55,530 nucleotides of DNA from Bacillota bacterium (GTDB lineage Bacteria; Bacillota; Clostridia; SK-Y3), in assembly GCA_022360955.1 (NCBI GenBank), contig JAKSBV010000340.1, positions 1-55,530 of the forward strand, written 5' to 3'. Position numbers and translations under genes: made by a program. The notes under the pieces are model-generated. The model saw only the letters and a list, made by a program, of their open reading frames with translations, was not told where the DNA came from and did no database searches. Shown in pieces: positions 1 to 55,530 of this stretch (position 1 is its first letter; each line of letters starts with the position of its first letter).

Positions 1-89
1 ACAGGGACGCAAAGTGATCATAGACAAGCGTATCGTAAATGGTGGGTGGTCCATTCTCACCCCTCATCTCTCAGCCCTCAACTATTTTT

Positions 90-198
90 TAGCCTTGGAA
101 TACTAGTTGTTGGAATAATTTTTTTCAGCTAGATTTTATACGGGTGTATTTAGTGGAGGTGAAGAAAATTATTCCAACAACTGGTATTCCAAGGCTAA
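90..198. repeat. Long inverted repeat with arms of about 37 bp
   Basis: The arm at 90-126 (TAGCCTTGGAATACTAGTTG and onward) is almost perfectly inverted at 161-198 (GAAGAAAATTATTCCAACAA and onward to GGCTAA), with a spacer of about 35 bp. Upstream of the left arm (50-85) is an inverted copy of the pyrimidine-rich box (CTCATCTCTCAGCC) found in the other dispersed repeats of this window. The structure would form a strong cruciform or RNA hairpin. It looks like two copies of the same dispersed element inserted head to head. Confidence 0.75.
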
Positions 199-342
199 GA
201 GCCTGTAAGCTTGCGCCGGGCCGCAGCAAAACTCGCTATCGCTCAAACAGTTGCTGCTTCCTCCCTCTGCTGCACTAACAGGCTCTAACCCTTTCCATAA
301 GGTCATTTCCATAATTTTCTTTACCTACACTAAATACACCCG
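141..342. repeat. MITE-like element, about 200 bp, with terminal inverted repeats
   Basis: The left end at 141-174 (CGGGTGTATTTAGTGGAGGT, then AAGAAAATTAT) is matched by an inverted right end at 309-342, with only a few mismatches over about 33 bp. Inside are nested palindromes (AGAGCCTGT with ACAGGCTCT; GCAGCAA with TTGCTGC). There is no coding capacity. The same right terminus recurs at 21303-21338 and a related left terminus near 53290, so this is one copy of a dispersed family. Confidence 0.7.
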
Positions 343-375
343 GTGTTTTTTTAAACTCTTCTTTTTTTACAAAAA

Positions 376-408
376 CCTGCTAAGAAAAATCAAGTCTTTT
401 TTAGCAGG
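376..408. repeat. Hairpin, function unclear
   Basis: CCTGCTAAGAAAA (376-388) pairs with TTTTTTAGCAGG (397-408) and is followed by A-rich DNA. It lies in the 245 bp between the repeat element and the end of the deacetylase gene. It could be a second terminator arm or part of an old insertion. Apart from this and the next terminator I see nothing else between 343 and 587. Confidence 0.4.
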
Positions 409-495
409 AAATAAAAAAAGTTGATTGTAAGTTAATAAGCGTAGAAGTTCCCACATCGTTTCCAATATGCAATACAACTACGCTTTTATAGTACC

Positions 496-528
496 AAAAA
501 TAGCACAGCTTTTAGCTGTACTATTTTT
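496..528 (-). terminator. Terminator of the LysM/deacetylase gene
   Basis: AAAAATAG-ACAGCT pairs with AGCTGT-CTATTTTT around a TTT loop, with flanking A and T runs on both sides. It lies about 60 nt downstream of the leftward gene ending at 588 and could act in both directions. Confidence 0.65.
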
Positions 529-587
529 AGATAGACTTTTTATTTTCCGATACTTCCTTATTAGTTGAACAAATCGATCTCCATCAC

Positions 588-1787
588 TTATCTATAAGCT
601 TGAACGTCTAACATCTCGTCTGTTGTGATAAAGGTATATCCATTTCTATTTAATGTCGTAATTAATTCAGGCAAAGCCCTTACTGTAGCAGACCGGTCTG
701 CCGGTGAATCATGCATAAGGACAATCGAATCCTCTGTAACATTAGTTAACGTATTAATCAATATTTCATCAGAAGTAGTTTCGGCACGCCAATCCGCAGT
801 GTCAATATTCCAATCTATTACTTTGTAGTTTAGATCCTGTAGCTGCTCTATCACACTTTCATTTGCCGCACCGTAAGGAGCACGCATGATAGATGTGGTT
901 AAGCCGCTGACTTCCATAATTGCCTTCTCAGTTTGTTTTATCTCGGAAACTAATCGTTCATTTGTAACTTTGCGAAGGTCAGGATGAGTCCAAGTGTGAT
1001 TACCTATTGTATGACCTTCTTTGATCATTCTATTCACTAATTCAGGCTGTTCTTTAACTTTGCTTCCAAGAAGGAAGAAAGTTGCCTTAGCATTATGGGC
1101 TTTCAGTATATCTAGGATTGCAGGTGTATAGATTTCATCCGGACCATCATCAAATGTCAATGCAATTCTTCTGCTATTGGAAGAACCCTTGAAATAGAAT
1201 GTATCAGGATATTTTTCGGCGCGAGGGTCAACTAAAACGCCGGAGCCTGGTTTTTGGGTATTGGATTTTGAGCCAGGTATAGTCAAAACTTGTCCCACAT
1301 AAATATAGTCCAAATTATTTAAATTGTTTTCCTTAGCTAAAGCAGTCACAGAGACGCCAAATTTCTGCGCAATCAAATATAAGGTATCTCCGGGTTTAAC
1401 AGTATAACTATCGGAGGGTACATATAATATCTGACCAATATAAAGGGTATCCCAGTTCTTTAAGCGATTGGCTTGTGCCAATGCTTCCATAGAAACGCCA
1501 AACTTTTGTGATATTCTATAAAGGCTGTCTCCTGCTTGAACGCGATATGTCACGCTTTGACCGGTTTCCGGGATTATTATCACTTGATTCACAAAAAGCG
1601 TATTTGGACTTTTTAAAAAAGAATTATTTTGTATAAGTTCATTTGTTGTAACCCCATATTTTTCTCCAATACGATATAATGATTCCCCAGGTGTTACTCG
1701 GTGTACTTGGTCTGCATAGGAAAAACTTGGTATAAATAAAACACAAACCATAAATGCTATAATGAGTATTTTAAATAACTTTTTCAC
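588..1787 (-). CDS. Secreted LysM-repeat polysaccharide deacetylase (NodB family)
   Basis: This 399-aa exported protein has an N-terminal signal peptide (residues 1-25, ending SFSYA), three LysM peptidoglycan-binding repeats (about 28-72, 80-124, 128-171) and a C-terminal NodB deacetylase domain (about 205-395). The deacetylase signature is visible: TFDDGPD with the metal-binding and catalytic Asp pair, the H-x3-H metal motif in HTWTH, RAPYG and the LMHD motif near the end. The enzyme probably removes acetyl groups from peptidoglycan or a related N-acetylated glycan outside the membrane. The start is GTG at 1787, with GGGAGG 9 nt upstream. The gene is monocistronic, with terminators on its 3' side. 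Three LysM repeats before NodB suggest a wall-anchored enzyme; a sporulation or germination role is possible but not shown. Confidence 0.9.
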   Translation of the reverse strand: MKKLFKILIIAFMVCVLFIPSFSYADQVHRVTPGESLYRIGEKYGVTTNELIQNNSFLKSPNTLFVNQVIIIPETGQSVTYRVQAGDSLYRISQKFGVSMEALAQANRLKNWDTLYIGQILYVPSDSYTVKPGDTLYLIAQKFGVSVTALAKENNLNNLDYIYVGQVLTIPGSKSNTQKPGSGVLVDPRAEKYPDTFYFKGSSNSRRIALTFDDGPDEIYTPAILDILKAHNAKATFFLLGSKVKEQPELVNRMIKEGHTIGNHTWTHPDLRKVTNERLVSEIKQTEKAIMEVSGLTTSIMRAPYGAANESVIEQLQDLNYKVIDWNIDTADWRAETTSDEILINTLTNVTEDSIVLMHDSPADRSATVRALPELITTLNRNGYTFITTDEMLDVQAYR

Positions 1788-1963
1788 AGGCCTAAACCTC
1801 CCTTCTATCTCCTTTTTTAACGTTACAAGTTTACATATTACATGATTTTATATGTTCTATCAACAAGTAAATAATGGGAGAAAATGTTCTTTCCATACTA
1901 TTCAACTAACATAATGAGGCTGTTGATGAATTTATGATTGTTATGGTGAATCCATTTAAATGA

Positions 1964-2016
1964 AAATATCACCTGAATAATGACAAATACTAAATGTCAT
2001 TATTCAGGTGATATTT
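1964..2016 (-). terminator. Terminator of the gyrB-gyrA operon
   Basis: A 22-bp perfect stem (AAATATCACCTGAATAATGACA with its inverse at 1995-2016) surrounds a short AT loop, with a T run on the plus side. It sits 67 nt past the gyrA stop. The rest of 1788-2082 holds only the 5' side of the deacetylase gene and AT-rich DNA. Confidence 0.8.
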
Positions 2017-2082
2017 TTTTGAACAAATAGCTTTCAACTTAATGGATTTATTGATTTGCCGATTCCATCGTAAAGCCGGTTT

Positions 2083-4542
2083 TTATTCTTCTATATTTTC
2101 ATCCTCATTCGTATCCTGCTCTTCCTCAATTCTTGCAATCCCTACTAAAATAACGTCTTCTTCCATTCGCATCAACGTAACACCCTGTGTCGTTCTGCCC
2201 ATTCTACTGATATCTTTGACTGCTATCCTGATAATGGTTCCCCCATAACTGATTAACATCACGTCATCTTTATCCGTAACAACCTTTATACCTGCCAACT
2301 TTCCTGTTTTTTCAGTCAATCGATAGGTAAGAATACCTTTACCGCCTCTGGTTTGAATACGGTATTCATCTAAATTCGTTTTCTTTCCGAAACCTTTTTC
2401 CGTTACAACCAAAAAGTCCGCATTCTCTCTGACCAATGACATCCCTACTACATAGTCATCTTGATTAAGCGTAATCGCCTTAACACCCTGGGCCGTTCTG
2501 CCCATAGACCTAACATCTGTTTCATTAAATCTTATGGCCATACCGTTGCGGGTACCCAATATCACCTGCTGCTTTCCGTCCGTCAGTTTAACCCTGATTA
2601 ACTCATCGTCTTCTCTCAGTGTAATGGCAGCCAGACCTCTTTTTCTGGCAGTATGATATTCCATCAATCCTGTCTTTTTAATAAAGCCGTTCTTCGTTGT
2701 CATCAATAAATATTTTCCCTCGGTAAACTCTTTCACCGGAATGACGGCCGTTACTTTTTCTCCCGGCTCAAACTCCAATAAGTTCACAATGGCAGTACCT
2801 TTTGCCTGTCTGCCTGCTTCGGGGATTTCATAAGCTTTTAATTTATACATTCTTCCCTTATCGGTAAAAAACAAGATATTATGATGGGTTGTAGTGATAA
2901 ATATATTCTCTACAAAATCTTCTTCCCTCGTACTCAATCCGGCGACCCCTTTTCCGCCTCTTTTTTGATTCTTATAGGTATTGGCCGGTATTCTCTTGAT
3001 ATAACCAAAATGTGTTAACGTAATAACGCTTTCTTCTTCTTCAATGAGATCCTCTATATTGATTTCATCCATCGACGGTACGATTTTCGTTCTTCTTTCA
3101 TCGCCAAATTTTTCTTTAACCACAAGCAATTCTTCTTTGACGATATTTAATACCATTTGTTCATTCGCCAATATATCTTTCAAATGTTTGATAGTCTCTA
3201 AAAGCTCTCTATATTCCTTTTCTATTTTATCTCTTTCCAGGCCGGTTAACCTTGCAAATCTCATGTCCAGAATCGCTTGTGACTGCACATCGGTCAACCC
3301 AAATTCTTCCATTAATCTTTCTTTTGCAATCCCGGGCGTTTGGGAACTGCGAATAACATTTATAATTTCATCGATATGATCAAGGGCTATCTTTAATCCT
3401 TCCAATATGTGCGCCCTTGCTTCTGCTTTATGAAGATCATATTGGGTTCTTCTTGTAATTACTTGTTTCTGAAAATGAATATAATGATCCAATATCTCTC
3501 GCAAATTGAGAATTTTAGGTTCGTTATCCACCAGTGCGAGCATAATCGTACCAAACGTATCCTGCATTTGGGTATTTTTATACAGCTGATTCAACACAAC
3601 ATTTGCGTTGACATCTCTCTTTAATTCTATCACAATCCTCATGCCGTCTCTATCGGACTCATCTCTTAAATCGGCAATACCCTCTATTTTTTTATCTTTT
3701 ACCAGATTCGCGATTTTTTCAATAAGTCGTGCTTTATTAACCTGATAAGGGATTTCCGTTACAACAATCCTCTGTTTTGTAGGGTTTACCTGTTCAATAT
3801 CGGCTTCAGCCCTTAAAATAATCCTGCCTCTTCCTGTCATGTAAGCATCTCTGATGCCCTGCTGTCCCATGATGTTTCCATATGTAGGAAAATCTGGACC
3901 CTTAATATACTGCATCAATTCTTCTATGGTGATATGGGGATTCTCTATCACCGCAATGATCCCGTTGATGACTTCCGTAAGATTATGGGGGGGAATATTC
4001 GTAGCCATACCGACGGCGATACCGGCCGATCCGTTAACCAATAGATTTGGAAATCTTGACGGCAATACCGACGGCTCTTTTAATCGTTCATCAAAGTTCG
4101 GAACAAAATCTACCGTCTCTTTTCCGATATCTGTAAGCATTTCCACTGCTAATTTAGACATTCTTGCTTCCGTATAACGATAGGCTGCCGCAGGGTCACC
4201 ATCAATAGACCCAAAATTTCCATGTCCGTCAATCAGAGTATATCTCAAGGAAAAATCCTGGGCCATTCTTACCAAACTATCGTACACGGCACCATCCCCG
4301 TGAGGATGATATTTTCCCAGTACATCACCGACGGTCGTCGCACATTTTCGATGGGGCTTGTCCGGTGTAAAGCCAGCTTCGTCCATCGTATAAAGGATTC
4401 TTCTATGCACCGGCTTAAGCCCGTCTCTCACATCGGGAAGCGCACGTCTCACAATAACGCTCATGGCATAATCTATATAAGACTTTTTCATTTCTGCCTC
4501 AATATCCACAGGAATGATTTTTTGTCCGGCGTTTTCTATCAT
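2083..4542 (-). CDS. gyrA: DNA gyrase subunit A
   Basis: Breakage-reunion subunit of gyrase (819 aa), which introduces negative supercoils together with GyrB. The catalytic Tyr is Tyr123 in YRYTEARM. The GyrA box is present as QKRGGKG in the C-terminal wrapping domain, which has the repeated blades typical of the family, and the C-terminus is acidic. The quinolone-resistance region reads [10 protein letters not shown]: Gly84 stands where E. coli has Ser83, while Asp88 (E. coli Asp87) is kept. The gene is the last of the leftward operon that starts at dnaA and is followed by a strong terminator. A GGAGGAATGA sequence lies just upstream of the ATG. Length and motifs are normal. Confidence 0.98.
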
Positions 4543-4655
4543 GATTCATTCCTCCTACCTAATCTTATTGTACTCGTTGAGATGTTAGTCACTGTACAAT
4601 TAAGTAATATATATTCTACTAAAAGCTATCCACTGTCAACTATACACTGCTTTTC

Positions 4656-6590
<1,935 letters not shown>

Positions 6591-6630
6591 TCACCGTACT
6601 GAAAATCGTGATTTAAATTGTGAACTATGA

Positions 6631-6900
6631 TTAAATATTTGCTATACTGTCCATATACCCGGCTCTTTTATAAAGTGTTGCAGATGAAATCGGAGATAGA
6701 TAGATTTTGCTTTTCTTTTCTATTTCCGTAATAATAAAAGACTTCGGCAAATCATCAGAAATATTGACGATAAATCCTTCTTCTTCAGCTACTTTTAAAA
6801 ACTCTTTACTTATTTTTGAAATCGTGGTTGTCTCAAGGTCTAAAATTGCGATGACATCTTTTAGCCTTACAACAATATCTCCACCTAAATGCAAAAACAT
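6631..6900 (-). CDS. remB: RemA/RemB-family regulator (DUF370)
   Basis: Small 89-aa protein of the DUF370 (RemA/RemB, extracellular-matrix regulatory) family, starting MFLHLGGDIVVRLKDVIAIL. In Bacillus subtilis the homologue between recF and gyrB is RemB (YaaB), and the position here is the same. The ATG at 6900 is preceded by GGAGG at 8 nt; the longer reading frame upstream lacks a ribosome site. The paralogue RemA is a DNA-binding protein that activates matrix genes. For RemB the role is less clear, so only the family assignment is firm. Confidence 0.9.
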   Translation of the reverse strand: MFLHLGGDIVVRLKDVIAILDLETTTISKISKEFLKVAEEEGFIVNISDDLPKSFIITEIEKKSKIYLSPISSATLYKRAGYMDSIANI

Positions 6901-6945
6901 TTTATTTTCCTCCATTATTTTAGTCCACATTTCATGGTCAGCGCT

Positions 6946-8049
6946 TTAAAATATCCTTCCATTTTCAACTCTATAAAAAGCAATATGGTCCTTTTTCTCA
7001 AATCCGTCTATTGCCGTACACGTAATCATCACCTGGTTGTTTACAATACTGTTCATAATATAGTTTTGTCTATTTCGATCCAATTCAGACATAATATCAT
7101 CTAATAAAAGTATCGGATTTTCTCCTATATCTTCTTTAATTAATTCCATTTCCGCCATTTTTAACGAAAGCACCACTGTTCTTTGTTGTCCCTGGGAACC
7201 ATAGTGTTTCACTTCATGGTCATTAATCATTAATTTCATATCGTCTCTGTGGGGTCCAATATACGTGATGCCTTTCTCTATTTCTCTTTTCCTATAGCTG
7301 TCTAATTTTTTTGCGAATGCGCTTTTGATCTCCGATACATTGTCTATATCCTCTTTTATTCCGATATTGGTTTGATATTGAATGTGTAACCTCTCCGCAC
7401 CTTGTGTAATATTTGAATGTATTACGGCAGCAATGTCTTTTAACTTTTTTACAAATGCCACCCTGCTAGCTATAATCCTTGACCCGCATTCTATGAGTTC
7501 TTCATCCCAAACCGATAACGTATCCAGAAGTTTTCTTTTAATACCGATTGTCTTTAACAGATTGTTTCTCTGATTCAAAATTTTAATGTATTGTTGTAAA
7601 TTGTAAAAATAATTGGGTCTTAATTGACTGATCAAGATATCTAAAAATTTTCTGCGCTGTAAAGGCCCCTCCTTAATGATATTTAAATCTTCCGGAGAAA
7701 ACATAACTGCATTGAAAAATCCCATTAACTCTCCTATTTTATTAATGGGGACATCATTTATTTTTATTCTCTTTTTCTGGTCCGAAGATAGGATTATTTC
7801 TCCCGTATTGGACCCGTTTCTATTTTCAAAACTCATTTTTAAATTAGCGTACTGATTATTAAATTGTATGATTTCTTTATTTTTATTTGTACGAAAAGAT
7901 TTACCGGTAGTAAATAAGTATATAGATTCAAGGATATTTGTTTTCCCCTGAGCGTTATTTCCGTAAATAACATTCACTTCTTTTCCAAAACTTATATCAG
8001 CATAGTCATAATTCCGATAATTCTTAAGTTTTATATCATGAACGTACAT
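6946..8049 (-). CDS. recF: DNA replication and repair protein RecF
   Basis: SMC-like ATPase (367 aa) that helps load RecA at gaps through RecFOR. The Walker A motif is YGNNAQGKTNILESIY near the N-terminus, the signature region is GSQGQQRTVVLSLKMAE, and Walker B/D-loop is LLLDDIMSELD. The ATG at 8049 has GAGG about 8 nt upstream. The gene sits in its usual place, 10 nt after yaaA and 45 nt before remB, so it is co-transcribed. Confidence 0.97.
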   Translation of the reverse strand: MYVHDIKLKNYRNYDYADISFGKEVNVIYGNNAQGKTNILESIYLFTTGKSFRTNKNKEIIQFNNQYANLKMSFENRNGSNTGEIILSSDQKKRIKINDVPINKIGELMGFFNAVMFSPEDLNIIKEGPLQRRKFLDILISQLRPNYFYNLQQYIKILNQRNNLLKTIGIKRKLLDTLSVWDEELIECGSRIIASRVAFVKKLKDIAAVIHSNITQGAERLHIQYQTNIGIKEDIDNVSEIKSAFAKKLDSYRKREIEKGITYIGPHRDDMKLMINDHEVKHYGSQGQQRTVVLSLKMAEMELIKEDIGENPILLLDDIMSELDRNRQNYIMNSIVNNQVMITCTAIDGFEKKDHIAFYRVENGRIF

Positions 8050-8059
8050 CAAATATCCT

Positions 8060-8275
8060 CTATTCTACCATAAACTCAATGTGTTCTTCAAATTTAATGT
8101 CAACATGATCCCCAGGATATACTTTTTTGCCTCTTTGTAAACAGACTTGTCCGTTTATTTTTACAAAGCCTTCCGTTACCAAATACTTTGCATCCGTTCC
8201 TGCACCTACGATACCGGCCCACTTAAGCAGTTGATCAAGCTTGATATATTCCGTATGAATTTTCAGTTTTTCCAT
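8060..8275 (-). CDS. yaaA: S4-domain RNA-binding protein YaaA
   Basis: 71-aa protein made almost wholly of an S4 RNA-binding fold (LDQLLKWAGIVGAGTDAKYL, then VKINGQVCLQRGKKVYPGD). This is the small YaaA/RlbA-type protein that lies between dnaN and recF in most Firmicutes. Its partner RNA is thought to be ribosomal, from work on homologues. The ATG at 8275 has AGGGAG upstream. Confidence 0.92.
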   Translation of the reverse strand: MEKLKIHTEYIKLDQLLKWAGIVGAGTDAKYLVTEGFVKINGQVCLQRGKKVYPGDHVDIKFEEHIEFMVE

Positions 8276-8372
8276 AAGTCACTCCCTATGATAGGTTTCG
8301 CACCAAATCCTTTATATATTCAGCCCAAAAGTGCAAAATCATATATCTTTTATATGCATTGATTCACCGACA

Positions 8373-9482
8373 TCACTCTTGTCTGAGCCTAACAGGCAGT
8401 ACCAGATATATAAAAGCATTTCCTTCCACCGGCTTTATGATACACGGACTTAGGCTATTGTTAAATTCCAATAGTACTTCGTCACAATCACATGTTTTAA
8501 GCGCATCCAATAGATATTTATGATTAAAGCCGATTTCCAGATCCTCTCCAAGTGTTTCTACCCCTATGGAATCCTGCACATTTCCCATATCGGTTATACA
8601 GCTGATCACTATTTTGTCCATTTCTATATTGAGCCTTACAGGATATTTTTTATTGTCCGACGTAATAATAAGTGCTGCACGCTCAATGCTGTCTATAAGG
8701 GGTTTTGCAGATGCTTTTACCGTCAAACTGTGTTCTGCAGGTATGATTTGTTTATAATTTAAAAATTCACCTTCTAATAATCGTGAGACAATTCTGCAGT
8801 TGTCGAACTCAAAAAGTACATGTTTATCCGTCGTATAAATGGCAATGTCTTGGTCATCTTCTTTGATAATCTTTGAAATCTCATTGAGTGTTTTTCCGGG
8901 CACCACAAAAGAGATTTGACCCTCGGCATGATCAATGATTTCTTTTCTAAGGGCAAGACGATACCCATCTACCGAAACAATCGTTAGTTCTTTATTTTCA
9001 ATTTCTATTAATGAACCTGTTAAAATTAACTTGTTTTCATTGGTACCTACGGCAAAAATCGTTTCTCTAATCATACTCCTGAGTTTTTGCTGAGGAATGA
9101 TCAATGCACTTTCTTCTTTTTGTACACTGGGCAGTTCCGGAAATTCGGAAGCAGTAATGGCCATAATATTGAATTCGGAATTTCCACATTTGATCGTCGT
9201 ATGATGATTATCTTCCACTTCAATATTGACAATATCATTAGGCAGCTTTCTGATAATTTCTCCGAATATTTTAGAACTCAGTACAACGGAGCCTTTTTGC
9301 TCTATGGTGGCCTCAACCGTACATTCTATTCCGAGCTCAAGGTCGTTACCCGTTAATTTCAGATTTTCGTCGGCCTCTAATAATATACCTTCCAGAATAG
9401 GTAGTGTAGATTTAGGAGAAACAGCTTTTTGGACAATATTTATATTTTCCAGTAAGATATTTTTTTCGCAGGATAGTTTCAT
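8373..9482 (-). CDS. dnaN: DNA polymerase III beta subunit (sliding clamp)
   Basis: 369-aa beta clamp with the three-fold repeated domain architecture and the typical C-terminus ending YLVLPVRLR. It encircles DNA, tethers polymerase III and recruits clamp-binding proteins. The start ATG at 9482 follows AAAGGAG. A perfect DnaA box lies between that ribosome site and the ATG, so DnaA bound at the origin could touch dnaN expression directly. It lies downstream of dnaA in the same operon. Confidence 0.98.
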   Translation of the reverse strand: MKLSCEKNILLENINIVQKAVSPKSTLPILEGILLEADENLKLTGNDLELGIECTVEATIEQKGSVVLSSKIFGEIIRKLPNDIVNIEVEDNHHTTIKCGNSEFNIMAITASEFPELPSVQKEESALIIPQQKLRSMIRETIFAVGTNENKLILTGSLIEIENKELTIVSVDGYRLALRKEIIDHAEGQISFVVPGKTLNEISKIIKEDDQDIAIYTTDKHVLFEFDNCRIVSRLLEGEFLNYKQIIPAEHSLTVKASAKPLIDSIERAALIITSDNKKYPVRLNIEMDKIVISCITDMGNVQDSIGVETLGEDLEIGFNHKYLLDALKTCDCDEVLLEFNNSLSPCIIKPVEGNAFIYLVLPVRLRQE

Positions 9483-9483
9483 C

Positions 9484-9721
9484 TGTGGATAACTCCTTTT
9501 ATGTTATTTTATATAAAAAAGTAAATAATTTATAGTAATCTTAGTAATAAGACTTGTTATTTCTGTGGACAATGTCTTTGTAAGGCATAAAAGCTTTGTT
9601 TGACAATGTTTATATGTTGTTCATAACTATGATCTGTTTATAAACACAAACAACAGGCCAAAAATTGATAGAAAATTATACACAGTTTTATAACAGTTCA
9701 TACACACCCTTCTGTGGATGA
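9484..9721. promoter_or_regulatory. DnaA-box cluster between dnaA and dnaN (second half of oriC)
   Basis: Boxes are seen at 9484-9492 (TGTGGATAA, a perfect box on the minus strand), 9564-9572 (TGTGGACAA, one mismatch), 9676-9684 (TTATACACA, one mismatch) and 9713-9721 (TGTGGATGA, one mismatch). With the cluster upstream of dnaA this makes the bipartite origin known from B. subtilis, where box groups flank dnaA. The region also carries the dnaN leader. Confidence 0.75.
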
Positions 9722-9753
9722 TTACTTAATACGTTGAACGGGTCATATCTTTA

Positions 9754-11103
9754 TTATTTACCTTTAATGTTTTTAATTAATTGATCAATTATTTTTTTGA
9801 CTTCTGCATCTTTTTCTATATTCTTTTCAATTTTACCGATGGCATGCAATACCGTTGTATGGTCTCTTCCCCCAAAATCTTCTCCGATCTTCGGGAGTGA
9901 TAATTCGGTAAGATCTCTGCACAAATACATTGCAATCTGTCTAGGATAAGCAATATTTTTTGTTCTCCTTTTTGATTTGAAATCTTCCGTTCTAATATTA
10001 AAATATTTCGATACCGTTTCCTGAATAAGTTTTGGTGTAATGACCCTATTGCTATTAGCGGAAAAGTAATCCTTTAGGGCTTCGTCGGCAAGCTCTTGGG
10101 TTATTTCTTGTTTGACCAATGCGCTAAAAGCGATAATGCGGTTTAAAGCCCCTTCCAATTCTCTAATATTGGATTTGATTTTGTTGGCTACATATATCAG
10201 TATTTCATCAGGAACTTGAAGTTTTTCCGTTTGGGCCTTCTTTCTTAAGATTGCAATTCTTGTTTCCAAATCCGGAGGTTGAATGTCACCGATTAAACCC
10301 CATTCGAATCTCGAGCGCAGTCTTTCTTCTAAAGTGTGAATTTCTTTGGGTGTTCTGTCGCTTGTCAGAATAATTTGTTTGTTTGCCTCATGTAATGTAT
10401 TAAAGGTATGGAAAAATTCTTCCTGGGTTCTTTCTTTTCCCGCAATAAATTGAATATCGTCTACCAGTAATACGTCCATAGACCTGTATTTGCTTCTGAA
10501 TTCTTCGTTTCTATCATCTTTAATGGCATTGATTAGTTCATTCGTAAATTTTTCCGATGATACATATACCACTTTGGCCGAGGGATTTTGGTTTAATATA
10601 TAATGTCCGATTGCGTGCATTAAATGGGTCTTTCCCAATCCGACGCCTCCATATAGAAAAAGGGGATTATACGTTTTAGCGGGTGATTCGGCAACGGCCA
10701 ATGAGGCTGCGTGCGCAAATCGATTGCTGTTGCCTACTACAAACGTATCAAAGGTGTATTTCGGAATAAGTGTTATATTATTTGATTCGTCGTGATGTTC
10801 TTTTTCATCAGTTTCATCAAGGGAAACATCATCTGTTTTTTTGCTTTCTTTTTCATTTAAAATGATAACTGTTAGATTATATTCTATTGACGATACGGCA
10901 GATAGTGAGTTTGAGATTAGCGGAAGATATCTGCCTACGATAATATTTTTATTAAAATCATTTGGAACACCTAGAATCATTGAATCATCGGATAATGAAA
11001 CAGGCACAATGGTTTTAATCCACGTATTATAGCCCACTTCAGTAATCTCGGATTTAATTATCTTTAGCGTTTCATCCCATATTTCTGATAATCTTTTGTT
11101 CAT
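9754..11103 (-). CDS. dnaA: Chromosomal replication initiator DnaA
   Basis: 449-aa AAA+ initiator that binds DnaA boxes, melts the origin and loads the helicase. Domain I is at 1-85, an acidic linker (domain II) at about 86-115, and the AAA+ domain carries Walker [16 protein letters not shown] and Walker B LLVDDIQF. Domain IV has the box-binding helix [12 protein letters not shown] near the C-terminus. The ATG at 11103 is preceded by AGGAGG. It is the first gene of the leftward dnaA-dnaN-yaaA-recF-remB-gyrB-gyrA block, and DnaA boxes on both sides imply autoregulation. Confidence 0.99.
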
Positions 11104-11650
11104 AAGTGTTCCTCCTAAGTTATCTTACTTACATCTTTAACAATTTTGATAAAAATTAGTATAATAAAAAAAAATAAACAAATAATAATTAAGTTATCAA
11201 CATACTTATAAACAGTTGTGGATAACTGTATAATATATATTGATAATGTTAGTAAGTATAAAATACTTTTACGATGTATATAATACAAAATGAAAAAATT
11301 ATATATTATTCACAATATTGTTAATTAAATTATTGACAGATAAAACCTGATGGAATACATTATTTTTAGAAATTTGTCAAAAAAATATTAACAGGTTTAT
11401 CCACAAGTTGTGAGTAAGTCATCAAAAATAGAGTGAAAGTGTAAAAAGTTATCAACAAGTATTAATAATATATCAAATTTATCAACAATATTCAATGAAA
11501 AAATATAAAATAGGAATAATGTACTATAAATAATTTTTCTATATGGGCGTACAACAGGCATTTTAAGATTTTTAACGTATGTAAAAATTTAAATAATTTG
11601 GATATATAAATCTTTTGTTATTTGGATTTTTGTATTTTTGTTGATCTTTC
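11104..11650. other. Chromosomal origin of replication (oriC) with DnaA boxes and AT-rich unwinding DNA
   Basis: DnaA boxes: 11194-11202 TTATCAACA, 11217-11225 TGTGGATAA (perfect, minus strand), 11306-11314 TTATTCACA, 11397-11405 TTATCCACA (perfect), 11449-11457 and 11479-11487 TTATCAACA. The stretch around 11490-11650 is very AT-rich and is the likely unwinding element. Genes point away on both sides (dnaA left, rpmH right), which is the standard organisation of a Firmicute origin. The dnaA promoter must also lie near 11120-11280, but I cannot place it confidently. Confidence 0.88.
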
Positions 11651-11680
11651 TTGACATTTATCAATTATTTAATATATAAT
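11651..11680 (+). promoter_or_regulatory. SigA-type promoter of rpmH-rnpA
   Basis: TTGACA (11651-11656) and TATAAT (11675-11680) are separated by 18 bp and face rpmH. The leader to the start codon is about 135 nt. Confidence 0.75.
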
Positions 11681-11824
11681 TGAAACAGTGTCTAAAAATT
11701 ATTATTACGGAACCTTAGATAACAAATGGGATTGTATGATGTTATTATGGTGGGTAGTGGTCTCTTATCATGAATATGATATTTGGCCAGTATTCATCTC
11801 TAGCTCTAAAAGGGGGTGTTAAGA

Positions 11825-11959
11825 TTGATAAGAACCTATCAGCCGAAAAAAAGACAGAGAAAAAAAGAACATGGTTTTAGAAAAAGAATGCGTACTAAAA
11901 ATGGAAGAAAGATATTGGCTAGAAGAAGACAAAGAGGCAGAAAAAGACTGTCGCATTAA
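11825..11959 (+). CDS. rpmH: Ribosomal protein bL34
   Basis: 44-aa, highly basic protein of the large ribosomal subunit. After the start it reads [20 protein letters not shown] and ends KRLSH, which is the bL34 family signature at full length. The start is a TTG, preceded by AGGGGGTG about 6 nt upstream; no ATG fits. It is the first gene of the rightward operon and sits at the origin edge as in most bacteria. Confidence 0.95.
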
Positions 11960-11960
11960 G

Positions 11961-11984
11961 AGGCCACTTTTAGTGGTCTTTTTG
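11961..11984 (+). terminator. Attenuator or terminator between rpmH and rnpA
   Basis: AGGCCAC pairs with GTGGTCT around a short AT loop and is followed by TTTTTG. Being weak and intra-operonic, it probably lets rpmH be expressed well above rnpA. Confidence 0.6.
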
Positions 11985-12064
11985 TATAAATAGGAGGAAA
12001 ATAGTTGGGGATTTGGTTAAAAAGTGATCGGTGCAATCATCGTTTGCTTTAATAGGGAAGAGTT

Positions 12065-12439
12065 ATGGATAATACTATTTCTTTAAATGAGAATAGACAA
12101 TTTAGAAGGGTATACCAAAAAGGAAAGAGCTTTGTTAATAGTCTTTTGGTCATTTATTTTTTAAAAAACGGTTCCAATCGCAATAGGTTAGGAATTGCAG
12201 TGAATAAGAAAGTGGGTAAAGCCGTAGTTAGAAATAGGGTCAGACGATTGGTGAAGGAAAGTTATAGACTGAAAGAAAAAGAGATAAAAAAGGGATATGA
12301 TATTGTTTTTGTTTCACGGGTTCGTGCTAGAGAATCTTCATATGATGCAGTTCATAAGGCGATGCATCATCTGTTAAAACGAGCCGGATTGCTGAATAAT
12401 TCGGCGTTTGGTGTTGGGAGTTCAGAGAAAAGATCGTGA
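12065..12439 (+). CDS. rnpA: Ribonuclease P protein component
   Basis: 124-aa basic protein that joins the RnpB RNA to trim tRNA 5' leaders. The RNR motif region KAVVRNRVRRLVKESYR is present, and the N-terminal NRQFRRVYQKGKS matches the family. ATG at 12065 follows AGGGAAGAG. It lies in the usual rpmH-rnpA-yidD-yidC order. Confidence 0.96.
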   Translation: MDNTISLNENRQFRRVYQKGKSFVNSLLVIYFLKNGSNRNRLGIAVNKKVGKAVVRNRVRRLVKESYRLKEKEIKKGYDIVFVSRVRARESSYDAVHKAMHHLLKRAGLLNNSAFGVGSSEKRS

Positions 12440-12557
12440 TTCTTATTTAGGAGAATATTTTTTTATGTTTTCATTATATATCTTGACAAGACGTCTGTAT
12501 AAATGGTTAGGGTATGGAGAAGTTTTATTATTTTGTTTCTTGAAATGAGAATTTGTG

Positions 12558-12767
12558 ATGAAGAAATTAATGATTTATTGTATAATGTTATATAGAAAAT
12601 ATGTTTCACCTTTCAAAAGGTCAAGCTGTAGATTTCATCCTACGTGTTCCCGGTATGCGATGGATGCAATTGAAAAATACGGTTGTTTGAAAGGTGGATA
12701 TTTAGCTATAAAGAGAATTTTAAAATGTCATCCTTTTAATCACGGAGGTTACGATCCGATAAAATAA
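12558..12767 (+). CDS. yidD: Membrane protein insertion efficiency factor YidD
   Basis: 69-aa member of the YidD (UPF0161) family, with the conserved block [15 protein letters not shown] followed by [12 protein letters not shown]. It is an amphipathic membrane-associated protein that helps YidC/Sec insertion in E. coli. The ATG at 12558 directly follows an in-frame GTG at 12555; the ribosome site is weak (GAGA), so the start is uncertain by one codon. It stops 14 nt before yidC. Confidence 0.92.
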
Positions 12768-12781
12768 GAAGGAGGTAACAA

Positions 12782-13561
12782 ATGGACTTTATTACGAGAC
12801 CTCTTGGAGTTGTCTTAGGTTATATTTATGCTTTTACAAATAGTTATGGTTTATCCATTGTGTTATTTACTGTTTTTATGAAAATTCTTTTGCTGCCGCT
12901 TGTCATTAAGCAGCAAAAATCGATGAGTGAGACACAGAAGGTTCAGCCGCTTATTGCCGAGCTGCAAAAAAAATATAAAAATGATAAAGAAAAACTCAAT
13001 CAGGAAATGATGAAATTGTATCAGAAGCATAAAGTAAATCCTGCCGGAGGCTGTCTCCCTTTATTGATACAATTGCCTATTATGTTCGGTTTATATAGGG
13101 TTATTTACCAGCCCCTTAAATATATTCTAAATAAGTCTGTGGAAGAAATCAAGGCGTTAGGTGAATCCTTTACTCCGCCGATTGATGTTAGAAATGAAAT
13201 TGCAATTGCAAGTGAAAGTGGTTTGATTAATCTTCACTTCTTAGGTTTGAATTTAGCCGAAACACCGCAATTTAATGTGATTAGTATATTATGGATCATT
13301 CCTATTCTGGCTGCAGGTACGACCTATTTATCCAGTTATTTAACTTCAAAAATGTCATCTTCTACGGGTCAAAATCAGCAAGCCACACAAATGCAAAGCG
13401 GTATGATGAAATTTTTTCCTTTTATGACAGCTTTTATATCTTTTCAATTGCCTGCCGGGGTAGGTTTGTACTGGGTTGTTAGTAACATCGTACAAGTGAT
13501 ACAGCAGATATTTTTAAATAAATATTTTGCGCCAGGTCAAAAGGAGGGGAAGGAATCATAA
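12782..13561 (+). CDS. yidC: YidC/Oxa1-family membrane protein insertase
   Basis: 259-aa insertase with five predicted membrane segments. It inserts membrane proteins with or without Sec. The core region shows the KQQKSMSETQKVQPL cytoplasmic loop, then NPAGGCLPLLIQLPI and the late helices ending VVSNIVQVIQQIFLNKYF. It lacks a lipoprotein signal and so differs from B. subtilis SpoIIIJ at its N-terminus, as is usual in Clostridia. GGAGG lies 7 nt before the ATG. The stop abuts khpB. Confidence 0.95.
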   Translation: MDFITRPLGVVLGYIYAFTNSYGLSIVLFTVFMKILLLPLVIKQQKSMSETQKVQPLIAELQKKYKNDKEKLNQEMMKLYQKHKVNPAGGCLPLLIQLPIMFGLYRVIYQPLKYILNKSVEEIKALGESFTPPIDVRNEIAIASESGLINLHFLGLNLAETPQFNVISILWIIPILAAGTTYLSSYLTSKMSSSTGQNQQATQMQSGMMKFFPFMTAFISFQLPAGVGLYWVVSNIVQVIQQIFLNKYFAPGQKEGKES

Positions 13562-14203
13562 ATGAGAAATTCGATTGAAAAAGTAGGCAAGACTGTGGAA
13601 GACGCAGTAAGTGCTGCCCTTATTGAACTCAATTTGACGAAGGAACAGGTGGAAATACAGGTTATTGACGAAGGCAGTAAAGGGTTATTTGGCATCATAG
13701 GCTCCAAAGACGCAAGAGTGGTTGTAACGGAGAAAATTACTGCCAGGCATAGGGCGGCGGAATTTTTAAATGAAATATTTGATAAGATGGCGTTAGAGGT
13801 TGCTTTGGATTTTGCTGAAAAAGGGAACGACTTAAAAATCAATCTTTCCGGGGACGATATGGGTATCTTAATTGGCCGCAGGGGAGAGACGCTGGATTCC
13901 CTTCAATATCTTACGAGCTTGGTGATCAATAAAGGTGAGGAAGAATATGTTAAAGTTTCTGTAGATACGGAAAATTATAGAAAGAAAAGAGAAGAAACTT
14001 TGATAAGGTTAGCGAATAAGCTTGCGGATAGGGTATTAAAGTATCGAAGAAATGTAACGCTCGAACCGATGAATCCCTATGAAAGAAGAATAATTCATTC
14101 AACTTTGCAAAATAATAAAATGGTAACTACGTATAGTGTTGGTGAAGAGCCTAACCGTAAAGTTGTCATTGCTATTAACAATCGCAGAAGATCAAGATAT
14201 TAA
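13562..14203 (+). CDS. khpB: RNA-binding protein KhpB (Jag/SpoIIIJ-associated)
   Basis: 213-aa protein with an N-terminal Jag_N domain (VEDAVSAALIELNL, GSKGLFGIIGSKDARV), a type II KH domain with the GILIGRRGETLDSLQYL loop, and a C-terminal R3H domain (PMNPYERRIIHSTLQ). KhpB pairs with KhpA to bind RNAs and affects cell division and elongation in Gram-positives. Its ATG begins immediately after the yidC stop, so translation is coupled. Confidence 0.95.
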   Translation: MRNSIEKVGKTVEDAVSAALIELNLTKEQVEIQVIDEGSKGLFGIIGSKDARVVVTEKITARHRAAEFLNEIFDKMALEVALDFAEKGNDLKINLSGDDMGILIGRRGETLDSLQYLTSLVINKGEEEYVKVSVDTENYRKKREETLIRLANKLADRVLKYRRNVTLEPMNPYERRIIHSTLQNNKMVTTYSVGEEPNRKVVIAINNRRRSRY

Positions 14204-14354
14204 ATAAAGGCTGTAGCTGAAGGCTGAAATGGTCTACGGCTGCAGCTTCATTTATGTAGTCCGGGGTGGTGTTGGGTCTTACAGTATACGCATTAACCGC
14301 CGCCTTAGGTTTGTATTAAGAGAATGGTCAATCTATATTGGAGTTGTAGTGAAA

Positions 14355-15740
14355 ATGTACGTTGAAGATACGATTGCCGCAATATCTACACCTCCCGGGA
14401 CAGGTGGAATCGGTATCATCCGTGTAAGCGGTAAAGATGCCATTGATATTGTTAAAAAGATATTTGTTACCCCAAAGAAAAAAGACCTTTGTAAAGTAAA
14501 ATCCCATACAATTCATTATGGACATATTCATCAATTGGAAAGCAGGCAAATCATTGATGAAGTATTGGTTTCTGTTATGAAGAAACCTCATACTTATACA
14601 TGTGAAGATATCATCGAAATCAATTGTCACGGTGGGATTGTATCGACAAGAAATGTCCTTGAGGAAGTACTTAGGTCAGGGGCAAGGCTTGCCGAAGCCG
14701 GGGAATTTACAAAACGCGCTTTTTTAAATGGCAGGGTAGATTTGGTTCAAGCAGAAGCGATCATTGATATTATTCGTTCAAAAACAAATGTTGAATTGGA
14801 TTCGGCCGTGCATCAACTGGAAGGAAGTCTTTCAAGTGAAATTACCGGTATTAGAGGAGAATTGATTAACCTTGCCGCACATCTCCAAGCTGCCGTAGAT
14901 TTCCCCGAAGATGATATCCGGGAATTAAGTCCGGAAGTACTTAAGCAATCTTTAGAGAAGATAAAGAAAAGGATGGATCATCTTATTCAAACAGCGGATA
15001 TGGGGAAAATCATTAGAGATGGGCTCAGTACGGTGATTATTGGTAAGCCGAATGTAGGCAAGTCTTCTTTGCTCAACGCTTTGGTAAGAGATAAGAGGGC
15101 GATTGTGACGGAAATCCCCGGCACTACAAGGGATATTATCGAAGAATATGTCAATATTAAAGGGGTTCCTTTAAAAATTGTTGATACGGCGGGTATTAGA
15201 GAGACGGATGATATTGTTGAGAGAATCGGTGTGGAAAAATCAAAAGAGTTTGTCCAAAAAGCCGATCTGGTGATTCTCCTTTTGGACGGCAGTGAAGCGT
15301 TGAATGAAAATGACAAAGAGATTATCCGGCTTGTAAAAAATAAAAAAGTCATTGTATTAATCAATAAGGCCGATATGGAAATGAAAATTGATTATGCCTA
15401 TGTGAAGCAAAGGTTTAAAGAGGATGTTGTTTTTAGTATCTCTGTAAAAGAGGGAAATGGTCTGGAAAAATTGGAAGATACCATTAGGGAGATGTTTTTT
15501 GGGGGAGAAATTGATGTTGCCCATGATATCGTTATAACAAATGTCAGGCATAAGGATTCCTTGATAAAAGCCAGGCAGAGTATTGAGAACGGTTTAAATA
15601 GTGTAATAATTGGAATGCCGACGGATATGATTTCTATTGATATCAAAGATACTATTGAGAATCTTGGAGAAATTGTTGGTCTCACGGTTTCTGAGGAAAT
15701 TGTTGACCGGATTTTTGAAGAATTTTGTCTCGGAAAATGA
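14355..15740 (+). CDS. mnmE: tRNA modification GTPase MnmE
   Basis: 461-aa GTPase that, with MnmG, makes the 5-carboxymethylaminomethyl group on wobble U34. It has an N-terminal folate-binding domain (MYVEDTIAAISTPPGTGGIG), a helical domain and a G domain with GKPNVGKSSL, DTAGIRETDD and NKADM. The C-terminal Cys motif is FCLGK (usually FCIGK). I start at the ATG 14355: the family N-terminus begins there, and the longer upstream frame encodes 42 residues of no family resemblance. GGAG lies 11 nt upstream. Confidence 0.96.
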   Translation: MYVEDTIAAISTPPGTGGIGIIRVSGKDAIDIVKKIFVTPKKKDLCKVKSHTIHYGHIHQLESRQIIDEVLVSVMKKPHTYTCEDIIEINCHGGIVSTRNVLEEVLRSGARLAEAGEFTKRAFLNGRVDLVQAEAIIDIIRSKTNVELDSAVHQLEGSLSSEITGIRGELINLAAHLQAAVDFPEDDIRELSPEVLKQSLEKIKKRMDHLIQTADMGKIIRDGLSTVIIGKPNVGKSSLLNALVRDKRAIVTEIPGTTRDIIEEYVNIKGVPLKIVDTAGIRETDDIVERIGVEKSKEFVQKADLVILLLDGSEALNENDKEIIRLVKNKKVIVLINKADMEMKIDYAYVKQRFKEDVVFSISVKEGNGLEKLEDTIREMFFGGEIDVAHDIVITNVRHKDSLIKARQSIENGLNSVIIGMPTDMISIDIKDTIENLGEIVGLTVSEEIVDRIFEEFCLGK

Positions 15741-15749
15741 GGTGTTTGT

Positions 15750-17642
15750 ATGGAATATTATGCCGGTGAGTATGATGTTGCGGTGGTTGGCGGCGGACAT
15801 GCGGGCTGTGAAGCGGCATTGGCTTCTGCTCGATTAGGCTGTAGGACTATTATGTTTGCCATTAATTTGGATAGTGTAGCCAATATGCCCTGTAATCCCA
15901 GTATTGGTGGAACGGCAAAGGGTCATCTTGTCAGAGAGATTGACGCACTTGGGGGAGAAATGGGTAAGGTGGCCGATCGCACTTTTATACAATCCAGAAT
16001 TTTAAATAAAGGAAAAGGCCCTGCCGTATATTCTTTGCGGGCGCAATCGGACCGCCGTGCGTACCAGATGGAAATGAAGCATGTTTTGGAGAAGCAAGAA
16101 AATCTTGATATCAGACAGGCTGAAGTGGTTGATCTGGTAATCGAAAAGAAAGAAGTAAAAGCAGTCAAGACCCATACCGGTGCGATTTTTAATGTGAAAG
16201 CGGTTATCCTGGCTACCGGCACTTTTTTAAAGGGCAGGATTATTGTTGGTGATGTGAATTATAGCGGGGGACCGGACGGTTTGTTTCCTGCAAATAAATT
16301 ATCCGATGCGTTAAAAGAAAATGGTGTTGAATTACTGAGGTTTAAGACGGGAACACCGGCAAGGATTAGTGCCAGAAGTGTTGATTTTTCTAAGATGGAG
16401 GAGCAAAAGGGTGATGATGTTATAGCGCCTTTTTCTTTTGAGACGAAAGATATCGGCGATAACCAAGTATCCTGCTGGCTTACCTATACGAATCATAAAA
16501 CACATGAGGTCATTAAAGATAATCTTCACCGGTCTCCCCTATATGGTGGAATGATTGAAGGCGTGGGGCCAAGATATTGTCCTTCTATCGAAGATAAAGT
16601 TGTTCGTTTTGCAGACAAAGAACGTCATCAGGTGTTTATTGAGCCAATGGGTTTAAATACGGAGGAAATGTATGTGCAGGGAATGTCAAGCAGTCTTCCG
16701 GAAGATGTACAGATCGAGATGCTTAAAACCATCCCCGGCCTTGAAAATGTGAAGATCATGAGAACCGCTTATGCCATCGAATATGATTGTATTAACCCTA
16801 CGTTGTTAAAAATGACCTTAGAATTTAAGGATATTACAGGTCTGTACGGCGCAGGACAGTTTAACGGAAGCTCCGGTTATGAAGAGGCTGCCGCCCAGGG
16901 CTTGATTGCAGGTATTAATGCCGCATTAAAAATACAAGGTAAAGAGCCTTTTGTGCCGGACCGTTCTCAAGCGTACATAGGCACTTTAATTGATGACCTT
17001 GTTATCAAGGGTACTTCTGAGCCTTATAGAATGTTGACATCCAGATCCGAATACAGGCTGTTGTTAAGACAGGACAATGCGGATTTGAGGCTGACGCCTT
17101 TCGGATATAAGATAGGGTTAATATCGGAAGAGAGATACGAACGGTTTCTGCAGAAAAAGGGACAGATTGAAGAAGAGGTTAAAAGATTGACAGATACCAT
17201 TATTTCACCAACGGATGCGGTTAATGCTTTCTTAGAAAAAAACAACAGTTCAAAAATTAAGACGGGTGTACGATTGATTGAACTATTACGGAGGCCGGAG
17301 CTTTCTTATGAAGCTTTGGCTGAGATTGACGCCGGCCGTCCGGATTTGGATTTTGCTGTGATTGAACAAGCATCCATACAGGTCAAATATGAAGGATATA
17401 TTAAACGGCAGTTCATGCAGGTGGACCAGTTTAAGAAATTGGAAAACAAAAAGCTGCCGAAAGACATCGATTATAATATGATAAAGGGTCTTCGTTTGGA
17501 GGCCAGACAAAAGTTATCTGCCGTAAAACCGGATTCTATGGGACAGGCATCCAGAATTTCCGGTGTTTCTCCTTCGGATATTTCTGTTTTGATGATCTAT
17601 CTGGAGCAATTGAAAAGACAATTAAAAAATGAAAAAAATTAA
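15750..17642 (+). CDS. mnmG: tRNA uridine-5-carboxymethylaminomethyl synthesis enzyme MnmG
   Basis: 630-aa FAD and NADH-dependent partner of MnmE (GidA). The dinucleotide fold is [19 protein letters not shown] at the N-terminus, followed by PCNPSIGG with the conserved Cys, and the C-terminal helical region expected for MnmE binding is present. ATG at 15750 with GAGGTG upstream, nine bases after the mnmE stop. Length is typical. Confidence 0.97.
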
Positions 17643-17703
17643 TTTATAGATCGTCTAAGCTGAGACTGAAAGTTTTTTATTATCTACAATTGAGGTGTAA
17701 GGT

Positions 17704-18423
17704 GTGAAGCTTGTTGAATTATTAAAAGAGGGTGCGCTGCAGTTTGATATTGAATTGTCCTCTGAGCAGATAGAGCAGTTTATAGCATATAAAGATCTTT
17801 TGATAGCGTGGAATAAAAAAGTGAATCTCACTGCCATTAAAGAGGAAAATGATATTATTATCAAGCATTTTGTAGATTCTATGACATGCTTGGTACGCCG
17901 GGAATTTTTTCATGGGTGTACGGTGATTGATATAGGAACAGGAGCAGGTTTTCCCGGTATTCCTATCAAGATTGTGCGTCCTGATATTAAAATAACTTTA
18001 TTGGACTCTCTTAATAAACGTGTCAATTTTTTAAATGAAGTCATAAACCAATTACATTTATCAAATATTGATACAATACACGCAAGAGCAGAAGATGCCG
18101 GTCGAAATAGAGATTATCGTGAAAAATATGATTTAGCTGTTTCACGGGCCGTAGCACATTTGTCTGTTTTGGCTGAATATGCCCTTCCGTTGGTTAAAAC
18201 AGGAGGACATTTTGTCAGTATGAAGGGACCGGATGTGAGTGAAGAAGTGGAACAGGCCCAAAATGCAATTCAATTGCTGAATGGTAAGATAGTCGGTATT
18301 GATAAAATTCATTTATCCAATACGGATATTTTCCATAGCTTAATTATGATAAACAAAATAAAAAATTGTCCGACAAAATATCCTAGAAAAGCAGGAAAAC
18401 CTGTAAAAGTTCCTTTGAAATAG
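17704..18423 (+). CDS. rsmG: 16S rRNA (guanine527-N7)-methyltransferase RsmG
   Basis: 239-aa SAM-dependent methyltransferase (GidB). The SAM-binding motif is VIDIGTGAGFPGIPIKI, with downstream LDSLNKRVNFL and a YDLAVSRAVAHL block. It methylates N7 of G527 in 16S rRNA; loss gives low-level streptomycin resistance in other species. The start is GTG at 17704 preceded by GAGGTG. It closes the mnmE-mnmG-rsmG operon. Confidence 0.95.
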   Translation: MKLVELLKEGALQFDIELSSEQIEQFIAYKDLLIAWNKKVNLTAIKEENDIIIKHFVDSMTCLVRREFFHGCTVIDIGTGAGFPGIPIKIVRPDIKITLLDSLNKRVNFLNEVINQLHLSNIDTIHARAEDAGRNRDYREKYDLAVSRAVAHLSVLAEYALPLVKTGGHFVSMKGPDVSEEVEQAQNAIQLLNGKIVGIDKIHLSNTDIFHSLIMINKIKNCPTKYPRKAGKPVKVPLK

Positions 18424-18932
18424 GGAGGAATATAGTATTTTATGTAATAAGATGACGAACGATTCTTTTTCCATAATAAAGCATAATGTGATATAATACT
18501 GAGTAAGGTCATAAAAGGTTGAGCGCTGATTTTTTTGCTGCTTGAAAAATAGGCTTGTGCATCGGCATACGGATAAAGGAAGTAATGATTGCAAGCTGTA
18601 TTCCGGGCAAGCTAAAGAGAACCTATCGGAGGCCTGCTTTAGCTGCCGGACAGATGATCCTATTCAGGTATTATTGTCTTTGCGGTTACGGACGGTACAT
18701 TTTGGTTTCAATAGATTGGAAGGTAACTTTGGGAATTGCATCGTCTCTATTAACATATAAAAGTATTGCTCATTATGGGACTTGCTGTATGATACAATTT
18801 ATTGAGAATGACAATGTATGATTGAATGCTGTTGGAAATGATGTAATTCTCATAGATAATTTCGCAATACCTTAAAAAGAAATCTTATCAAATGTTATTG
18901 TGGAATTCATAGATGAGGAGGGGACAGTGTAT
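18424..18932. other. Gap of about 500 bp between rsmG and the noc-like gene
   Basis: There is no convincing gene here. Two short overlapping open frames (18542-18821) lack ribosome sites and resemble no family I know. A TATAAT hexamer occurs at about 18493 (GTGATATAATACTG) without a clear -35. The region probably carries the leader and promoter of the downstream gene. Confidence 0.4.
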
Positions 18933-19775
18933 ATGATGGAGGTTATGTCTATGTTTAGAAATAATAATCTTGATGAAAGAAATAGGATTATTAAGGTGCC
19001 TATTGAAAAAGTTAAGCCAAATCCATACCAGCCGCGTAAGCATTTTGACAAGCTTGCATTGGAGGAATTGAGTGATTCGATTAAGCAGTATGGCGTTTTG
19101 CAGCCAATTAATGTGAGGAAGATCGGTTCCGACAACTATGAACTAGTGGCCGGGGAGAGACGTCTTAGGGCCTCAAAGATAGCTAATTTGCAGATGATCC
19201 CTGCAATTGTTGTTAATATGGATGATAATGACTCTGCTATTGTGGCACTCATTGAAAATCTGCAGCGTGAAGATCTTAATTTTATGGAAGAAGCCGAAGG
19301 TTATTTTCATCTTATTTCGGAACACGGCTTGACCCAGGAAGAACTTGCTCAAAAAGTCGGCAAAAACCAATCTACCATTGCGAATAAATTAAGACTTCTG
19401 AAATTGCCTCCCATGGTAAAAAAGATTATTAATGATCACCATTTGACTGAAAGGCATGCCCGTGCTTTATTGAAGATGCCCGATGAACAGCTGCAATTAA
19501 AAGTATTGAAAAAAGTATGTGAAAAAGGGCTAAATGTAAAAAATACGGAAGAGCTTATTAGAGATATGATTGAGAGTATGACGGAAGATAAAAAGGAGAC
19601 AAAGAATAAGCAGCATAAGCAGGTTAAAATTTTTGGAGATATGAGGATTTTTATTAATACGGTTAAGCAAGCAGTTGACCTGATGAAAAAATCAGGGGTT
19701 CATGCTAAAACGTCACAAGTTGATAAGGGTGATCATATCGAATATGTTATTAAAATACCGAAGTCATTAAGATAG
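18933..19775 (+). CDS. noc: ParB-family nucleoid occlusion protein (Noc-like)
   Basis: About 280-aa ParB/Noc family protein. The N-terminal ParB/Srx domain has the CTP-binding motifs VAGERRLRASK and ENLQREDLNFMEEAEGY. The HTH is QEELAQKVGKNQSTIANKLR, followed by a C-terminal dimerisation part. The position before parA-parB, and the presence of a separate ParB with a matching parS, point to Noc, which blocks septation over the nucleoid. Starts at 18933, 18936 and 18951 are all possible: AGGAGGGG lies 11 nt before 18933 and GGAGG 8 nt before 18951. I saw no Noc-binding site (ATTTCCCGGGAAAT-like) in this window, so the Noc assignment is by position and paralogy. Confidence 0.8.
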   Translation: MMEVMSMFRNNNLDERNRIIKVPIEKVKPNPYQPRKHFDKLALEELSDSIKQYGVLQPINVRKIGSDNYELVAGERRLRASKIANLQMIPAIVVNMDDNDSAIVALIENLQREDLNFMEEAEGYFHLISEHGLTQEELAQKVGKNQSTIANKLRLLKLPPMVKKIINDHHLTERHARALLKMPDEQLQLKVLKKVCEKGLNVKNTEELIRDMIESMTEDKKETKNKQHKQVKIFGDMRIFINTVKQAVDLMKKSGVHAKTSQVDKGDHIEYVIKIPKSLR

Positions 19776-19856
19776 CATGAAGCTTGGTTTTCCTAAACCA
19801 TTTGATATATTTAAGAGGGCGATGATTTTATTGTTTGAGATCATGTTGATATTATA

Positions 19857-19895
19857 TAAAGCCTGTATTTTCTATTAAGAAGATACAGGCTTTAT
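19857..19895 (+). terminator. Terminator of the noc-like gene
   Basis: AAAGCCTGTAT pairs with ATACAGGCTTT around an AT-rich loop. No other feature is seen in 19896-20077. Confidence 0.7.
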
Positions 19896-20077
19896 GGATA
19901 TTGCACACGCTATATAGAAATCAATAGGTAAGATTCGGCGCAAGTATTACCACCAGAAAATAAACCTGGATTATGTTATGAAGCTATATATAAGAGAATG
20001 TATAAATGACAGGCCCATTCAGGAAAGTGACATGGGTACAGACCCCAAGTTACTTTCCTTCTTACTTTTAAGTATAG

Positions 20078-20347
20078 TTATATTTTCCCTAGCAGCAATA
20101 AAATGCCTATGCCGATAAATGCAACGCCGGAACCTGCTTTTATATAATGAGGCGGTATATAGTTATTTAATATGCTTCCGGCCAGTACACCTAATAACGA
20201 AGACAGTATCAGTGCACATGCCGATCCGACAAAAACCGGTGCGATCCGATCCGTTTTAGAAGCCAGAAGCATTGTTGAAAGCTGTGTTTTATCGCCTAAT
20301 TCTGCTAAAAAGATTAATATAAAGGTTGTGAAGACTGTTTTCCACAT
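20078..20347 (-). CDS. TMEM165/GDT1-family (UPF0016) transporter, single-domain form
   Basis: 89-aa integral membrane protein with three hydrophobic segments and one copy of the family motif ELGDKTQ (residues 16-22). Members transport Mn2+ or Ca2+. Full-length versions have two such halves, whereas this gene encodes one, so it would have to dimerise or pair with another half-protein. No second half is nearby. The ATG at 20347 follows GGAGGAGG on the minus strand. A TATAAT hexamer at about 20437 and a GCGGAT/ATCCGC hairpin (20386-20422) lie in its leader. The leader does not show the yybP-ykoY Mn2+ riboswitch core. Confidence 0.8.
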   Translation of the reverse strand: MWKTVFTTFILIFLAELGDKTQLSTMLLASKTDRIAPVFVGSACALILSSLLGVLAGSILNNYIPPHYIKAGSGVAFIGIGILLLLGKI

Positions 20348-20470
20348 TTTTGTATTCCTCCTCCGTTTGTTTATATCAAGGAAAAGACGCGGATGCTATC
20401 ATTTTTTAATATTGGGATATCCGCAAGGTTATCTTCATGGATTATACCGGAGTATGATCATGGGTGTTGG

Positions 20471-20788
20471 TCAATTCTTTTTCAATGAAAAGTTTAGTAC
20501 ATAGTATATGAATGTTGCAATCAATAAACTGGCTGTAATACATATGATTACACTTAAGATAAAAGCAAATAGTTCTAATTCCGAGTGGGTGTTATTAATA
20601 TTTAAAAAGGTTTGAATATTCGATTGGTTGATAATATAGGCTAAATTGTTTGAATAATTAGGAACAGCCGTGATGAAAAGAAAAAGCGTTGATTTACTGT
20701 AATAGTTCAGATAGACTGCCCAAGAGAAAAAGCACCATAGGATACCTATACATACTAATTTTGATGAAAATTTTTGATATTCTTTCAA
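20471..20788 (-). CDS. Small membrane protein of unknown function
   Basis: 105 aa with two clear transmembrane stretches (about 10-45 and 73-97) separated by an Asn-rich extracytoplasmic loop. The start is TTG at 20788, preceded by GAGGTGATAAGGAC. I recognise no family. It shares strand with the GDT1-like gene, which begins 123 bp downstream behind its own leader. Low GC and the atypical start make this a moderately secure gene only. Confidence 0.55.
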   Translation of the reverse strand: MKEYQKFSSKLVCIGILWCFFSWAVYLNYYSKSTLFLFITAVPNYSNNLAYIINQSNIQTFLNINNTHSELELFAFILSVIICITASLLIATFIYYVLNFSLKKN

Positions 20789-21010
20789 GTCCTTATCACC
20801 TCGCAGCGTATCATATATTTCAAAACAGACTTTTTACATGGTTTTTTGCTTCTACTATCTCCGGATGCGTTCATTCAACGTGAAAAAATCAATATATGTG
20901 ATGCAAATTTTTTGCGTTCAATCTATAATAGTATATTCACCCTATATTTATTTGATGTTAAGGAAATATCAGAATAATCATTTTTTGAAGATATATTCTG
21001 ATTGTATAAA

Positions 21011-21340
21011 TTCTGGTTGAAGAAAATGATTCCAACAAAGATACCGGACTTTATACCTTAAAATTCATTTAAACAAACAATGATGGTTCTACATTGTTTG
21101 TTTAAATATAAATTTGATTTTAAAGTTCGGTATCCAACAACTGGTATTCCAAGGGCAAAAAGTAGTTGAAGGCTGAGAGATGAGGGTTGAGAATGAAGCG
21201 CCTATCGTTCACGACACCTTATCGCTGATTATTTTGCGTTGTTGTTTGGGTATATTCCGACTTCCGCCCTTTGATTCCTGACCTCCGGTACATAAGGTCA
21301 TTTCCATAATTTTCTTCACCTGCACTAAATACACCCATAT
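21011..21340. repeat. Second copy of the TIR-bearing MITE-like element, interrupted by a small hairpin element
   Basis: Left part at 21011-21038 (GTTGAAGAAAATGATTCCAA) and right part from 21134 (CCAACAACTGGTATTCCAAG) to the TIR at 21303-21338 match the element at 141-342. The interior contains GTTGAAGGCTGAGAGATGAG and a pyrimidine-rich block. A 95-bp hairpin element is inserted in the middle. 20789-21010 is otherwise empty apart from AT-rich DNA. Confidence 0.7.
21039..21133. repeat. Small hairpin element, copy A, with a likely 7-bp target duplication
   Basis: The ends GATACCGGACTTTA and TAAAGTTCGGTATC are inverted, and an inner palindrome (ATTTAAACAAACAATG with CATTGTTTGTTTAAAT) forms a second stem. 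CCAACAA occurs directly on both sides (21032-21038 and 21134-21140). The uninterrupted host element at 170-195 has this sequence only once. This is the clearest evidence that the small element moved. Confidence 0.75.
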
Positions 21341-21356
21341 ATTCTTTATTAAAAAA

Positions 21357-21372
21357 TGTTTCACGTGAAACA
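21357..21372. promoter_or_regulatory. parS site 1
   Basis: TGTTTCACGTGAAACA is a perfect 16-bp palindrome identical to the Firmicute parS consensus. It is the loading site for ParB and lies 152 bp before parA. Confidence 0.96.
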
Positions 21373-21524
21373 TTTTTATTAAAAAGTTATTTAATCTGTG
21401 TTATAATAATGATGGATGAAATATTAAAGAACCCTGTAAATCGAGTTGAAGTATAAATATAAAATCTGGAATGTGTTGTTGAGAGACGCTTGTATAAATC
21501 AGAGGATCAGAAAGGGGGGATTTT

Positions 21525-22286
21525 ATGGGGAGAGTAATAGCGATCGCTAACCAAAAGGGTGGAGTGGGAAAAACGACAACGGCCATTAATCTCAGTGCTT
21601 GTCTTGCTCAGAGGGGAAAAAGTACATTGTTAATTGATATAGATCCTCAGGGCAATAGTACAAGCGGTGTGGGGATTCATAAAAAGTCTTTAGAAAAGTC
21701 CATATATGATGTGCTGATTAATGAGCTGCCGATGACAGAAGGCATTATTAAAACAGAATATGATAATTTACATATCTGTCCTTCTAATATTGAGCTAGCC
21801 GGTGCAGAAATAGAGCTTGTTTCGGTGATGTCTAGAGAGTATTGTTTGAAAAATGCAGTAGAGTCTATAAGAAATGATTATGATTACATCGTCATTGATT
21901 GCCCGCCATCTTTGGGACTATTAACAATTAATGCTTTTACCTGTGCCGATTCTATTTTGATTCCGATTCAATGCGAATATTATGCTTTAGAAGGATTAAG
22001 CCAATTAACCGCTACCATTAAAAAGGTAAAAAAGTATCTTAATGCCGATTTGGATATTGAGGGTGTATTGTTGACAATGTTTGATGCGAGAACCAATTTA
22101 GCCATTCAGGTAGTAGAGGAAGTAAAAAAATATTTTTCTAACAAAGTTTATCAAACGGTGATCCCGAGGAACGTAAGACTAAGTGAGGCACCCAGTTTTG
22201 GAGAGCCCATCATTGTTTACGATCCAAAGTCAAGAGGGGCCGAGTGTTATATTGAATTGGCGGAAGAAATTTGTGAGTGTATGTGA
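21525..22286 (+). CDS. parA: Chromosome partitioning ATPase ParA (Soj)
   Basis: 253-aa ParA/MinD ATPase. The deviant Walker A is NQKGGVGKTTTAIN, switch I DIDPQGNST and Walker B VIDCPPSLGLL. It works with ParB-parS in origin segregation and, as Soj, controls DnaA activity in B. subtilis. ATG at 21525 is preceded by GGGGGG. A parS lies upstream. Length is normal for chromosomal Soj. Confidence 0.97.
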   Translation: MGRVIAIANQKGGVGKTTTAINLSACLAQRGKSTLLIDIDPQGNSTSGVGIHKKSLEKSIYDVLINELPMTEGIIKTEYDNLHICPSNIELAGAEIELVSVMSREYCLKNAVESIRNDYDYIVIDCPPSLGLLTINAFTCADSILIPIQCEYYALEGLSQLTATIKKVKKYLNADLDIEGVLLTMFDARTNLAIQVVEEVKKYFSNKVYQTVIPRNVRLSEAPSFGEPIIVYDPKSRGAECYIELAEEICECM

Positions 22287-22386
22287 GATGGAATAGTGAG
22301 GGATGGGTACTGCTATGTTCAATAAAAGTGTCGTATCATGAGTGGGGCCAGCCGAGATGTTATGGGTGTTAAAGGAGGGATACAAG

Positions 22387-23238
22387 ATGGCAAAAAGAGC
22401 GTTAGGTAAAGGTTTAGAGGCTTTATTTGATCATGCGGGAATGGATGATGAAAGTGCTGTAAATGAGCTCAAATTAACGGATATTGAACCTAATTTGGCA
22501 CAACCAAGAAAGAATTTTGACGAAGAAAAATTGGAACTTTTGTCTGAATCTATCAAAATGCATGGTGTTATACAACCTATTATTGTTAAAAAATTAGAGA
22601 CGGGGTTTTATCAGATTATTGCAGGTGAAAGGCGCTGGAGGGCAGCGAGATCGGCCGGCTTGAAAACGATACCCGCCGTCGTGAAAGATTATAGTAAAAA
22701 AGAGATAATGGAGATCGCTTTGATTGAGAATTTGCAGAGAGAGGATCTTAACCCTATTGAAGAATCGGAAGGCTATAAAAAGCTGATGGATGAATTTAGT
22801 CTGACCCAGGAAGAGATTAGTACAAGAGTAGGGAAAAGCAGGTCGGCTGTTGCAAATGCGCTGAGACTATTAAATTTATCTAAGGTTGTAAGAACCTTAT
22901 TAACTGAAAATAAGATTTCCAGCGGTCATGGGAGGGCTATTTTAGCGGTTGATGATGCTGCATTACAGCAAGAAATCGCTCTCAAGGTTATGAGTGATCA
23001 ATTAAGTGTGAGACAAACAGAAAAATATGTGAAAAATATTCTTATGGCTCAAACTCAAAAGCCGGCTTCAAAGGAAGAGAACAAAACCAATCATCATTTT
23101 ATTGATATAGAGAATACGCTTTCCCAATCTCTAGGGACAAAAGTTAAAATTCTTTCCGGTAAAAAGAAAGGGAAAATAGAAATAGAATATTATTCGGATA
23201 ATGATCTGGAAAGACTTTTAAAACTATTACCCCATTAA
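22387..23238 (+). CDS. parB: Chromosome partitioning protein ParB (Spo0J)
   Basis: 283-aa CTP-dependent DNA clamp. The N-terminus is MAKRALGKGLEALF, and the CTP-binding motifs are AGERRWRAARSAG and ENLQREDLNPIEESEGYK. The parS-binding HTH is QEEISTRVGKSRSAVANALR, and a C-terminal dimer domain follows. I start at ATG 22387 because AAAGGAGGG precedes it and the RALGKGL N-terminus is the conserved ParA-activating segment. An upstream in-frame ATG at 22342 has no such support. It is the partner of parA. Confidence 0.96.
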   Translation: MAKRALGKGLEALFDHAGMDDESAVNELKLTDIEPNLAQPRKNFDEEKLELLSESIKMHGVIQPIIVKKLETGFYQIIAGERRWRAARSAGLKTIPAVVKDYSKKEIMEIALIENLQREDLNPIEESEGYKKLMDEFSLTQEEISTRVGKSRSAVANALRLLNLSKVVRTLLTENKISSGHGRAILAVDDAALQQEIALKVMSDQLSVRQTEKYVKNILMAQTQKPASKEENKTNHHFIDIENTLSQSLGTKVKILSGKKKGKIEIEYYSDNDLERLLKLLPH

Positions 23239-23250
23239 AGATATAGATAA

Positions 23251-23475
23251 CGCACTGTAAAGTCAGAAATATAATAGTACTCCAGCAACGGGTATTCCGA
23301 ATCTAAAAAGTGGTTGAGAGCTGAGAGATGAGAGATGAGGGTTGAGAATGTCCCCAGTATTGTAACACACCTCGTTGCTATTTTACTCTCCGTCCTTGTT
23401 TAGTCATTTTCCGACCTCCGCCTTCTGACCTCCGACCTCCGGTTTATCCATACCATTATATTTCTATCTCTAGTG
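23251..23475. repeat. MITE-like repeat, second type, copy C
   Basis: The left end CGCACTGTAAAGTCAGAAAT and the inverted right end (TATATTTCTATCTCTAGTG) delimit a 225-bp element. The centre has GGTTGAGAGCTGAGAGATGA and the repeated CGACCTCCG block. The same element, inverted, is at 25222-25418. No coding capacity. Confidence 0.7.
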
Positions 23476-23486
23476 TTTCTATATTG

Positions 23487-23671
23487 GACTGCAACCTTAG
23501 ACTACATTTGGACAAATCGTGCTGCTTTTACGTTTTTGTTTAAATATATTAACAGGGTACAATGTGCTGTTGTCTTTAAAGATAAGGCTGCAGCAAAAAT
23601 ACACTTACACAGACAATGGTGTTTCTATGTTTTTTTGTGTAAATATAAATGCCATTTTAAAGTTGGGTATC
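23487..23671. repeat. Two small hairpin elements in tandem, degenerate copies
   Basis: 23487-23560 (ACTGCAACCTTAGACTACAT and on to TTTGTTTAAATATA) is a diverged copy lacking its right end. 23581-23671 (GATAAGGCTGCAGCAAAAAT to AAAGTTGGGTATC) is a complete but diverged copy. Both align over their length with copy B at 23941. Confidence 0.6.
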
Positions 23672-23940
23672 CATAACAAACCGCACAATACTTAGTATGA
23701 GCATAAGATACGCAAGAGGATCACCATTTTAGTAAAATTTTGAAAATTATAGCAAATAAGGCACCTTTACATTTTGCCCATAATCAAAAAACAACGATAG
23801 AGCAATATGTTTTTATGATCCGGACCTTAAATTTAACACAAGCTAAAAGAACGGCTTTAAAATAGAAGCGGGTTTTCAATCACAAATTAAAAAGCTAAAT
23901 GTTTTATATTTCTATAAATGGTGTGGGAATACATATTAGA
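23672..23940. other. Non-coding AT-rich DNA
   Basis: No open frame with a ribosome site, and no strong structure, between the hairpin copies. It is part of the 965-bp repeat-rich interval between parB and the DUF4446 gene. Confidence 0.5.
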
Positions 23941-24034
23941 GATACCCAACTGCAGCCTAAAACTATGTTTACGCAAACAATGAGGGCTCTACATTTTTTG
24001 TATAAATATAAATGTTATTTTAAAGCTGGGTATC
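23941..24034. repeat. Small hairpin element, copy B
   Basis: Ends GATACCCAACTGCAG and TAAAGCTGGGTATC are inverted. The inner stem-loop includes TTTACGCAAACAATG and TTGTATAAATATAAATG. Full-length 94-bp copy. Confidence 0.7.
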
Positions 24035-24169
24035 TGGATGTTGAACACAAAAAAGAATGTACATTAAAATAGGTTGGAGTTTTAGGGTTGAATAGGCAAA
24101 GGTATATATTCCGTGATAGTAGAGATTAAGCCTGTATAAAAGGTTTATCGCGAAGTATATAAGGTAAAA

Positions 24170-24185
24170 TGTTTCACGTGAAACA
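24170..24185. promoter_or_regulatory. parS site 2
   Basis: A second perfect TGTTTCACGTGAAACA palindrome, 2.8 kb from the first, so the two sites bracket parA-parB. It lies 19 bp before the DUF4446 start codon, and bound ParB could affect that gene. Confidence 0.96.
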
Positions 24186-24204
24186 ATAGATAAGGGGTAA
24201 AAGT

Positions 24205-24729
24205 ATGGATGAATTTTATAATATGATTAATCTAAACATAAACGATATCATTATTACCATGGCGGCAATCATACTGGTTATGTTTATCATTATTTTAACA
24301 AATACCGTCAAGTTAAATAAATTACAAAAAAGACACCAAAAAATCACAAACAATTTTAATGATAAAAATTTAGAAACGATACTTATTGATCACTATAAAA
24401 AGGTTCAAGAAGTTACCATTGATAATCAAAAAATTAAAAATGATATTACAAAAATCAAAAAAGATTTATCAATATGCGTCCAAAAAATAGGCGTGATAAG
24501 ATATAATGCTTTTAATGATGTGGGCAGCGATTTAAGTTATGCAATTGCAATTATGGATTTAGAAGACAATGGTTTTGTAATCAATGGTATTTACTCAAGA
24601 GAAAGCTCTACAACTTATGCAAAACCTGTCGTGAATGGGCAATCGAAATATCCGCTGTCGGTAGAAGAAATGCAAGCGATAGATATGGCTAAAAGGAACC
24701 ATGAGGAAAAAAGCTTTATATTAAGATAA
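24205..24729 (+). CDS. DUF4446 family membrane-anchored protein
   Basis: 174 aa: one N-terminal membrane helix (about 13-34), a coiled-coil-like Lys/Asn-rich middle (about 40-95), and a C-terminal domain with RYNAFNDVGSDLSYAIAIMD, NGFVINGIYSRE and YAKPVVNGQSKYPLS. This matches the DUF4446 family, which sits next to parB or serS in many Clostridia. Function is unknown; the placement suggests a link to chromosome or cell-division biology, which is inference. ATG at 24205 follows AAGGGG. Confidence 0.88.
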   Translation: MDEFYNMINLNINDIIITMAAIILVMFIIILTNTVKLNKLQKRHQKITNNFNDKNLETILIDHYKKVQEVTIDNQKIKNDITKIKKDLSICVQKIGVIRYNAFNDVGSDLSYAIAIMDLEDNGFVINGIYSRESSTTYAKPVVNGQSKYPLSVEEMQAIDMAKRNHEEKSFILR

Positions 24730-24763
24730 TCAAATAGGAGGATGCCCTATGCTGCAGCGAAAG

Positions 24764-24940
24764 CTAGCTGTCCAATTGACGGGATTTTACCAATAGTTCT
24801 TCTTTTGTAATGATGTCTTTTTCAAGCAAAACCTCAATAATGGCAGCGATAGCAAGGGTGTTTTTGTAATCGGTTTGTTTTAGGTCAGCGATATGTCCGA
24901 AAATTTCAACCGGACTTAATCGATTATTTTTATCACTCAT
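24764..24940 (-). CDS. Small hypothetical protein
   Basis: 58-aa protein starting MSDKNNRLSPVEIFGHIADL, mostly helical and charged, with no membrane segment or motif that I know. AGGGAG lies about 10 nt before the ATG at 24940; the longer upstream frame lacks a site. The end LLEKDIITKEELLVKSRQL resembles the 'start-of-next-helix' motif of small nitrile-hydratase-like or uncharacterised helical proteins, but I do not assign it. It is convergent with the DUF4446 gene. Confidence 0.6.
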   Translation of the reverse strand: MSDKNNRLSPVEIFGHIADLKQTDYKNTLAIAAIIEVLLEKDIITKEELLVKSRQLDS

Positions 24941-25114
24941 ATGAACCAATCTCCCTAATGTGTTAAAGTATACTATTATCATTGACAATGTATTGGATAA
25001 ATATACAAAACACATTACACAATGACAAAAATATAGTATAATAAAAACAGCTTAGGGAAATGTGATATTATGATGTCATTTCGCAAATAAAGATTTGATC
25101 ATGAAGCAATTAAA

Positions 25115-25210
25115 GATAACCAACTTTAAACCTAAAAATACTATATACACAAATAACGGTGATTCTGCGTTTTTTGTGTATATATAAATTCAATTTTAAA
25201 GTTGGGTATC
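25115..25210. repeat. Small hairpin element, copy D
   Basis: GATAACCAACTTTAAA and TTTAAAGTTGGGTATC form the outer stem. The inner stem is ATATACACAAATAACG with GTTTTTTGTGTATAT. It ends 11 bp before the larger repeat. Confidence 0.7.
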
Positions 25211-25221
25211 TATATAGACAA

Positions 25222-25418
25222 CGCACACTAGTATTAGAAATATAATGGTATGGATAACCGGAGGTCGGAAACTGCCGCAACAGGGGAGGAGAGTAAAATA
25301 GCAACGATATGTCATGCAAGGCGGGGTATTCTCAACCCTCATCTCTCAGCCCGCAACTATTTGCAGCCTTGGGATACCCGTTGCCGGAGTACGATTATAT
25401 TTTAAATTTTACAGTGCG
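25222..25418. repeat. MITE-like repeat, second type, copy D (inverted relative to copy C)
   Basis: The ends CGCACACTAGTATTAGAAAT and (inverted) CGCACTGTAAAATTTAAAAT match copy C. The interior carries the reverse complement of the GAGAGATGAGGGTTGAGAAT box and the CCGGAGGTCGG block. With copy D of the hairpin element it fills most of the DNA before serS. No T-box leader is visible. Confidence 0.7.
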
Positions 25419-25460
25419 ATATCTATATAAACAATAAATGATGCTGGGAAAGGGATATAT

Positions 25461-26741
25461 ATGTTAGATATTAAATTATTAAGAAAAGATCCGGAAAGTG
25501 TTAGAGCAGCGCTGGACAAAAGAAAAGAAGATTTTGATTTGGATGATTTTTTAAAATTGGATCATCAAAGAAGAGAATGGCTGTATGAAGTAGAACAGCT
25601 GAAAAACAAGCAAAATGAAGCGTCAAAACAAATACCTGTCATGAAAAAAGAAGGTAAAGATGCATCGGGATTATTAGAAGAAATGAAGCATCTATCCGGC
25701 CAAATTAAAGCATTGGACTTAAAGGTTAGAGAGGTAGACCAAGAGATTGAAAAGATCATGCTGACCATTCCGAATATTCCTGATGAGAGTGTACCTGTGG
25801 GGGATACGGATGATGATAATGTTGAGATAAGAAGGTGGGGAGAACGCAGGGTATTTGACTTTGAACCGAAAGCCCATTGGGATATTGGAGAAAATTTAGG
25901 TGTTTTAGATTTTGCTGCCGCAGCGAAGGTGACCGGGGCGAGATTTACCTTTTACAAAGGGAGTGGTGCGCGTTTAGAAAGAGCGCTCATAAATTTTTTC
26001 CTTGACACCCATACGGAAAAGAATGGATACACGGAAGTTTTTCCACCCTTTATGGTACATAGAAATAGTATGGTTGGCACAGGACAGCTTCCGAAGTTTG
26101 AAGAGGATGCGTTCAAAGTGCATGATACGGATTATTTCTTAATTCCAACAGCCGAGGTACCGGTTACAAATATGTACAGAGATCAGATTTTAGATGGGAG
26201 CCAACTGCCTATTAAGCATGTTGCCTATTCTGCGTGTTTCAGAGCAGAAGCGGGTTCGGCAGGAAGAGATACGCGAGGTCTCATCAGGCAGCACCAGTTT
26301 AATAAAGTAGAGCTTGTAAAGTTTGTAGCACCTGAAAATTCTTACGATGAACTGGAAACGTTAACGGGAGATGCAGAAGAGGTATTAAAATTGCTGGGAA
26401 TACCCTATAGAGTTGTTAAAATATGCACCGGAGACCTTGGATTTACTGCTGCAATGAAATATGACCTTGAAGTGTGGATGCCCAGTTATAATAGATATGT
26501 AGAAATATCGTCCTGCAGCAATTTTGAAGATTTTCAAGCGAGGAGAGCAGGTATCAAATACAGGAAAAATCCGAAGGACAAGGCGCAGTTTGTGCATACC
26601 TTAAATGGCTCCGGTGTTGCAGTAGGCAGAACCGTTGCTTGTATTCTTGAAAACTATCAAAATGAAGATGGTTCCGTAGTTATACCGGAAGTACTTAGAG
26701 GATATATGGGGAATAAGGAAATCATTAAAAAAGGATCATAA
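25461..26741 (+). CDS. serS: Seryl-tRNA synthetase
   Basis: 426-aa class II synthetase that charges tRNA-Ser. An N-terminal long coiled-coil arm (about 25-100) binds the tRNA variable arm. The catalytic domain has motif 2 [20 protein letters not shown] and motif 3 with [21 protein letters not shown] at 25461 follows AAAGGG. Three tRNA-Ser genes, the substrates, lie within 13 kb downstream. Confidence 0.97.
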
Positions 26742-26752
26742 AAACTAAAGAG

Positions 26753-26801
26753 ATAAAAACATGGAAATTTATGGACATAAACTAAACTTCCATGTTTTTA
26801 T
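26753..26801 (+). terminator. Terminator of serS
   Basis: ATAAAAACATGGAA pairs with TTCCATGTTTTTA and is followed by TTG. It is a clear stem with A/T-rich flanks. Confidence 0.7.
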
Positions 26802-26827
26802 TGTAATGGAGTAAAGGGAGAAGAGAC

Positions 26828-27021
26828 ATGAAGGGATTATTTGCATTTGTGGTAATAATTTAGGTGTAGTGAGTATTCTATTGCCGGAAGCCATGTGGCA
26901 GCTTTATGAAGGGTGGAAATTTAAAGATGCAGAGTCAAGTGATTTGGCGCTTGTTATGCACAGAATCGGAGGGGGCTTGCTGATTGTTATGGCTGTTTTG
27001 ATTCTATTAAACGTGATATAA
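26828..27021 (+). pseudogene. Frameshifted small membrane protein gene (DUF6199-like)
   Basis: ATG at 26828 follows GGGAGAAG and opens MKGLFAFVVII, then meets a stop. One frame over, the reading continues LGVVSILLPEAMWQLYEGWK, then FKDAESSDLALVMHRIGGGL and a hydrophobic tail to a stop at 27021. The two parts join into one plausible membrane protein of about 64 aa, so one base has been gained or lost near 26858-26862. The EGWKFKDAEPSD-like motif followed by R-IGG recalls small DUF6199 membrane proteins; that family name is from memory. A sequencing error is the alternative. Confidence 0.65.
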
Positions 27022-27082
27022 GTAGGGTTAATCGGTACGCCGGAAGATATCGCCCTTTCAAAAATTTACTTATATTTTATTG

Positions 27083-27111
27083 TTGACATCATACGGGAAA
27101 TCTGTTATATT
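27083..27111 (+). promoter_or_regulatory. SigA-type promoter for the tRNA-Ser pair
   Basis: TTGACA (27083) and TATATT (27106) with exact 17-bp spacing, about 20 bp before the first tRNA. Confidence 0.8.
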
Positions 27112-27129
27112 AGTATATGTTACTTTATT

Positions 27130-27216
27130 GGAGAGGTGTCCGAGCGGTTTAAGGAGCTGGTCTTGAAAACCAGTGACTCGAAAGAGCCGTGAGTTCGAAT
27201 CTCACCCTCTCCGCCA
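27130..27216 (+). tRNA. tRNA-Ser (anticodon TGA)
   Basis: 87 nt from GGAGAGG to CCTCTCCGCCA. Complete acceptor stem, D arm, anticodon loop CTTGAAA, long class II variable arm (GACTCGAAAGAGCC), T loop GTTCGAATC and encoded CCA. It reads UCA and other UCN codons. Confidence 0.96.
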
Positions 27217-27221
27217 CATAT

Positions 27222-27313
27222 GGAGAAGTACTCAAGTAGGTTGAAGAGGTGCCCCTGCTAAGGGTATAGGTCGTTAACGCGGCGCGAGGGTTCGAATCCC
27301 TCCTTCTCCGCCA
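27222..27313 (+). tRNA. tRNA-Ser (anticodon GCT)
   Basis: 92 nt from GGAGAAG to CTTCTCCGCCA. Anticodon loop CTGCTAA with GCT, long variable arm (ATAGGTCGTTAACGCGGCGC) and encoded CCA. It reads AGC/AGU. It begins 5 nt after the previous tRNA and shares its promoter and terminator. Confidence 0.96.
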
Positions 27314-27315
27314 TA

Positions 27316-27343
27316 CCTCAGGATCGTGATCCTGAGGTTTTTT
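27316..27343 (+). terminator. Terminator after the tRNA-Ser pair
   Basis: CCTCAGGATC pairs perfectly with GATCCTGAGG around a 2-nt spacer (loop formed by opening of the top pair) and is followed by TTTTTT. Confidence 0.9.
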
Positions 27344-27389
27344 CCATATATGCATATAGAATAGACAGATCAGTCTGGGGTGAACTTTC

Positions 27390-29192
27390 ATGATTCGAGA
27401 ATATCTTAAAAATAATATGCTGCTGGCCGACGGTGCGATGGGGACCTATTATGCTCAGATTACGGGAAAAGATGCCGTGTTCCCGGAGATGGCAAATATA
27501 ACTGAGCCTGAGGTTATTCGAAGGATACATAAAGAATATATACAAGCCGGTGCAAAATTGATCACAACCAATACATTTTCGGCCAATACCCACACATTAA
27601 AGCGGTCTCGAGAGGAAATCAAAGAAATATTGATCAAAGGGTATGAGATTGCAAGACAGGCTTGTGAAGGACAGCATATATTCGTAGCGGCAGATATAGG
27701 CCCGATACCGGAGATTACAGACGATAACAAAGAAGTAGATCGGGAAAGCATTATTGAAGAGTATCGATTTATAGCCGACACTTTTATGACAATAGGTGCG
27801 GATCTATTTGCTTTTGAAACGTTTAGCAGCGTAGATTATTTAGATGAAATGACAGCATATATCAAGGCTAAGAATAAAAATGCGTTTATCATGGCCCAAT
27901 TTGTGATCATGGCAGATGGATACACAAGAAAAGGAAAAAGTGCAGCTAGAATTGTTGAGGAAGTAAAGAAAATAAAACATATCGATGCCTACGGTTTTAA
28001 CTGCGGTACAGGTCCTACGCCTTTGTTCGGCAATATAAAGAAAATCGATTTTTCCGGTGATATTGTGTCGGTCATGCCAAATGCGGGCTTTCCTGAGATT
28101 ATAAACGAACGCATGGTTTATTCTCAAAATGAAGAGTATTTTGCGAATGTTATGATGGAGATGAAAAGGTCCGGTGTGAGCATTATAGGAGGATGCTGCG
28201 GCACCACTCCCGTTCATATCGGAAAGATGGCAGAGAAGATGCAAAAGCAAAACGGAAAGTACACGCTCAATGCACCGGCACAGGTAAAAGAGGTATTTAA
28301 CAAACAGTCCGAGAAAAGGTATCTTAATAATAATCAATTTAATAAAAAATTGGAACAAGGTAAATTTGTAGTCGCAGTTGAACTGGACCCGCCGTCGGAA
28401 AGTAATATAGAGAAGATTTTAAAAGGTGCCCAAACGTTAAAGGACAATGGCGTAGATATGATAACGGTCTCAGATTCTCCTTTGGGAAGAGCGCGGGTCA
28501 ATTCCATGGTAGTGGCAGCTAAAATAAAAAGGGAGATTGGCATAGATACCCTACCCCATCTATGCTGCAGGGACAGAAATATTATTGCGCTGAAATCGGA
28601 CCTTATTGCCGCCTATATAGAGGGAATCAGAAATATCCTGCTTGTAACGGGAGATCCTATTCCCAGTGCGGAAAAAAATGAAATTAAAAGTGTCTTTAAT
28701 TTAAATTCATTAAAGTTAATGAAGCTTTTAAGTGAAATGAATAAAGAGCAATTTACGGAAGAACCATGTCATATCGGAGGAGCTTTAAATTTTAATGTGA
28801 GAAACAAAGAGGTTGAAGTTGCCAGAATGTATAAAAAAGTAGAAGCGGGGGCGGATTTCTTTCTAACGCAGCCAATTTTTGACCAGGAAGTTATTACCTA
28901 TATACGTAAGCTCAAAAAACCGAAGCAGGTAAAAATACTTGGCGGTATTATGCCTATTGTAAGCTATAGAAATGCGCAGTTTTTAAATAATGAAATACCG
29001 GGCATTAAAATTCCCGAGATGTATATTAACCGCTTTAACGAAGGGATGACAAGGGAAGAGGCGGAGAAAGCAGGTATAGAGATAGCGGTGGATATCGCAA
29101 ATCAAATAAAAGAGTACGTAGATGGATTCTATTTGATTACACCTTTTAATAGAATTAATCTAATTGTAGAGATTATGAAAAGAGTGACATAG
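27390..29192 (+). CDS. Bifunctional homocysteine S-methyltransferase / methylenetetrahydrofolate reductase
   Basis: 600-aa fusion. Residues about 1-290 form the homocysteine S-methyltransferase barrel, with the N-terminal LLADGAMGTYY motif and zinc ligands in GFNCGTGP and GGCCGTTP. Residues about 310-600 form an FAD-dependent methylenetetrahydrofolate reductase (VAVELDPPSESN, VTVSDSPLGRAR-like core, FFLTQPIFD). The enzyme could reduce CH2-THF and pass methyl groups toward methionine. This fusion is known from Firmicutes (YitJ type). ATG at 27390 follows GGGGTGA. No SAM riboswitch (S-box) is seen upstream; only 46 bp separate it from the preceding terminator. Confidence 0.93.
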   Translation: MIREYLKNNMLLADGAMGTYYAQITGKDAVFPEMANITEPEVIRRIHKEYIQAGAKLITTNTFSANTHTLKRSREEIKEILIKGYEIARQACEGQHIFVAADIGPIPEITDDNKEVDRESIIEEYRFIADTFMTIGADLFAFETFSSVDYLDEMTAYIKAKNKNAFIMAQFVIMADGYTRKGKSAARIVEEVKKIKHIDAYGFNCGTGPTPLFGNIKKIDFSGDIVSVMPNAGFPEIINERMVYSQNEEYFANVMMEMKRSGVSIIGGCCGTTPVHIGKMAEKMQKQNGKYTLNAPAQVKEVFNKQSEKRYLNNNQFNKKLEQGKFVVAVELDPPSESNIEKILKGAQTLKDNGVDMITVSDSPLGRARVNSMVVAAKIKREIGIDTLPHLCCRDRNIIALKSDLIAAYIEGIRNILLVTGDPIPSAEKNEIKSVFNLNSLKLMKLLSEMNKEQFTEEPCHIGGALNFNVRNKEVEVARMYKKVEAGADFFLTQPIFDQEVITYIRKLKKPKQVKILGGIMPIVSYRNAQFLNNEIPGIKIPEMYINRFNEGMTREEAEKAGIEIAVDIANQIKEYVDGFYLITPFNRINLIVEIMKRVT

Positions 29193-29194
29193 AG

Positions 29195-29233
29195 AACGGG
29201 CTTCTCAATCCCTAGAGGTTGAGGGGCCCGTTT
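29195..29233. terminator. Bidirectional terminator between convergent genes
   Basis: AACGGGC (29195) pairs with GCCCGTT (29226), with an inner CTCAA/TTGAG stem. It serves the rightward fusion gene and the leftward helicase-loader gene, whose stop codon it overlaps. Confidence 0.7.
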
Positions 29234-30224
29234 ATCTGGCCATTTTAATTTTTCGAATATCTTCACCAAAGAACTTAAGCAATAAATAATGACCGATTAT
29301 TCTTGAAATAACCCTTTCGGAATACAGGTTAACCAGTTCCTGTATATTGAGATTCGTGTTGATAATGGTTTTACGGTTATCAATGATCCGAGAATTCAAT
29401 ATATTAAAGAAAGCAGGGTTCGTATATGTATTGATAAATTCGGTACCCAAATCGTCAATAATCAGCAAGTCTACATCAAATAACCGATCCATCTGCTCTT
29501 TATTTACATTTTGGTCTCCACGGTTGAATTGGTAATTTTCCAGTAAACCGAATATCTTAAAGGCCGACTGATAAAAAACGGTTTTTTCTTTATCTAGTAA
29601 ATCTTTTGCAATACAGCTTGAGAGAAAAGTTTTTCCTAAACCGGTTCCTCCATATAATAATAAATTCTGATTTGTTTGATCAAAGTGGTTTGCAAAGTAA
29701 ACGCACTGCTCAAAGATTTTTTGTATATTTTCTCTTGGAGAAATACCCTCTTTTTTATCTACATCGACTGCATAAAAAGAAAAATCAAAATGATCAAAAT
29801 TTTGAGTATCGAGCACCGCGTCCAGATTGGATTGGGCATAAGCAGCTTTAATCAATTTTTGTTTAAAGCACTGACACATGGTACCATCGATATATCCCGT
29901 GTCTTTACATTTGCTGCATTGATGTCTGACGGTTAAGTAATCAACGGGATAGTTATGGGTAGCCAGCAATTCTCCCTTTTCGATATTGAGGTCGATGTTC
30001 TGCTGTCGTATTTGTTCGATAATCTCCTTAGAATCTGCATTTTTATCAAGTACTTTTCGCGTGAGCTTTAGTCCGGTAGTATGTAATGCACGGTCGATCT
30101 CTTCAATCCTGGGGATTTTTTCGTACACTTCCTGTTTTCGATGATCCAATTCTTTTTTTTGTGCATTTTGAAGCACTTCGTATTCTTTGATAATGTGTGA
30201 ATAATTTTTTTTGTCATAAGCCAT
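29232..30224 (-). CDS. DnaC/DnaI-like replicative helicase loader (AAA+ ATPase)
   Basis: 330-aa ATPase. The N-terminal helical part (1-95) precedes a zinc cluster CSKCKDTGYIDGTMCQC, as in DnaI-type loaders. The AAA+ domain has Walker A LLLYGGTGLGKTFL, Walker B LLIIDDLGTE and a sensor-1 INTNLN. It is expected to load the replicative helicase on DnaA- or PriA-opened DNA. I start at ATG 30224; an in-frame GTG two codons earlier is also possible. The gene follows the DnaD-like gene by 15 bp, so loader and DnaD-like protein form one primosome operon. Confidence 0.9.
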   Translation of the reverse strand: MAYDKKNYSHIIKEYEVLQNAQKKELDHRKQEVYEKIPRIEEIDRALHTTGLKLTRKVLDKNADSKEIIEQIRQQNIDLNIEKGELLATHNYPVDYLTVRHQCSKCKDTGYIDGTMCQCFKQKLIKAAYAQSNLDAVLDTQNFDHFDFSFYAVDVDKKEGISPRENIQKIFEQCVYFANHFDQTNQNLLLYGGTGLGKTFLSSCIAKDLLDKEKTVFYQSAFKIFGLLENYQFNRGDQNVNKEQMDRLFDVDLLIIDDLGTEFINTYTNPAFFNILNSRIIDNRKTIINTNLNIQELVNLYSERVISRIIGHYLLLKFFGEDIRKIKMAR

Positions 30225-30239
30225 TGCCACGACCTACTT

Positions 30240-31301
30240 TCATTTTAAAGTATTGAATTTTTTTTGTTGAGCAAGGCGTTCCAATTCTTCAAAATCGTAT
30301 TGCCTTTGGGTAAAGTTAATAAATTTGTTCTTAGAAGCATTAGCGGGTTTAGAGGCAGTCTTATTGTATTTATTTTTAACATTTTCTTTACGCTGCGTTA
30401 CATCTTTCTGAGCCCCTTGCAATGTTCTAATCCCTTGCTTGTACCAGGATTCGAGGATAGAATTGACATAGTCAATCGGCAAATTCCCCGTCTGGTCTAT
30501 CGTCAAATTTTTAGCATAATCAATGAGCTCAATGTCAAATCTCATCTTATCGATCCAGGTATTGATATAGTTTTTCTCTTTATCGCTTAATGCCCTGTTC
30601 TCTATACCGAAACACTTTTTAATTTTATACAGCATGGAATGTTTATATTCAAGCTGCTTGATGTGCTGTTCGGCTTTTTCGATTGTATTGATTTCCAGAT
30701 CGGCCCAATTGACGGCGACCGATTCGATATATTTCATATTGCGTTTATGAATAGATGTACAATATTCTATCAGCATGATGATGACTTCGACCGGAAGCCT
30801 GAGCCAATCATAAAATTCATATAAGGTCTTGATATCATTGGAACTTAATAGTTTACCAAGCCTTTCCTGGGCAAAATTGAACATATACCGGATATTTTCA
30901 TTTTGTTCGATATATATTGAAATCTCCTCCGATGTATAGTTAGGGCGCTTGTCAAATATCATACGAGATTTTTGTTCGGGTTTTGGCTGCTGCATATTTA
31001 TTAAATCAACAAACTTAATCTCAAAATCGCCGGACGCTTTGCTGTCGTTACGATTTAATTTTACGACACCGACCGATTCCCAATAATGCCAAGCATTAAT
31101 GACATCCGACTCCAGTATGCTGAGATCTTTGGCAATTTGTGTGTTTTCTACTTCTTTCTTATCGGAAAAACACTGGCGAAGTCCGTACAAATATACCTTT
31201 ACAAAGGTAGCATTGGCTACAGGCATATACGTATCTATAAAAATATTAGCCACAGGCGTGGATTGTATACTATCTTTACTTGAAAATTTATATGTAGCCA
31301 T
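30240..31301 (-). CDS. DnaD/DnaB-type primosome protein
   Basis: 353-aa protein with an N-terminal winged-helix part (about 25-110, VYLYGLRQCF and LESDVINAWHYWESVGVV) and two DnaD C-terminal-type helical domains. One is around 130-215 and the other 230-300, the latter ending with a YVNSILESWYKQGIRTL motif that fits the YxxxIxxxW signature. The tail is basic and disordered. It probably remodels DNA and helps the loader next to it. CGGAGG precedes the ATG at 31301. Confidence 0.88.
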   Translation of the reverse strand: MATYKFSSKDSIQSTPVANIFIDTYMPVANATFVKVYLYGLRQCFSDKKEVENTQIAKDLSILESDVINAWHYWESVGVVKLNRNDSKASGDFEIKFVDLINMQQPKPEQKSRMIFDKRPNYTSEEISIYIEQNENIRYMFNFAQERLGKLLSSNDIKTLYEFYDWLRLPVEVIIMLIEYCTSIHKRNMKYIESVAVNWADLEINTIEKAEQHIKQLEYKHSMLYKIKKCFGIENRALSDKEKNYINTWIDKMRFDIELIDYAKNLTIDQTGNLPIDYVNSILESWYKQGIRTLQGAQKDVTQRKENVKNKYNKTASKPANASKNKFINFTQRQYDFEELERLAQQKKFNTLK

Positions 31302-31465
31302 ACCTATACCTCCGGAAAATTAATACAATAGTGCGTCTATCTTTAATTATAGCATAAATCTTTTGGAGATATAAGTATAAAATGGCGGACACGATTTCCA
31401 ACATTTTTTTGTAAAAAGTATTTGATTTTTTATCGTAATTGTGTTACTATAATATGTGCTGATAT

Positions 31466-31542
31466 GCGCCCTTAGCTCAGCTGGATAGAGTGTTTGACTA
31501 CGAATCAAAAGGTCACAGGTTCGAATCCTGTAGGGCGTACCA
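31466..31542 (+). tRNA. tRNA-Arg (anticodon ACG)
   Basis: 77 nt, GCGCCCT to AGGGCGTACCA, with anticodon loop CTACGAA and encoded CCA. A34 must be deaminated to inosine, and TadA is encoded 6.5 kb downstream. A TATAAT lies at 31448-31453, with a poorly spaced TTGATT (20 bp). Confidence 0.96.
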
Positions 31543-31548
31543 GAAGTG

Positions 31549-31581
31549 AAAGCCTTGATTTTCAAGGCTTTTATTTTTTTG
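31549..31581 (+). terminator. Terminator of tRNA-Arg(ACG)
   Basis: AAAGCCTTGA pairs with TCAAGGCTTT around TTT and is followed by a T-rich run. Confidence 0.85.
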
Positions 31582-31661
31582 AACAATAGCTATTTACTTA
31601 AAAATTTTAGGTCTAAAAGTATCGTTAATAAAAGCATACGGTTACCATTTTGGATGCATTA

Positions 31662-32789
31662 CTAAGATTGAGGACAAGTGTCCACTGCCAGTACGGTTAC
31701 CGTTGGTGCATTGATGCTAAAGTTGCCTGTAAACGGGCCATCTGGTCCACCAATACGACAAGATACCAGGTCAACGGAATAAGTACAGCAACCAGGGCAA
31801 GGATTGCAGTCGCAGAACGTAAATCTAAAGGTATTGCTTCTTGGTAAATTCACACTGGGGACATTTCTTTCAAATGTCCAACTGCCGCATTTAATCTCCT
31901 GACCGTTATCACAGGATTTTTTTACCTGGAAGATTAGTGTAACAGTGTTGCCAACCGGGATTGTAGCAGCAATAACAGTGCTGAAATCCAATGTGACAAG
32001 TGGCCTGCACAAGCATGTGGTATCAATAGGTACACATACCAGAGAAAGGGGTGTAGCTGGACACACGTTTGTGGTTTGTATGCCTGTGCCGGTACCACAG
32101 TTAAAAATAACGCCTTGTGGACATAGGTGTTTGGGTTCACAATCTGCATAAACCGTAGACGCAGGAGGGCAGTTTACTGTCTGATGACCATAAGTTTCTC
32201 TTGTAACGCCACAAAGAGGTGTTTCTAGAGAATAGTTCACATTCTGGGCATTACAAGTTTCTGTGGCTATTGCCTTAATGGTTGGCGCACTAATGTATGT
32301 GGCAAGGGTGGCTCCTGCCGCTGTCTGCACAATCACTTCAACAGCATAGGTGCAGCAACCCGGGCATGGGTTACGGTCACAGAACGCAAATTCAAAAGAA
32401 TCAGTCGCAAATCGACTCAAAACTTGAGTTGTTGTCAGCGTCCAGGTGCCACACATAAGTTTCTGGCCATTATCACAAGACTTCTTTAACAGGAAGTTTA
32501 GTGAAACCGGCACAGCGCTAAAGAATGCAAAGGAGACATCACACACAAATCCAATTTTAATAATAGGCTTACATAAACAAGTAGTATCTAGGGTAGTACA
32601 CACCAGCGATATAGGTTCTTCAGGAGGTAAGAGGGAGGGGGGAATTATACGACCCGTAGTTGCCCCTGCTCCCGTACAGCAATTGGCAATAACGCCTTGT
32701 GGACACGGATGCTTGGATGGCTCGCAGTTTGCACAAGTGGGTGCACTAGGCGGACATTTTACTGGTCTTTTATTGTTTTCATGTTTCAT
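31662..32789 (-). CDS. Cys-rich two-domain protein, paralogue 1
   Basis: 375 aa with 35 Cys and no signal peptide or membrane segment. Two similar halves (about 1-185 and 200-375) each show, in order, CPPS/A-x-C-NCEP-KHPCPQGVI, TTLDTTCLCKP or IDTTCLCRP, LKKSCDNGQ, and DRNPCPGCCTY or CDCNPCPGCCTY. This resembles DUF4489-type proteins of spore-forming Clostridia; that name is from memory. A heavily disulfide- or metal-linked surface or spore-coat protein is an inference. In this copy the first half has lost one Cys (CDR for CDC) and the second half another (NCGTG for NCCTG). AGAAGGG precedes the ATG. It follows paralogue 2 by 47 bp. Confidence 0.85.
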   Translation of the reverse strand: MKHENNKRPVKCPPSAPTCANCEPSKHPCPQGVIANCCTGAGATTGRIIPPSLLPPEEPISLVCTTLDTTCLCKPIIKIGFVCDVSFAFFSAVPVSLNFLLKKSCDNGQKLMCGTWTLTTTQVLSRFATDSFEFAFCDRNPCPGCCTYAVEVIVQTAAGATLATYISAPTIKAIATETCNAQNVNYSLETPLCGVTRETYGHQTVNCPPASTVYADCEPKHLCPQGVIFNCGTGTGIQTTNVCPATPLSLVCVPIDTTCLCRPLVTLDFSTVIAATIPVGNTVTLIFQVKKSCDNGQEIKCGSWTFERNVPSVNLPRSNTFRFTFCDCNPCPGCCTYSVDLVSCRIGGPDGPFTGNFSINAPTVTVLAVDTCPQS

Positions 32790-32836
32790 TTAAAAATTTT
32801 CCCTTCTTATAAAGTATTTTGGTATTGTTGCAATTA

Positions 32837-33970
32837 CTAAGACTGAGGGCACGTATCCACTGCAAGTATGCTAGCTGTTGGTGCATTGATGCTAAAGGTG
32901 CCTGCAAACGGATTAAAGAACACGCCAATAGTACGACAAGATAACAATTCAACGGTATACGTACAGCAACCGGGGCAGGGATTGCAGTCGCAGAACGTAA
33001 ATCTAAAGGAATCACTTAATATCAAATCGTCGGTTGTTACTCTCGCAAATGTCCAATTGCCGCATACAACATCCTGTTCGTTGGCACAAGATTTCCTTAC
33101 TTGGAAGATTAATGTAATAAGGCTATCAAGCGGAATTGCAGCAGTAATAATAGTGCTAAAATCCAATGCGATAAGCGGCCTGCATAAGCATGTAGTATCA
33201 ATTGTTGTACATACCAGAGAAAGGGGCGTAGCCGGACACAAATTTGTAGTTTGCAAGCCTGCGCCTGTACAGCAGTTGAAAAGAATGCCTTGGGGACACG
33301 GATGCCGGGGTTCACAATCTGCACAAACCGGGGCAGCTGCAGGACATTTTGCATTCTGATGGATATGAGTTCCTGTTGCTGCACTATAAAGGGATATATC
33401 AGAAGAACAATCTATATTCTGAGTATTACAAGTTTCTATCGCTATTGTCTTAATGGTTGGTGAGCCAATGAATATAGTGACAGTGCTTTCTCCGAACGGT
33501 ACTTCAAAAGAAATTAATTCAACAGAATAGGTACAGCAGCCCGGGCATGGGTTGCAGTCACAGAACGTAAACGCAAAAGAATCATTAGGAGAATTACTAA
33601 GATCTACATTTCTCGCCATCGTCCTGTTGTCGCATATAATATCCTGTCCGTTATCACAAGATTTCTTCAACTGAAAGACCAGCGATACCGGGCTTAAACT
33701 TATATTTGAAAAGCAGATGTTACAGTTAAATTCAACTTTGACAATAGGCTTACATAAGCAAGTCGTATCCACCGCAGCACACACCAGCGATATAGGTGTC
33801 TCAGGGGGAGGAAGATCAGGTACGGCTATTATACCTGTATTTACCCCTGCACCCGTACAGCAATTGACAATAACGCCTTTTGGACACGGATGCTTGGGTG
33901 GTTCGCAGTTTGCACAAGCGGGTGCACTAGGTGGACATTTTTTGTGTTTTTTATCATTTTCCCGAATCAT
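32837..33970 (-). CDS. Cys-rich two-domain protein, paralogue 2
   Basis: 377 aa with the same two-domain plan and the same four Cys motif blocks in each half. Here both CDCNPCPGCCTY motifs are intact. The second half has KKSC replaced by RKSCANEQ. It shares the terminal sequence AVDTCPQS with paralogue 1, so those two are the closest pair. GAAAGGAG lies before the ATG at 33970. The promoter side carries a block of about 95 bp that is conserved upstream of paralogue 3. It is probably co-transcribed with paralogue 1. Confidence 0.85.
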   Translation of the reverse strand: MIRENDKKHKKCPPSAPACANCEPPKHPCPKGVIVNCCTGAGVNTGIIAVPDLPPPETPISLVCAAVDTTCLCKPIVKVEFNCNICFSNISLSPVSLVFQLKKSCDNGQDIICDNRTMARNVDLSNSPNDSFAFTFCDCNPCPGCCTYSVELISFEVPFGESTVTIFIGSPTIKTIAIETCNTQNIDCSSDISLYSAATGTHIHQNAKCPAAAPVCADCEPRHPCPQGILFNCCTGAGLQTTNLCPATPLSLVCTTIDTTCLCRPLIALDFSTIITAAIPLDSLITLIFQVRKSCANEQDVVCGNWTFARVTTDDLILSDSFRFTFCDCNPCPGCCTYTVELLSCRTIGVFFNPFAGTFSINAPTASILAVDTCPQS

Positions 33971-34014
33971 TTGAAAATGCTCCTTTCATAAAATGGTTGT
34001 ACTGCTATAATTAA

Positions 34015-34110
34015 TACATCAAAGTATATTCAACCCTATAATTTCATCATATGCGGCAGGCAGGGAATGAGTTCTTTACATTACATAATGGGTTAAAGAT
34101 TTTTGTATAT
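34015..34110 (-). promoter_or_regulatory. Conserved upstream block of Cys-rich paralogue 2
   Basis: On the plus strand TACATCAAAGTATATTCAAC, CCTATAATTTCAT, ATGCGGCAG and GTTCTTTA follow in order. The same order occurs at 36200-36296 before paralogue 3, at the same distance from the start codon (45-46 nt). It must contain the promoter, possibly of a sporulation sigma factor, but I cannot fit a consensus. Confidence 0.6.
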
Positions 34111-34229
34111 TCAGTGACAGAACATAATATGACGTCACTTTTGTGTTAATAGTATGCTTTGAAAATTTTTCATAAAAATGCTAAAATATTTATGACATCA
34201 ATACGACATATATGAAAGGGAGGATATTA

Positions 34230-34409
34230 TTGTCTACGGATAAAAAGAGATATACTCTTAGATTGGAAGAAGAGAATTTTGAAAAAATTAAGTATATAGC
34301 AGCGATTGATAAACGTTCTATTGCCATGCAGATAGAATATTTAATTGAACAGACGATAAAGGAATTTGAAGAAAAAAACGGAGTGATAGAAATAGATATA
34401 GATTATTAG
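34230..34409 (+). CDS. Small ribbon-helix-helix protein
   Basis: 59-aa Arc/CopG-like protein: a beta strand (KKRYTLRLEEE) followed by helix, turn and helix (NFEKIKYIAAIDKRSIAMQI and EYLIEQTIKEFEEK). Such proteins bind operators as dimers. The start is taken as TTG at 34230, because GGGAGG ends 6 nt before it; an ATG at 34212 would overlap that ribosome site. It is divergent from paralogue 2, so it is a candidate regulator of the Cys-rich genes. Confidence 0.7.
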   Translation: MSTDKKRYTLRLEEENFEKIKYIAAIDKRSIAMQIEYLIEQTIKEFEEKNGVIEIDIDY

Positions 34410-34471
34410 GACAAGCATTTATTTTTTTTACCTGGCATAGAAATGATTTACATAAAAGGAGATTGTTTATA

Positions 34472-34837
34472 ATGAGTGATATTATGAAAGATTTAAGAAG
34501 TCTTTATCCTGACCAAATCATTAGAGGATTACGTCAACAAGACAGCAATTTATATTTTAGATGTCTGCAGCGAGCAAGGAGAAAGAATATACCTCTAAAG
34601 AAATACTTTAATAACTTAGGATTTCGATATATAAAGCATATACAAATTACGGATGAAGATATGGAGAAAAAACTTCTGGAATTTTATCCGGATAAAGTCA
34701 TCACACTTTTGAGTGTCAATCACAAAGATTTATATAAAACGATCGCATATATAGCAGAAAGAAACAGCATAAGCATAGAACAATATTTATGTAAGTTAGG
34801 TTTTACATATAGTAAGCGTACCAGGCAAAAGTGTTAG
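34472..34837 (+). CDS. Orphan protein made of two similar 45-residue repeats
   Basis: 121 aa. The first unit (LYPDQIIRGLRQQDSNLYFR through LGFRYIK) and second unit (FYPDKVITLLSVNHKDLYKT through LGFTYSK) align end to end. Each is predicted to be helical and each ends in LGF-YxK. The protein is basic and soluble. I know no family. AAGGAG lies about 11 nt before the ATG at 34472. It follows the ribbon-helix-helix gene by 62 bp on the same strand, so the two may form an operon. Confidence 0.7.
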   Translation: MSDIMKDLRSLYPDQIIRGLRQQDSNLYFRCLQRARRKNIPLKKYFNNLGFRYIKHIQITDEDMEKKLLEFYPDKVITLLSVNHKDLYKTIAYIAERNSISIEQYLCKLGFTYSKRTRQKC

Positions 34838-34914
34838 GAGGGCTTTAAAGAAAAAATTACGCTTACTACAGCTACAAAAGGTCGTTGTAAGCGCGAATTC
34901 CGCAAGGCATACCA

Positions 34915-34948
34915 AACAAAGACCCTTGATGTATCCGGGGTCTTTGTT
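34915..34948 (+). terminator. Terminator of the small-gene pair
   Basis: AACAAAGACCC pairs with GGGTCTTTGTT and is followed by AAAATAG. It separates this pair from the convergent paralogue 3. Confidence 0.75.
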
Positions 34949-35002
34949 AAAATAGATTTGATTTTAAAATTGTATGGCTATAGGTATATTTAAAATATAC
35001 AT

Positions 35003-36154
35003 TTACCATTTTGCATGTATGGCTGAGTGCTGAGGGTGAGTGTCCACCGCCAGTACGGCAGCCGTTGGAGCATTGATGCTGAAGCTGCCTGCAAACGGAT
35101 TCTGTCCGCTGCCGTCGGTACGACAAGATAACAATTCAACGGAATACGTACAGCAGCCGGGACAGGGATGGCAGTCGCAGAACGCGAATCTAAAGGAATC
35201 ACTTATGATCCAATCATTATCTACCGATCTTTCAAACGTCCAAGTCCCGCATCCGATTTCCTGACCGTTGTCGCAGGATTTTTTCAGATGGAAGATTAGT
35301 GTAATAGTGTTACGGTCCGGCACACTAGCAGTAACAATGGCGCTGAAATCCAATGTGATGAGCGGCTTGCACAAGCATGCGGTATCAATCGTTACGCATA
35401 CCAGGGAGCGGGTTGTGGCAGGACACTCACTTGTGGTTTGTATGTCTGTACCTGTACAGCAGTTGAAAAGAACGCCTTGGGGACATGGATGCTTAGGCCC
35501 GCAATCTGCACAAACCGGGGCAGATGGAGGACACTTTGCCTCCTGATGAGAATAAGTTCCTGTTGCTACTCCACAAGGAGATGTATCAAAGGAAGAATTT
35601 GCATTCTGAATACCACAAGTTTCCGTCGCTATTGCCTGAATTGTTGGTGCATTAACACATATACGATAAAGTCCTATATCCGCTATCACAAAAGAAATGA
35701 TTTCAACGGCATACGTACAGCATCCGGGGCAGGGATCACAATCACAGAATGTAAACTCAAAAGGGTTATTATAGGATGTGAAATCTGCAGCTCTTGTCAG
35801 TGCCCAAGTCCCGCACGCAAGGTTTTGTCCATTATCACAAGATTTTTTCAATTGAAAGAGTATTGAGATGTCTCCCAGTCCGGCGAAGGTAAATCCAACG
35901 GTACAGTCAAATTTGATTTTAACAATCGGCTTGCACAAACAAGTAGTATCCAGTGTGGTACATACCAATGGTATGGGTGTTGTTGGGGGAAGGAGGGTAT
36001 CGCCTGAGCCTATAAAGCCCGTATTTACTCCTGTTCCCGTCCCGCAATTAAAAAGAACGTCTTGCGGACACGGATGCTTGGGTGGCTTGCAGTTTGCGCA
36101 AGTGGGTGTAAGTGGGGTACATTTGATTGGTCTTTTATAGTTTGCATGGGGCAT
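35003..36154 (-). CDS. Cys-rich two-domain protein, paralogue 3
   Basis: 383 aa with the same plan: Cys blocks at the N-terminus of each half (LTPTCANCKPPKHPCPQDVL and SAPVCADCGPKHPCPQGVLF), DTTCLCKP or DTACLCKP, LKKSCDNGQ, and CDCDPCPGCCTY or CDCHPCPGCCTY. It ends in a His/Lys-containing tail (HPQHSAIHAKW) unlike the CPQS end of the other two. ATG at 36154 follows GAAAGGAG. It is separated from paralogues 1-2 by the two small plus-strand genes, so a duplication was followed by insertion or rearrangement. Confidence 0.85.
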   Translation of the reverse strand: MPHANYKRPIKCTPLTPTCANCKPPKHPCPQDVLFNCGTGTGVNTGFIGSGDTLLPPTTPIPLVCTTLDTTCLCKPIVKIKFDCTVGFTFAGLGDISILFQLKKSCDNGQNLACGTWALTRAADFTSYNNPFEFTFCDCDPCPGCCTYAVEIISFVIADIGLYRICVNAPTIQAIATETCGIQNANSSFDTSPCGVATGTYSHQEAKCPPSAPVCADCGPKHPCPQGVLFNCCTGTDIQTTSECPATTRSLVCVTIDTACLCKPLITLDFSAIVTASVPDRNTITLIFHLKKSCDNGQEIGCGTWTFERSVDNDWIISDSFRFAFCDCHPCPGCCTYSVELLSCRTDGSGQNPFAGSFSINAPTAAVLAVDTHPQHSAIHAKW

Positions 36155-36199
36155 TTAACATTTCTCCTTTCATAGAAATTTGGTGTTATTATATATTTG

Positions 36200-36296
36200 T
36201 ACATCAAAGTATATTCAACCCTATAATTTCATGATATGCAGCAGATAGGTAGTAAGTTCTTTAAACTACATAAGAACATAAAGATTTTTTATATAT
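36200..36296 (-). promoter_or_regulatory. Conserved upstream block of Cys-rich paralogue 3
   Basis: Nearly identical to 34015-34110 over the first 30 bp (TACATCAAAGTATATTCAAC and on) and clearly related for the rest (ATGCAGCAG, GTTCTTTA, AAAGATTTTT). The duplication of these genes therefore included the control region. Confidence 0.6.
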
Positions 36297-36375
36297 CTCC
36301 GTGCATATATGAAGGTTTTACTACCTTTATACTATATATGAATCAAGGGTATAATACTGTATTTATTTTTTAAGC

Positions 36376-36405
36376 TTGACAAAATGGTTAGAAAATGATT
36401 ATATT
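36376..36405 (+). promoter_or_regulatory. SigA-type promoter of the J-domain gene
   Basis: TTGACA (36376) and TATATT (36400) with 18-bp spacing, about 120 bp before the start codon. It fits transcription of the rightward gene at 36524. Confidence 0.7.
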
Positions 36406-36523
36406 GGTTTTGATATTCATTTTAGGAGCCTATATATAATACAATCAATAAATGATATCTTAATTCTTTCCTTGGTTCATTCAATACAGCTGCATCATAT
36501 TCATCTGGATTGGAGAGGGTCGA

Positions 36524-37003
36524 ATGTCAGATAGATATGTCAATTATGATGAAATCAAGCGTAAAACCAGAAAGCTCAAAAAACTAGAAATCAAAATACG
36601 CTTTGGCCATATCGGCTTTGCAGATAATAAGCAAGAATTATTCCGAAGACTTAGTCATACAAGCCTTGTATGGGATGAATTCTTTGACCTTCATGAAGTA
36701 TGCAAAAAGGAGGTAAAGTATTCAATTGGCAGGTTAGCTGCGATGGATAAGGATGAATTCAAAAATGTTGTTAGTGAGTTCTTTTTTAATGTATATTATA
36801 GATATTACAAAGAAAATGGAATGGTCAATATACATTTATACGACCCGGATATACTTGCCCAGATGGGGCTGCCTTTTGATGCAGACGGCAATGCGATTAA
36901 GAAGCGATTTCGTGAGCTTGCCAAGCAATACCATCCGGATACCGGAGGCGACAGTACGAAGTTTATTGAATTAATGGAAAATTATAAAAAGCTTGTTGAT
37001 TGA
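36524..37003 (+). CDS. Short J-domain protein
   Basis: 159 aa. The C-terminal third is a J domain with the HPD motif (IKKRFRELAKQYHPDTGGDS, then FIELMENYKKL), which stimulates Hsp70 ATPase. The N-terminal 110 residues are helical and basic and show no domain that I recognise. In classical DnaJ the J domain is N-terminal, so here it is at the opposite end. ATG at 36524 follows GGAGAGGG. The client and the partner DnaK are not in the window. Confidence 0.85.
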   Translation: MSDRYVNYDEIKRKTRKLKKLEIKIRFGHIGFADNKQELFRRLSHTSLVWDEFFDLHEVCKKEVKYSIGRLAAMDKDEFKNVVSEFFFNVYYRYYKENGMVNIHLYDPDILAQMGLPFDADGNAIKKRFRELAKQYHPDTGGDSTKFIELMENYKKLVD

Positions 37004-37126
37004 TATCAAATGCTTTATTTTAGAAGGATTTTAGAAGTTTGTGTAGAATATTATTATGAGTAAAGGATTGCCTTTAACAAAGTGGCGCTTAAAAACTTGA
37101 GTCATATATGTTTAGTGAGGGTGACA

Positions 37127-37804
37127 ATGGATAAGAACCTACATAAAGGACATAGGCAGAGGGTAAAAGCAAGATATCTGGCAGAGGGCCTGGATGCATT
37201 TGAAGATCACCAGGTGCTTGAAATGCTTTTGTTCTATAGTATACCTATGAGAGATACGAACGAGCTTGCCCATAAGATGATCAAAGAATTCGGTTCATTA
37301 GCAGGGCTTTTTGAAGCAGACCCTAAAGATATTTGCAATCGGTGCGGTATTAGTGAGAATACGGCAATCTTAGTATCGCTTATTCCGTCATTAGCAAGGA
37401 GATATTTTAAAGGAAAATGGGGCAATAAGCCGGTTTTAAGCAGCGCTTCAAAGGCCGGGGAATATGCTGTTTCCCTTTTTACGGGGAGAACGTATGAGGT
37501 CTTCTATTTGATTTGTTTAGATGCTCAAAATAGAGTAAATCATGCGGCATTGGTACATGAAGGCACGATTAATGAGGCACCGGTGTATCCTCGATTGATT
37601 GTGGAAAATGCATTAAGACATCAAGCCAATAGTGTGATACTGGCCCATAATCATCCCGGAGGGAGCCTCAAACCATCCGATGCTGATATTAAAGTCACAA
37701 AGAATATAAAATCAGCACTGGAAGCAATTTCTATTAAAGTATATGATCATATTATTGTTGCTGGGGATCAATATGTAAGCTTACTGCAAGAAAAATTAAT
37801 GTAA
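37127..37804 (+). CDS. radC: RadC-family JAB-domain protein
   Basis: 225 aa. Helix-hairpin-helix-like N-terminus (HKGHRQRVKARYLAEGLDAF), then a C-terminal JAB/MPN domain with the metal motif HNHPGGSLKPSDAD and the upstream Glu in HEGTINEAP. Called RadC by tradition, though a repair role is doubtful. I start at ATG 37127, with GAGGGTG upstream; a longer upstream frame is unsupported. Confidence 0.92.
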   Translation: MDKNLHKGHRQRVKARYLAEGLDAFEDHQVLEMLLFYSIPMRDTNELAHKMIKEFGSLAGLFEADPKDICNRCGISENTAILVSLIPSLARRYFKGKWGNKPVLSSASKAGEYAVSLFTGRTYEVFYLICLDAQNRVNHAALVHEGTINEAPVYPRLIVENALRHQANSVILAHNHPGGSLKPSDADIKVTKNIKSALEAISIKVYDHIIVAGDQYVSLLQEKLM

Positions 37805-37834
37805 AAACCGGCGTGAAATTGGCTTAAATTTTCA

Positions 37835-37863
37835 TTGACATTTTTACGGATTAACGGTAAAAT
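37835..37863 (+). promoter_or_regulatory. SigA-type promoter for tRNA-Arg(CCT)-tadA
   Basis: TTGACA (37835) and TAAAAT (37858) with 17-bp spacing. The tRNA begins 65 bp later. Confidence 0.75.
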
Positions 37864-37928
37864 AATTGTTGGACCTTAAATTCTCTTTAAAGAGAAGCGG
37901 GTAATGAGGGACGACAGGTTAAATATAT

Positions 37929-38005
37929 GCGCCCGTAGCTCAGTAGGATAGAGCAGTAGTTTCCTAAACTGCGTGCCGGAGGTTCGAATCCTCTCGGGCG
38001 TACCA
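37929..38005 (+). tRNA. tRNA-Arg (anticodon CCT)
   Basis: 77 nt, GCGCCCG to CGGGCGTACCA, anticodon loop TTCCTAA, encoded CCA. It reads AGG. The tadA gene starts 28 nt later and may share the transcript. Confidence 0.96.
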
Positions 38006-38032
38006 ATTTTAATAAAGAATGAAGAATTGAAG

Positions 38033-38491
38033 ATGAAGACTGACAATGATTATATGCTTTATGCGTTGAGAGAAGCTGAGAAGGCTTACGGAAAAGGTGA
38101 AGTGCCGATTGGAGCAGTGATTGTCAAAGATGGACAGATTGTTGCAAGGGCACATAATTTGAGGGAAAAAAAGCGTGATGCTACGGCCCATGCTGAAATT
38201 TTAGCCGTTCAAAAAGCCTGCAAGAAGCTTGGTGGATGGAGGCTGATGGACTGTGATATGTATGTGACACTTGAACCGTGTCCCATGTGTGCAGGCGCCA
38301 TTCTCCAATCCAGAATCAGAAGATTAGTCATAGGTGCTACTGACCCAAAGGCAGGGGCCGGGGGATCAGTAGTCGATTTATTTGGTGTTGAAACTTTTAA
38401 TCATAGGGTAGAAGTGGTGCAAGGGATATTAAAAGATGAATGTGCCGAGATATTAAAGGTTTTCTTTAAAGAGCTTAGGCAAAAAAGATAA
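38033..38491 (+). CDS. tadA: tRNA-specific adenosine deaminase TadA
   Basis: 152 aa. The zinc-deaminase motifs are TAHAEILAVQKA and EPCPMCAGAILQ. It converts A34 to inosine in tRNA-Arg(ACG), the gene for which is at 31466. The start is ATG 38033 (MKTDNDYMLYALREAEKAYG); the longer upstream frame would overlap the tRNA. The ribosome site GAAG is weak. It is flanked by tRNA genes on both sides. Confidence 0.95.
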   Translation: MKTDNDYMLYALREAEKAYGKGEVPIGAVIVKDGQIVARAHNLREKKRDATAHAEILAVQKACKKLGGWRLMDCDMYVTLEPCPMCAGAILQSRIRRLVIGATDPKAGAGGSVVDLFGVETFNHRVEVVQGILKDECAEILKVFFKELRQKR

Positions 38492-38498
38492 TATATAC

Positions 38499-38590
38499 GG
38501 AGAGATGGCTGAGTCCGGTTGAAGGCGCCCGACTCGAAATCGGGTAACGTGTTAAAGCGTTCGGGGGTTCGAATCCCTCTCTCTCCGCCA
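38499..38590 (+). tRNA. tRNA-Ser (anticodon CGA)
   Basis: 92 nt, GGAGAGA to TCTCTCCGCCA, anticodon loop CTCGAAA, long variable arm (AACGTGTTAAAGCGTT) and encoded CCA. It begins 7 nt after the tadA stop. Confidence 0.95.
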
Positions 38591-38598
38591 GTAATAGC

Positions 38599-38632
38599 AA
38601 GGGTTATAGCCATTTGGCTGTAACCCTTTTGT
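38599..38632 (+). terminator. Terminator of the tRNA-tadA-tRNA unit
   Basis: AAGGGTTATAGCC pairs with GGCTGTAACCCTT around ATTT and is followed by TTG. Confidence 0.85.
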
Positions 38633-38832
38633 TATGAGCCTTTGCTGTATTATGTTAACAATTTCTAACGGATTTCTAACATGATAATGAAATCAAGAAT
38701 TTTTAAATATTTATTTGACATTATTAAGCGAATTCTACAATTATACAAAGACAAAGGAACTTAATCATACATAAAAAGCCTCATCTTTTCTACTAGGTAT
38801 CTCAAGTGGAACTTGAGACTTTGAATTGACAG

Positions 38833-38998
38833 AGCTATTTTACGAATATTATTTACAATCAGGGCATAACTTATAAGTACATTGTTGCCAATACTATTGC
38901 AGATTTGGGGGGAAATAGGACCTTTGAAATAGCAGTTTATCATGATCCGTCTGCCGATAGCAAAGCAAAGTTCAAAGAAGAAGCAATACCCCCCAGAT
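38833..38998 (+). pseudogene. Orphan coding fragment without a start
   Basis: An open stretch reads TNIIYNQGITYKYIVANTIA, then DLGGNRTFEIAVYHDPS and AKFKEEAIPPR before a stop. A stop codon lies just upstream and no ribosome site or start is present. The amino-acid pattern looks protein-like but I cannot assign a family. It may be the remnant of a decayed gene. Chance is a real alternative. The rest of 38633-39113 shows only the following inverted repeat. Confidence 0.35.
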
Positions 38999-39016
38999 AG
39001 TTGGCGGAGAAAAAAT

Positions 39017-39084
39017 CCTGGGAGTACATATTCGATCATTTGCCTTGGACTGGCGTCAAAGGTTTATAAATTTGTGCTCCCAGG
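39017..39084. repeat. Inverted repeat before the ABC-transporter 3' end
   Basis: CCTGGGAGTACA (39017-39028) is mirrored by TGTGCTCCCAGG (39073-39084) with one mismatch and a 44-nt spacer. It lies 30 bp downstream of the leftward substrate-binding gene and may act as a terminator, though there is no T run. Confidence 0.5.
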
Positions 39085-39113
39085 TCCAGTCATCATTCTT
39101 GAATCAAATATCG

Positions 39114-40724
39114 TTACTTTAGTTTAATTGAGGGCACATATACATAACCCAGCTGTCCTTCAAATGTGTATTCCCGGATCTTTTTATTATTGTATACTAC
39201 TAATTCGTTCGCATGGTAAAGCGGGACAAGCAGTGCCTTATCGTTGGCCTCACTTAAAATAAAGTCATAGGTTTTCTTTATTTTTTCCTTGTCAACAGTG
39301 ATATTCAGAGCGTCAATGCGTTCACCGGCATTGTCAGCAAGCCTAAACGCACGATTTAACGCATCATTACCCTGCTTGGGATGAGCGTTGGTAATCGTTG
39401 TATGCGGATCCCAAACGCCGCCATATGTGGAATCGTGTGCAATAGAATAATTACCATTTGCGTATTCGTCAATGCAAGCTGCAATCTCCATGCCCTTTGG
39501 CTTAATTTCTATGCCGACTTCTTTCAGTTGAGCGCACAGAACAAGAGCAAGATCTTCCATCAGGGTATCGTCTGTCTCATAAACCAGCTCTCCTTTTAAT
39601 TGGAGGCCATCCTTTTCACGAACACCATCGCCGTCCGTATCAAACCAACCGGAGGCCTCAAGTATCTTAATCGCTTTTTCTGTGTTATATCCATATGTTG
39701 CAAGTTCGACATGACAATATGGCAAATGCGAGGGAAAGAGGCTGTTTGCCTCTGTTGCCATTCCGCCAAGTACGTTTTTACAAATACTCGTTTTATCAAT
39801 GGCGTAACTGGCGGCCCGGCGAACATTCAGATCGTCAAAAGGCGATTTTTCCACATTAAACGCAAGGTATTGCGTATTACTTGCCCCATCTGATATAAGT
39901 GCCGTATAACCAGCCGCTTTTAGCACATCAAAGCTGTTGTAGGACATTTGTCTGACGCCCACAAGAATGTCCACCTCATTACTGCGCAAAGCCAACTGCC
40001 TTGCGTCATTATCAGGAATAACCTTCACATGAAAACGGTCGATTTGAGGTTCTTCAGCCCAGTATGCGGGATTTTTAACAAAAGTATAGGTTGTGCCGTC
40101 CGTATCTCCTTGATACATATAGGGGCCGGTGCCAAGGGTGGCGGTTTTTAAAGTATCCTTGTAAGATCCGTCTTCATTGTATGCGTTAGGAGAGACCATT
40201 GCCAAGACCATCTCCATGGCAAAATCATTCAGTGCTGCATAATAGGGCTGAATCAAATGTACCTCAACCGTATAGGGGTCCACTACGATGACTTTATCGA
40301 ACAGAGTAGTCACTGTTCCAAAATAACCATTATAGATGCCCAGGTTGAGGGGAATGAATTCCAGATTTTTCTTGACAGCCTCGGCGTCAAAGGGCTCTCC
40401 GTCAGTAAATTTCACATTCTCTCTCAGATGGAAGGTATACACAAGGCCATCTTCAGATATTTCCCAGCTTTCCGCAAGGCCGGGAACAATTTCGCCGTTA
40501 TCGTAACTGACAAGGGTTTCGTAAAAATTACGCGTATAATACATGATACCATGGCTGCTCTCCTCCAATGTAAGAGGGGCAAAGCGTTCAAAGTTCCAGC
40601 TCTCGCTGAGTGTGAGTTCGTTAATTTCACCTTCAGTATCGATAGTAGTTTTGGAGCAACTGGCTATAGACGTCAGCAGCAACGCAATAGCCATCAGCAT
40701 AATAATTATTTTTTTCAATATCAT
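39114..40724 (-). CDS. ABC transporter substrate-binding lipoprotein (peptide/nickel family 5)
   Basis: 536 aa. A signal peptide ends in the lipobox LTSIASC, so the protein is anchored to the outer face of the membrane. The family-5 fold is clear: LAESWEISEDGLVYTFHLRE near residue 85, and later RRAASYAIDKTSIC. The substrate is not evident; nickel, peptides or a metallophore are all possible. The start is ATG 40724, with GAGAG upstream (an in-frame GTG precedes it). It is the last gene of a leftward operon: two permeases, a broken ATPase, then this gene. Confidence 0.9.
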   Translation of the reverse strand: MILKKIIIMLMAIALLLTSIASCSKTTIDTEGEINELTLSESWNFERFAPLTLEESSHGIMYYTRNFYETLVSYDNGEIVPGLAESWEISEDGLVYTFHLRENVKFTDGEPFDAEAVKKNLEFIPLNLGIYNGYFGTVTTLFDKVIVVDPYTVEVHLIQPYYAALNDFAMEMVLAMVSPNAYNEDGSYKDTLKTATLGTGPYMYQGDTDGTTYTFVKNPAYWAEEPQIDRFHVKVIPDNDARQLALRSNEVDILVGVRQMSYNSFDVLKAAGYTALISDGASNTQYLAFNVEKSPFDDLNVRRAASYAIDKTSICKNVLGGMATEANSLFPSHLPYCHVELATYGYNTEKAIKILEASGWFDTDGDGVREKDGLQLKGELVYETDDTLMEDLALVLCAQLKEVGIEIKPKGMEIAACIDEYANGNYSIAHDSTYGGVWDPHTTITNAHPKQGNDALNRAFRLADNAGERIDALNITVDKEKIKKTYDFILSEANDKALLVPLYHANELVVYNNKKIREYTFEGQLGYVYVPSIKLK

Positions 40725-40768
40725 CACTCTCTTTTTCTTAATATAGTTTTATATAAAACTCTGCCGCT

Positions 40769-41064
40769 TTATCGGTGCAGCGGTGACCGAGGCGGAAGAG
40801 ATTCTATTAACATTCTGGAATAATCATGGCGAAAATCCGTATAGGAGGCGGCATTTTTAAGCTGTTCAATGATAGAGCCGTCTTTCATAACAAAGATATT
40901 GTCAGCCATATAGAGCGCCACATCGATGTTATGGGTAAGAAATAAGAACATACTCATGCTAATGCAGTGCCAGCCGGGAGGGAAAAGCTTACACTCTTCA
41001 CAATAGGGCAAGCCGGTTGTCTAAGACTGATGCACAGGTTGCTTATTTTTAATAGTTCCTTCAT
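40769..41064 (-). pseudogene. ABC transporter ATPase gene with internal deletion
   Basis: The intact start ATG at 41064 (AGGAGGTGAGCGA ahead of it) opens MKELLKISNLCISLRQPACP and runs to SFSLPAGTALA, then a stop. Immediately after, in another frame, the C-terminus of an ABC ATPase appears: MSMFLFLTHNIDVALYMADN, then IFVMKDGSIIEQ and a tail to 40769. Walker A, signature and Walker B, roughly 150 or more residues, are missing. The remaining halves may derive from one gene, or from the first and second ATPase genes that usually follow the permeases. It cannot hydrolyse ATP. Confidence 0.88.
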
Positions 41065-41885
41065 TCGCTCACCTCCTCGGGGGAGATCATATCCCTGAGG
41101 GCTTCCCCAAAAAGATTGAACCCTGCTGCCGTGATTAAAATGCAGAGACCGGGATAGACAACTAATCTTGGATGGGCATAAAAGCTGGATCTGGCTTGAT
41201 TGAGCATGGCACCCCATTCCGGCGTTCCCGCCTCAAACCCCAGTCCAAGAAAAGAAAAGCCGGATACCATAAGAATAAGCGAGGCTATTCCCGTGCTTAG
41301 AATCACAATGCACTGGGGCAGGATATTGGGTATAATGTGATAAAATACAATTCTCAGGCCACTGCATCCTGCTATTTTAGACGCTAGGATATAGTCCTTG
41401 GCTTTTTCAATCCGTGCATAGGTGCGTAGTACCTTTGCGTACCAGACCCACATGGAAAAAATCACCGCTGTAAGAATAATCTCTATCCCTTGTCCCAGCG
41501 CTCCGACGAGGGACAACACGATAACCAGCGGAGGAAAGGCCATGAAAATATCACAAACGATAAGGAATACCCGTTCAAGCCGGCCGCCTATATAGGCCGC
41601 CGCTGTTCCAAAGGCCAGCCCGATGGTTCCCAGTGCCAGCAGCGTGGGTACCGCAATCCCCAGAGAATATCTGGCGCCAAAGATCAGCCTTGACAAAACG
41701 CACCTGCCCAACTGGTCCGTCCCCAGCGGATACGCCGGGCTTACATGCAGGAACTTGTTTAGCGTATCAATTTGATTCGGATCATTGGGCGCAATGAATG
41801 GAGCAAAAACGGCAATCATTGATACAAACAGCATCAGGCCAAGACCAATCAGGGCCTGCTTGTTTTTTAAGAGTGCTTTATTCAT
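41061..41885 (-). CDS. ABC transporter permease (DppC/NikC type)
   Basis: 274-aa inner membrane permease with six predicted helices. The N-terminal region has the ALIGLGLMLFVSMIAVF helix and the NDPNQIDTLNKFLHVSP loop with GTDQLGRCVLSRLIFGAR, as in DppC-like proteins. The EAA loop is present (KIAGCSGLRIVFYHIIPNIL). Its stop overlaps the ATG of the gutted ATPase (ATGA), and its start overlaps the preceding permease by 8 nt. Confidence 0.93.
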   Translation of the reverse strand: MNKALLKNKQALIGLGLMLFVSMIAVFAPFIAPNDPNQIDTLNKFLHVSPAYPLGTDQLGRCVLSRLIFGARYSLGIAVPTLLALGTIGLAFGTAAAYIGGRLERVFLIVCDIFMAFPPLVIVLSLVGALGQGIEIILTAVIFSMWVWYAKVLRTYARIEKAKDYILASKIAGCSGLRIVFYHIIPNILPQCIVILSTGIASLILMVSGFSFLGLGFEAGTPEWGAMLNQARSSFYAHPRLVVYPGLCILITAAGFNLFGEALRDMISPEEVSE

Positions 41886-42825
41886 AAAGTGCTTCCTCCC
41901 TTTCGATCATTCGAGGATTCAGGACCATATTGATTCCATCCGCAAGTATGCTGCAAAATACAAAAATAAGGGCAATAATCAATACACAGCCGTTGATTGT
42001 CGGTAAATCGCGAGCCATGACGGCATTAAGCAGATGGAGGCCTATTCCTTTCAGCGAAAAAACGCTTTCCACCACTGCGCTTCCGGCAAGCATATAGCCT
42101 AAATTCTGGAAAAATAATGTAACAATCGGGGGAAGTGAGTTTTTTAAAACATGGCCCCAAACAATTCGATTGGTGCTGATGCCTCTTGCCTTGGCGTAAA
42201 CTACGTAGTCCTTGTTTAAGTTAGACAGTACTGTGGCACGGAATAACCGGATAAATGAGGATGCTGCGGGTATGGCAAGAACCAGCGCGGGAAGAATCAG
42301 GCTTCTGATATTTCCATAATCTACAACCTCAAAAATAGGGAAGGTAACCGCAAATATCAGAAGCAACAGAAAGCCCAGCCAGAAGCTTGGAATGGAAATG
42401 CCTAAGATGGACACCCCCTTTACGAAGTGGTCAAAAAGACTGTTTTTTCTGACAGCGGAAATGACACTGATGGGTATGAATGAGATCACAATAAAAAACA
42501 AAGCCAGAGCCACAAGCTGTATGGTTGCAGGCATTTTCTGCGCAATATCGTAACTGACCGGATTTTTTGTCAGCAGAGATGTACCTAGATCACCTTTCAG
42601 ACAATTACCAATCCAATTGATATACTGTTGATATAATGGCAAGTTAAGCCCCATTTCCAACCGGATTTCTTCGATTTTTTCAGGTGTAGGATTCTTCAAT
42701 ACCCGACTGGCATAGGCCTCAGCAGGGTCCACCGGCGAAATATTTGACAGCAAAAAGGAAAGGACCGTTATGCCAAACAACACAATGACAAGGCTGATCA
42801 ATCGTTTTCTTATATATGTAAACAA
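41878..42825 (-). CDS. ABC transporter permease (DppB/NikB type)
   Basis: 315-aa permease with six predicted helices and the typical N-terminus YIRKRLISLVIVLFGITVLS. The EAA loop is YAKARGISTNRIVWGHVLKN. It pairs with the downstream permease. The start appears to be TTG at 42825, with a weak GTGAG upstream; no better codon is in frame. First gene of the operon. Confidence 0.92.
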   Translation of the reverse strand: MFTYIRKRLISLVIVLFGITVLSFLLSNISPVDPAEAYASRVLKNPTPEKIEEIRLEMGLNLPLYQQYINWIGNCLKGDLGTSLLTKNPVSYDIAQKMPATIQLVALALFFIVISFIPISVISAVRKNSLFDHFVKGVSILGISIPSFWLGFLLLLIFAVTFPIFEVVDYGNIRSLILPALVLAIPAASSFIRLFRATVLSNLNKDYVVYAKARGISTNRIVWGHVLKNSLPPIVTLFFQNLGYMLAGSAVVESVFSLKGIGLHLLNAVMARDLPTINGCVLIIALIFVFCSILADGINMVLNPRMIEREEALYE

Positions 42826-43144
42826 CTCGTTCTCACGTCCTTTCTTGTATGGACTTAAGCTCCCATGATGCTGTTTCTTTTACGTCGGCTGTCGGTCTCT
42901 CCGATCCGTGGCGGAAGTTGCCGGCCCGTCCGAAGTCTTAAAACTTCCCATAGGTCGCTTAGTTTTTGGATTTAATCTCTTTGATAACTTTTTTTACTTC
43001 AATAGTTAGATGCCCCTAACTCTAATGCGATAAAAAAGTATGGCTGCCTTGCTATTTAGGGCAAATAAAAGTATGGCAACCATACTAAAATTCATATAAT
43101 AAACCATTGCCTTAAACGTGGTAAAAAGCGATGGCATTATATTT
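42826..43144. promoter_or_regulatory. Intergenic region between marR and the permease operon, with a palindromic operator at 43071-43085
   Basis: GTATGGCAACCATAC (43071-43085) is a 15-bp palindrome with perfect 6-bp arms. A related half, GTATGGCTGCC, lies about 30 bp to the left. Similar sequences occur in the marR promoter and in the promoter at 43751. MarR-family dimers bind palindromes of this size, so it is a likely operator for control of the transporter. 42850-43060 shows no gene. Confidence 0.6.
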
Positions 43145-43633
43145 CTACTCATTTTGTTTTTCCTGCTGTATTGTTACTTCATTCACTCGGTCAAGGTCTT
43201 TGGCAACATTGTGAAGGAATTTCAATAAAAATGCAATTTCACCTTCGGTTCCACTTGAGACATGTTTTTCAATCATTTGTTCAAACCTATCATGGTATTT
43301 CATATGATTTTCATGTGCCAGCTTCCCCTTATCCGTTACATAAACAGCCAGTTTTGAAAGCTTTTGCTCATCGACCTTCTTTTCAACCAGACCCTTTCTT
43401 TCCAGTTTTTTGACTATTTCGGAAGCAGATGCTTTGGTAACATTTAATTCTTCTGCAAGCCCGTTAATATGAATGCCGGGATGATCGACAATTTGCATAA
43501 GCACATGGATTTCCGAATAGAAAATCGAAACGTCAGTCCCATAGCAACGAGCCTCTTTTTCCTGACGCAGATATTCATGCGTCAAGTTCAAAACAGCATA
43601 TGCGAGACTTTTATCATCTTTACCGTATCTCAT
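43145..43633 (-). CDS. MarR-family transcriptional regulator
   Basis: 162-aa winged-helix protein. The recognition region is INGLAEELNVTKASASEIVK followed by LERKGLVEKKVDEQKLSKLA (the wing). The start is taken as ATG 43633 (MRYGKDDKSLAYAVLN). A consensus promoter lies inside the longer upstream frame, so earlier starts cannot be used from it. Transcription would begin at or within a base or two of this ATG, giving a leaderless mRNA. It probably represses itself and neighbouring genes through the shared palindromes. Confidence 0.85.
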   Translation of the reverse strand: MRYGKDDKSLAYAVLNLTHEYLRQEKEARCYGTDVSIFYSEIHVLMQIVDHPGIHINGLAEELNVTKASASEIVKKLERKGLVEKKVDEQKLSKLAVYVTDKGKLAHENHMKYHDRFEQMIEKHVSSGTEGEIAFLLKFLHNVAKDLDRVNEVTIQQEKQNE

Positions 43634-43639
43634 ACAAAT

Positions 43640-43668
43640 ATTATAAGGTTGCCTTACCTTTTTGTCAA
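43640..43668 (-). promoter_or_regulatory. Consensus SigA promoter of marR with embedded operator
   Basis: Reading leftward: TTGACA (43668-43663) and TATAAT (43645-43640) with exactly 17 bp between. The spacer holds AAGGTAAGGCAACCTT, which has inverted AAGGT/ACCTT arms and resembles the 43071 palindrome. Only 6 nt separate -10 from the ATG. Confidence 0.9.
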
Positions 43669-43750
43669 TCATAAATTTATTAACATGCTGCCTAAGCTTT
43701 TGTGCGTTTATTTTCCGGATAATATTGAGATGAAAAATACATTTATTTAT

Positions 43751-43779
43751 TTGACATGGTTACCATAGAATTCTATAAT
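43751..43779 (+). promoter_or_regulatory. Consensus SigA promoter with operator-like palindrome
   Basis: TTGACA (43751) and TATAAT (43774) with exactly 17-bp spacing. ATGGTTACCAT (43756-43766) is a perfect odd palindrome overlapping the -35 and matches the MarR-site pattern AWGGTTRCCWT. It drives the membrane gene at 43842. Confidence 0.9.
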
Positions 43780-43841
43780 TGTATTATTACATCATACAAT
43801 AAAATCTGATTTTTCAGATGTCATAACAGGAGGAGGCATCC

Positions 43842-44279
43842 ATGGGGTTATTTGAATGGTTATTTGAAAGACATAATCCGGGGCCGGTTGGGACTTTTGA
43901 ACGGAACGAAAAAGCGCCTAAACCGCCCAAAGGATCTATTGTCTTGCTGAGATTAATTATTTGTGCAGGCGTTATTGGGTTGTTATTTAATATGATAATA
44001 GGTCATCAACCCACCGTAAAAGATGTAATGGTATTCATTGGTGTTATTTTTTTATATTGCGTGATAAGCTATTATATCGTCCCTAAGCCGGACTATTCAA
44101 ATGTAGGCTGGTTTGGCGGTTTGGTAGACAATCCGTTTCGTTACTCCGACGACCTCAATAGGATAGATATTATTTATGGTTATATTATATCCGGGAAGAT
44201 TCTTAGCGCAGACAATAGTGCAAGCATTTTATTTGATAAGAAAGAGATAAAGCGTGCAGCAGCTGCAGATCAAATTTGA
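43842..44279 (+). CDS. Membrane protein of unknown function
   Basis: 145 aa. N-terminal soluble part (FEWLFERHNPGPVGTFERNE), then two adjacent transmembrane helices (about 32-52 and 60-80) and a C-terminal part with VGWFGGLVDNPFRYSDDLNR and a predicted soluble end. I recognise no family. AGGAGGAGG precedes the ATG at 43842. The perfect promoter with an operator suggests it is expressed strongly but conditionally, perhaps under the adjacent MarR. Confidence 0.75.
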   Translation: MGLFEWLFERHNPGPVGTFERNEKAPKPPKGSIVLLRLIICAGVIGLLFNMIIGHQPTVKDVMVFIGVIFLYCVISYYIVPKPDYSNVGWFGGLVDNPFRYSDDLNRIDIIYGYIISGKILSADNSASILFDKKEIKRAAAADQI

Positions 44280-44414
44280 TCACAAGATGGTTGCAGCATT
44301 GATTTTTATGGAAAGACCTGCATTTGGTAAAGATTTCGGTGAAATAAAGCAGACTAAAGCAACCGGGGGATATTTACAGACACATATTGATATTATGATG
44401 AGGGGGAAATAGTT

Positions 44415-44720
44415 ATGAGAAGAATAATAGCAGGCATCATTATTTCATTCTATGGATTCATACTTTTAATTTATGTACATTGGAACGCAATACGCATTTT
44501 GCCTAATATAACCGTTTGGAATACAAGATTAGGAATTTTTGGCACAGCATTGGTCCAAAACAGAAGTCTGATTCTATTTGTTACGTCTATTCTTTTATTC
44601 GGTTATGGCATTTTTTTATTATTATCCGGTTCTGTGAGATATGATTGTTGTATAGCATGGCTCAAGAAGATAACAAAAAAAATAGGGCAGAGGGGTAAAG
44701 AGCATAGTAATAAAATCTAA
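44415..44720 (+). CDS. Small two-helix membrane protein
   Basis: 101 aa. Hydrophobic segments at about 4-25 and 50-75, Lys-rich C-terminus. No known family. ATG at 44415 follows GAGGGGG. It lies 135 bp after the preceding membrane gene and before a good terminator, so the two may be an operon. The bases 44280-44414 show no gene. Confidence 0.65.
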   Translation: MRRIIAGIIISFYGFILLIYVHWNAIRILPNITVWNTRLGIFGTALVQNRSLILFVTSILLFGYGIFLLLSGSVRYDCCIAWLKKITKKIGQRGKEHSNKI

Positions 44721-44722
44721 AG

Positions 44723-44757
44723 AAAGGGTTACGGCGATTTGACCGTAACCCTTTGTT
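44723..44757 (+). terminator. Terminator of the small membrane-protein pair
   Basis: AAAGGGTTACGG pairs with CCGTAACCCTTT around a short loop and is followed by GTT. Confidence 0.85.
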
Positions 44758-44848
44758 AGTGAAATTTTGCCTTCAGATTCTGATAGGCAAAAAACGTCAC
44801 CATACTTTCTTTCATCGTATCAAGCTACATTATATAAATCATTCTTCT

Positions 44849-46222
44849 TTATTTCCAAAGCATATTTAATATCCCGATTGCATTCAGAAATACAAGGAGG
44901 ATCAAGGCCGGTGCGACATACTTAATGATAAATCCATAGGTTTTGAACAGAGAGGACTTTACTGTTCCTCCGTTGGATAATTCATCAATCGACTTGTCAA
45001 CACCCCACTGATATCCTACAAATAATGCAATGACGAGTCCGCCGAACGGCAGTAATATATTGGAGGCCATATAGTCCATCAAGTCGAAAAAGGTTTTGCC
45101 AAACCACGTATAGTCTTTTAATACGTTCATTGAAAGGGCAGATGGGAGACCTGCCAAAAATAAGGCAATTCCCGTAAGAATAACGGACTTCTTTCTCCCC
45201 CAGTGATGCTCGTCAACAAAATAAGCAATAATAACCTCCATAATGGATATAGCCGATGTGAGGGCCGCAATGCCTAATAACAGGAAGAACAATGTGCTAA
45301 AAAATGAACCCAAAGGCATTTGTCCAAATACTGCAGGCAGTACGCTAAAGACCAGTGAAGAGCCTCCCGTTGGTTCAAAGCCTAATGCAAACACTGCAGG
45401 GAAAATGGCAAAGCCGGCTAATAGTGCAATTCCTGTATCCATAGCGGTAACCATTAAAGCTGTCTTAGGCAAATTTTCAGATTTGGAAACATAGCTTGCA
45501 TAAGTAATCATAGTTCCCATCCCAAGACTTAAGCTGAAAAATGCCTGGCCAAATGCCATTACAATCGTTTCAACCGTTATTTTTGTAAAATCAGGGTACA
45601 ACAAAAATTTTATCCCTTCCCAGCTTCCTTCTAATGTTAAGCCGCGGGCCACCAGGACCACCAATAGAATAAATAGAGCCGGCATCAGAATTTTACTCCA
45701 CTTTTCGATGCCTTCTTTAACGCCCCCGAACAAAATCAAGCAGCTGATCACTATGACGGCAAGGTGCCAAAAGATAGGGCTCCATACGCCACTGATATGG
45801 GAAACAAAAAGATTACCTAACTGATCCGGCGACATGACCGTCAAGTTTGCAAATATACTTTTAAATATATAGGAAAATGTCCAGCCTGCGACTATAGAAT
45901 AAAAAGACATCGTAAAAATTGCGGCTACGACGCCACTTACGCCTCCTATAAACCACGGTTTGTCAGGTGAGAGCTTTTTATAAGCAGTAATAGCACTTTT
46001 CTTTGTATTTCTGCCGATGGAAAAAGCTGCAAGCATTACCGGCAATCCGATTAATGCAATACAAACCAAATAAATTAAAATAAAAGCTGCCCCGCCGTTT
46101 TCCCCCGCAATATAAGGAAAGCGCCATATGTTGCCTAATCCGATCGCCGAACCCGCCGCAGCGAATATAAAGCCGATCCTACTGACAAAGGCCCCCCGTT
46201 TTTGTAAATTGTTCTTACTCAT
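44849..46222 (-). CDS. Sodium-dependent transporter, NSS (neurotransmitter:Na+ symporter) family
   Basis: 457-aa polytopic membrane protein. The family signature AAAGSAIGLGNIWRFPYIAG is in TM1, with its Na+ and substrate sites, followed by ENGGAAFILIYL in TM2. Bacterial members such as LeuT and Tyt1 import amino acids. The substrate is not evident from sequence. ATG at 46222 follows GGGAGGAGA; an in-frame TTG two codons earlier is less likely. Flanked by intergenic DNA on both sides. Confidence 0.93.
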   Translation of the reverse strand: MSKNNLQKRGAFVSRIGFIFAAAGSAIGLGNIWRFPYIAGENGGAAFILIYLVCIALIGLPVMLAAFSIGRNTKKSAITAYKKLSPDKPWFIGGVSGVVAAIFTMSFYSIVAGWTFSYIFKSIFANLTVMSPDQLGNLFVSHISGVWSPIFWHLAVIVISCLILFGGVKEGIEKWSKILMPALFILLVVLVARGLTLEGSWEGIKFLLYPDFTKITVETIVMAFGQAFFSLSLGMGTMITYASYVSKSENLPKTALMVTAMDTGIALLAGFAIFPAVFALGFEPTGGSSLVFSVLPAVFGQMPLGSFFSTLFFLLLGIAALTSAISIMEVIIAYFVDEHHWGRKKSVILTGIALFLAGLPSALSMNVLKDYTWFGKTFFDLMDYMASNILLPFGGLVIALFVGYQWGVDKSIDELSNGGTVKSSLFKTYGFIIKYVAPALILLVFLNAIGILNMLWK

Positions 46223-46412
46223 ACTCAATCTCCTCCCAATAATTCCTTCTTAATTTAATACATGCTATTCCTATCAGAATTCTTTTGACATGTATCTTGT
46301 ATTCAATTTTAACATTTTTTCGACAATTTTAGAACCATATGTTTAAAAAAAATTTATCCAGCGCCTTTAACCCTAGTCTTGCACAATATTGCTTTGGATA
46401 ATACCAAGCAAT

Positions 46413-46442
46413 AAGGGTTTTGACTCATGAGTCAAAACCCTT
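46413..46442 (-). terminator. Terminator of the P-loop ATPase gene
   Basis: AAGGGTTTTGACTC pairs perfectly with GAGTCAAAACCCTT around AT. It is about 73 bp past the stop at 46515. The remainder of 46223-46412 is AT-rich and holds only the promoter side of the NSS gene. Confidence 0.75.
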
Positions 46443-46514
46443 TGTTAAAATAATTAATGCATAACATTTCATTTCTTCTGTGCCCATAGCGCCAAAGCCT
46501 TTCCTTCGGTGTTT

Positions 46515-47837
46515 CTAAGAAAGCAGCTTTTCGATGCGCCCGGCAAATCTGGGAGTCGTCCAATATTTTAGAACCCGCTTTATGTTTGTTAACAAACCAT
46601 AGTAGAGGGTATGGGAATAATGCCGGATCAAATCTTTGAACTGCATATCCGCACATTCACAATAGGTAAGATTATTATAAATAAACTGGTAAAGCCGCAC
46701 TATATTTTTAATATAATCGGTGGAAGTCTCATAAACCGCAGGGTATTTAGTCATAAATTTATTGTTTAATGCAACCATTGTTTGTTTGGTATAAAGTATT
46801 TCAAAGGTACTGCATTGCAGATCAATTAATGGGATTAATCGACCTTTTGAACCTCTCTTAAAAATAAGATTCTCTTCAATCGTTGCTATATCGGTAATTC
46901 CTTTTTCCACTTTATTATAAATAATCGATACGGTATTTTGCGTGTCTACCCCCGATTGATGCAATTTCCAAAGAATATGATGTGCATCGCCCGTCTTAGT
47001 AAGCATGCAATCATGGACAATGATAATTTTACCACAGAGTCTAAAAATATCTATGGACTCCTTTAGGATATGTCTGTCTGCATTGATGAATACAAAATCA
47101 TAGTATTTGCCGAGCATAGCAATTATTTTGCACAGGGAAGCAGTCTCAGCATGCTGAGAGGTCATAGCGTGAGTGTAGTTATATAAAACGATGGACTCAT
47201 GGTCTTCGGATTCTGCGGAAAGATAAGGCGGCAAAACAGTGCTATGATCTATACAACTACCGGATATCTTAATACTGCGGGGAAAATAATTCATTAGTTT
47301 TTGTGCTCCGGTGAGATCAAGCAACGCAACCCGTTGTTTTTTGTTTTGGAATAGTTCACTGACGGACGAAATAATAGCGCTTTTTCCCGTATTGCCGGGT
47401 CCGATAAAGCAGGTTACATTTTCAAGCGGCGACGAGATGGCGTTTTTGATATCCGTTTCCGTGTGAGAATCCAATATTTCAAGTTCGATTAAATGGTTGG
47501 CTTCAAGCTTTCTTAACATCTTCATACTTGGTGCGGTACCGGGCTTGTCGAAAGAAGAAAGCGCTAAAATTTTTACATGCAGCCGGCAGTCAAATAGCAT
47601 TAATTTATTAAACAGTTTGACAATGATATTATAAATGTCCTGATTGTTAAAGTCTATAATAATTTCATAGTGATTTGTTACCGGTATATTCTTTACTGTT
47701 TCTTCATGAAGACATTGACATATGGAAAATGCTTCTGATCCTGCATCGGATAAAAAGCGCCGGTAAAAAGCAAGTGAAGGTTTACTTGTACTTATTAAAC
47801 ATTTTTGTGTTATTCGTAGGCCTGATATGGGGGTCAT
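46515..47837 (-). CDS. P-loop ATPase, MinD/ParA-like, of unknown role
   Basis: 440 aa. The N-terminal 140 residues form a separate domain with an alpha/beta pattern (YEIIIDFNNQDIYNIIVKLF, ALSSFDKPG). A P-loop follows at 146-153 (CFIGPGNTGKSAIISSV), then RVALLDLTG, which fits the A' loop of SIMIBI ATPases, and FVFINADRH as a Walker B-like strand. The Walker A is GxGNTGKS rather than the KGGxGKT of ParA, so the signature lysine of true ParA/MinD proteins is absent. No membrane helix is evident. The start at 47837 follows AGGTG at 9 nt; GTG 47849 is an alternative. It is divergent from the actin-like operon. Confidence 0.75.
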   Translation of the reverse strand: MTPISGLRITQKCLISTSKPSLAFYRRFLSDAGSEAFSICQCLHEETVKNIPVTNHYEIIIDFNNQDIYNIIVKLFNKLMLFDCRLHVKILALSSFDKPGTAPSMKMLRKLEANHLIELEILDSHTETDIKNAISSPLENVTCFIGPGNTGKSAIISSVSELFQNKKQRVALLDLTGAQKLMNYFPRSIKISGSCIDHSTVLPPYLSAESEDHESIVLYNYTHAMTSQHAETASLCKIIAMLGKYYDFVFINADRHILKESIDIFRLCGKIIIVHDCMLTKTGDAHHILWKLHQSGVDTQNTVSIIYNKVEKGITDIATIEENLIFKRGSKGRLIPLIDLQCSTFEILYTKQTMVALNNKFMTKYPAVYETSTDYIKNIVRLYQFIYNNLTYCECADMQFKDLIRHYSHTLYYGLLTNIKRVLKYWTTPRFAGRIEKLLS

Positions 47838-47876
47838 TTTATAATGCACCTACCTTAATAAGTATTCTATACTTTG

Positions 47877-47905
47877 ATCATAACATGGGACACAAGCTTT
47901 TGCAA
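47877..47905 (-). promoter_or_regulatory. Putative promoter of the P-loop ATPase gene
   Basis: Leftward TTGCAA (47905-47900) and TATGAT (47882-47877) with 17-bp spacing. Confidence 0.5.
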
Positions 47906-48040
47906 TTTGAACCCCAAAAATGAATCGATATATCTAGGAACATACAAATCTTATAATTCTGCGGCACTAAGACCACAGCCCTATTTTTATAGTATTCTCG
48001 TATGGATTTATATTTTATGACTTTTATTTTTTGCTAGATA

Positions 48041-48070
48041 TTGATAAAATAGTATAGAAAAATGTTATAC
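48041..48070 (+). promoter_or_regulatory. Putative promoter of the actin-like operon
   Basis: TTGATA (48041) and TTATAC (48065) with 18-bp spacing, 75 bp before the ATG. A moderate match. Confidence 0.5.
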
Positions 48071-48144
48071 AAAAGGATAATGTCCTGCTCAATTCAATTT
48101 TAAATCTATACACGGCATATATAACAATATAAGGGGGATTATAT

Positions 48145-49284
48145 ATGGATTCTGGTCTGAGGGTTTATGTGGACGGCGGTAACCGGCTGACTAAAGTAAT
48201 GCAGGAACTAAAGAAGCCTTTCAGCTTTCCTACGGTTATTTCACAAGCTGAGGTGGATCTGAATTATGGTTTGAATTTTGACCTTAACCTATGGGATATG
48301 GACGATAGCCCTGAAAGGATTAATGCTGACGCTATGTTGGTTGAAATAATCAGAGAGGGCCAGTCACTGGGCAAAAAACTGGTGGGTCAGGCAGCAGAAG
48401 AGAAAGGTCTTCTGATCCGGGATAGAAACCGCTATGTAAAAAAAGCAGGGGATGAAGTGATCGCTTTCTCCATGCTAACGGGGATTGCTTATAATTTGTA
48501 TAAGTATAACCATGATGATCAGGATTTGGATATAACCGTCAATCAGCCGTTAATCGAATATGCCATAGACCGAAAAGCGTCTATCGCCAAGTATGAGGCT
48601 AATCTAAAAGGCAATTTTCGTGTACTGTTTTATAACATATACAATACGTCAGAGGTTATCTCCACCATAAGTTTTAGAATTCGAAAGATTGTCTTTTGTC
48701 CGGAAGCCATAGCGGCCTTCTATTCTTATGCGATAGATGAATATGGTAAGATTAAGGAAGAATGCAGAGATGACAAAAAAACCATTGTTTGGGATATTGG
48801 GTCGGGCCAAATCAATGTGGCAGCCTTTGAAGGTATAAAAGTCATAGGGGTGAATACCTTTGAAAAAGGCATGATGGATTGCTATGAAAAGATTTCTTTG
48901 ATGATTTATAATAATTATAGGAATGAGCTTAATCGCAAGCCCTTTACCTATGAGATTGACAATATGGTGAGATACCATCAAAATATACTCAAGGCTAAAA
49001 AAGGCATTGGTATTGATACCAATGAAATTGTAAAAGATGTGTTTGATACCTTTGCCTATGAATTAAGCAAAGATATACGAGAGTTTGCAAAGGCTAAATC
49101 TTTCAGTCATAGTAATGACATCATTTTCTGCGGCGGCGGAAGCGCGATTTTGTTTGAGAACTTGGAAGAATATCTTGGCAGCGATTTTGTTTGCTCAAAG
49201 AGCAATATGGGGGAATTTAATAACGTAATAGGCAGTATGTATTATAGAATGTATAAAGATAATCTTGAGAAGGACGAAGAGTAG
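48145..49284 (+). CDS. ParM/Alp-type actin-like protein
   Basis: 379-aa protein with the actin-fold ATP motifs. Phosphate 1 is YVDGGNRLTK (Asp10 to Lys17), phosphate 2 is WDIGSGQINVAAF (Asp217) and the adenosine motif is FCGGGSAILF (328-337). Length and motif spacing fit ParM/StbA and Alp filaments, which segregate plasmids by polymerisation. Here the gene is within 50 kb of oriC, and I see no plasmid replication gene or obvious centromere repeats. AAGGGGG lies before the ATG at 48145. The next gene begins at the base after its stop, so they form one operon. Confidence 0.85.
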   Translation: MDSGLRVYVDGGNRLTKVMQELKKPFSFPTVISQAEVDLNYGLNFDLNLWDMDDSPERINADAMLVEIIREGQSLGKKLVGQAAEEKGLLIRDRNRYVKKAGDEVIAFSMLTGIAYNLYKYNHDDQDLDITVNQPLIEYAIDRKASIAKYEANLKGNFRVLFYNIYNTSEVISTISFRIRKIVFCPEAIAAFYSYAIDEYGKIKEECRDDKKTIVWDIGSGQINVAAFEGIKVIGVNTFEKGMMDCYEKISLMIYNNYRNELNRKPFTYEIDNMVRYHQNILKAKKGIGIDTNEIVKDVFDTFAYELSKDIREFAKAKSFSHSNDIIFCGGGSAILFENLEEYLGSDFVCSKSNMGEFNNVIGSMYYRMYKDNLEKDEE

Positions 49285-50094
49285 GTGGAGAAAGTGGTTT
49301 TTGATTTATCAAAAGAATATCCTATTATTGCCGTTGATGAAGCAAAAATGCTGGGATATATGCAAGGGGTTGTTATACAGGACGACCGCTTAATCGGTGT
49401 TCTGTGTGTGATAAAAGAAGAATATCTGCTTAACCCTTGTATAGCCGACAATGCTGCGGAAAAATATATTCAAATACCTGTTGAAAATGTTGCGATGGGT
49501 CCAAATGCGATGATGCTTAAAAAGCTTTCTATGGCCAATACATTGTTTACACATGGGCGGGCTATTTATAGAGGAATGCCTATGTATACCTGTGAGGGCC
49601 AATATATCGGAAAGGTAACGGCTATTGATATAAAGAACGGCTATTTTATAGACGGTCTTCATACCGAAGAGGATTATATTAAGGCAAGTCGTATTGCCCA
49701 AATAGGCAATGTCATTATAATTGATGCAGATTGTGAACAAAAAGAGCATAACACATTTGTAGAAAATGATGAAAGCCCGACGGAGGTACGGGTGAAAAAA
49801 GACGGCAACGTTAAGGAACAGCAGAGGGAGAACCGTGAGTATACGGCAGAAATCCATGATATAGAAGCCGCAGATGTCGGTAAACTGATGGAACCTGTTG
49901 AGGCAGAGTCGGAGGATAGCATATTGAGGATCATCGACTCCAGATATAAATATTTACTTGGCAAGAAGCTGGTTAACGCGATTACGATAGCAGGTCAATC
50001 TTATCCTGACGGCACTACTATTAATATAGAATTGATGGAAGCTTCCATAAAAAACAATTGTATTTTAAGCGTGATCATGAATGCCGAGGATTAA
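49285..50094 (+). CDS. PRC-barrel-like protein co-encoded with the actin homologue
   Basis: 269 aa. Two PRC-barrel-like parts: RLIGVLCVIKEEY with YIQIPVENVAMGPNAM (about 32-80), and RGMPMYTCEGQYIGKVTAID with GYFIDGLH (about 95-130). A charged linker (about 155-205) separates a C-terminal segment, SRYKYLLGKKLVNAITIAGQ to the end. Such barrels act in protein-protein contacts (RimM, photosynthetic reaction centre H subunit). The start is GTG 49285, directly after the previous stop; GTG 49294 is also possible. Actin filament adaptor is an inference from the tight coupling. Confidence 0.75.
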   Translation: MEKVVFDLSKEYPIIAVDEAKMLGYMQGVVIQDDRLIGVLCVIKEEYLLNPCIADNAAEKYIQIPVENVAMGPNAMMLKKLSMANTLFTHGRAIYRGMPMYTCEGQYIGKVTAIDIKNGYFIDGLHTEEDYIKASRIAQIGNVIIIDADCEQKEHNTFVENDESPTEVRVKKDGNVKEQQRENREYTAEIHDIEAADVGKLMEPVEAESEDSILRIIDSRYKYLLGKKLVNAITIAGQSYPDGTTINIELMEASIKNNCILSVIMNAED

Positions 50095-50131
50095 AACCGG
50101 CTGACGCACGAATGACAAACAACTTGAATAA

Positions 50132-50171
50132 GACCGCAAATTACTTTGTAAAAAGTAGTTTGCGGTTTTTT
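50132..50171 (+). terminator. Terminator of the actin-PRC operon
   Basis: ACCGCAAATTACTTT pairs with AAAGTAGTTTGCGGT (one mismatch) and is followed by TTTTT. Confidence 0.9.
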
Positions 50172-50284
50172 ATGATAGCAGCCATGCCTGTCTTTTTATC
50201 TAAAGGAGCCGTTGCCTTCAAAAACCGTTCATCATTTTTTTTCTGTTTCATATAATTTTATGAAAGGATTTTGGAGGCGATACA

Positions 50285-51451
50285 ATGATGCTGTTTATAA
50301 TTGTTAAAAAAAGTACATTGGTTTATGTCACGATAGGGATAATCTTGCTTTGTGCGTTAGCAGCAGCGGCATATCACTATATAGATGATGTATCGGAGGC
50401 ATTTTCCAGGGATGAAATACTGTCGGTTATTCAGCAAATGTTTGACATTCGAAATAAGGCAATACTGGAAAAAGATAGTGAAGTTTTAAAGTCGCTATAT
50501 GATACAAAGAAAAGATATGGTATGTGGGCTTATGAACATGAAGTAAAAAAAATGAAATACCTGCATCAGTGGTCTGAGAAGCAAGGTATACGATTTACCC
50601 ATATTCATTCCGATATAACCATCAGATATATCAAAGAAAAAGGCGCCGGGATTACAGCTAATCTCATTGTTTCCACAACATATCGATATCAATATAAAAA
50701 TGAAACGTATGGAGCAAATGATTTTAGAATCGGCACATACCATTCTATAGATTTAGTTCCGAAAAGCGGCAAGACGCTGGAAAAGCACCATCAAATAAAT
50801 GAAGAAGTGCTTTTGAAACAAGAGGAATGGATAATTGTAAAGGAATGGTATAAGGACCCGTTTGCCGATTCCCTGCATTTGGATAGTATTAAATCGGAAG
50901 ACATAAAAACACATATTCTATCCCGCGGACCTAGAGATTTTTCAGAAATAAGTGTGAGAAGAATGGCAGCGGTAGAATATGCAGATCAATACTGTGGAGC
51001 GGCTAATGATAGACAAACCGGATATCAATATAATAAAAAATATAAAGATTATAATCCTCTTGGCGGAGATTGTGCCAACTTCGCTTCACAAATTCTGTTT
51101 GAAGGAGGAAAGTTTAAAAAGACACGTCAATGGAATTATGTTAAAGATGGGAGTAAGGCCTGGGTCAATGCCCATGCCTTTAAGAGTTATATGCTTTACA
51201 GCGGCAGGGCTTCTAAAATCGCTTACGGAACCTACAACAAGGTTTACAAAGCTTCTTACCAATTGCTGCCCGGTGATTTTATTGCTTACGAAAAAAAGGG
51301 CAAGGTTACCCATATCTCTGTCGTAACCGGGGCGGACTCCAAAGGCTATGCATTAGTTAATTGTCACAACGTTGACCGCTATAGGGTTCCCTGGGATCTT
51401 GGATGGAGTGACAAGGGCATAAAATTTTGGCTGGTACGTGTGCATTATTAG
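50285..51451 (+). CDS. Membrane-anchored amidase-domain protein (Amidase_6 type)
   Basis: 388 aa. One N-terminal membrane helix (about 10-30), an extracytoplasmic middle domain (about 40-210), and a C-terminal Cys/His hydrolase domain. The latter begins MAAVEYADQYCG and has NPLGGDCANFASQILFEGG with the presumed catalytic Cys and THISVVTG with the His. This fits the putative amidase domain found in Clostridial and Bacillus wall proteins. ATG at 50285 follows GGAGGCG. It likely acts on cell-wall peptides outside the membrane. Confidence 0.88.
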   Translation: MMLFIIVKKSTLVYVTIGIILLCALAAAAYHYIDDVSEAFSRDEILSVIQQMFDIRNKAILEKDSEVLKSLYDTKKRYGMWAYEHEVKKMKYLHQWSEKQGIRFTHIHSDITIRYIKEKGAGITANLIVSTTYRYQYKNETYGANDFRIGTYHSIDLVPKSGKTLEKHHQINEEVLLKQEEWIIVKEWYKDPFADSLHLDSIKSEDIKTHILSRGPRDFSEISVRRMAAVEYADQYCGAANDRQTGYQYNKKYKDYNPLGGDCANFASQILFEGGKFKKTRQWNYVKDGSKAWVNAHAFKSYMLYSGRASKIAYGTYNKVYKASYQLLPGDFIAYEKKGKVTHISVVTGADSKGYALVNCHNVDRYRVPWDLGWSDKGIKFWLVRVHY

Positions 51452-51459
51452 CTCAGTAT

Positions 51460-51515
51460 GCTCAACCCTCAACTATGTGTAATCGTGCTTTGGAATCATT
51501 TTCTTCTGCTTAAAC
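51460..51515. repeat. Truncated remnant of the dispersed repeat
   Basis: GCTCAACCCTCAACTA and TTGGAATCATTTTCTTCTGC match, in inverse order, GTTGAGGGTTGAG and GAAGAAAATGATTCCAA of the element at 21011. It lies right after the amidase stop. Confidence 0.5.
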
Positions 51516-51639
51516 GGATATATCCGGAGAATCGTCCTGATTTGACAGGTATGAACGGATAACATAAGAGAAGATAACCTGTTTTCCGGTTGACTGTAAG
51601 AGGTCTTTTGCAGTTCCCTTTGAATCTATATCTTGTGGA

Positions 51640-51730
51640 CGGGCAGTTGTTAACAACAAATCAACAAATTATCCACAGAGTTATCCACAGGCTGTGAGTA
51701 AGTATTGCCATTGGTTAACAAATGCTGCCA
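51640..51730. promoter_or_regulatory. DnaA-box cluster away from oriC
   Basis: Two perfect TTATCCACA boxes at 51669-51677 and 51681-51689 lie 12 bp apart, with TTGTGGAC upstream at about 51634 and TGTGAGTAAGT just downstream. The block TTATCCACAGGCTGTGAGTA (51681-51700) corresponds to TTATCCACAAGTTGTGAGTA in oriC (11397-11416), with only three differences in 20 bp. It lies 40 kb to the right of oriC, between the amidase gene and metY. A DnaA-titrating site or remnant origin is possible. Confidence 0.7.
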
Positions 51731-51780
51731 AATACATAAAATCTGATTTGTTTTATCCGCTTGTCAAAATGCATGCCCCT

Positions 51781-51815
51781 GTGTAAATAGTATTTTAAGT
51801 TTAAAGTTGGGTATC
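51781..51815. repeat. Right-end fragment of the small hairpin element
   Basis: GTGTAAATAGTATTTTAAGT then TTAAAGTTGGGTATC matches the right ends of copies B, C and D. The left end is not present. Confidence 0.5.
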
Positions 51816-51921
51816 GTTATTGACACAATCACAAAAAGGACATAAAATATTTGAAAAGAACAATATTGAGAAAAAACAAGGTGATGAAGAATAAGTGTAG
51901 TACGGTGAGGGAGGAAATGGT

Positions 51922-53199
51922 ATGAGCCAAAACTGGAAAATTGAGACGAAAGCGGTTCAGGGGACATATTCGCCAAAAAATTCCGAAACAAGGGTTGTCC
52001 CAATCTATCAGAGCACGACCTATAAATATGACACATCGGAGCAGGTGGCAAAGCTTTTTGATTTGGAAGCCGAAGGGCATATGTATACAAGAATCAGCAA
52101 TCCTACGATAGCTGAATTTGAAGAAAAGATGAGCCTTCTGGAAGGGGGCGCAGGGGCAATGGCCACATCGTCAGGGCAGGCCGCAACAGCCCTTGCGATA
52201 TTAAATATTTGCGGTGCCGGACAACATATTGTTGCAGCCAGCACGATATATGGAGGAACCTTTAGCCTTCTTTCCAATACGTTGAAGAAAATAGGGATAG
52301 AAATATCTTTTGTAAATCCGGATGCGGAACCGGAAGAAATTAAAGGCCTTTTCCGCCCGGAAACAAAGGCTTTATTTGCTGAAACAATCGGAAATCCGGG
52401 GCTTAATGTGCTGGATTTTGAGAAATTTTCTACTATTGCAAAAGAAATGGACGTCCCCTTAATCATCGATAATACCTTTGCCACGCCCTATCTCTGCACC
52501 CCCCTTCGGCATGGTGCAAATATTGTTATTCACTCTGCAAGCAAGTATATTGACGGGCACGCAATAAGTGTAGGCGGTGTTATTGTAGACGGCGGCAACT
52601 ATAATTGGAATAATGGCAAATATCCGGACCTGACTGAGCCCGATCCGAGTTATCATGGGGTTAAATATGTTGAGCGGTTCAAGGAACAGGCGTATATTGT
52701 CAAATGCCGTGTGCAATTGCTAAGAGATTTTGGTTCAACCATGAGTCCGTTTAATGCATTTTTATCGCATTTGGGCCTGGAGACCCTGCATGTGAGAATG
52801 GACAGGCATTGTGAAAATGCTTTAAAGCTTGCACAATATCTTGAGCAGCATCCAAAGGTAAATTGGGTGAGTTATCCCGGGCTGCCAAGTCACCCGAGCT
52901 ATGCACTGATATCAAAATATCTGCCCAAAGGATGCAGCGGCGTATTAACTTTTGGGATCAAGGGAGGCTTAGAAGCGGGTATCCGTTTTATCGATCATGT
53001 GAAATTAACGGCTTTGGTGGTTCATGTCGCTGATGTAAGAACATGCGTACTGCATCCTGCCAGTACGACCCACAGACAGCTGACGGAAGAACAGCAAGTC
53101 ACCTCAGGTGTTACCCCGGATTTAGTCAGAGTCTCGGTAGGGATTGAAAATATTGAGGATATTATAGCAGATTTTGAACAGGCGTTAGATCATTGCTAA
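51922..53199 (+). CDS. metY: O-acetylhomoserine sulfhydrylase (MetY-type PLP enzyme)
   Basis: 425-aa Cys/Met-metabolism PLP enzyme. The PLP-lysine region is VIHSASKYIDGHAISVGGVI, and the N-terminal YTRISNPTIAEFEEKMSLLE and VRVSVGIENIEDIIADFEQA motifs are present. At this length and with the inserted 'NYNWNNGKYPDLTEPDPSYH' segment it fits O-acetylhomoserine aminocarboxypropyltransferase, which makes homocysteine from O-acetylhomoserine and sulfide, rather than a cystathionine lyase. ATG at 51922 follows GAGGGAGG. No S-box is seen. Its product would feed the methyltransferase fusion at 27390. Confidence 0.92.
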   Translation: MSQNWKIETKAVQGTYSPKNSETRVVPIYQSTTYKYDTSEQVAKLFDLEAEGHMYTRISNPTIAEFEEKMSLLEGGAGAMATSSGQAATALAILNICGAGQHIVAASTIYGGTFSLLSNTLKKIGIEISFVNPDAEPEEIKGLFRPETKALFAETIGNPGLNVLDFEKFSTIAKEMDVPLIIDNTFATPYLCTPLRHGANIVIHSASKYIDGHAISVGGVIVDGGNYNWNNGKYPDLTEPDPSYHGVKYVERFKEQAYIVKCRVQLLRDFGSTMSPFNAFLSHLGLETLHVRMDRHCENALKLAQYLEQHPKVNWVSYPGLPSHPSYALISKYLPKGCSGVLTFGIKGGLEAGIRFIDHVKLTALVVHVADVRTCVLHPASTTHRQLTEEQQVTSGVTPDLVRVSVGIENIEDIIADFEQALDHC

Positions 53200-53218
53200 A
53201 GCAATGCCCTGAGCATAT

Positions 53219-53264
53219 AAAGCCGGCCCATGCGAAACAATAATGTGCATGGGCCGGCTTTTTT
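53219..53264 (+). terminator. Terminator of metY
   Basis: AAAGCCGGCCCATGC pairs perfectly with GCATGGGCCGGCTTT and is followed by TTT. Very strong. Confidence 0.93.
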
Positions 53265-53287
53265 ATATGCTTACAAATACCCTTGGG

Positions 53288-53475
53288 GTGCATTTAATGT
53301 AGGTGAAGAATATTATGCAAAGGTGTTGTTAATTAAGAATGAAGAGTGAAGAATTAAGAATTAGATTAGGGGAGTCATGAATGATTCTAAGATAAATAAT
53401 CAATCATAGGCTGTTAGTTCGGTATTCTCAATTCTCAACCCACAACTATTTTTTTACCCTTGGCGAATACTTGAC
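53288..53475. repeat. Diverged copy of the dispersed repeat
   Basis: Starts GCATTTAATGTAGGTGAAGA (related to the TIR at 141) and ends with CTCAATTCTCAACCCACAAC, TATTTTTTTACCCTTGGCGA. In between is a low-complexity AGAATGAAGAGTGAAGAATT stretch. It separates metY from the flavodoxin operon. Confidence 0.55.
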
Positions 53476-53573
53476 AGATGGTCTAAAAAAGGATATTATG
53501 AAGATGAAATTAACAATGTTAATAATACGAACAGTGTTAACGAACGAAAAAAAGACGGAAAGGAGATATATCT

Positions 53574-54065
53574 GTGAAGACGTTGATTGTTTACTGCTCC
53601 AAGTATGGTACAACCGGAGAATGTGCAAAGGAAATGGCAGAACATATCAAAGGGCCGGTATCGCTTAGCAACTTACAGTCCGATGAGTATCCCGGTCTTA
53701 AAGAATACGACACGGTTTTAATCGGCGGCTCTATCTATGGAGGCAATATTCAAAAGCAGATCCAAGCATTTACAACGGCGCATCAGGAGGAATTATTGCG
53801 GAAAAATGTCGGATTGTTTATCAGTTGTGCTTTTCAGGACAAAAGCGAGGCATATTTTACTGATTTCTTTCCGGATGAGATATATGAGCATGCCTTTGCA
53901 AAAGTATATGTGGGATATGGATACAATTTTGAAAAAATGGGGCTGGTATCGAAAATGCTGGTGAAAGCACTTGCCAAAGTAAAGGAAAGCCGGCTCGATA
54001 TTGAAAAGGAAAATATACGGCAGTTAGGGGAAATGGTGAATCGTTTACATGGAGAAAATGGATAA
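53574..54065 (+). CDS. Flavodoxin-domain protein
   Basis: 163-aa FMN protein of the flavodoxin_5 / HemG-like type. The N-terminal phosphate loop is YCSKYGTTGECAKEMAEHI, and the FMN-ring loop is LIGGSIYGGNIQKQIQ. A menaquinone-dependent protoporphyrinogen oxidase activity is one possibility. The start is GTG 53574 with AAAGGAG upstream. The gene overlaps the TetR gene by 17 nt, so translation is coupled. Confidence 0.88.
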   Translation: MKTLIVYCSKYGTTGECAKEMAEHIKGPVSLSNLQSDEYPGLKEYDTVLIGGSIYGGNIQKQIQAFTTAHQEELLRKNVGLFISCAFQDKSEAYFTDFFPDEIYEHAFAKVYVGYGYNFEKMGLVSKMLVKALAKVKESRLDIEKENIRQLGEMVNRLHGENG

Positions 54066-54666
54066 AAAAGAAATTCAACGGCAGCGCATGATGAAATATT
54101 TTATTGAGGCAGGTAAACAGATCATTTTAGAAGAAGGCGTAAAAAATGTCACTGTGAGGAAAGTGGCGGATCTGGCAGGGTATTCCTATGCAACCTTATA
54201 TAATTATTTTGAAGATTTAAGTGCATTATTATACCATTGTGGTGTAGGGTTTTTGGATGAATGCTGCGAATATGTAAAAAATGCGGAAAAACCTTGCGGA
54301 GATGAGAAACAAAGAGTCAAAAATTCGATTATGCATTATGCACGGTATTTTATCCAATTCCCCCAGCAGTTCCAACTGCTTTTTATAGAGAATATAGGAA
54401 GCGAACCGCCGGAAGAAATTGCTTCCGCTGTTAATCAGCCGGAGGTAGCACGAGCATTGGCAAAAATATTATGGGACTATGGGAATGAGATCGGCCTTAC
54501 GGCGGCAGAGGCAGCCATGCTGGTAGAACTCATAGGCGGATATGTTCATGGTAAACTTCTTTTCTATATCAAACGCACACAAGACAAAGAGGATGGGAAA
54601 TTTTTAGAATGTATCGGTCAGGAATTGGAGTATTTGCTTGAGGCGGTCAAAAGGAGTGATAATTAA
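54049..54666 (+). CDS. TetR-family transcriptional regulator
   Basis: 205 aa. N-terminal HTH TVRKVADLAGYSYATLYNYF and a ligand domain of the usual length. The ATG at 54049 is used, with an alternative ATG at 54058. It overlaps both neighbours in the operon and probably represses the flavodoxin and FMN-binding genes. I did not find a clear operator. Confidence 0.88.
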   Translation: MEKMDKKEIQRQRMMKYFIEAGKQIILEEGVKNVTVRKVADLAGYSYATLYNYFEDLSALLYHCGVGFLDECCEYVKNAEKPCGDEKQRVKNSIMHYARYFIQFPQQFQLLFIENIGSEPPEEIASAVNQPEVARALAKILWDYGNEIGLTAAEAAMLVELIGGYVHGKLLFYIKRTQDKEDGKFLECIGQELEYLLEAVKRSDN

Positions 54667-54667
54667 A

Positions 54668-55081
54668 GTGAGCAAAAGGTCTAAGCGATTAGTGATTTGC
54701 CTCGGCGTTGTGATCCTATTACTCATTGTGCTAGTAAGTGCGGTGATGTATAACATGCATCAAACCACAAAAGCACTTAATGAAATCGTGATTCAGTCCA
54801 CTCCGTTAAAGGATCTTTTATTACATTTACCGGACGGAGAATATATAGGGCAGTGTACGCCTTCAAAAATGGTTGGTGCTAAAGTAAAAGTCATTGTCAA
54901 AGATCATAGCATACACACCATTGACTTATTGGAGCACAATACCGGTAAGGGAAAGCCTGCGGAGATTATTCCGGACCAGGTTGTTAAAGCGCAAAGCTTG
55001 GCGATTGATGCAGTCAGTGGTGCAACAGGCAGCAGCAAGGTGATTTTGAAAGCAATAGAAAATGCACTGAAAGTGCCATAA
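54668..55081 (+). CDS. Membrane-anchored FMN-binding domain protein
   Basis: 137 aa. One membrane helix (about 8-30), then an FMN_bind domain of the RnfG/NqrC type ending DAVSGATGSSKVILKAIENA. The Thr in SGAT matches the site to which ApbE links FMN covalently. It would be an extracytoplasmic electron carrier. The start is GTG 54668 with AGGAG 11 nt upstream; a TTG 30 nt earlier is less likely. The preceding gene ends one base before it. Confidence 0.88.
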   Translation: MSKRSKRLVICLGVVILLLIVLVSAVMYNMHQTTKALNEIVIQSTPLKDLLLHLPDGEYIGQCTPSKMVGAKVKVIVKDHSIHTIDLLEHNTGKGKPAEIIPDQVVKAQSLAIDAVSGATGSSKVILKAIENALKVP

Positions 55082-55121
55082 GTCCTTCCGGTACGTATGG
55101 CACGACCAGACGCAAAAACAT

Positions 55122-55162
55122 ACGCCTTTAAGTACGTGAGAAAATGATAGTACGTAAAGGCG
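55122..55162 (+). terminator. Weak hairpin after the flavodoxin operon
   Basis: CGCCTTTA pairs with TAAAGGCG, with partial further pairing inside the loop. There is no T run. The other bases up to 55258 show no gene. Confidence 0.4.
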
Positions 55163-55258
55163 CGATTTAATGGGGAAACTTATTGAACCATACGCCAAAC
55201 CGATACGGAAAAGGCAACAGGAGAGGCAGTATTTCAATGATAGTGCCTCTTCTTATAT

Positions 55259-55331
55259 GCTGGTATAGCCTAAATAGGTAGAGTAGCTAGTAATGAGCAG
55301 GCTATGGGTTCAATTCCCATCACCGGCTCTA
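55259..55331 (+). pseudogene. tRNA-Thr relic with a shortened anticodon arm
   Basis: The acceptor stem (GCTGGT with ACCGGC), D arm (TAGCCTAAATAGGTAGAG) and T arm (ATGGGTTCAATTCCCAT) are kept. The anticodon arm reads GCTAGTAATGAGC, about 4 nt shorter than the expected 17-nt arm (GCTGATTTGTAATCAGC-like), and the 3' end is GGCTCTA, not GGCTCCA. It resembles Firmicute tRNA-Thr(TGT) and is presumably non-functional. Confidence 0.75.
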
Positions 55332-55381
55332 AACCACAAATAAATAATTATCACGATCGTTTAGTATTTGGGCCATAACTT

Positions 55382-55530
55382 TTATCCTCTATTGTTCATC
55401 TTTTCATAGCTAGTTTTATTTAAGCGATCAACCACTATTCTATACCATAAAGCAATTAACAGCAATAACCCTCCATACATAACTAATATCCCACCTACAT
55501 TCCAATCGACAAAACTAACTGTGATTACAA
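55382..55530 (-). CDS. C-terminal end of a membrane protein, cut by the window edge
   Basis: An open frame runs leftward from the window edge to a stop at 55382-55384. It reads VITVSFVDWNVGGILVMYGG, LLLLIALWYRIVVDRLNK and TSYEKMNNRG. One hydrophobic segment followed by a basic tail is seen. I cannot assign a family. It ends about 50 nt past the tRNA relic. Confidence 0.55.
   Translation of the reverse strand, partial: VITVSFVDWNVGGILVMYGGLLLLIALWYRIVVDRLNKTSYEKMNNRG

Follow-up and report, generated by a model that had tools for sequence, protein, structure and literature searches.

A ParM-like actin, a tandem PRC-barrel protein and a divergent MinD-like ATPase form a conserved chromosomal three-gene unit in Clostridia

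Introduction

That ParM-type actins occur outside plasmid segregation is already known. Dh-cParM1 and Cb-cParM, described in 2025, are chromosomal ParMs, and chromosomal actins of this type polymerise and may have roles unrelated to plasmids (PMC12270681). Chromosomal ParMs with a ParR and a bound chromosomal parC exist, and one, Nt-cParM2, has been reported without a ParR (PMC12270681). Among PRC-barrel proteins, the archaeal pair CdpB1/CdpB2 stabilises the organisation of the FtsZ divisome (PMC12186497), CdvA forms filaments in crenarchaeal division, and MTH1859 and similar proteins are regarded as assembly adapters (PMC3132758). The cargos positioned by the ParA/MinD class of ATPases are many (PMC10241942), and TadZ, in work cited in PMC11217815, has a receiver-like domain before its ATPase and is implicated in polar localisation.

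Here, we analyse a locus in which relatives of all three kinds of protein appear to be combined. It lies in a 55,530-nucleotide stretch of a Bacillota genome (contig JAKSBV010000340.1; the whole stretch is called the window below). Like Dh-cParM1 and Cb-cParM, its actin is a highly conserved ParM-type protein on a Bacillota chromosome which needs no plasmid, but those systems come with a ribbon-helix-helix ParR, in the case of Cb also with a bound parC, whereas this module has a tandem PRC-barrel protein and an obligatory divergent SIMIBI ATPase. As far as the open-access literature shows, the combination of a ParM-type actin with two obligate partners, one a protein with tandem PRC barrels and the other a divergently encoded MinD-like ATPase, is new.

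Results

The locus and its chromosomal setting

A sequence-only reading of the window had placed an ATPase, an actin and a PRC-like gene in 46515-50094, and all three were found there (Table 1). The PRC gene does begin at the base after the actin stop, as that reading had it, with the GTG at 49285; an alternative GTG start is possible at 49294, and for both the PRC protein and the ATPase the true start may differ by a few codons. The distance of some 300 bp given for the divergent ATPase is 295 bp between the two starts. The chromosomal location that had been claimed is confirmed by DnaA (9754-11103, minus strand), gyrase, a Soj-type ParA and two ParB/Noc genes in the same window, and by a GC skew which flips near 10 kb; the module is 36-40 kb from oriC and its GC content equals that of its surroundings. 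The genome also has MreB-family matches on three contigs, two of them strong.

Table 1. Coordinates of the module within the window and the basis of each assignment
Feature	Position	Strand	Basis
Predicted SIMIBI-type P-loop ATPase, 444 aa	46515..47849	-	Pfam family matches, Foldseek, same 19 genomes as actin
Divergent intergenic region, 295 bp	47850..48144	.	both promoters placed here by inference; without iterated repeats
Predicted ParM/Alp-type actin-like ATPase, 379 aa	48145..49284	+	Pfam, NCBIfam, PHROG and PDB matches; conserved motifs
Tandem PRC-barrel protein, 269 aa, pI 4.7	49285..50094	+	family Pfam matches, predicted fold

Three genes that travel together

Scanning a genome collection yielded five relatives with actin identities of 59-73%, and in all five the three genes are present and arranged as in the window. 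Sampled genomes were searched at the level of the class (391), the phylum (398), the family and order of genome G318 (20 and 198) and the family of genome G112 (22), and the actin carriers comprise 19 genomes in five families. At every locus where the contig reaches far enough, the ATPase gene diverges from the actin gene, which is followed by the PRC gene. Co-occurrence of the three genes across Clostridia had been fixed in advance as an observation without which the idea of a module would fail, and it held: a separate ATPase search of 55 genomes from the relevant families returned exactly the 19 actin-positive ones, and a PRC search (55 genomes) returned these less two, whose contigs break off at the actin gene, together with a weak match to a different PRC protein. 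The ATPase is an integral part of the module and more than a neighbour.

When the open reading frames of 14 loci, mostly with about 10 kb on each side, were compared all against all, the only gene families common to 13-14 of the 14 were those of the module. The next commonest neighbours were generic ABC ATPases (8 of 14 loci) and local synteny among close relatives (at most four). Given that only three genes recur and the flanks differ, the module consists of exactly three genes placed in several unrelated neighbourhoods. Neither the amidase gene downstream (50285-51451) nor the SNF transporter gene upstream was accepted as a further part of the operon, since neither is conserved across the 14 loci. 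Genomic position also varies: the window copy lies some 36 kb from oriC, that of G775 (a single contig) at base 3,608,768 of 4,929,566 and that of G783 at 1,387,392 of 4,201,318. The distribution is patchy, with carriers making up 9 of 20 genomes in the richest family, f70, 7 of 22 in another and 1 of 6 in the window's own.

The distance matrices of the three proteins correlate with r between 0.89 and 0.96, a level which none of 2000 permutations reached. Averaged over pairs, identity falls from 0.68 in the actin to 0.40 in the ATPase and 0.35 in the PRC protein, with dN/dS of about 0.03-0.08, 0.06-0.20 and 0.19-0.37, respectively; the actin is, by these sequence comparisons, extremely conserved and the module under strong purifying selection. 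A few copies are damaged: the ATPase is a 148-aa remnant in G318, with no further piece detectable downstream, and is split over two frames in G775, and the actin of G276 has an in-frame stop. The combination of patchiness and damage in a few genomes indicates that the module is dispensable. The G318 actin is also the longest branch of the family (0.41 vs 0.04-0.09 in other f70 members), as would be expected if the constraint on the actin depends on the ATPase, a single case which proves nothing.

The actin

All three actin ATP motifs that had been reported are present and kept among relatives (phosphate-1 DGGNRLTK, phosphate-2 DIGSGQ, adenosine CGGG), being invariant apart from an isoleucine to valine change in the second, D(I/V)GSGQ, and the cysteine of CGGG. 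In Pfam, the window protein matches ALP_N (3e-5) and the archaeal MreB-like_C (4e-5), with a faint match to Alp7A_C, and 16 of 16 family members match both ALP_N and MreB-like_C. It is also matched by the NCBIfam plasmid ParM model PRK13917 (2e-9) and by the phage "partition protein" family phrog_691 (2e-24). Its PDB matches, which cover only part of the protein at E of 1e-4 to 4e-6, are Dh-cParM1, Cbc-ParM and 3js6, another ParM that is uncharacterised; this marks the protein as distant from Dh-cParM1 and Cb-cParM. The nearest named relatives are ParM proteins, and judged by its nucleotide-binding motifs and ParM-family similarity the protein is a ParM/Alp-type actin.

Through its ALP_N and weak Alp7A_like_C matches, the actin shares a subfamily with Alp7A, AlfA and pSK41 ParM of Gram-positive plasmids, but those are plasmid-borne and have DNA-binding adaptors, whereas its own plasmid relatives, ordinary ParM/StbA proteins, reach at most 28% identity. 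Phage matches are as distant as the plasmid ones; no near relative was present in PLSDB, INPHARED or IMG/VR, and no IMG/VR contig encodes such an actin.

The PRC protein

On its own, the window protein gives a weak Pfam PRC match (E=0.0055, below the Pfam cutoff). For the family, the earlier description as PRC-barrel-like is nevertheless secure, with Pfam PRC matches in 14 of 15 members (best E=1.9e-11), and the fold predicted for the window protein agrees with those of PRC proteins. Structures of this protein and of the ATPase were predicted from alignments six deep (the window and related loci). The predicted architecture comprises two barrels (1-80 and 90-150), an acidic disordered linker (150-215) and a C-terminal domain (about 216-269), which is conserved and mostly confidently predicted; this 57-aa tail domain has no relative in Pfam or PDB. 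The pI lies between 4.2 and 4.7 in all members, and such acidity throughout speaks against DNA binding; no member matches a DNA-binding family in Pfam. The protein could reach DNA via another partner.

The best structural match of the predicted fold is the archaeal CdpB1/CdpB2 heterodimer (E 2e-8 to 2e-7), at 13-14% sequence identity and a TM-score of about 0.35 by query length. Since any tandem PRC protein would probably match CdpB, this shows the fold and not the function. Single PRC domains (1pm3), reaction-centre H subunits and, lower in the list, CdvA are also matched. The PRC barrels of CdpB1/CdpB2 and CdvA, like those of the module, are found in proteins of cytoskeletal interest, theirs serving a filament, but these proteins are archaeal and partner the FtsZ divisome or the ESCRT-III-like CdvB rather than an actin.

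The ATPase

The Walker A motif, GPGNTGKS, had been said to lack the KGG of ParA/MinD, and in aligned members the position of the signature lysine is indeed occupied by P, S or A, with K156 of the P-loop and D178 invariant; the Soj of the same window, in contrast, has KGGVGKT. A Pfam CbiA/MinD/ParA domain is found in 12 of 16 members, the best PDB match of the ATPase profile is MinD (E 0.008), and the predicted fold, from a model of modest confidence (pLDDT 63), matches CooC1, HypB, MinD, FlhG and ParA in Foldseek. From these profile and model matches the protein is best described as a SIMIBI ATPase. It appears to share the fold of the MinD/FlhG/CooC-type enzymes, but without the ParA/MinD signature lysine and outside pilus, flagellar and Min gene clusters.

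An N-terminal alpha/beta domain is predicted at about residues 13-137, with a receiver-like order of strands and helices. TadZ/CpaE likewise have an N-terminal alpha/beta domain before the ATPase, but sit with tad pilus genes, which the module does not, and TadZ is absent from the structural and sequence matches listed for the ATPase, so the likeness is only a lead. The C-terminal tail is helical and mostly basic, and the ATPase as a whole is basic in most members. A MinD-like membrane-targeting helix in this tail is not claimed, the amphipathic helix beating shuffled sequences in a minority of members only.

The intergenic region and the search for ParR and parC

The divergent region is 295 bp in the window vs 165-220 bp in relatives, and a promoter search of it gave matches no more than chance. 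A palindrome, TCCTATAGGA / AGGACTAAAGTCCT, was noticed by eye in the divergent region of relatives and is a candidate only. Neither a ParR nor a centromere repeat had been visible in the sequence-only reading, and this picture holds on wider comparison: no ParR-like gene recurs at the 14 loci, the conserved partners being the PRC and SIMIBI-type proteins only, and there are no parC-type iterated repeats in or beside the operon at the four loci tested. A parC site which is distant from the operon or degenerate is conceivable. With ParCMR systems the module thus shares the actin motifs and ParM similarity, but it is without ParR, parC repeats and plasmid location.

Discussion

The three genes are inherited as one unit, in fixed order and under purifying selection, and have no near plasmid relative and no recognisable ParR or parC. 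A conserved chromosomal module of this kind favours a cytoskeletal function other than plasmid segregation, as the sequence-only reading had proposed, with its specific suggestions of cell shape, division or organelle positioning all conceivable on sequence grounds. The ParABS-type genes and MreB already present in the window genome count towards an accessory, non-partition module. We therefore lean, with middling confidence, towards a chromosomal actin-filament module of Clostridia in which a filament, a PRC adaptor that does not bind DNA and an ATPase switch serve positioning inside the cell.

The binding of the PRC protein to the actin and to the ATPase is something we infer from gene linkage alone, and we likewise infer polymerisation, interactions, direction of control and cargo. 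By analogy with its ParM relatives, the actin would form nucleotide-dependent filaments, to which the acidic PRC protein, encoded directly after it, may bind through its barrels. The flexible linker and conserved C-terminal domain of the latter could then join the filament to a protein or membrane cargo, such that the PRC protein would stand in for ParR as an adaptor that does not bind DNA. The ATPase may act as a MinD/FlhG-like switch, setting where or when filament or adaptor assembles. The task would be to position or organise something inside the cell rather than to partition a plasmid, with the divisome, the spore septum and an envelope machine as candidate cargos. It is plausible, and we propose it tentatively, that an actin cytoskeleton with a PRC linker and a MinD-like switch, in parallel to archaeal CdpB-FtsZ, organises the interior of Clostridia (division, sporulation or an envelope machine) in a manner unrelated to DNA partition.

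The main rival to this is chromosomal DNA segregation of the cParCMR kind. The filament would then push or pull chromosomal DNA, ParR would be replaced as the DNA adaptor by the PRC protein or the basic ATPase, and the centromere would lie away from the operon. The actin's nearest named relatives are ParMs, there are known chromosomal ParMs that have both a ParR and a parC bound on the chromosome (PMC12270681), and a mostly basic ATPase is what one would expect of a nucleoid binder. We nonetheless regard this as unlikely, given that four loci showed no iterated repeats of parC type within the operon or next to it, and given a strongly acidic PRC protein that matches no DNA-binding family, ParABS-type genes already in the window and a genomic position that differs between the window, G775 and G783.

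Somewhat less probable again is a machine specific to division or sporulation, with a CdpB-like PRC protein linking the actin to the machinery of a septum such as the asymmetric one of sporulation. The fold matches to CdpB1/CdpB2 and, further down, CdvA point in this direction, both having division roles (PMC12186497; PMC3132758), as does the resemblance of the ATPase to MinD. The low identity and TM-score of the CdpB match, one probably to be had with any tandem PRC protein, weaken the case, and no division or sporulation gene recurs as a neighbour at the 14 loci.

A captured plasmid or remnant of an integrated element, in which partition genes persist, could not be excluded by the sequence-only reading. 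A ParM-type actin, patchy distribution, differing neighbourhoods and the damaged copies in G318, G775 and G276 would all fit such an origin. Against this are the strong purifying selection (dN/dS), the spread over five families, in which the histories of the three genes match, a GC content equal to the surroundings, no replicase or integrase evident beside the module within the window and an identity of at most 28% to any plasmid or phage relative. Together with the missing ParR and parC-type repeats, these make a captured plasmid very improbable, and the idea is largely refuted already. Least credible of all is an anti-phage defence module, which a patchy chromosomal cassette in varying contexts and weak ATPase matches to the P-loops of defence models might suggest, but those matches are mainly confined to the P-loop region, neither the actin nor the PRC protein matches a defence model, and no defence gene recurs beside the module at 14 loci.

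If the positioning reading is true, PRC barrels, until now known as adaptors for division filaments in archaea, would be linked to a bacterial actin. With no ParR or parC and an actin under such tight constraint (dN/dS 0.03-0.08), the module offers a clean genetic entry to the role of chromosomal ParM-type actins; it is small, at three genes, and has at least one cultured host, Anaerovirgula multivorans. As a separate observation, some of the same taxonomic families contain a second chromosomal actin family (L024, L026 and L052), which forms its own clade in the tree and in which the next gene encodes a small protein of 93-146 aa, by its look a candidate ParR.

Results

The divergent promoter region separating the ATPase and actin genes carries a palindrome that may be considered a candidate operator. 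Inspection of the intergenic regions of loci L037-L044, L017, L018 and L046 from related genomes found it with the sequence TCCTATAGGA across much of the Anaerovirgula-like group; in the Lutispora-like group it reads AGGACTAAAGTCCT. This palindrome is not evident in the window's own ATPase-actin intergenic region. The actin/PRC/ATPase module is dispensable in some lineages, and damaged copies occur in three genomes (table).

A second family of ParM-like actins is also chromosomal, and is possibly akin to the described chromosomal ParMs. At several of its five loci the next gene after the actin encodes a small protein (~93-146 aa), possibly a ParR, and a gene for a small zinc-ribbon protein lies close by; several loci hold multicopper oxidase or membrane ferredoxin genes.

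Elsewhere in the window, tRNA-Arg genes flank a single cluster of three paralogues. Every one of these proteins contains a pair of Cys-rich repeats that resemble each other (CPQG..CCTG, CDCNPCPGCCTY).

Coordinates of damaged module copies, second-family actin loci and Cys-rich paralogues
Feature	Genome	Position	Strand	Detail
ATPase	G775	L040:8251-9635		frameshift
ATPase	G318	L019:10788-11231		truncation, 148 aa left
Actin	G276	L022 near 2155		in-frame TAA
Second-family actin		L024:9285-10708		~380 aa
Second-family actin		L023:5343-6482		~380 aa
Second-family actin		L026:1327-2835		~380 aa
Second-family actin		L027:1126-2283		~380 aa
Second-family actin		L052:9815-11303		~380 aa
Cys-rich paralogues		window 31662-36154	-	three, 375-383 aa
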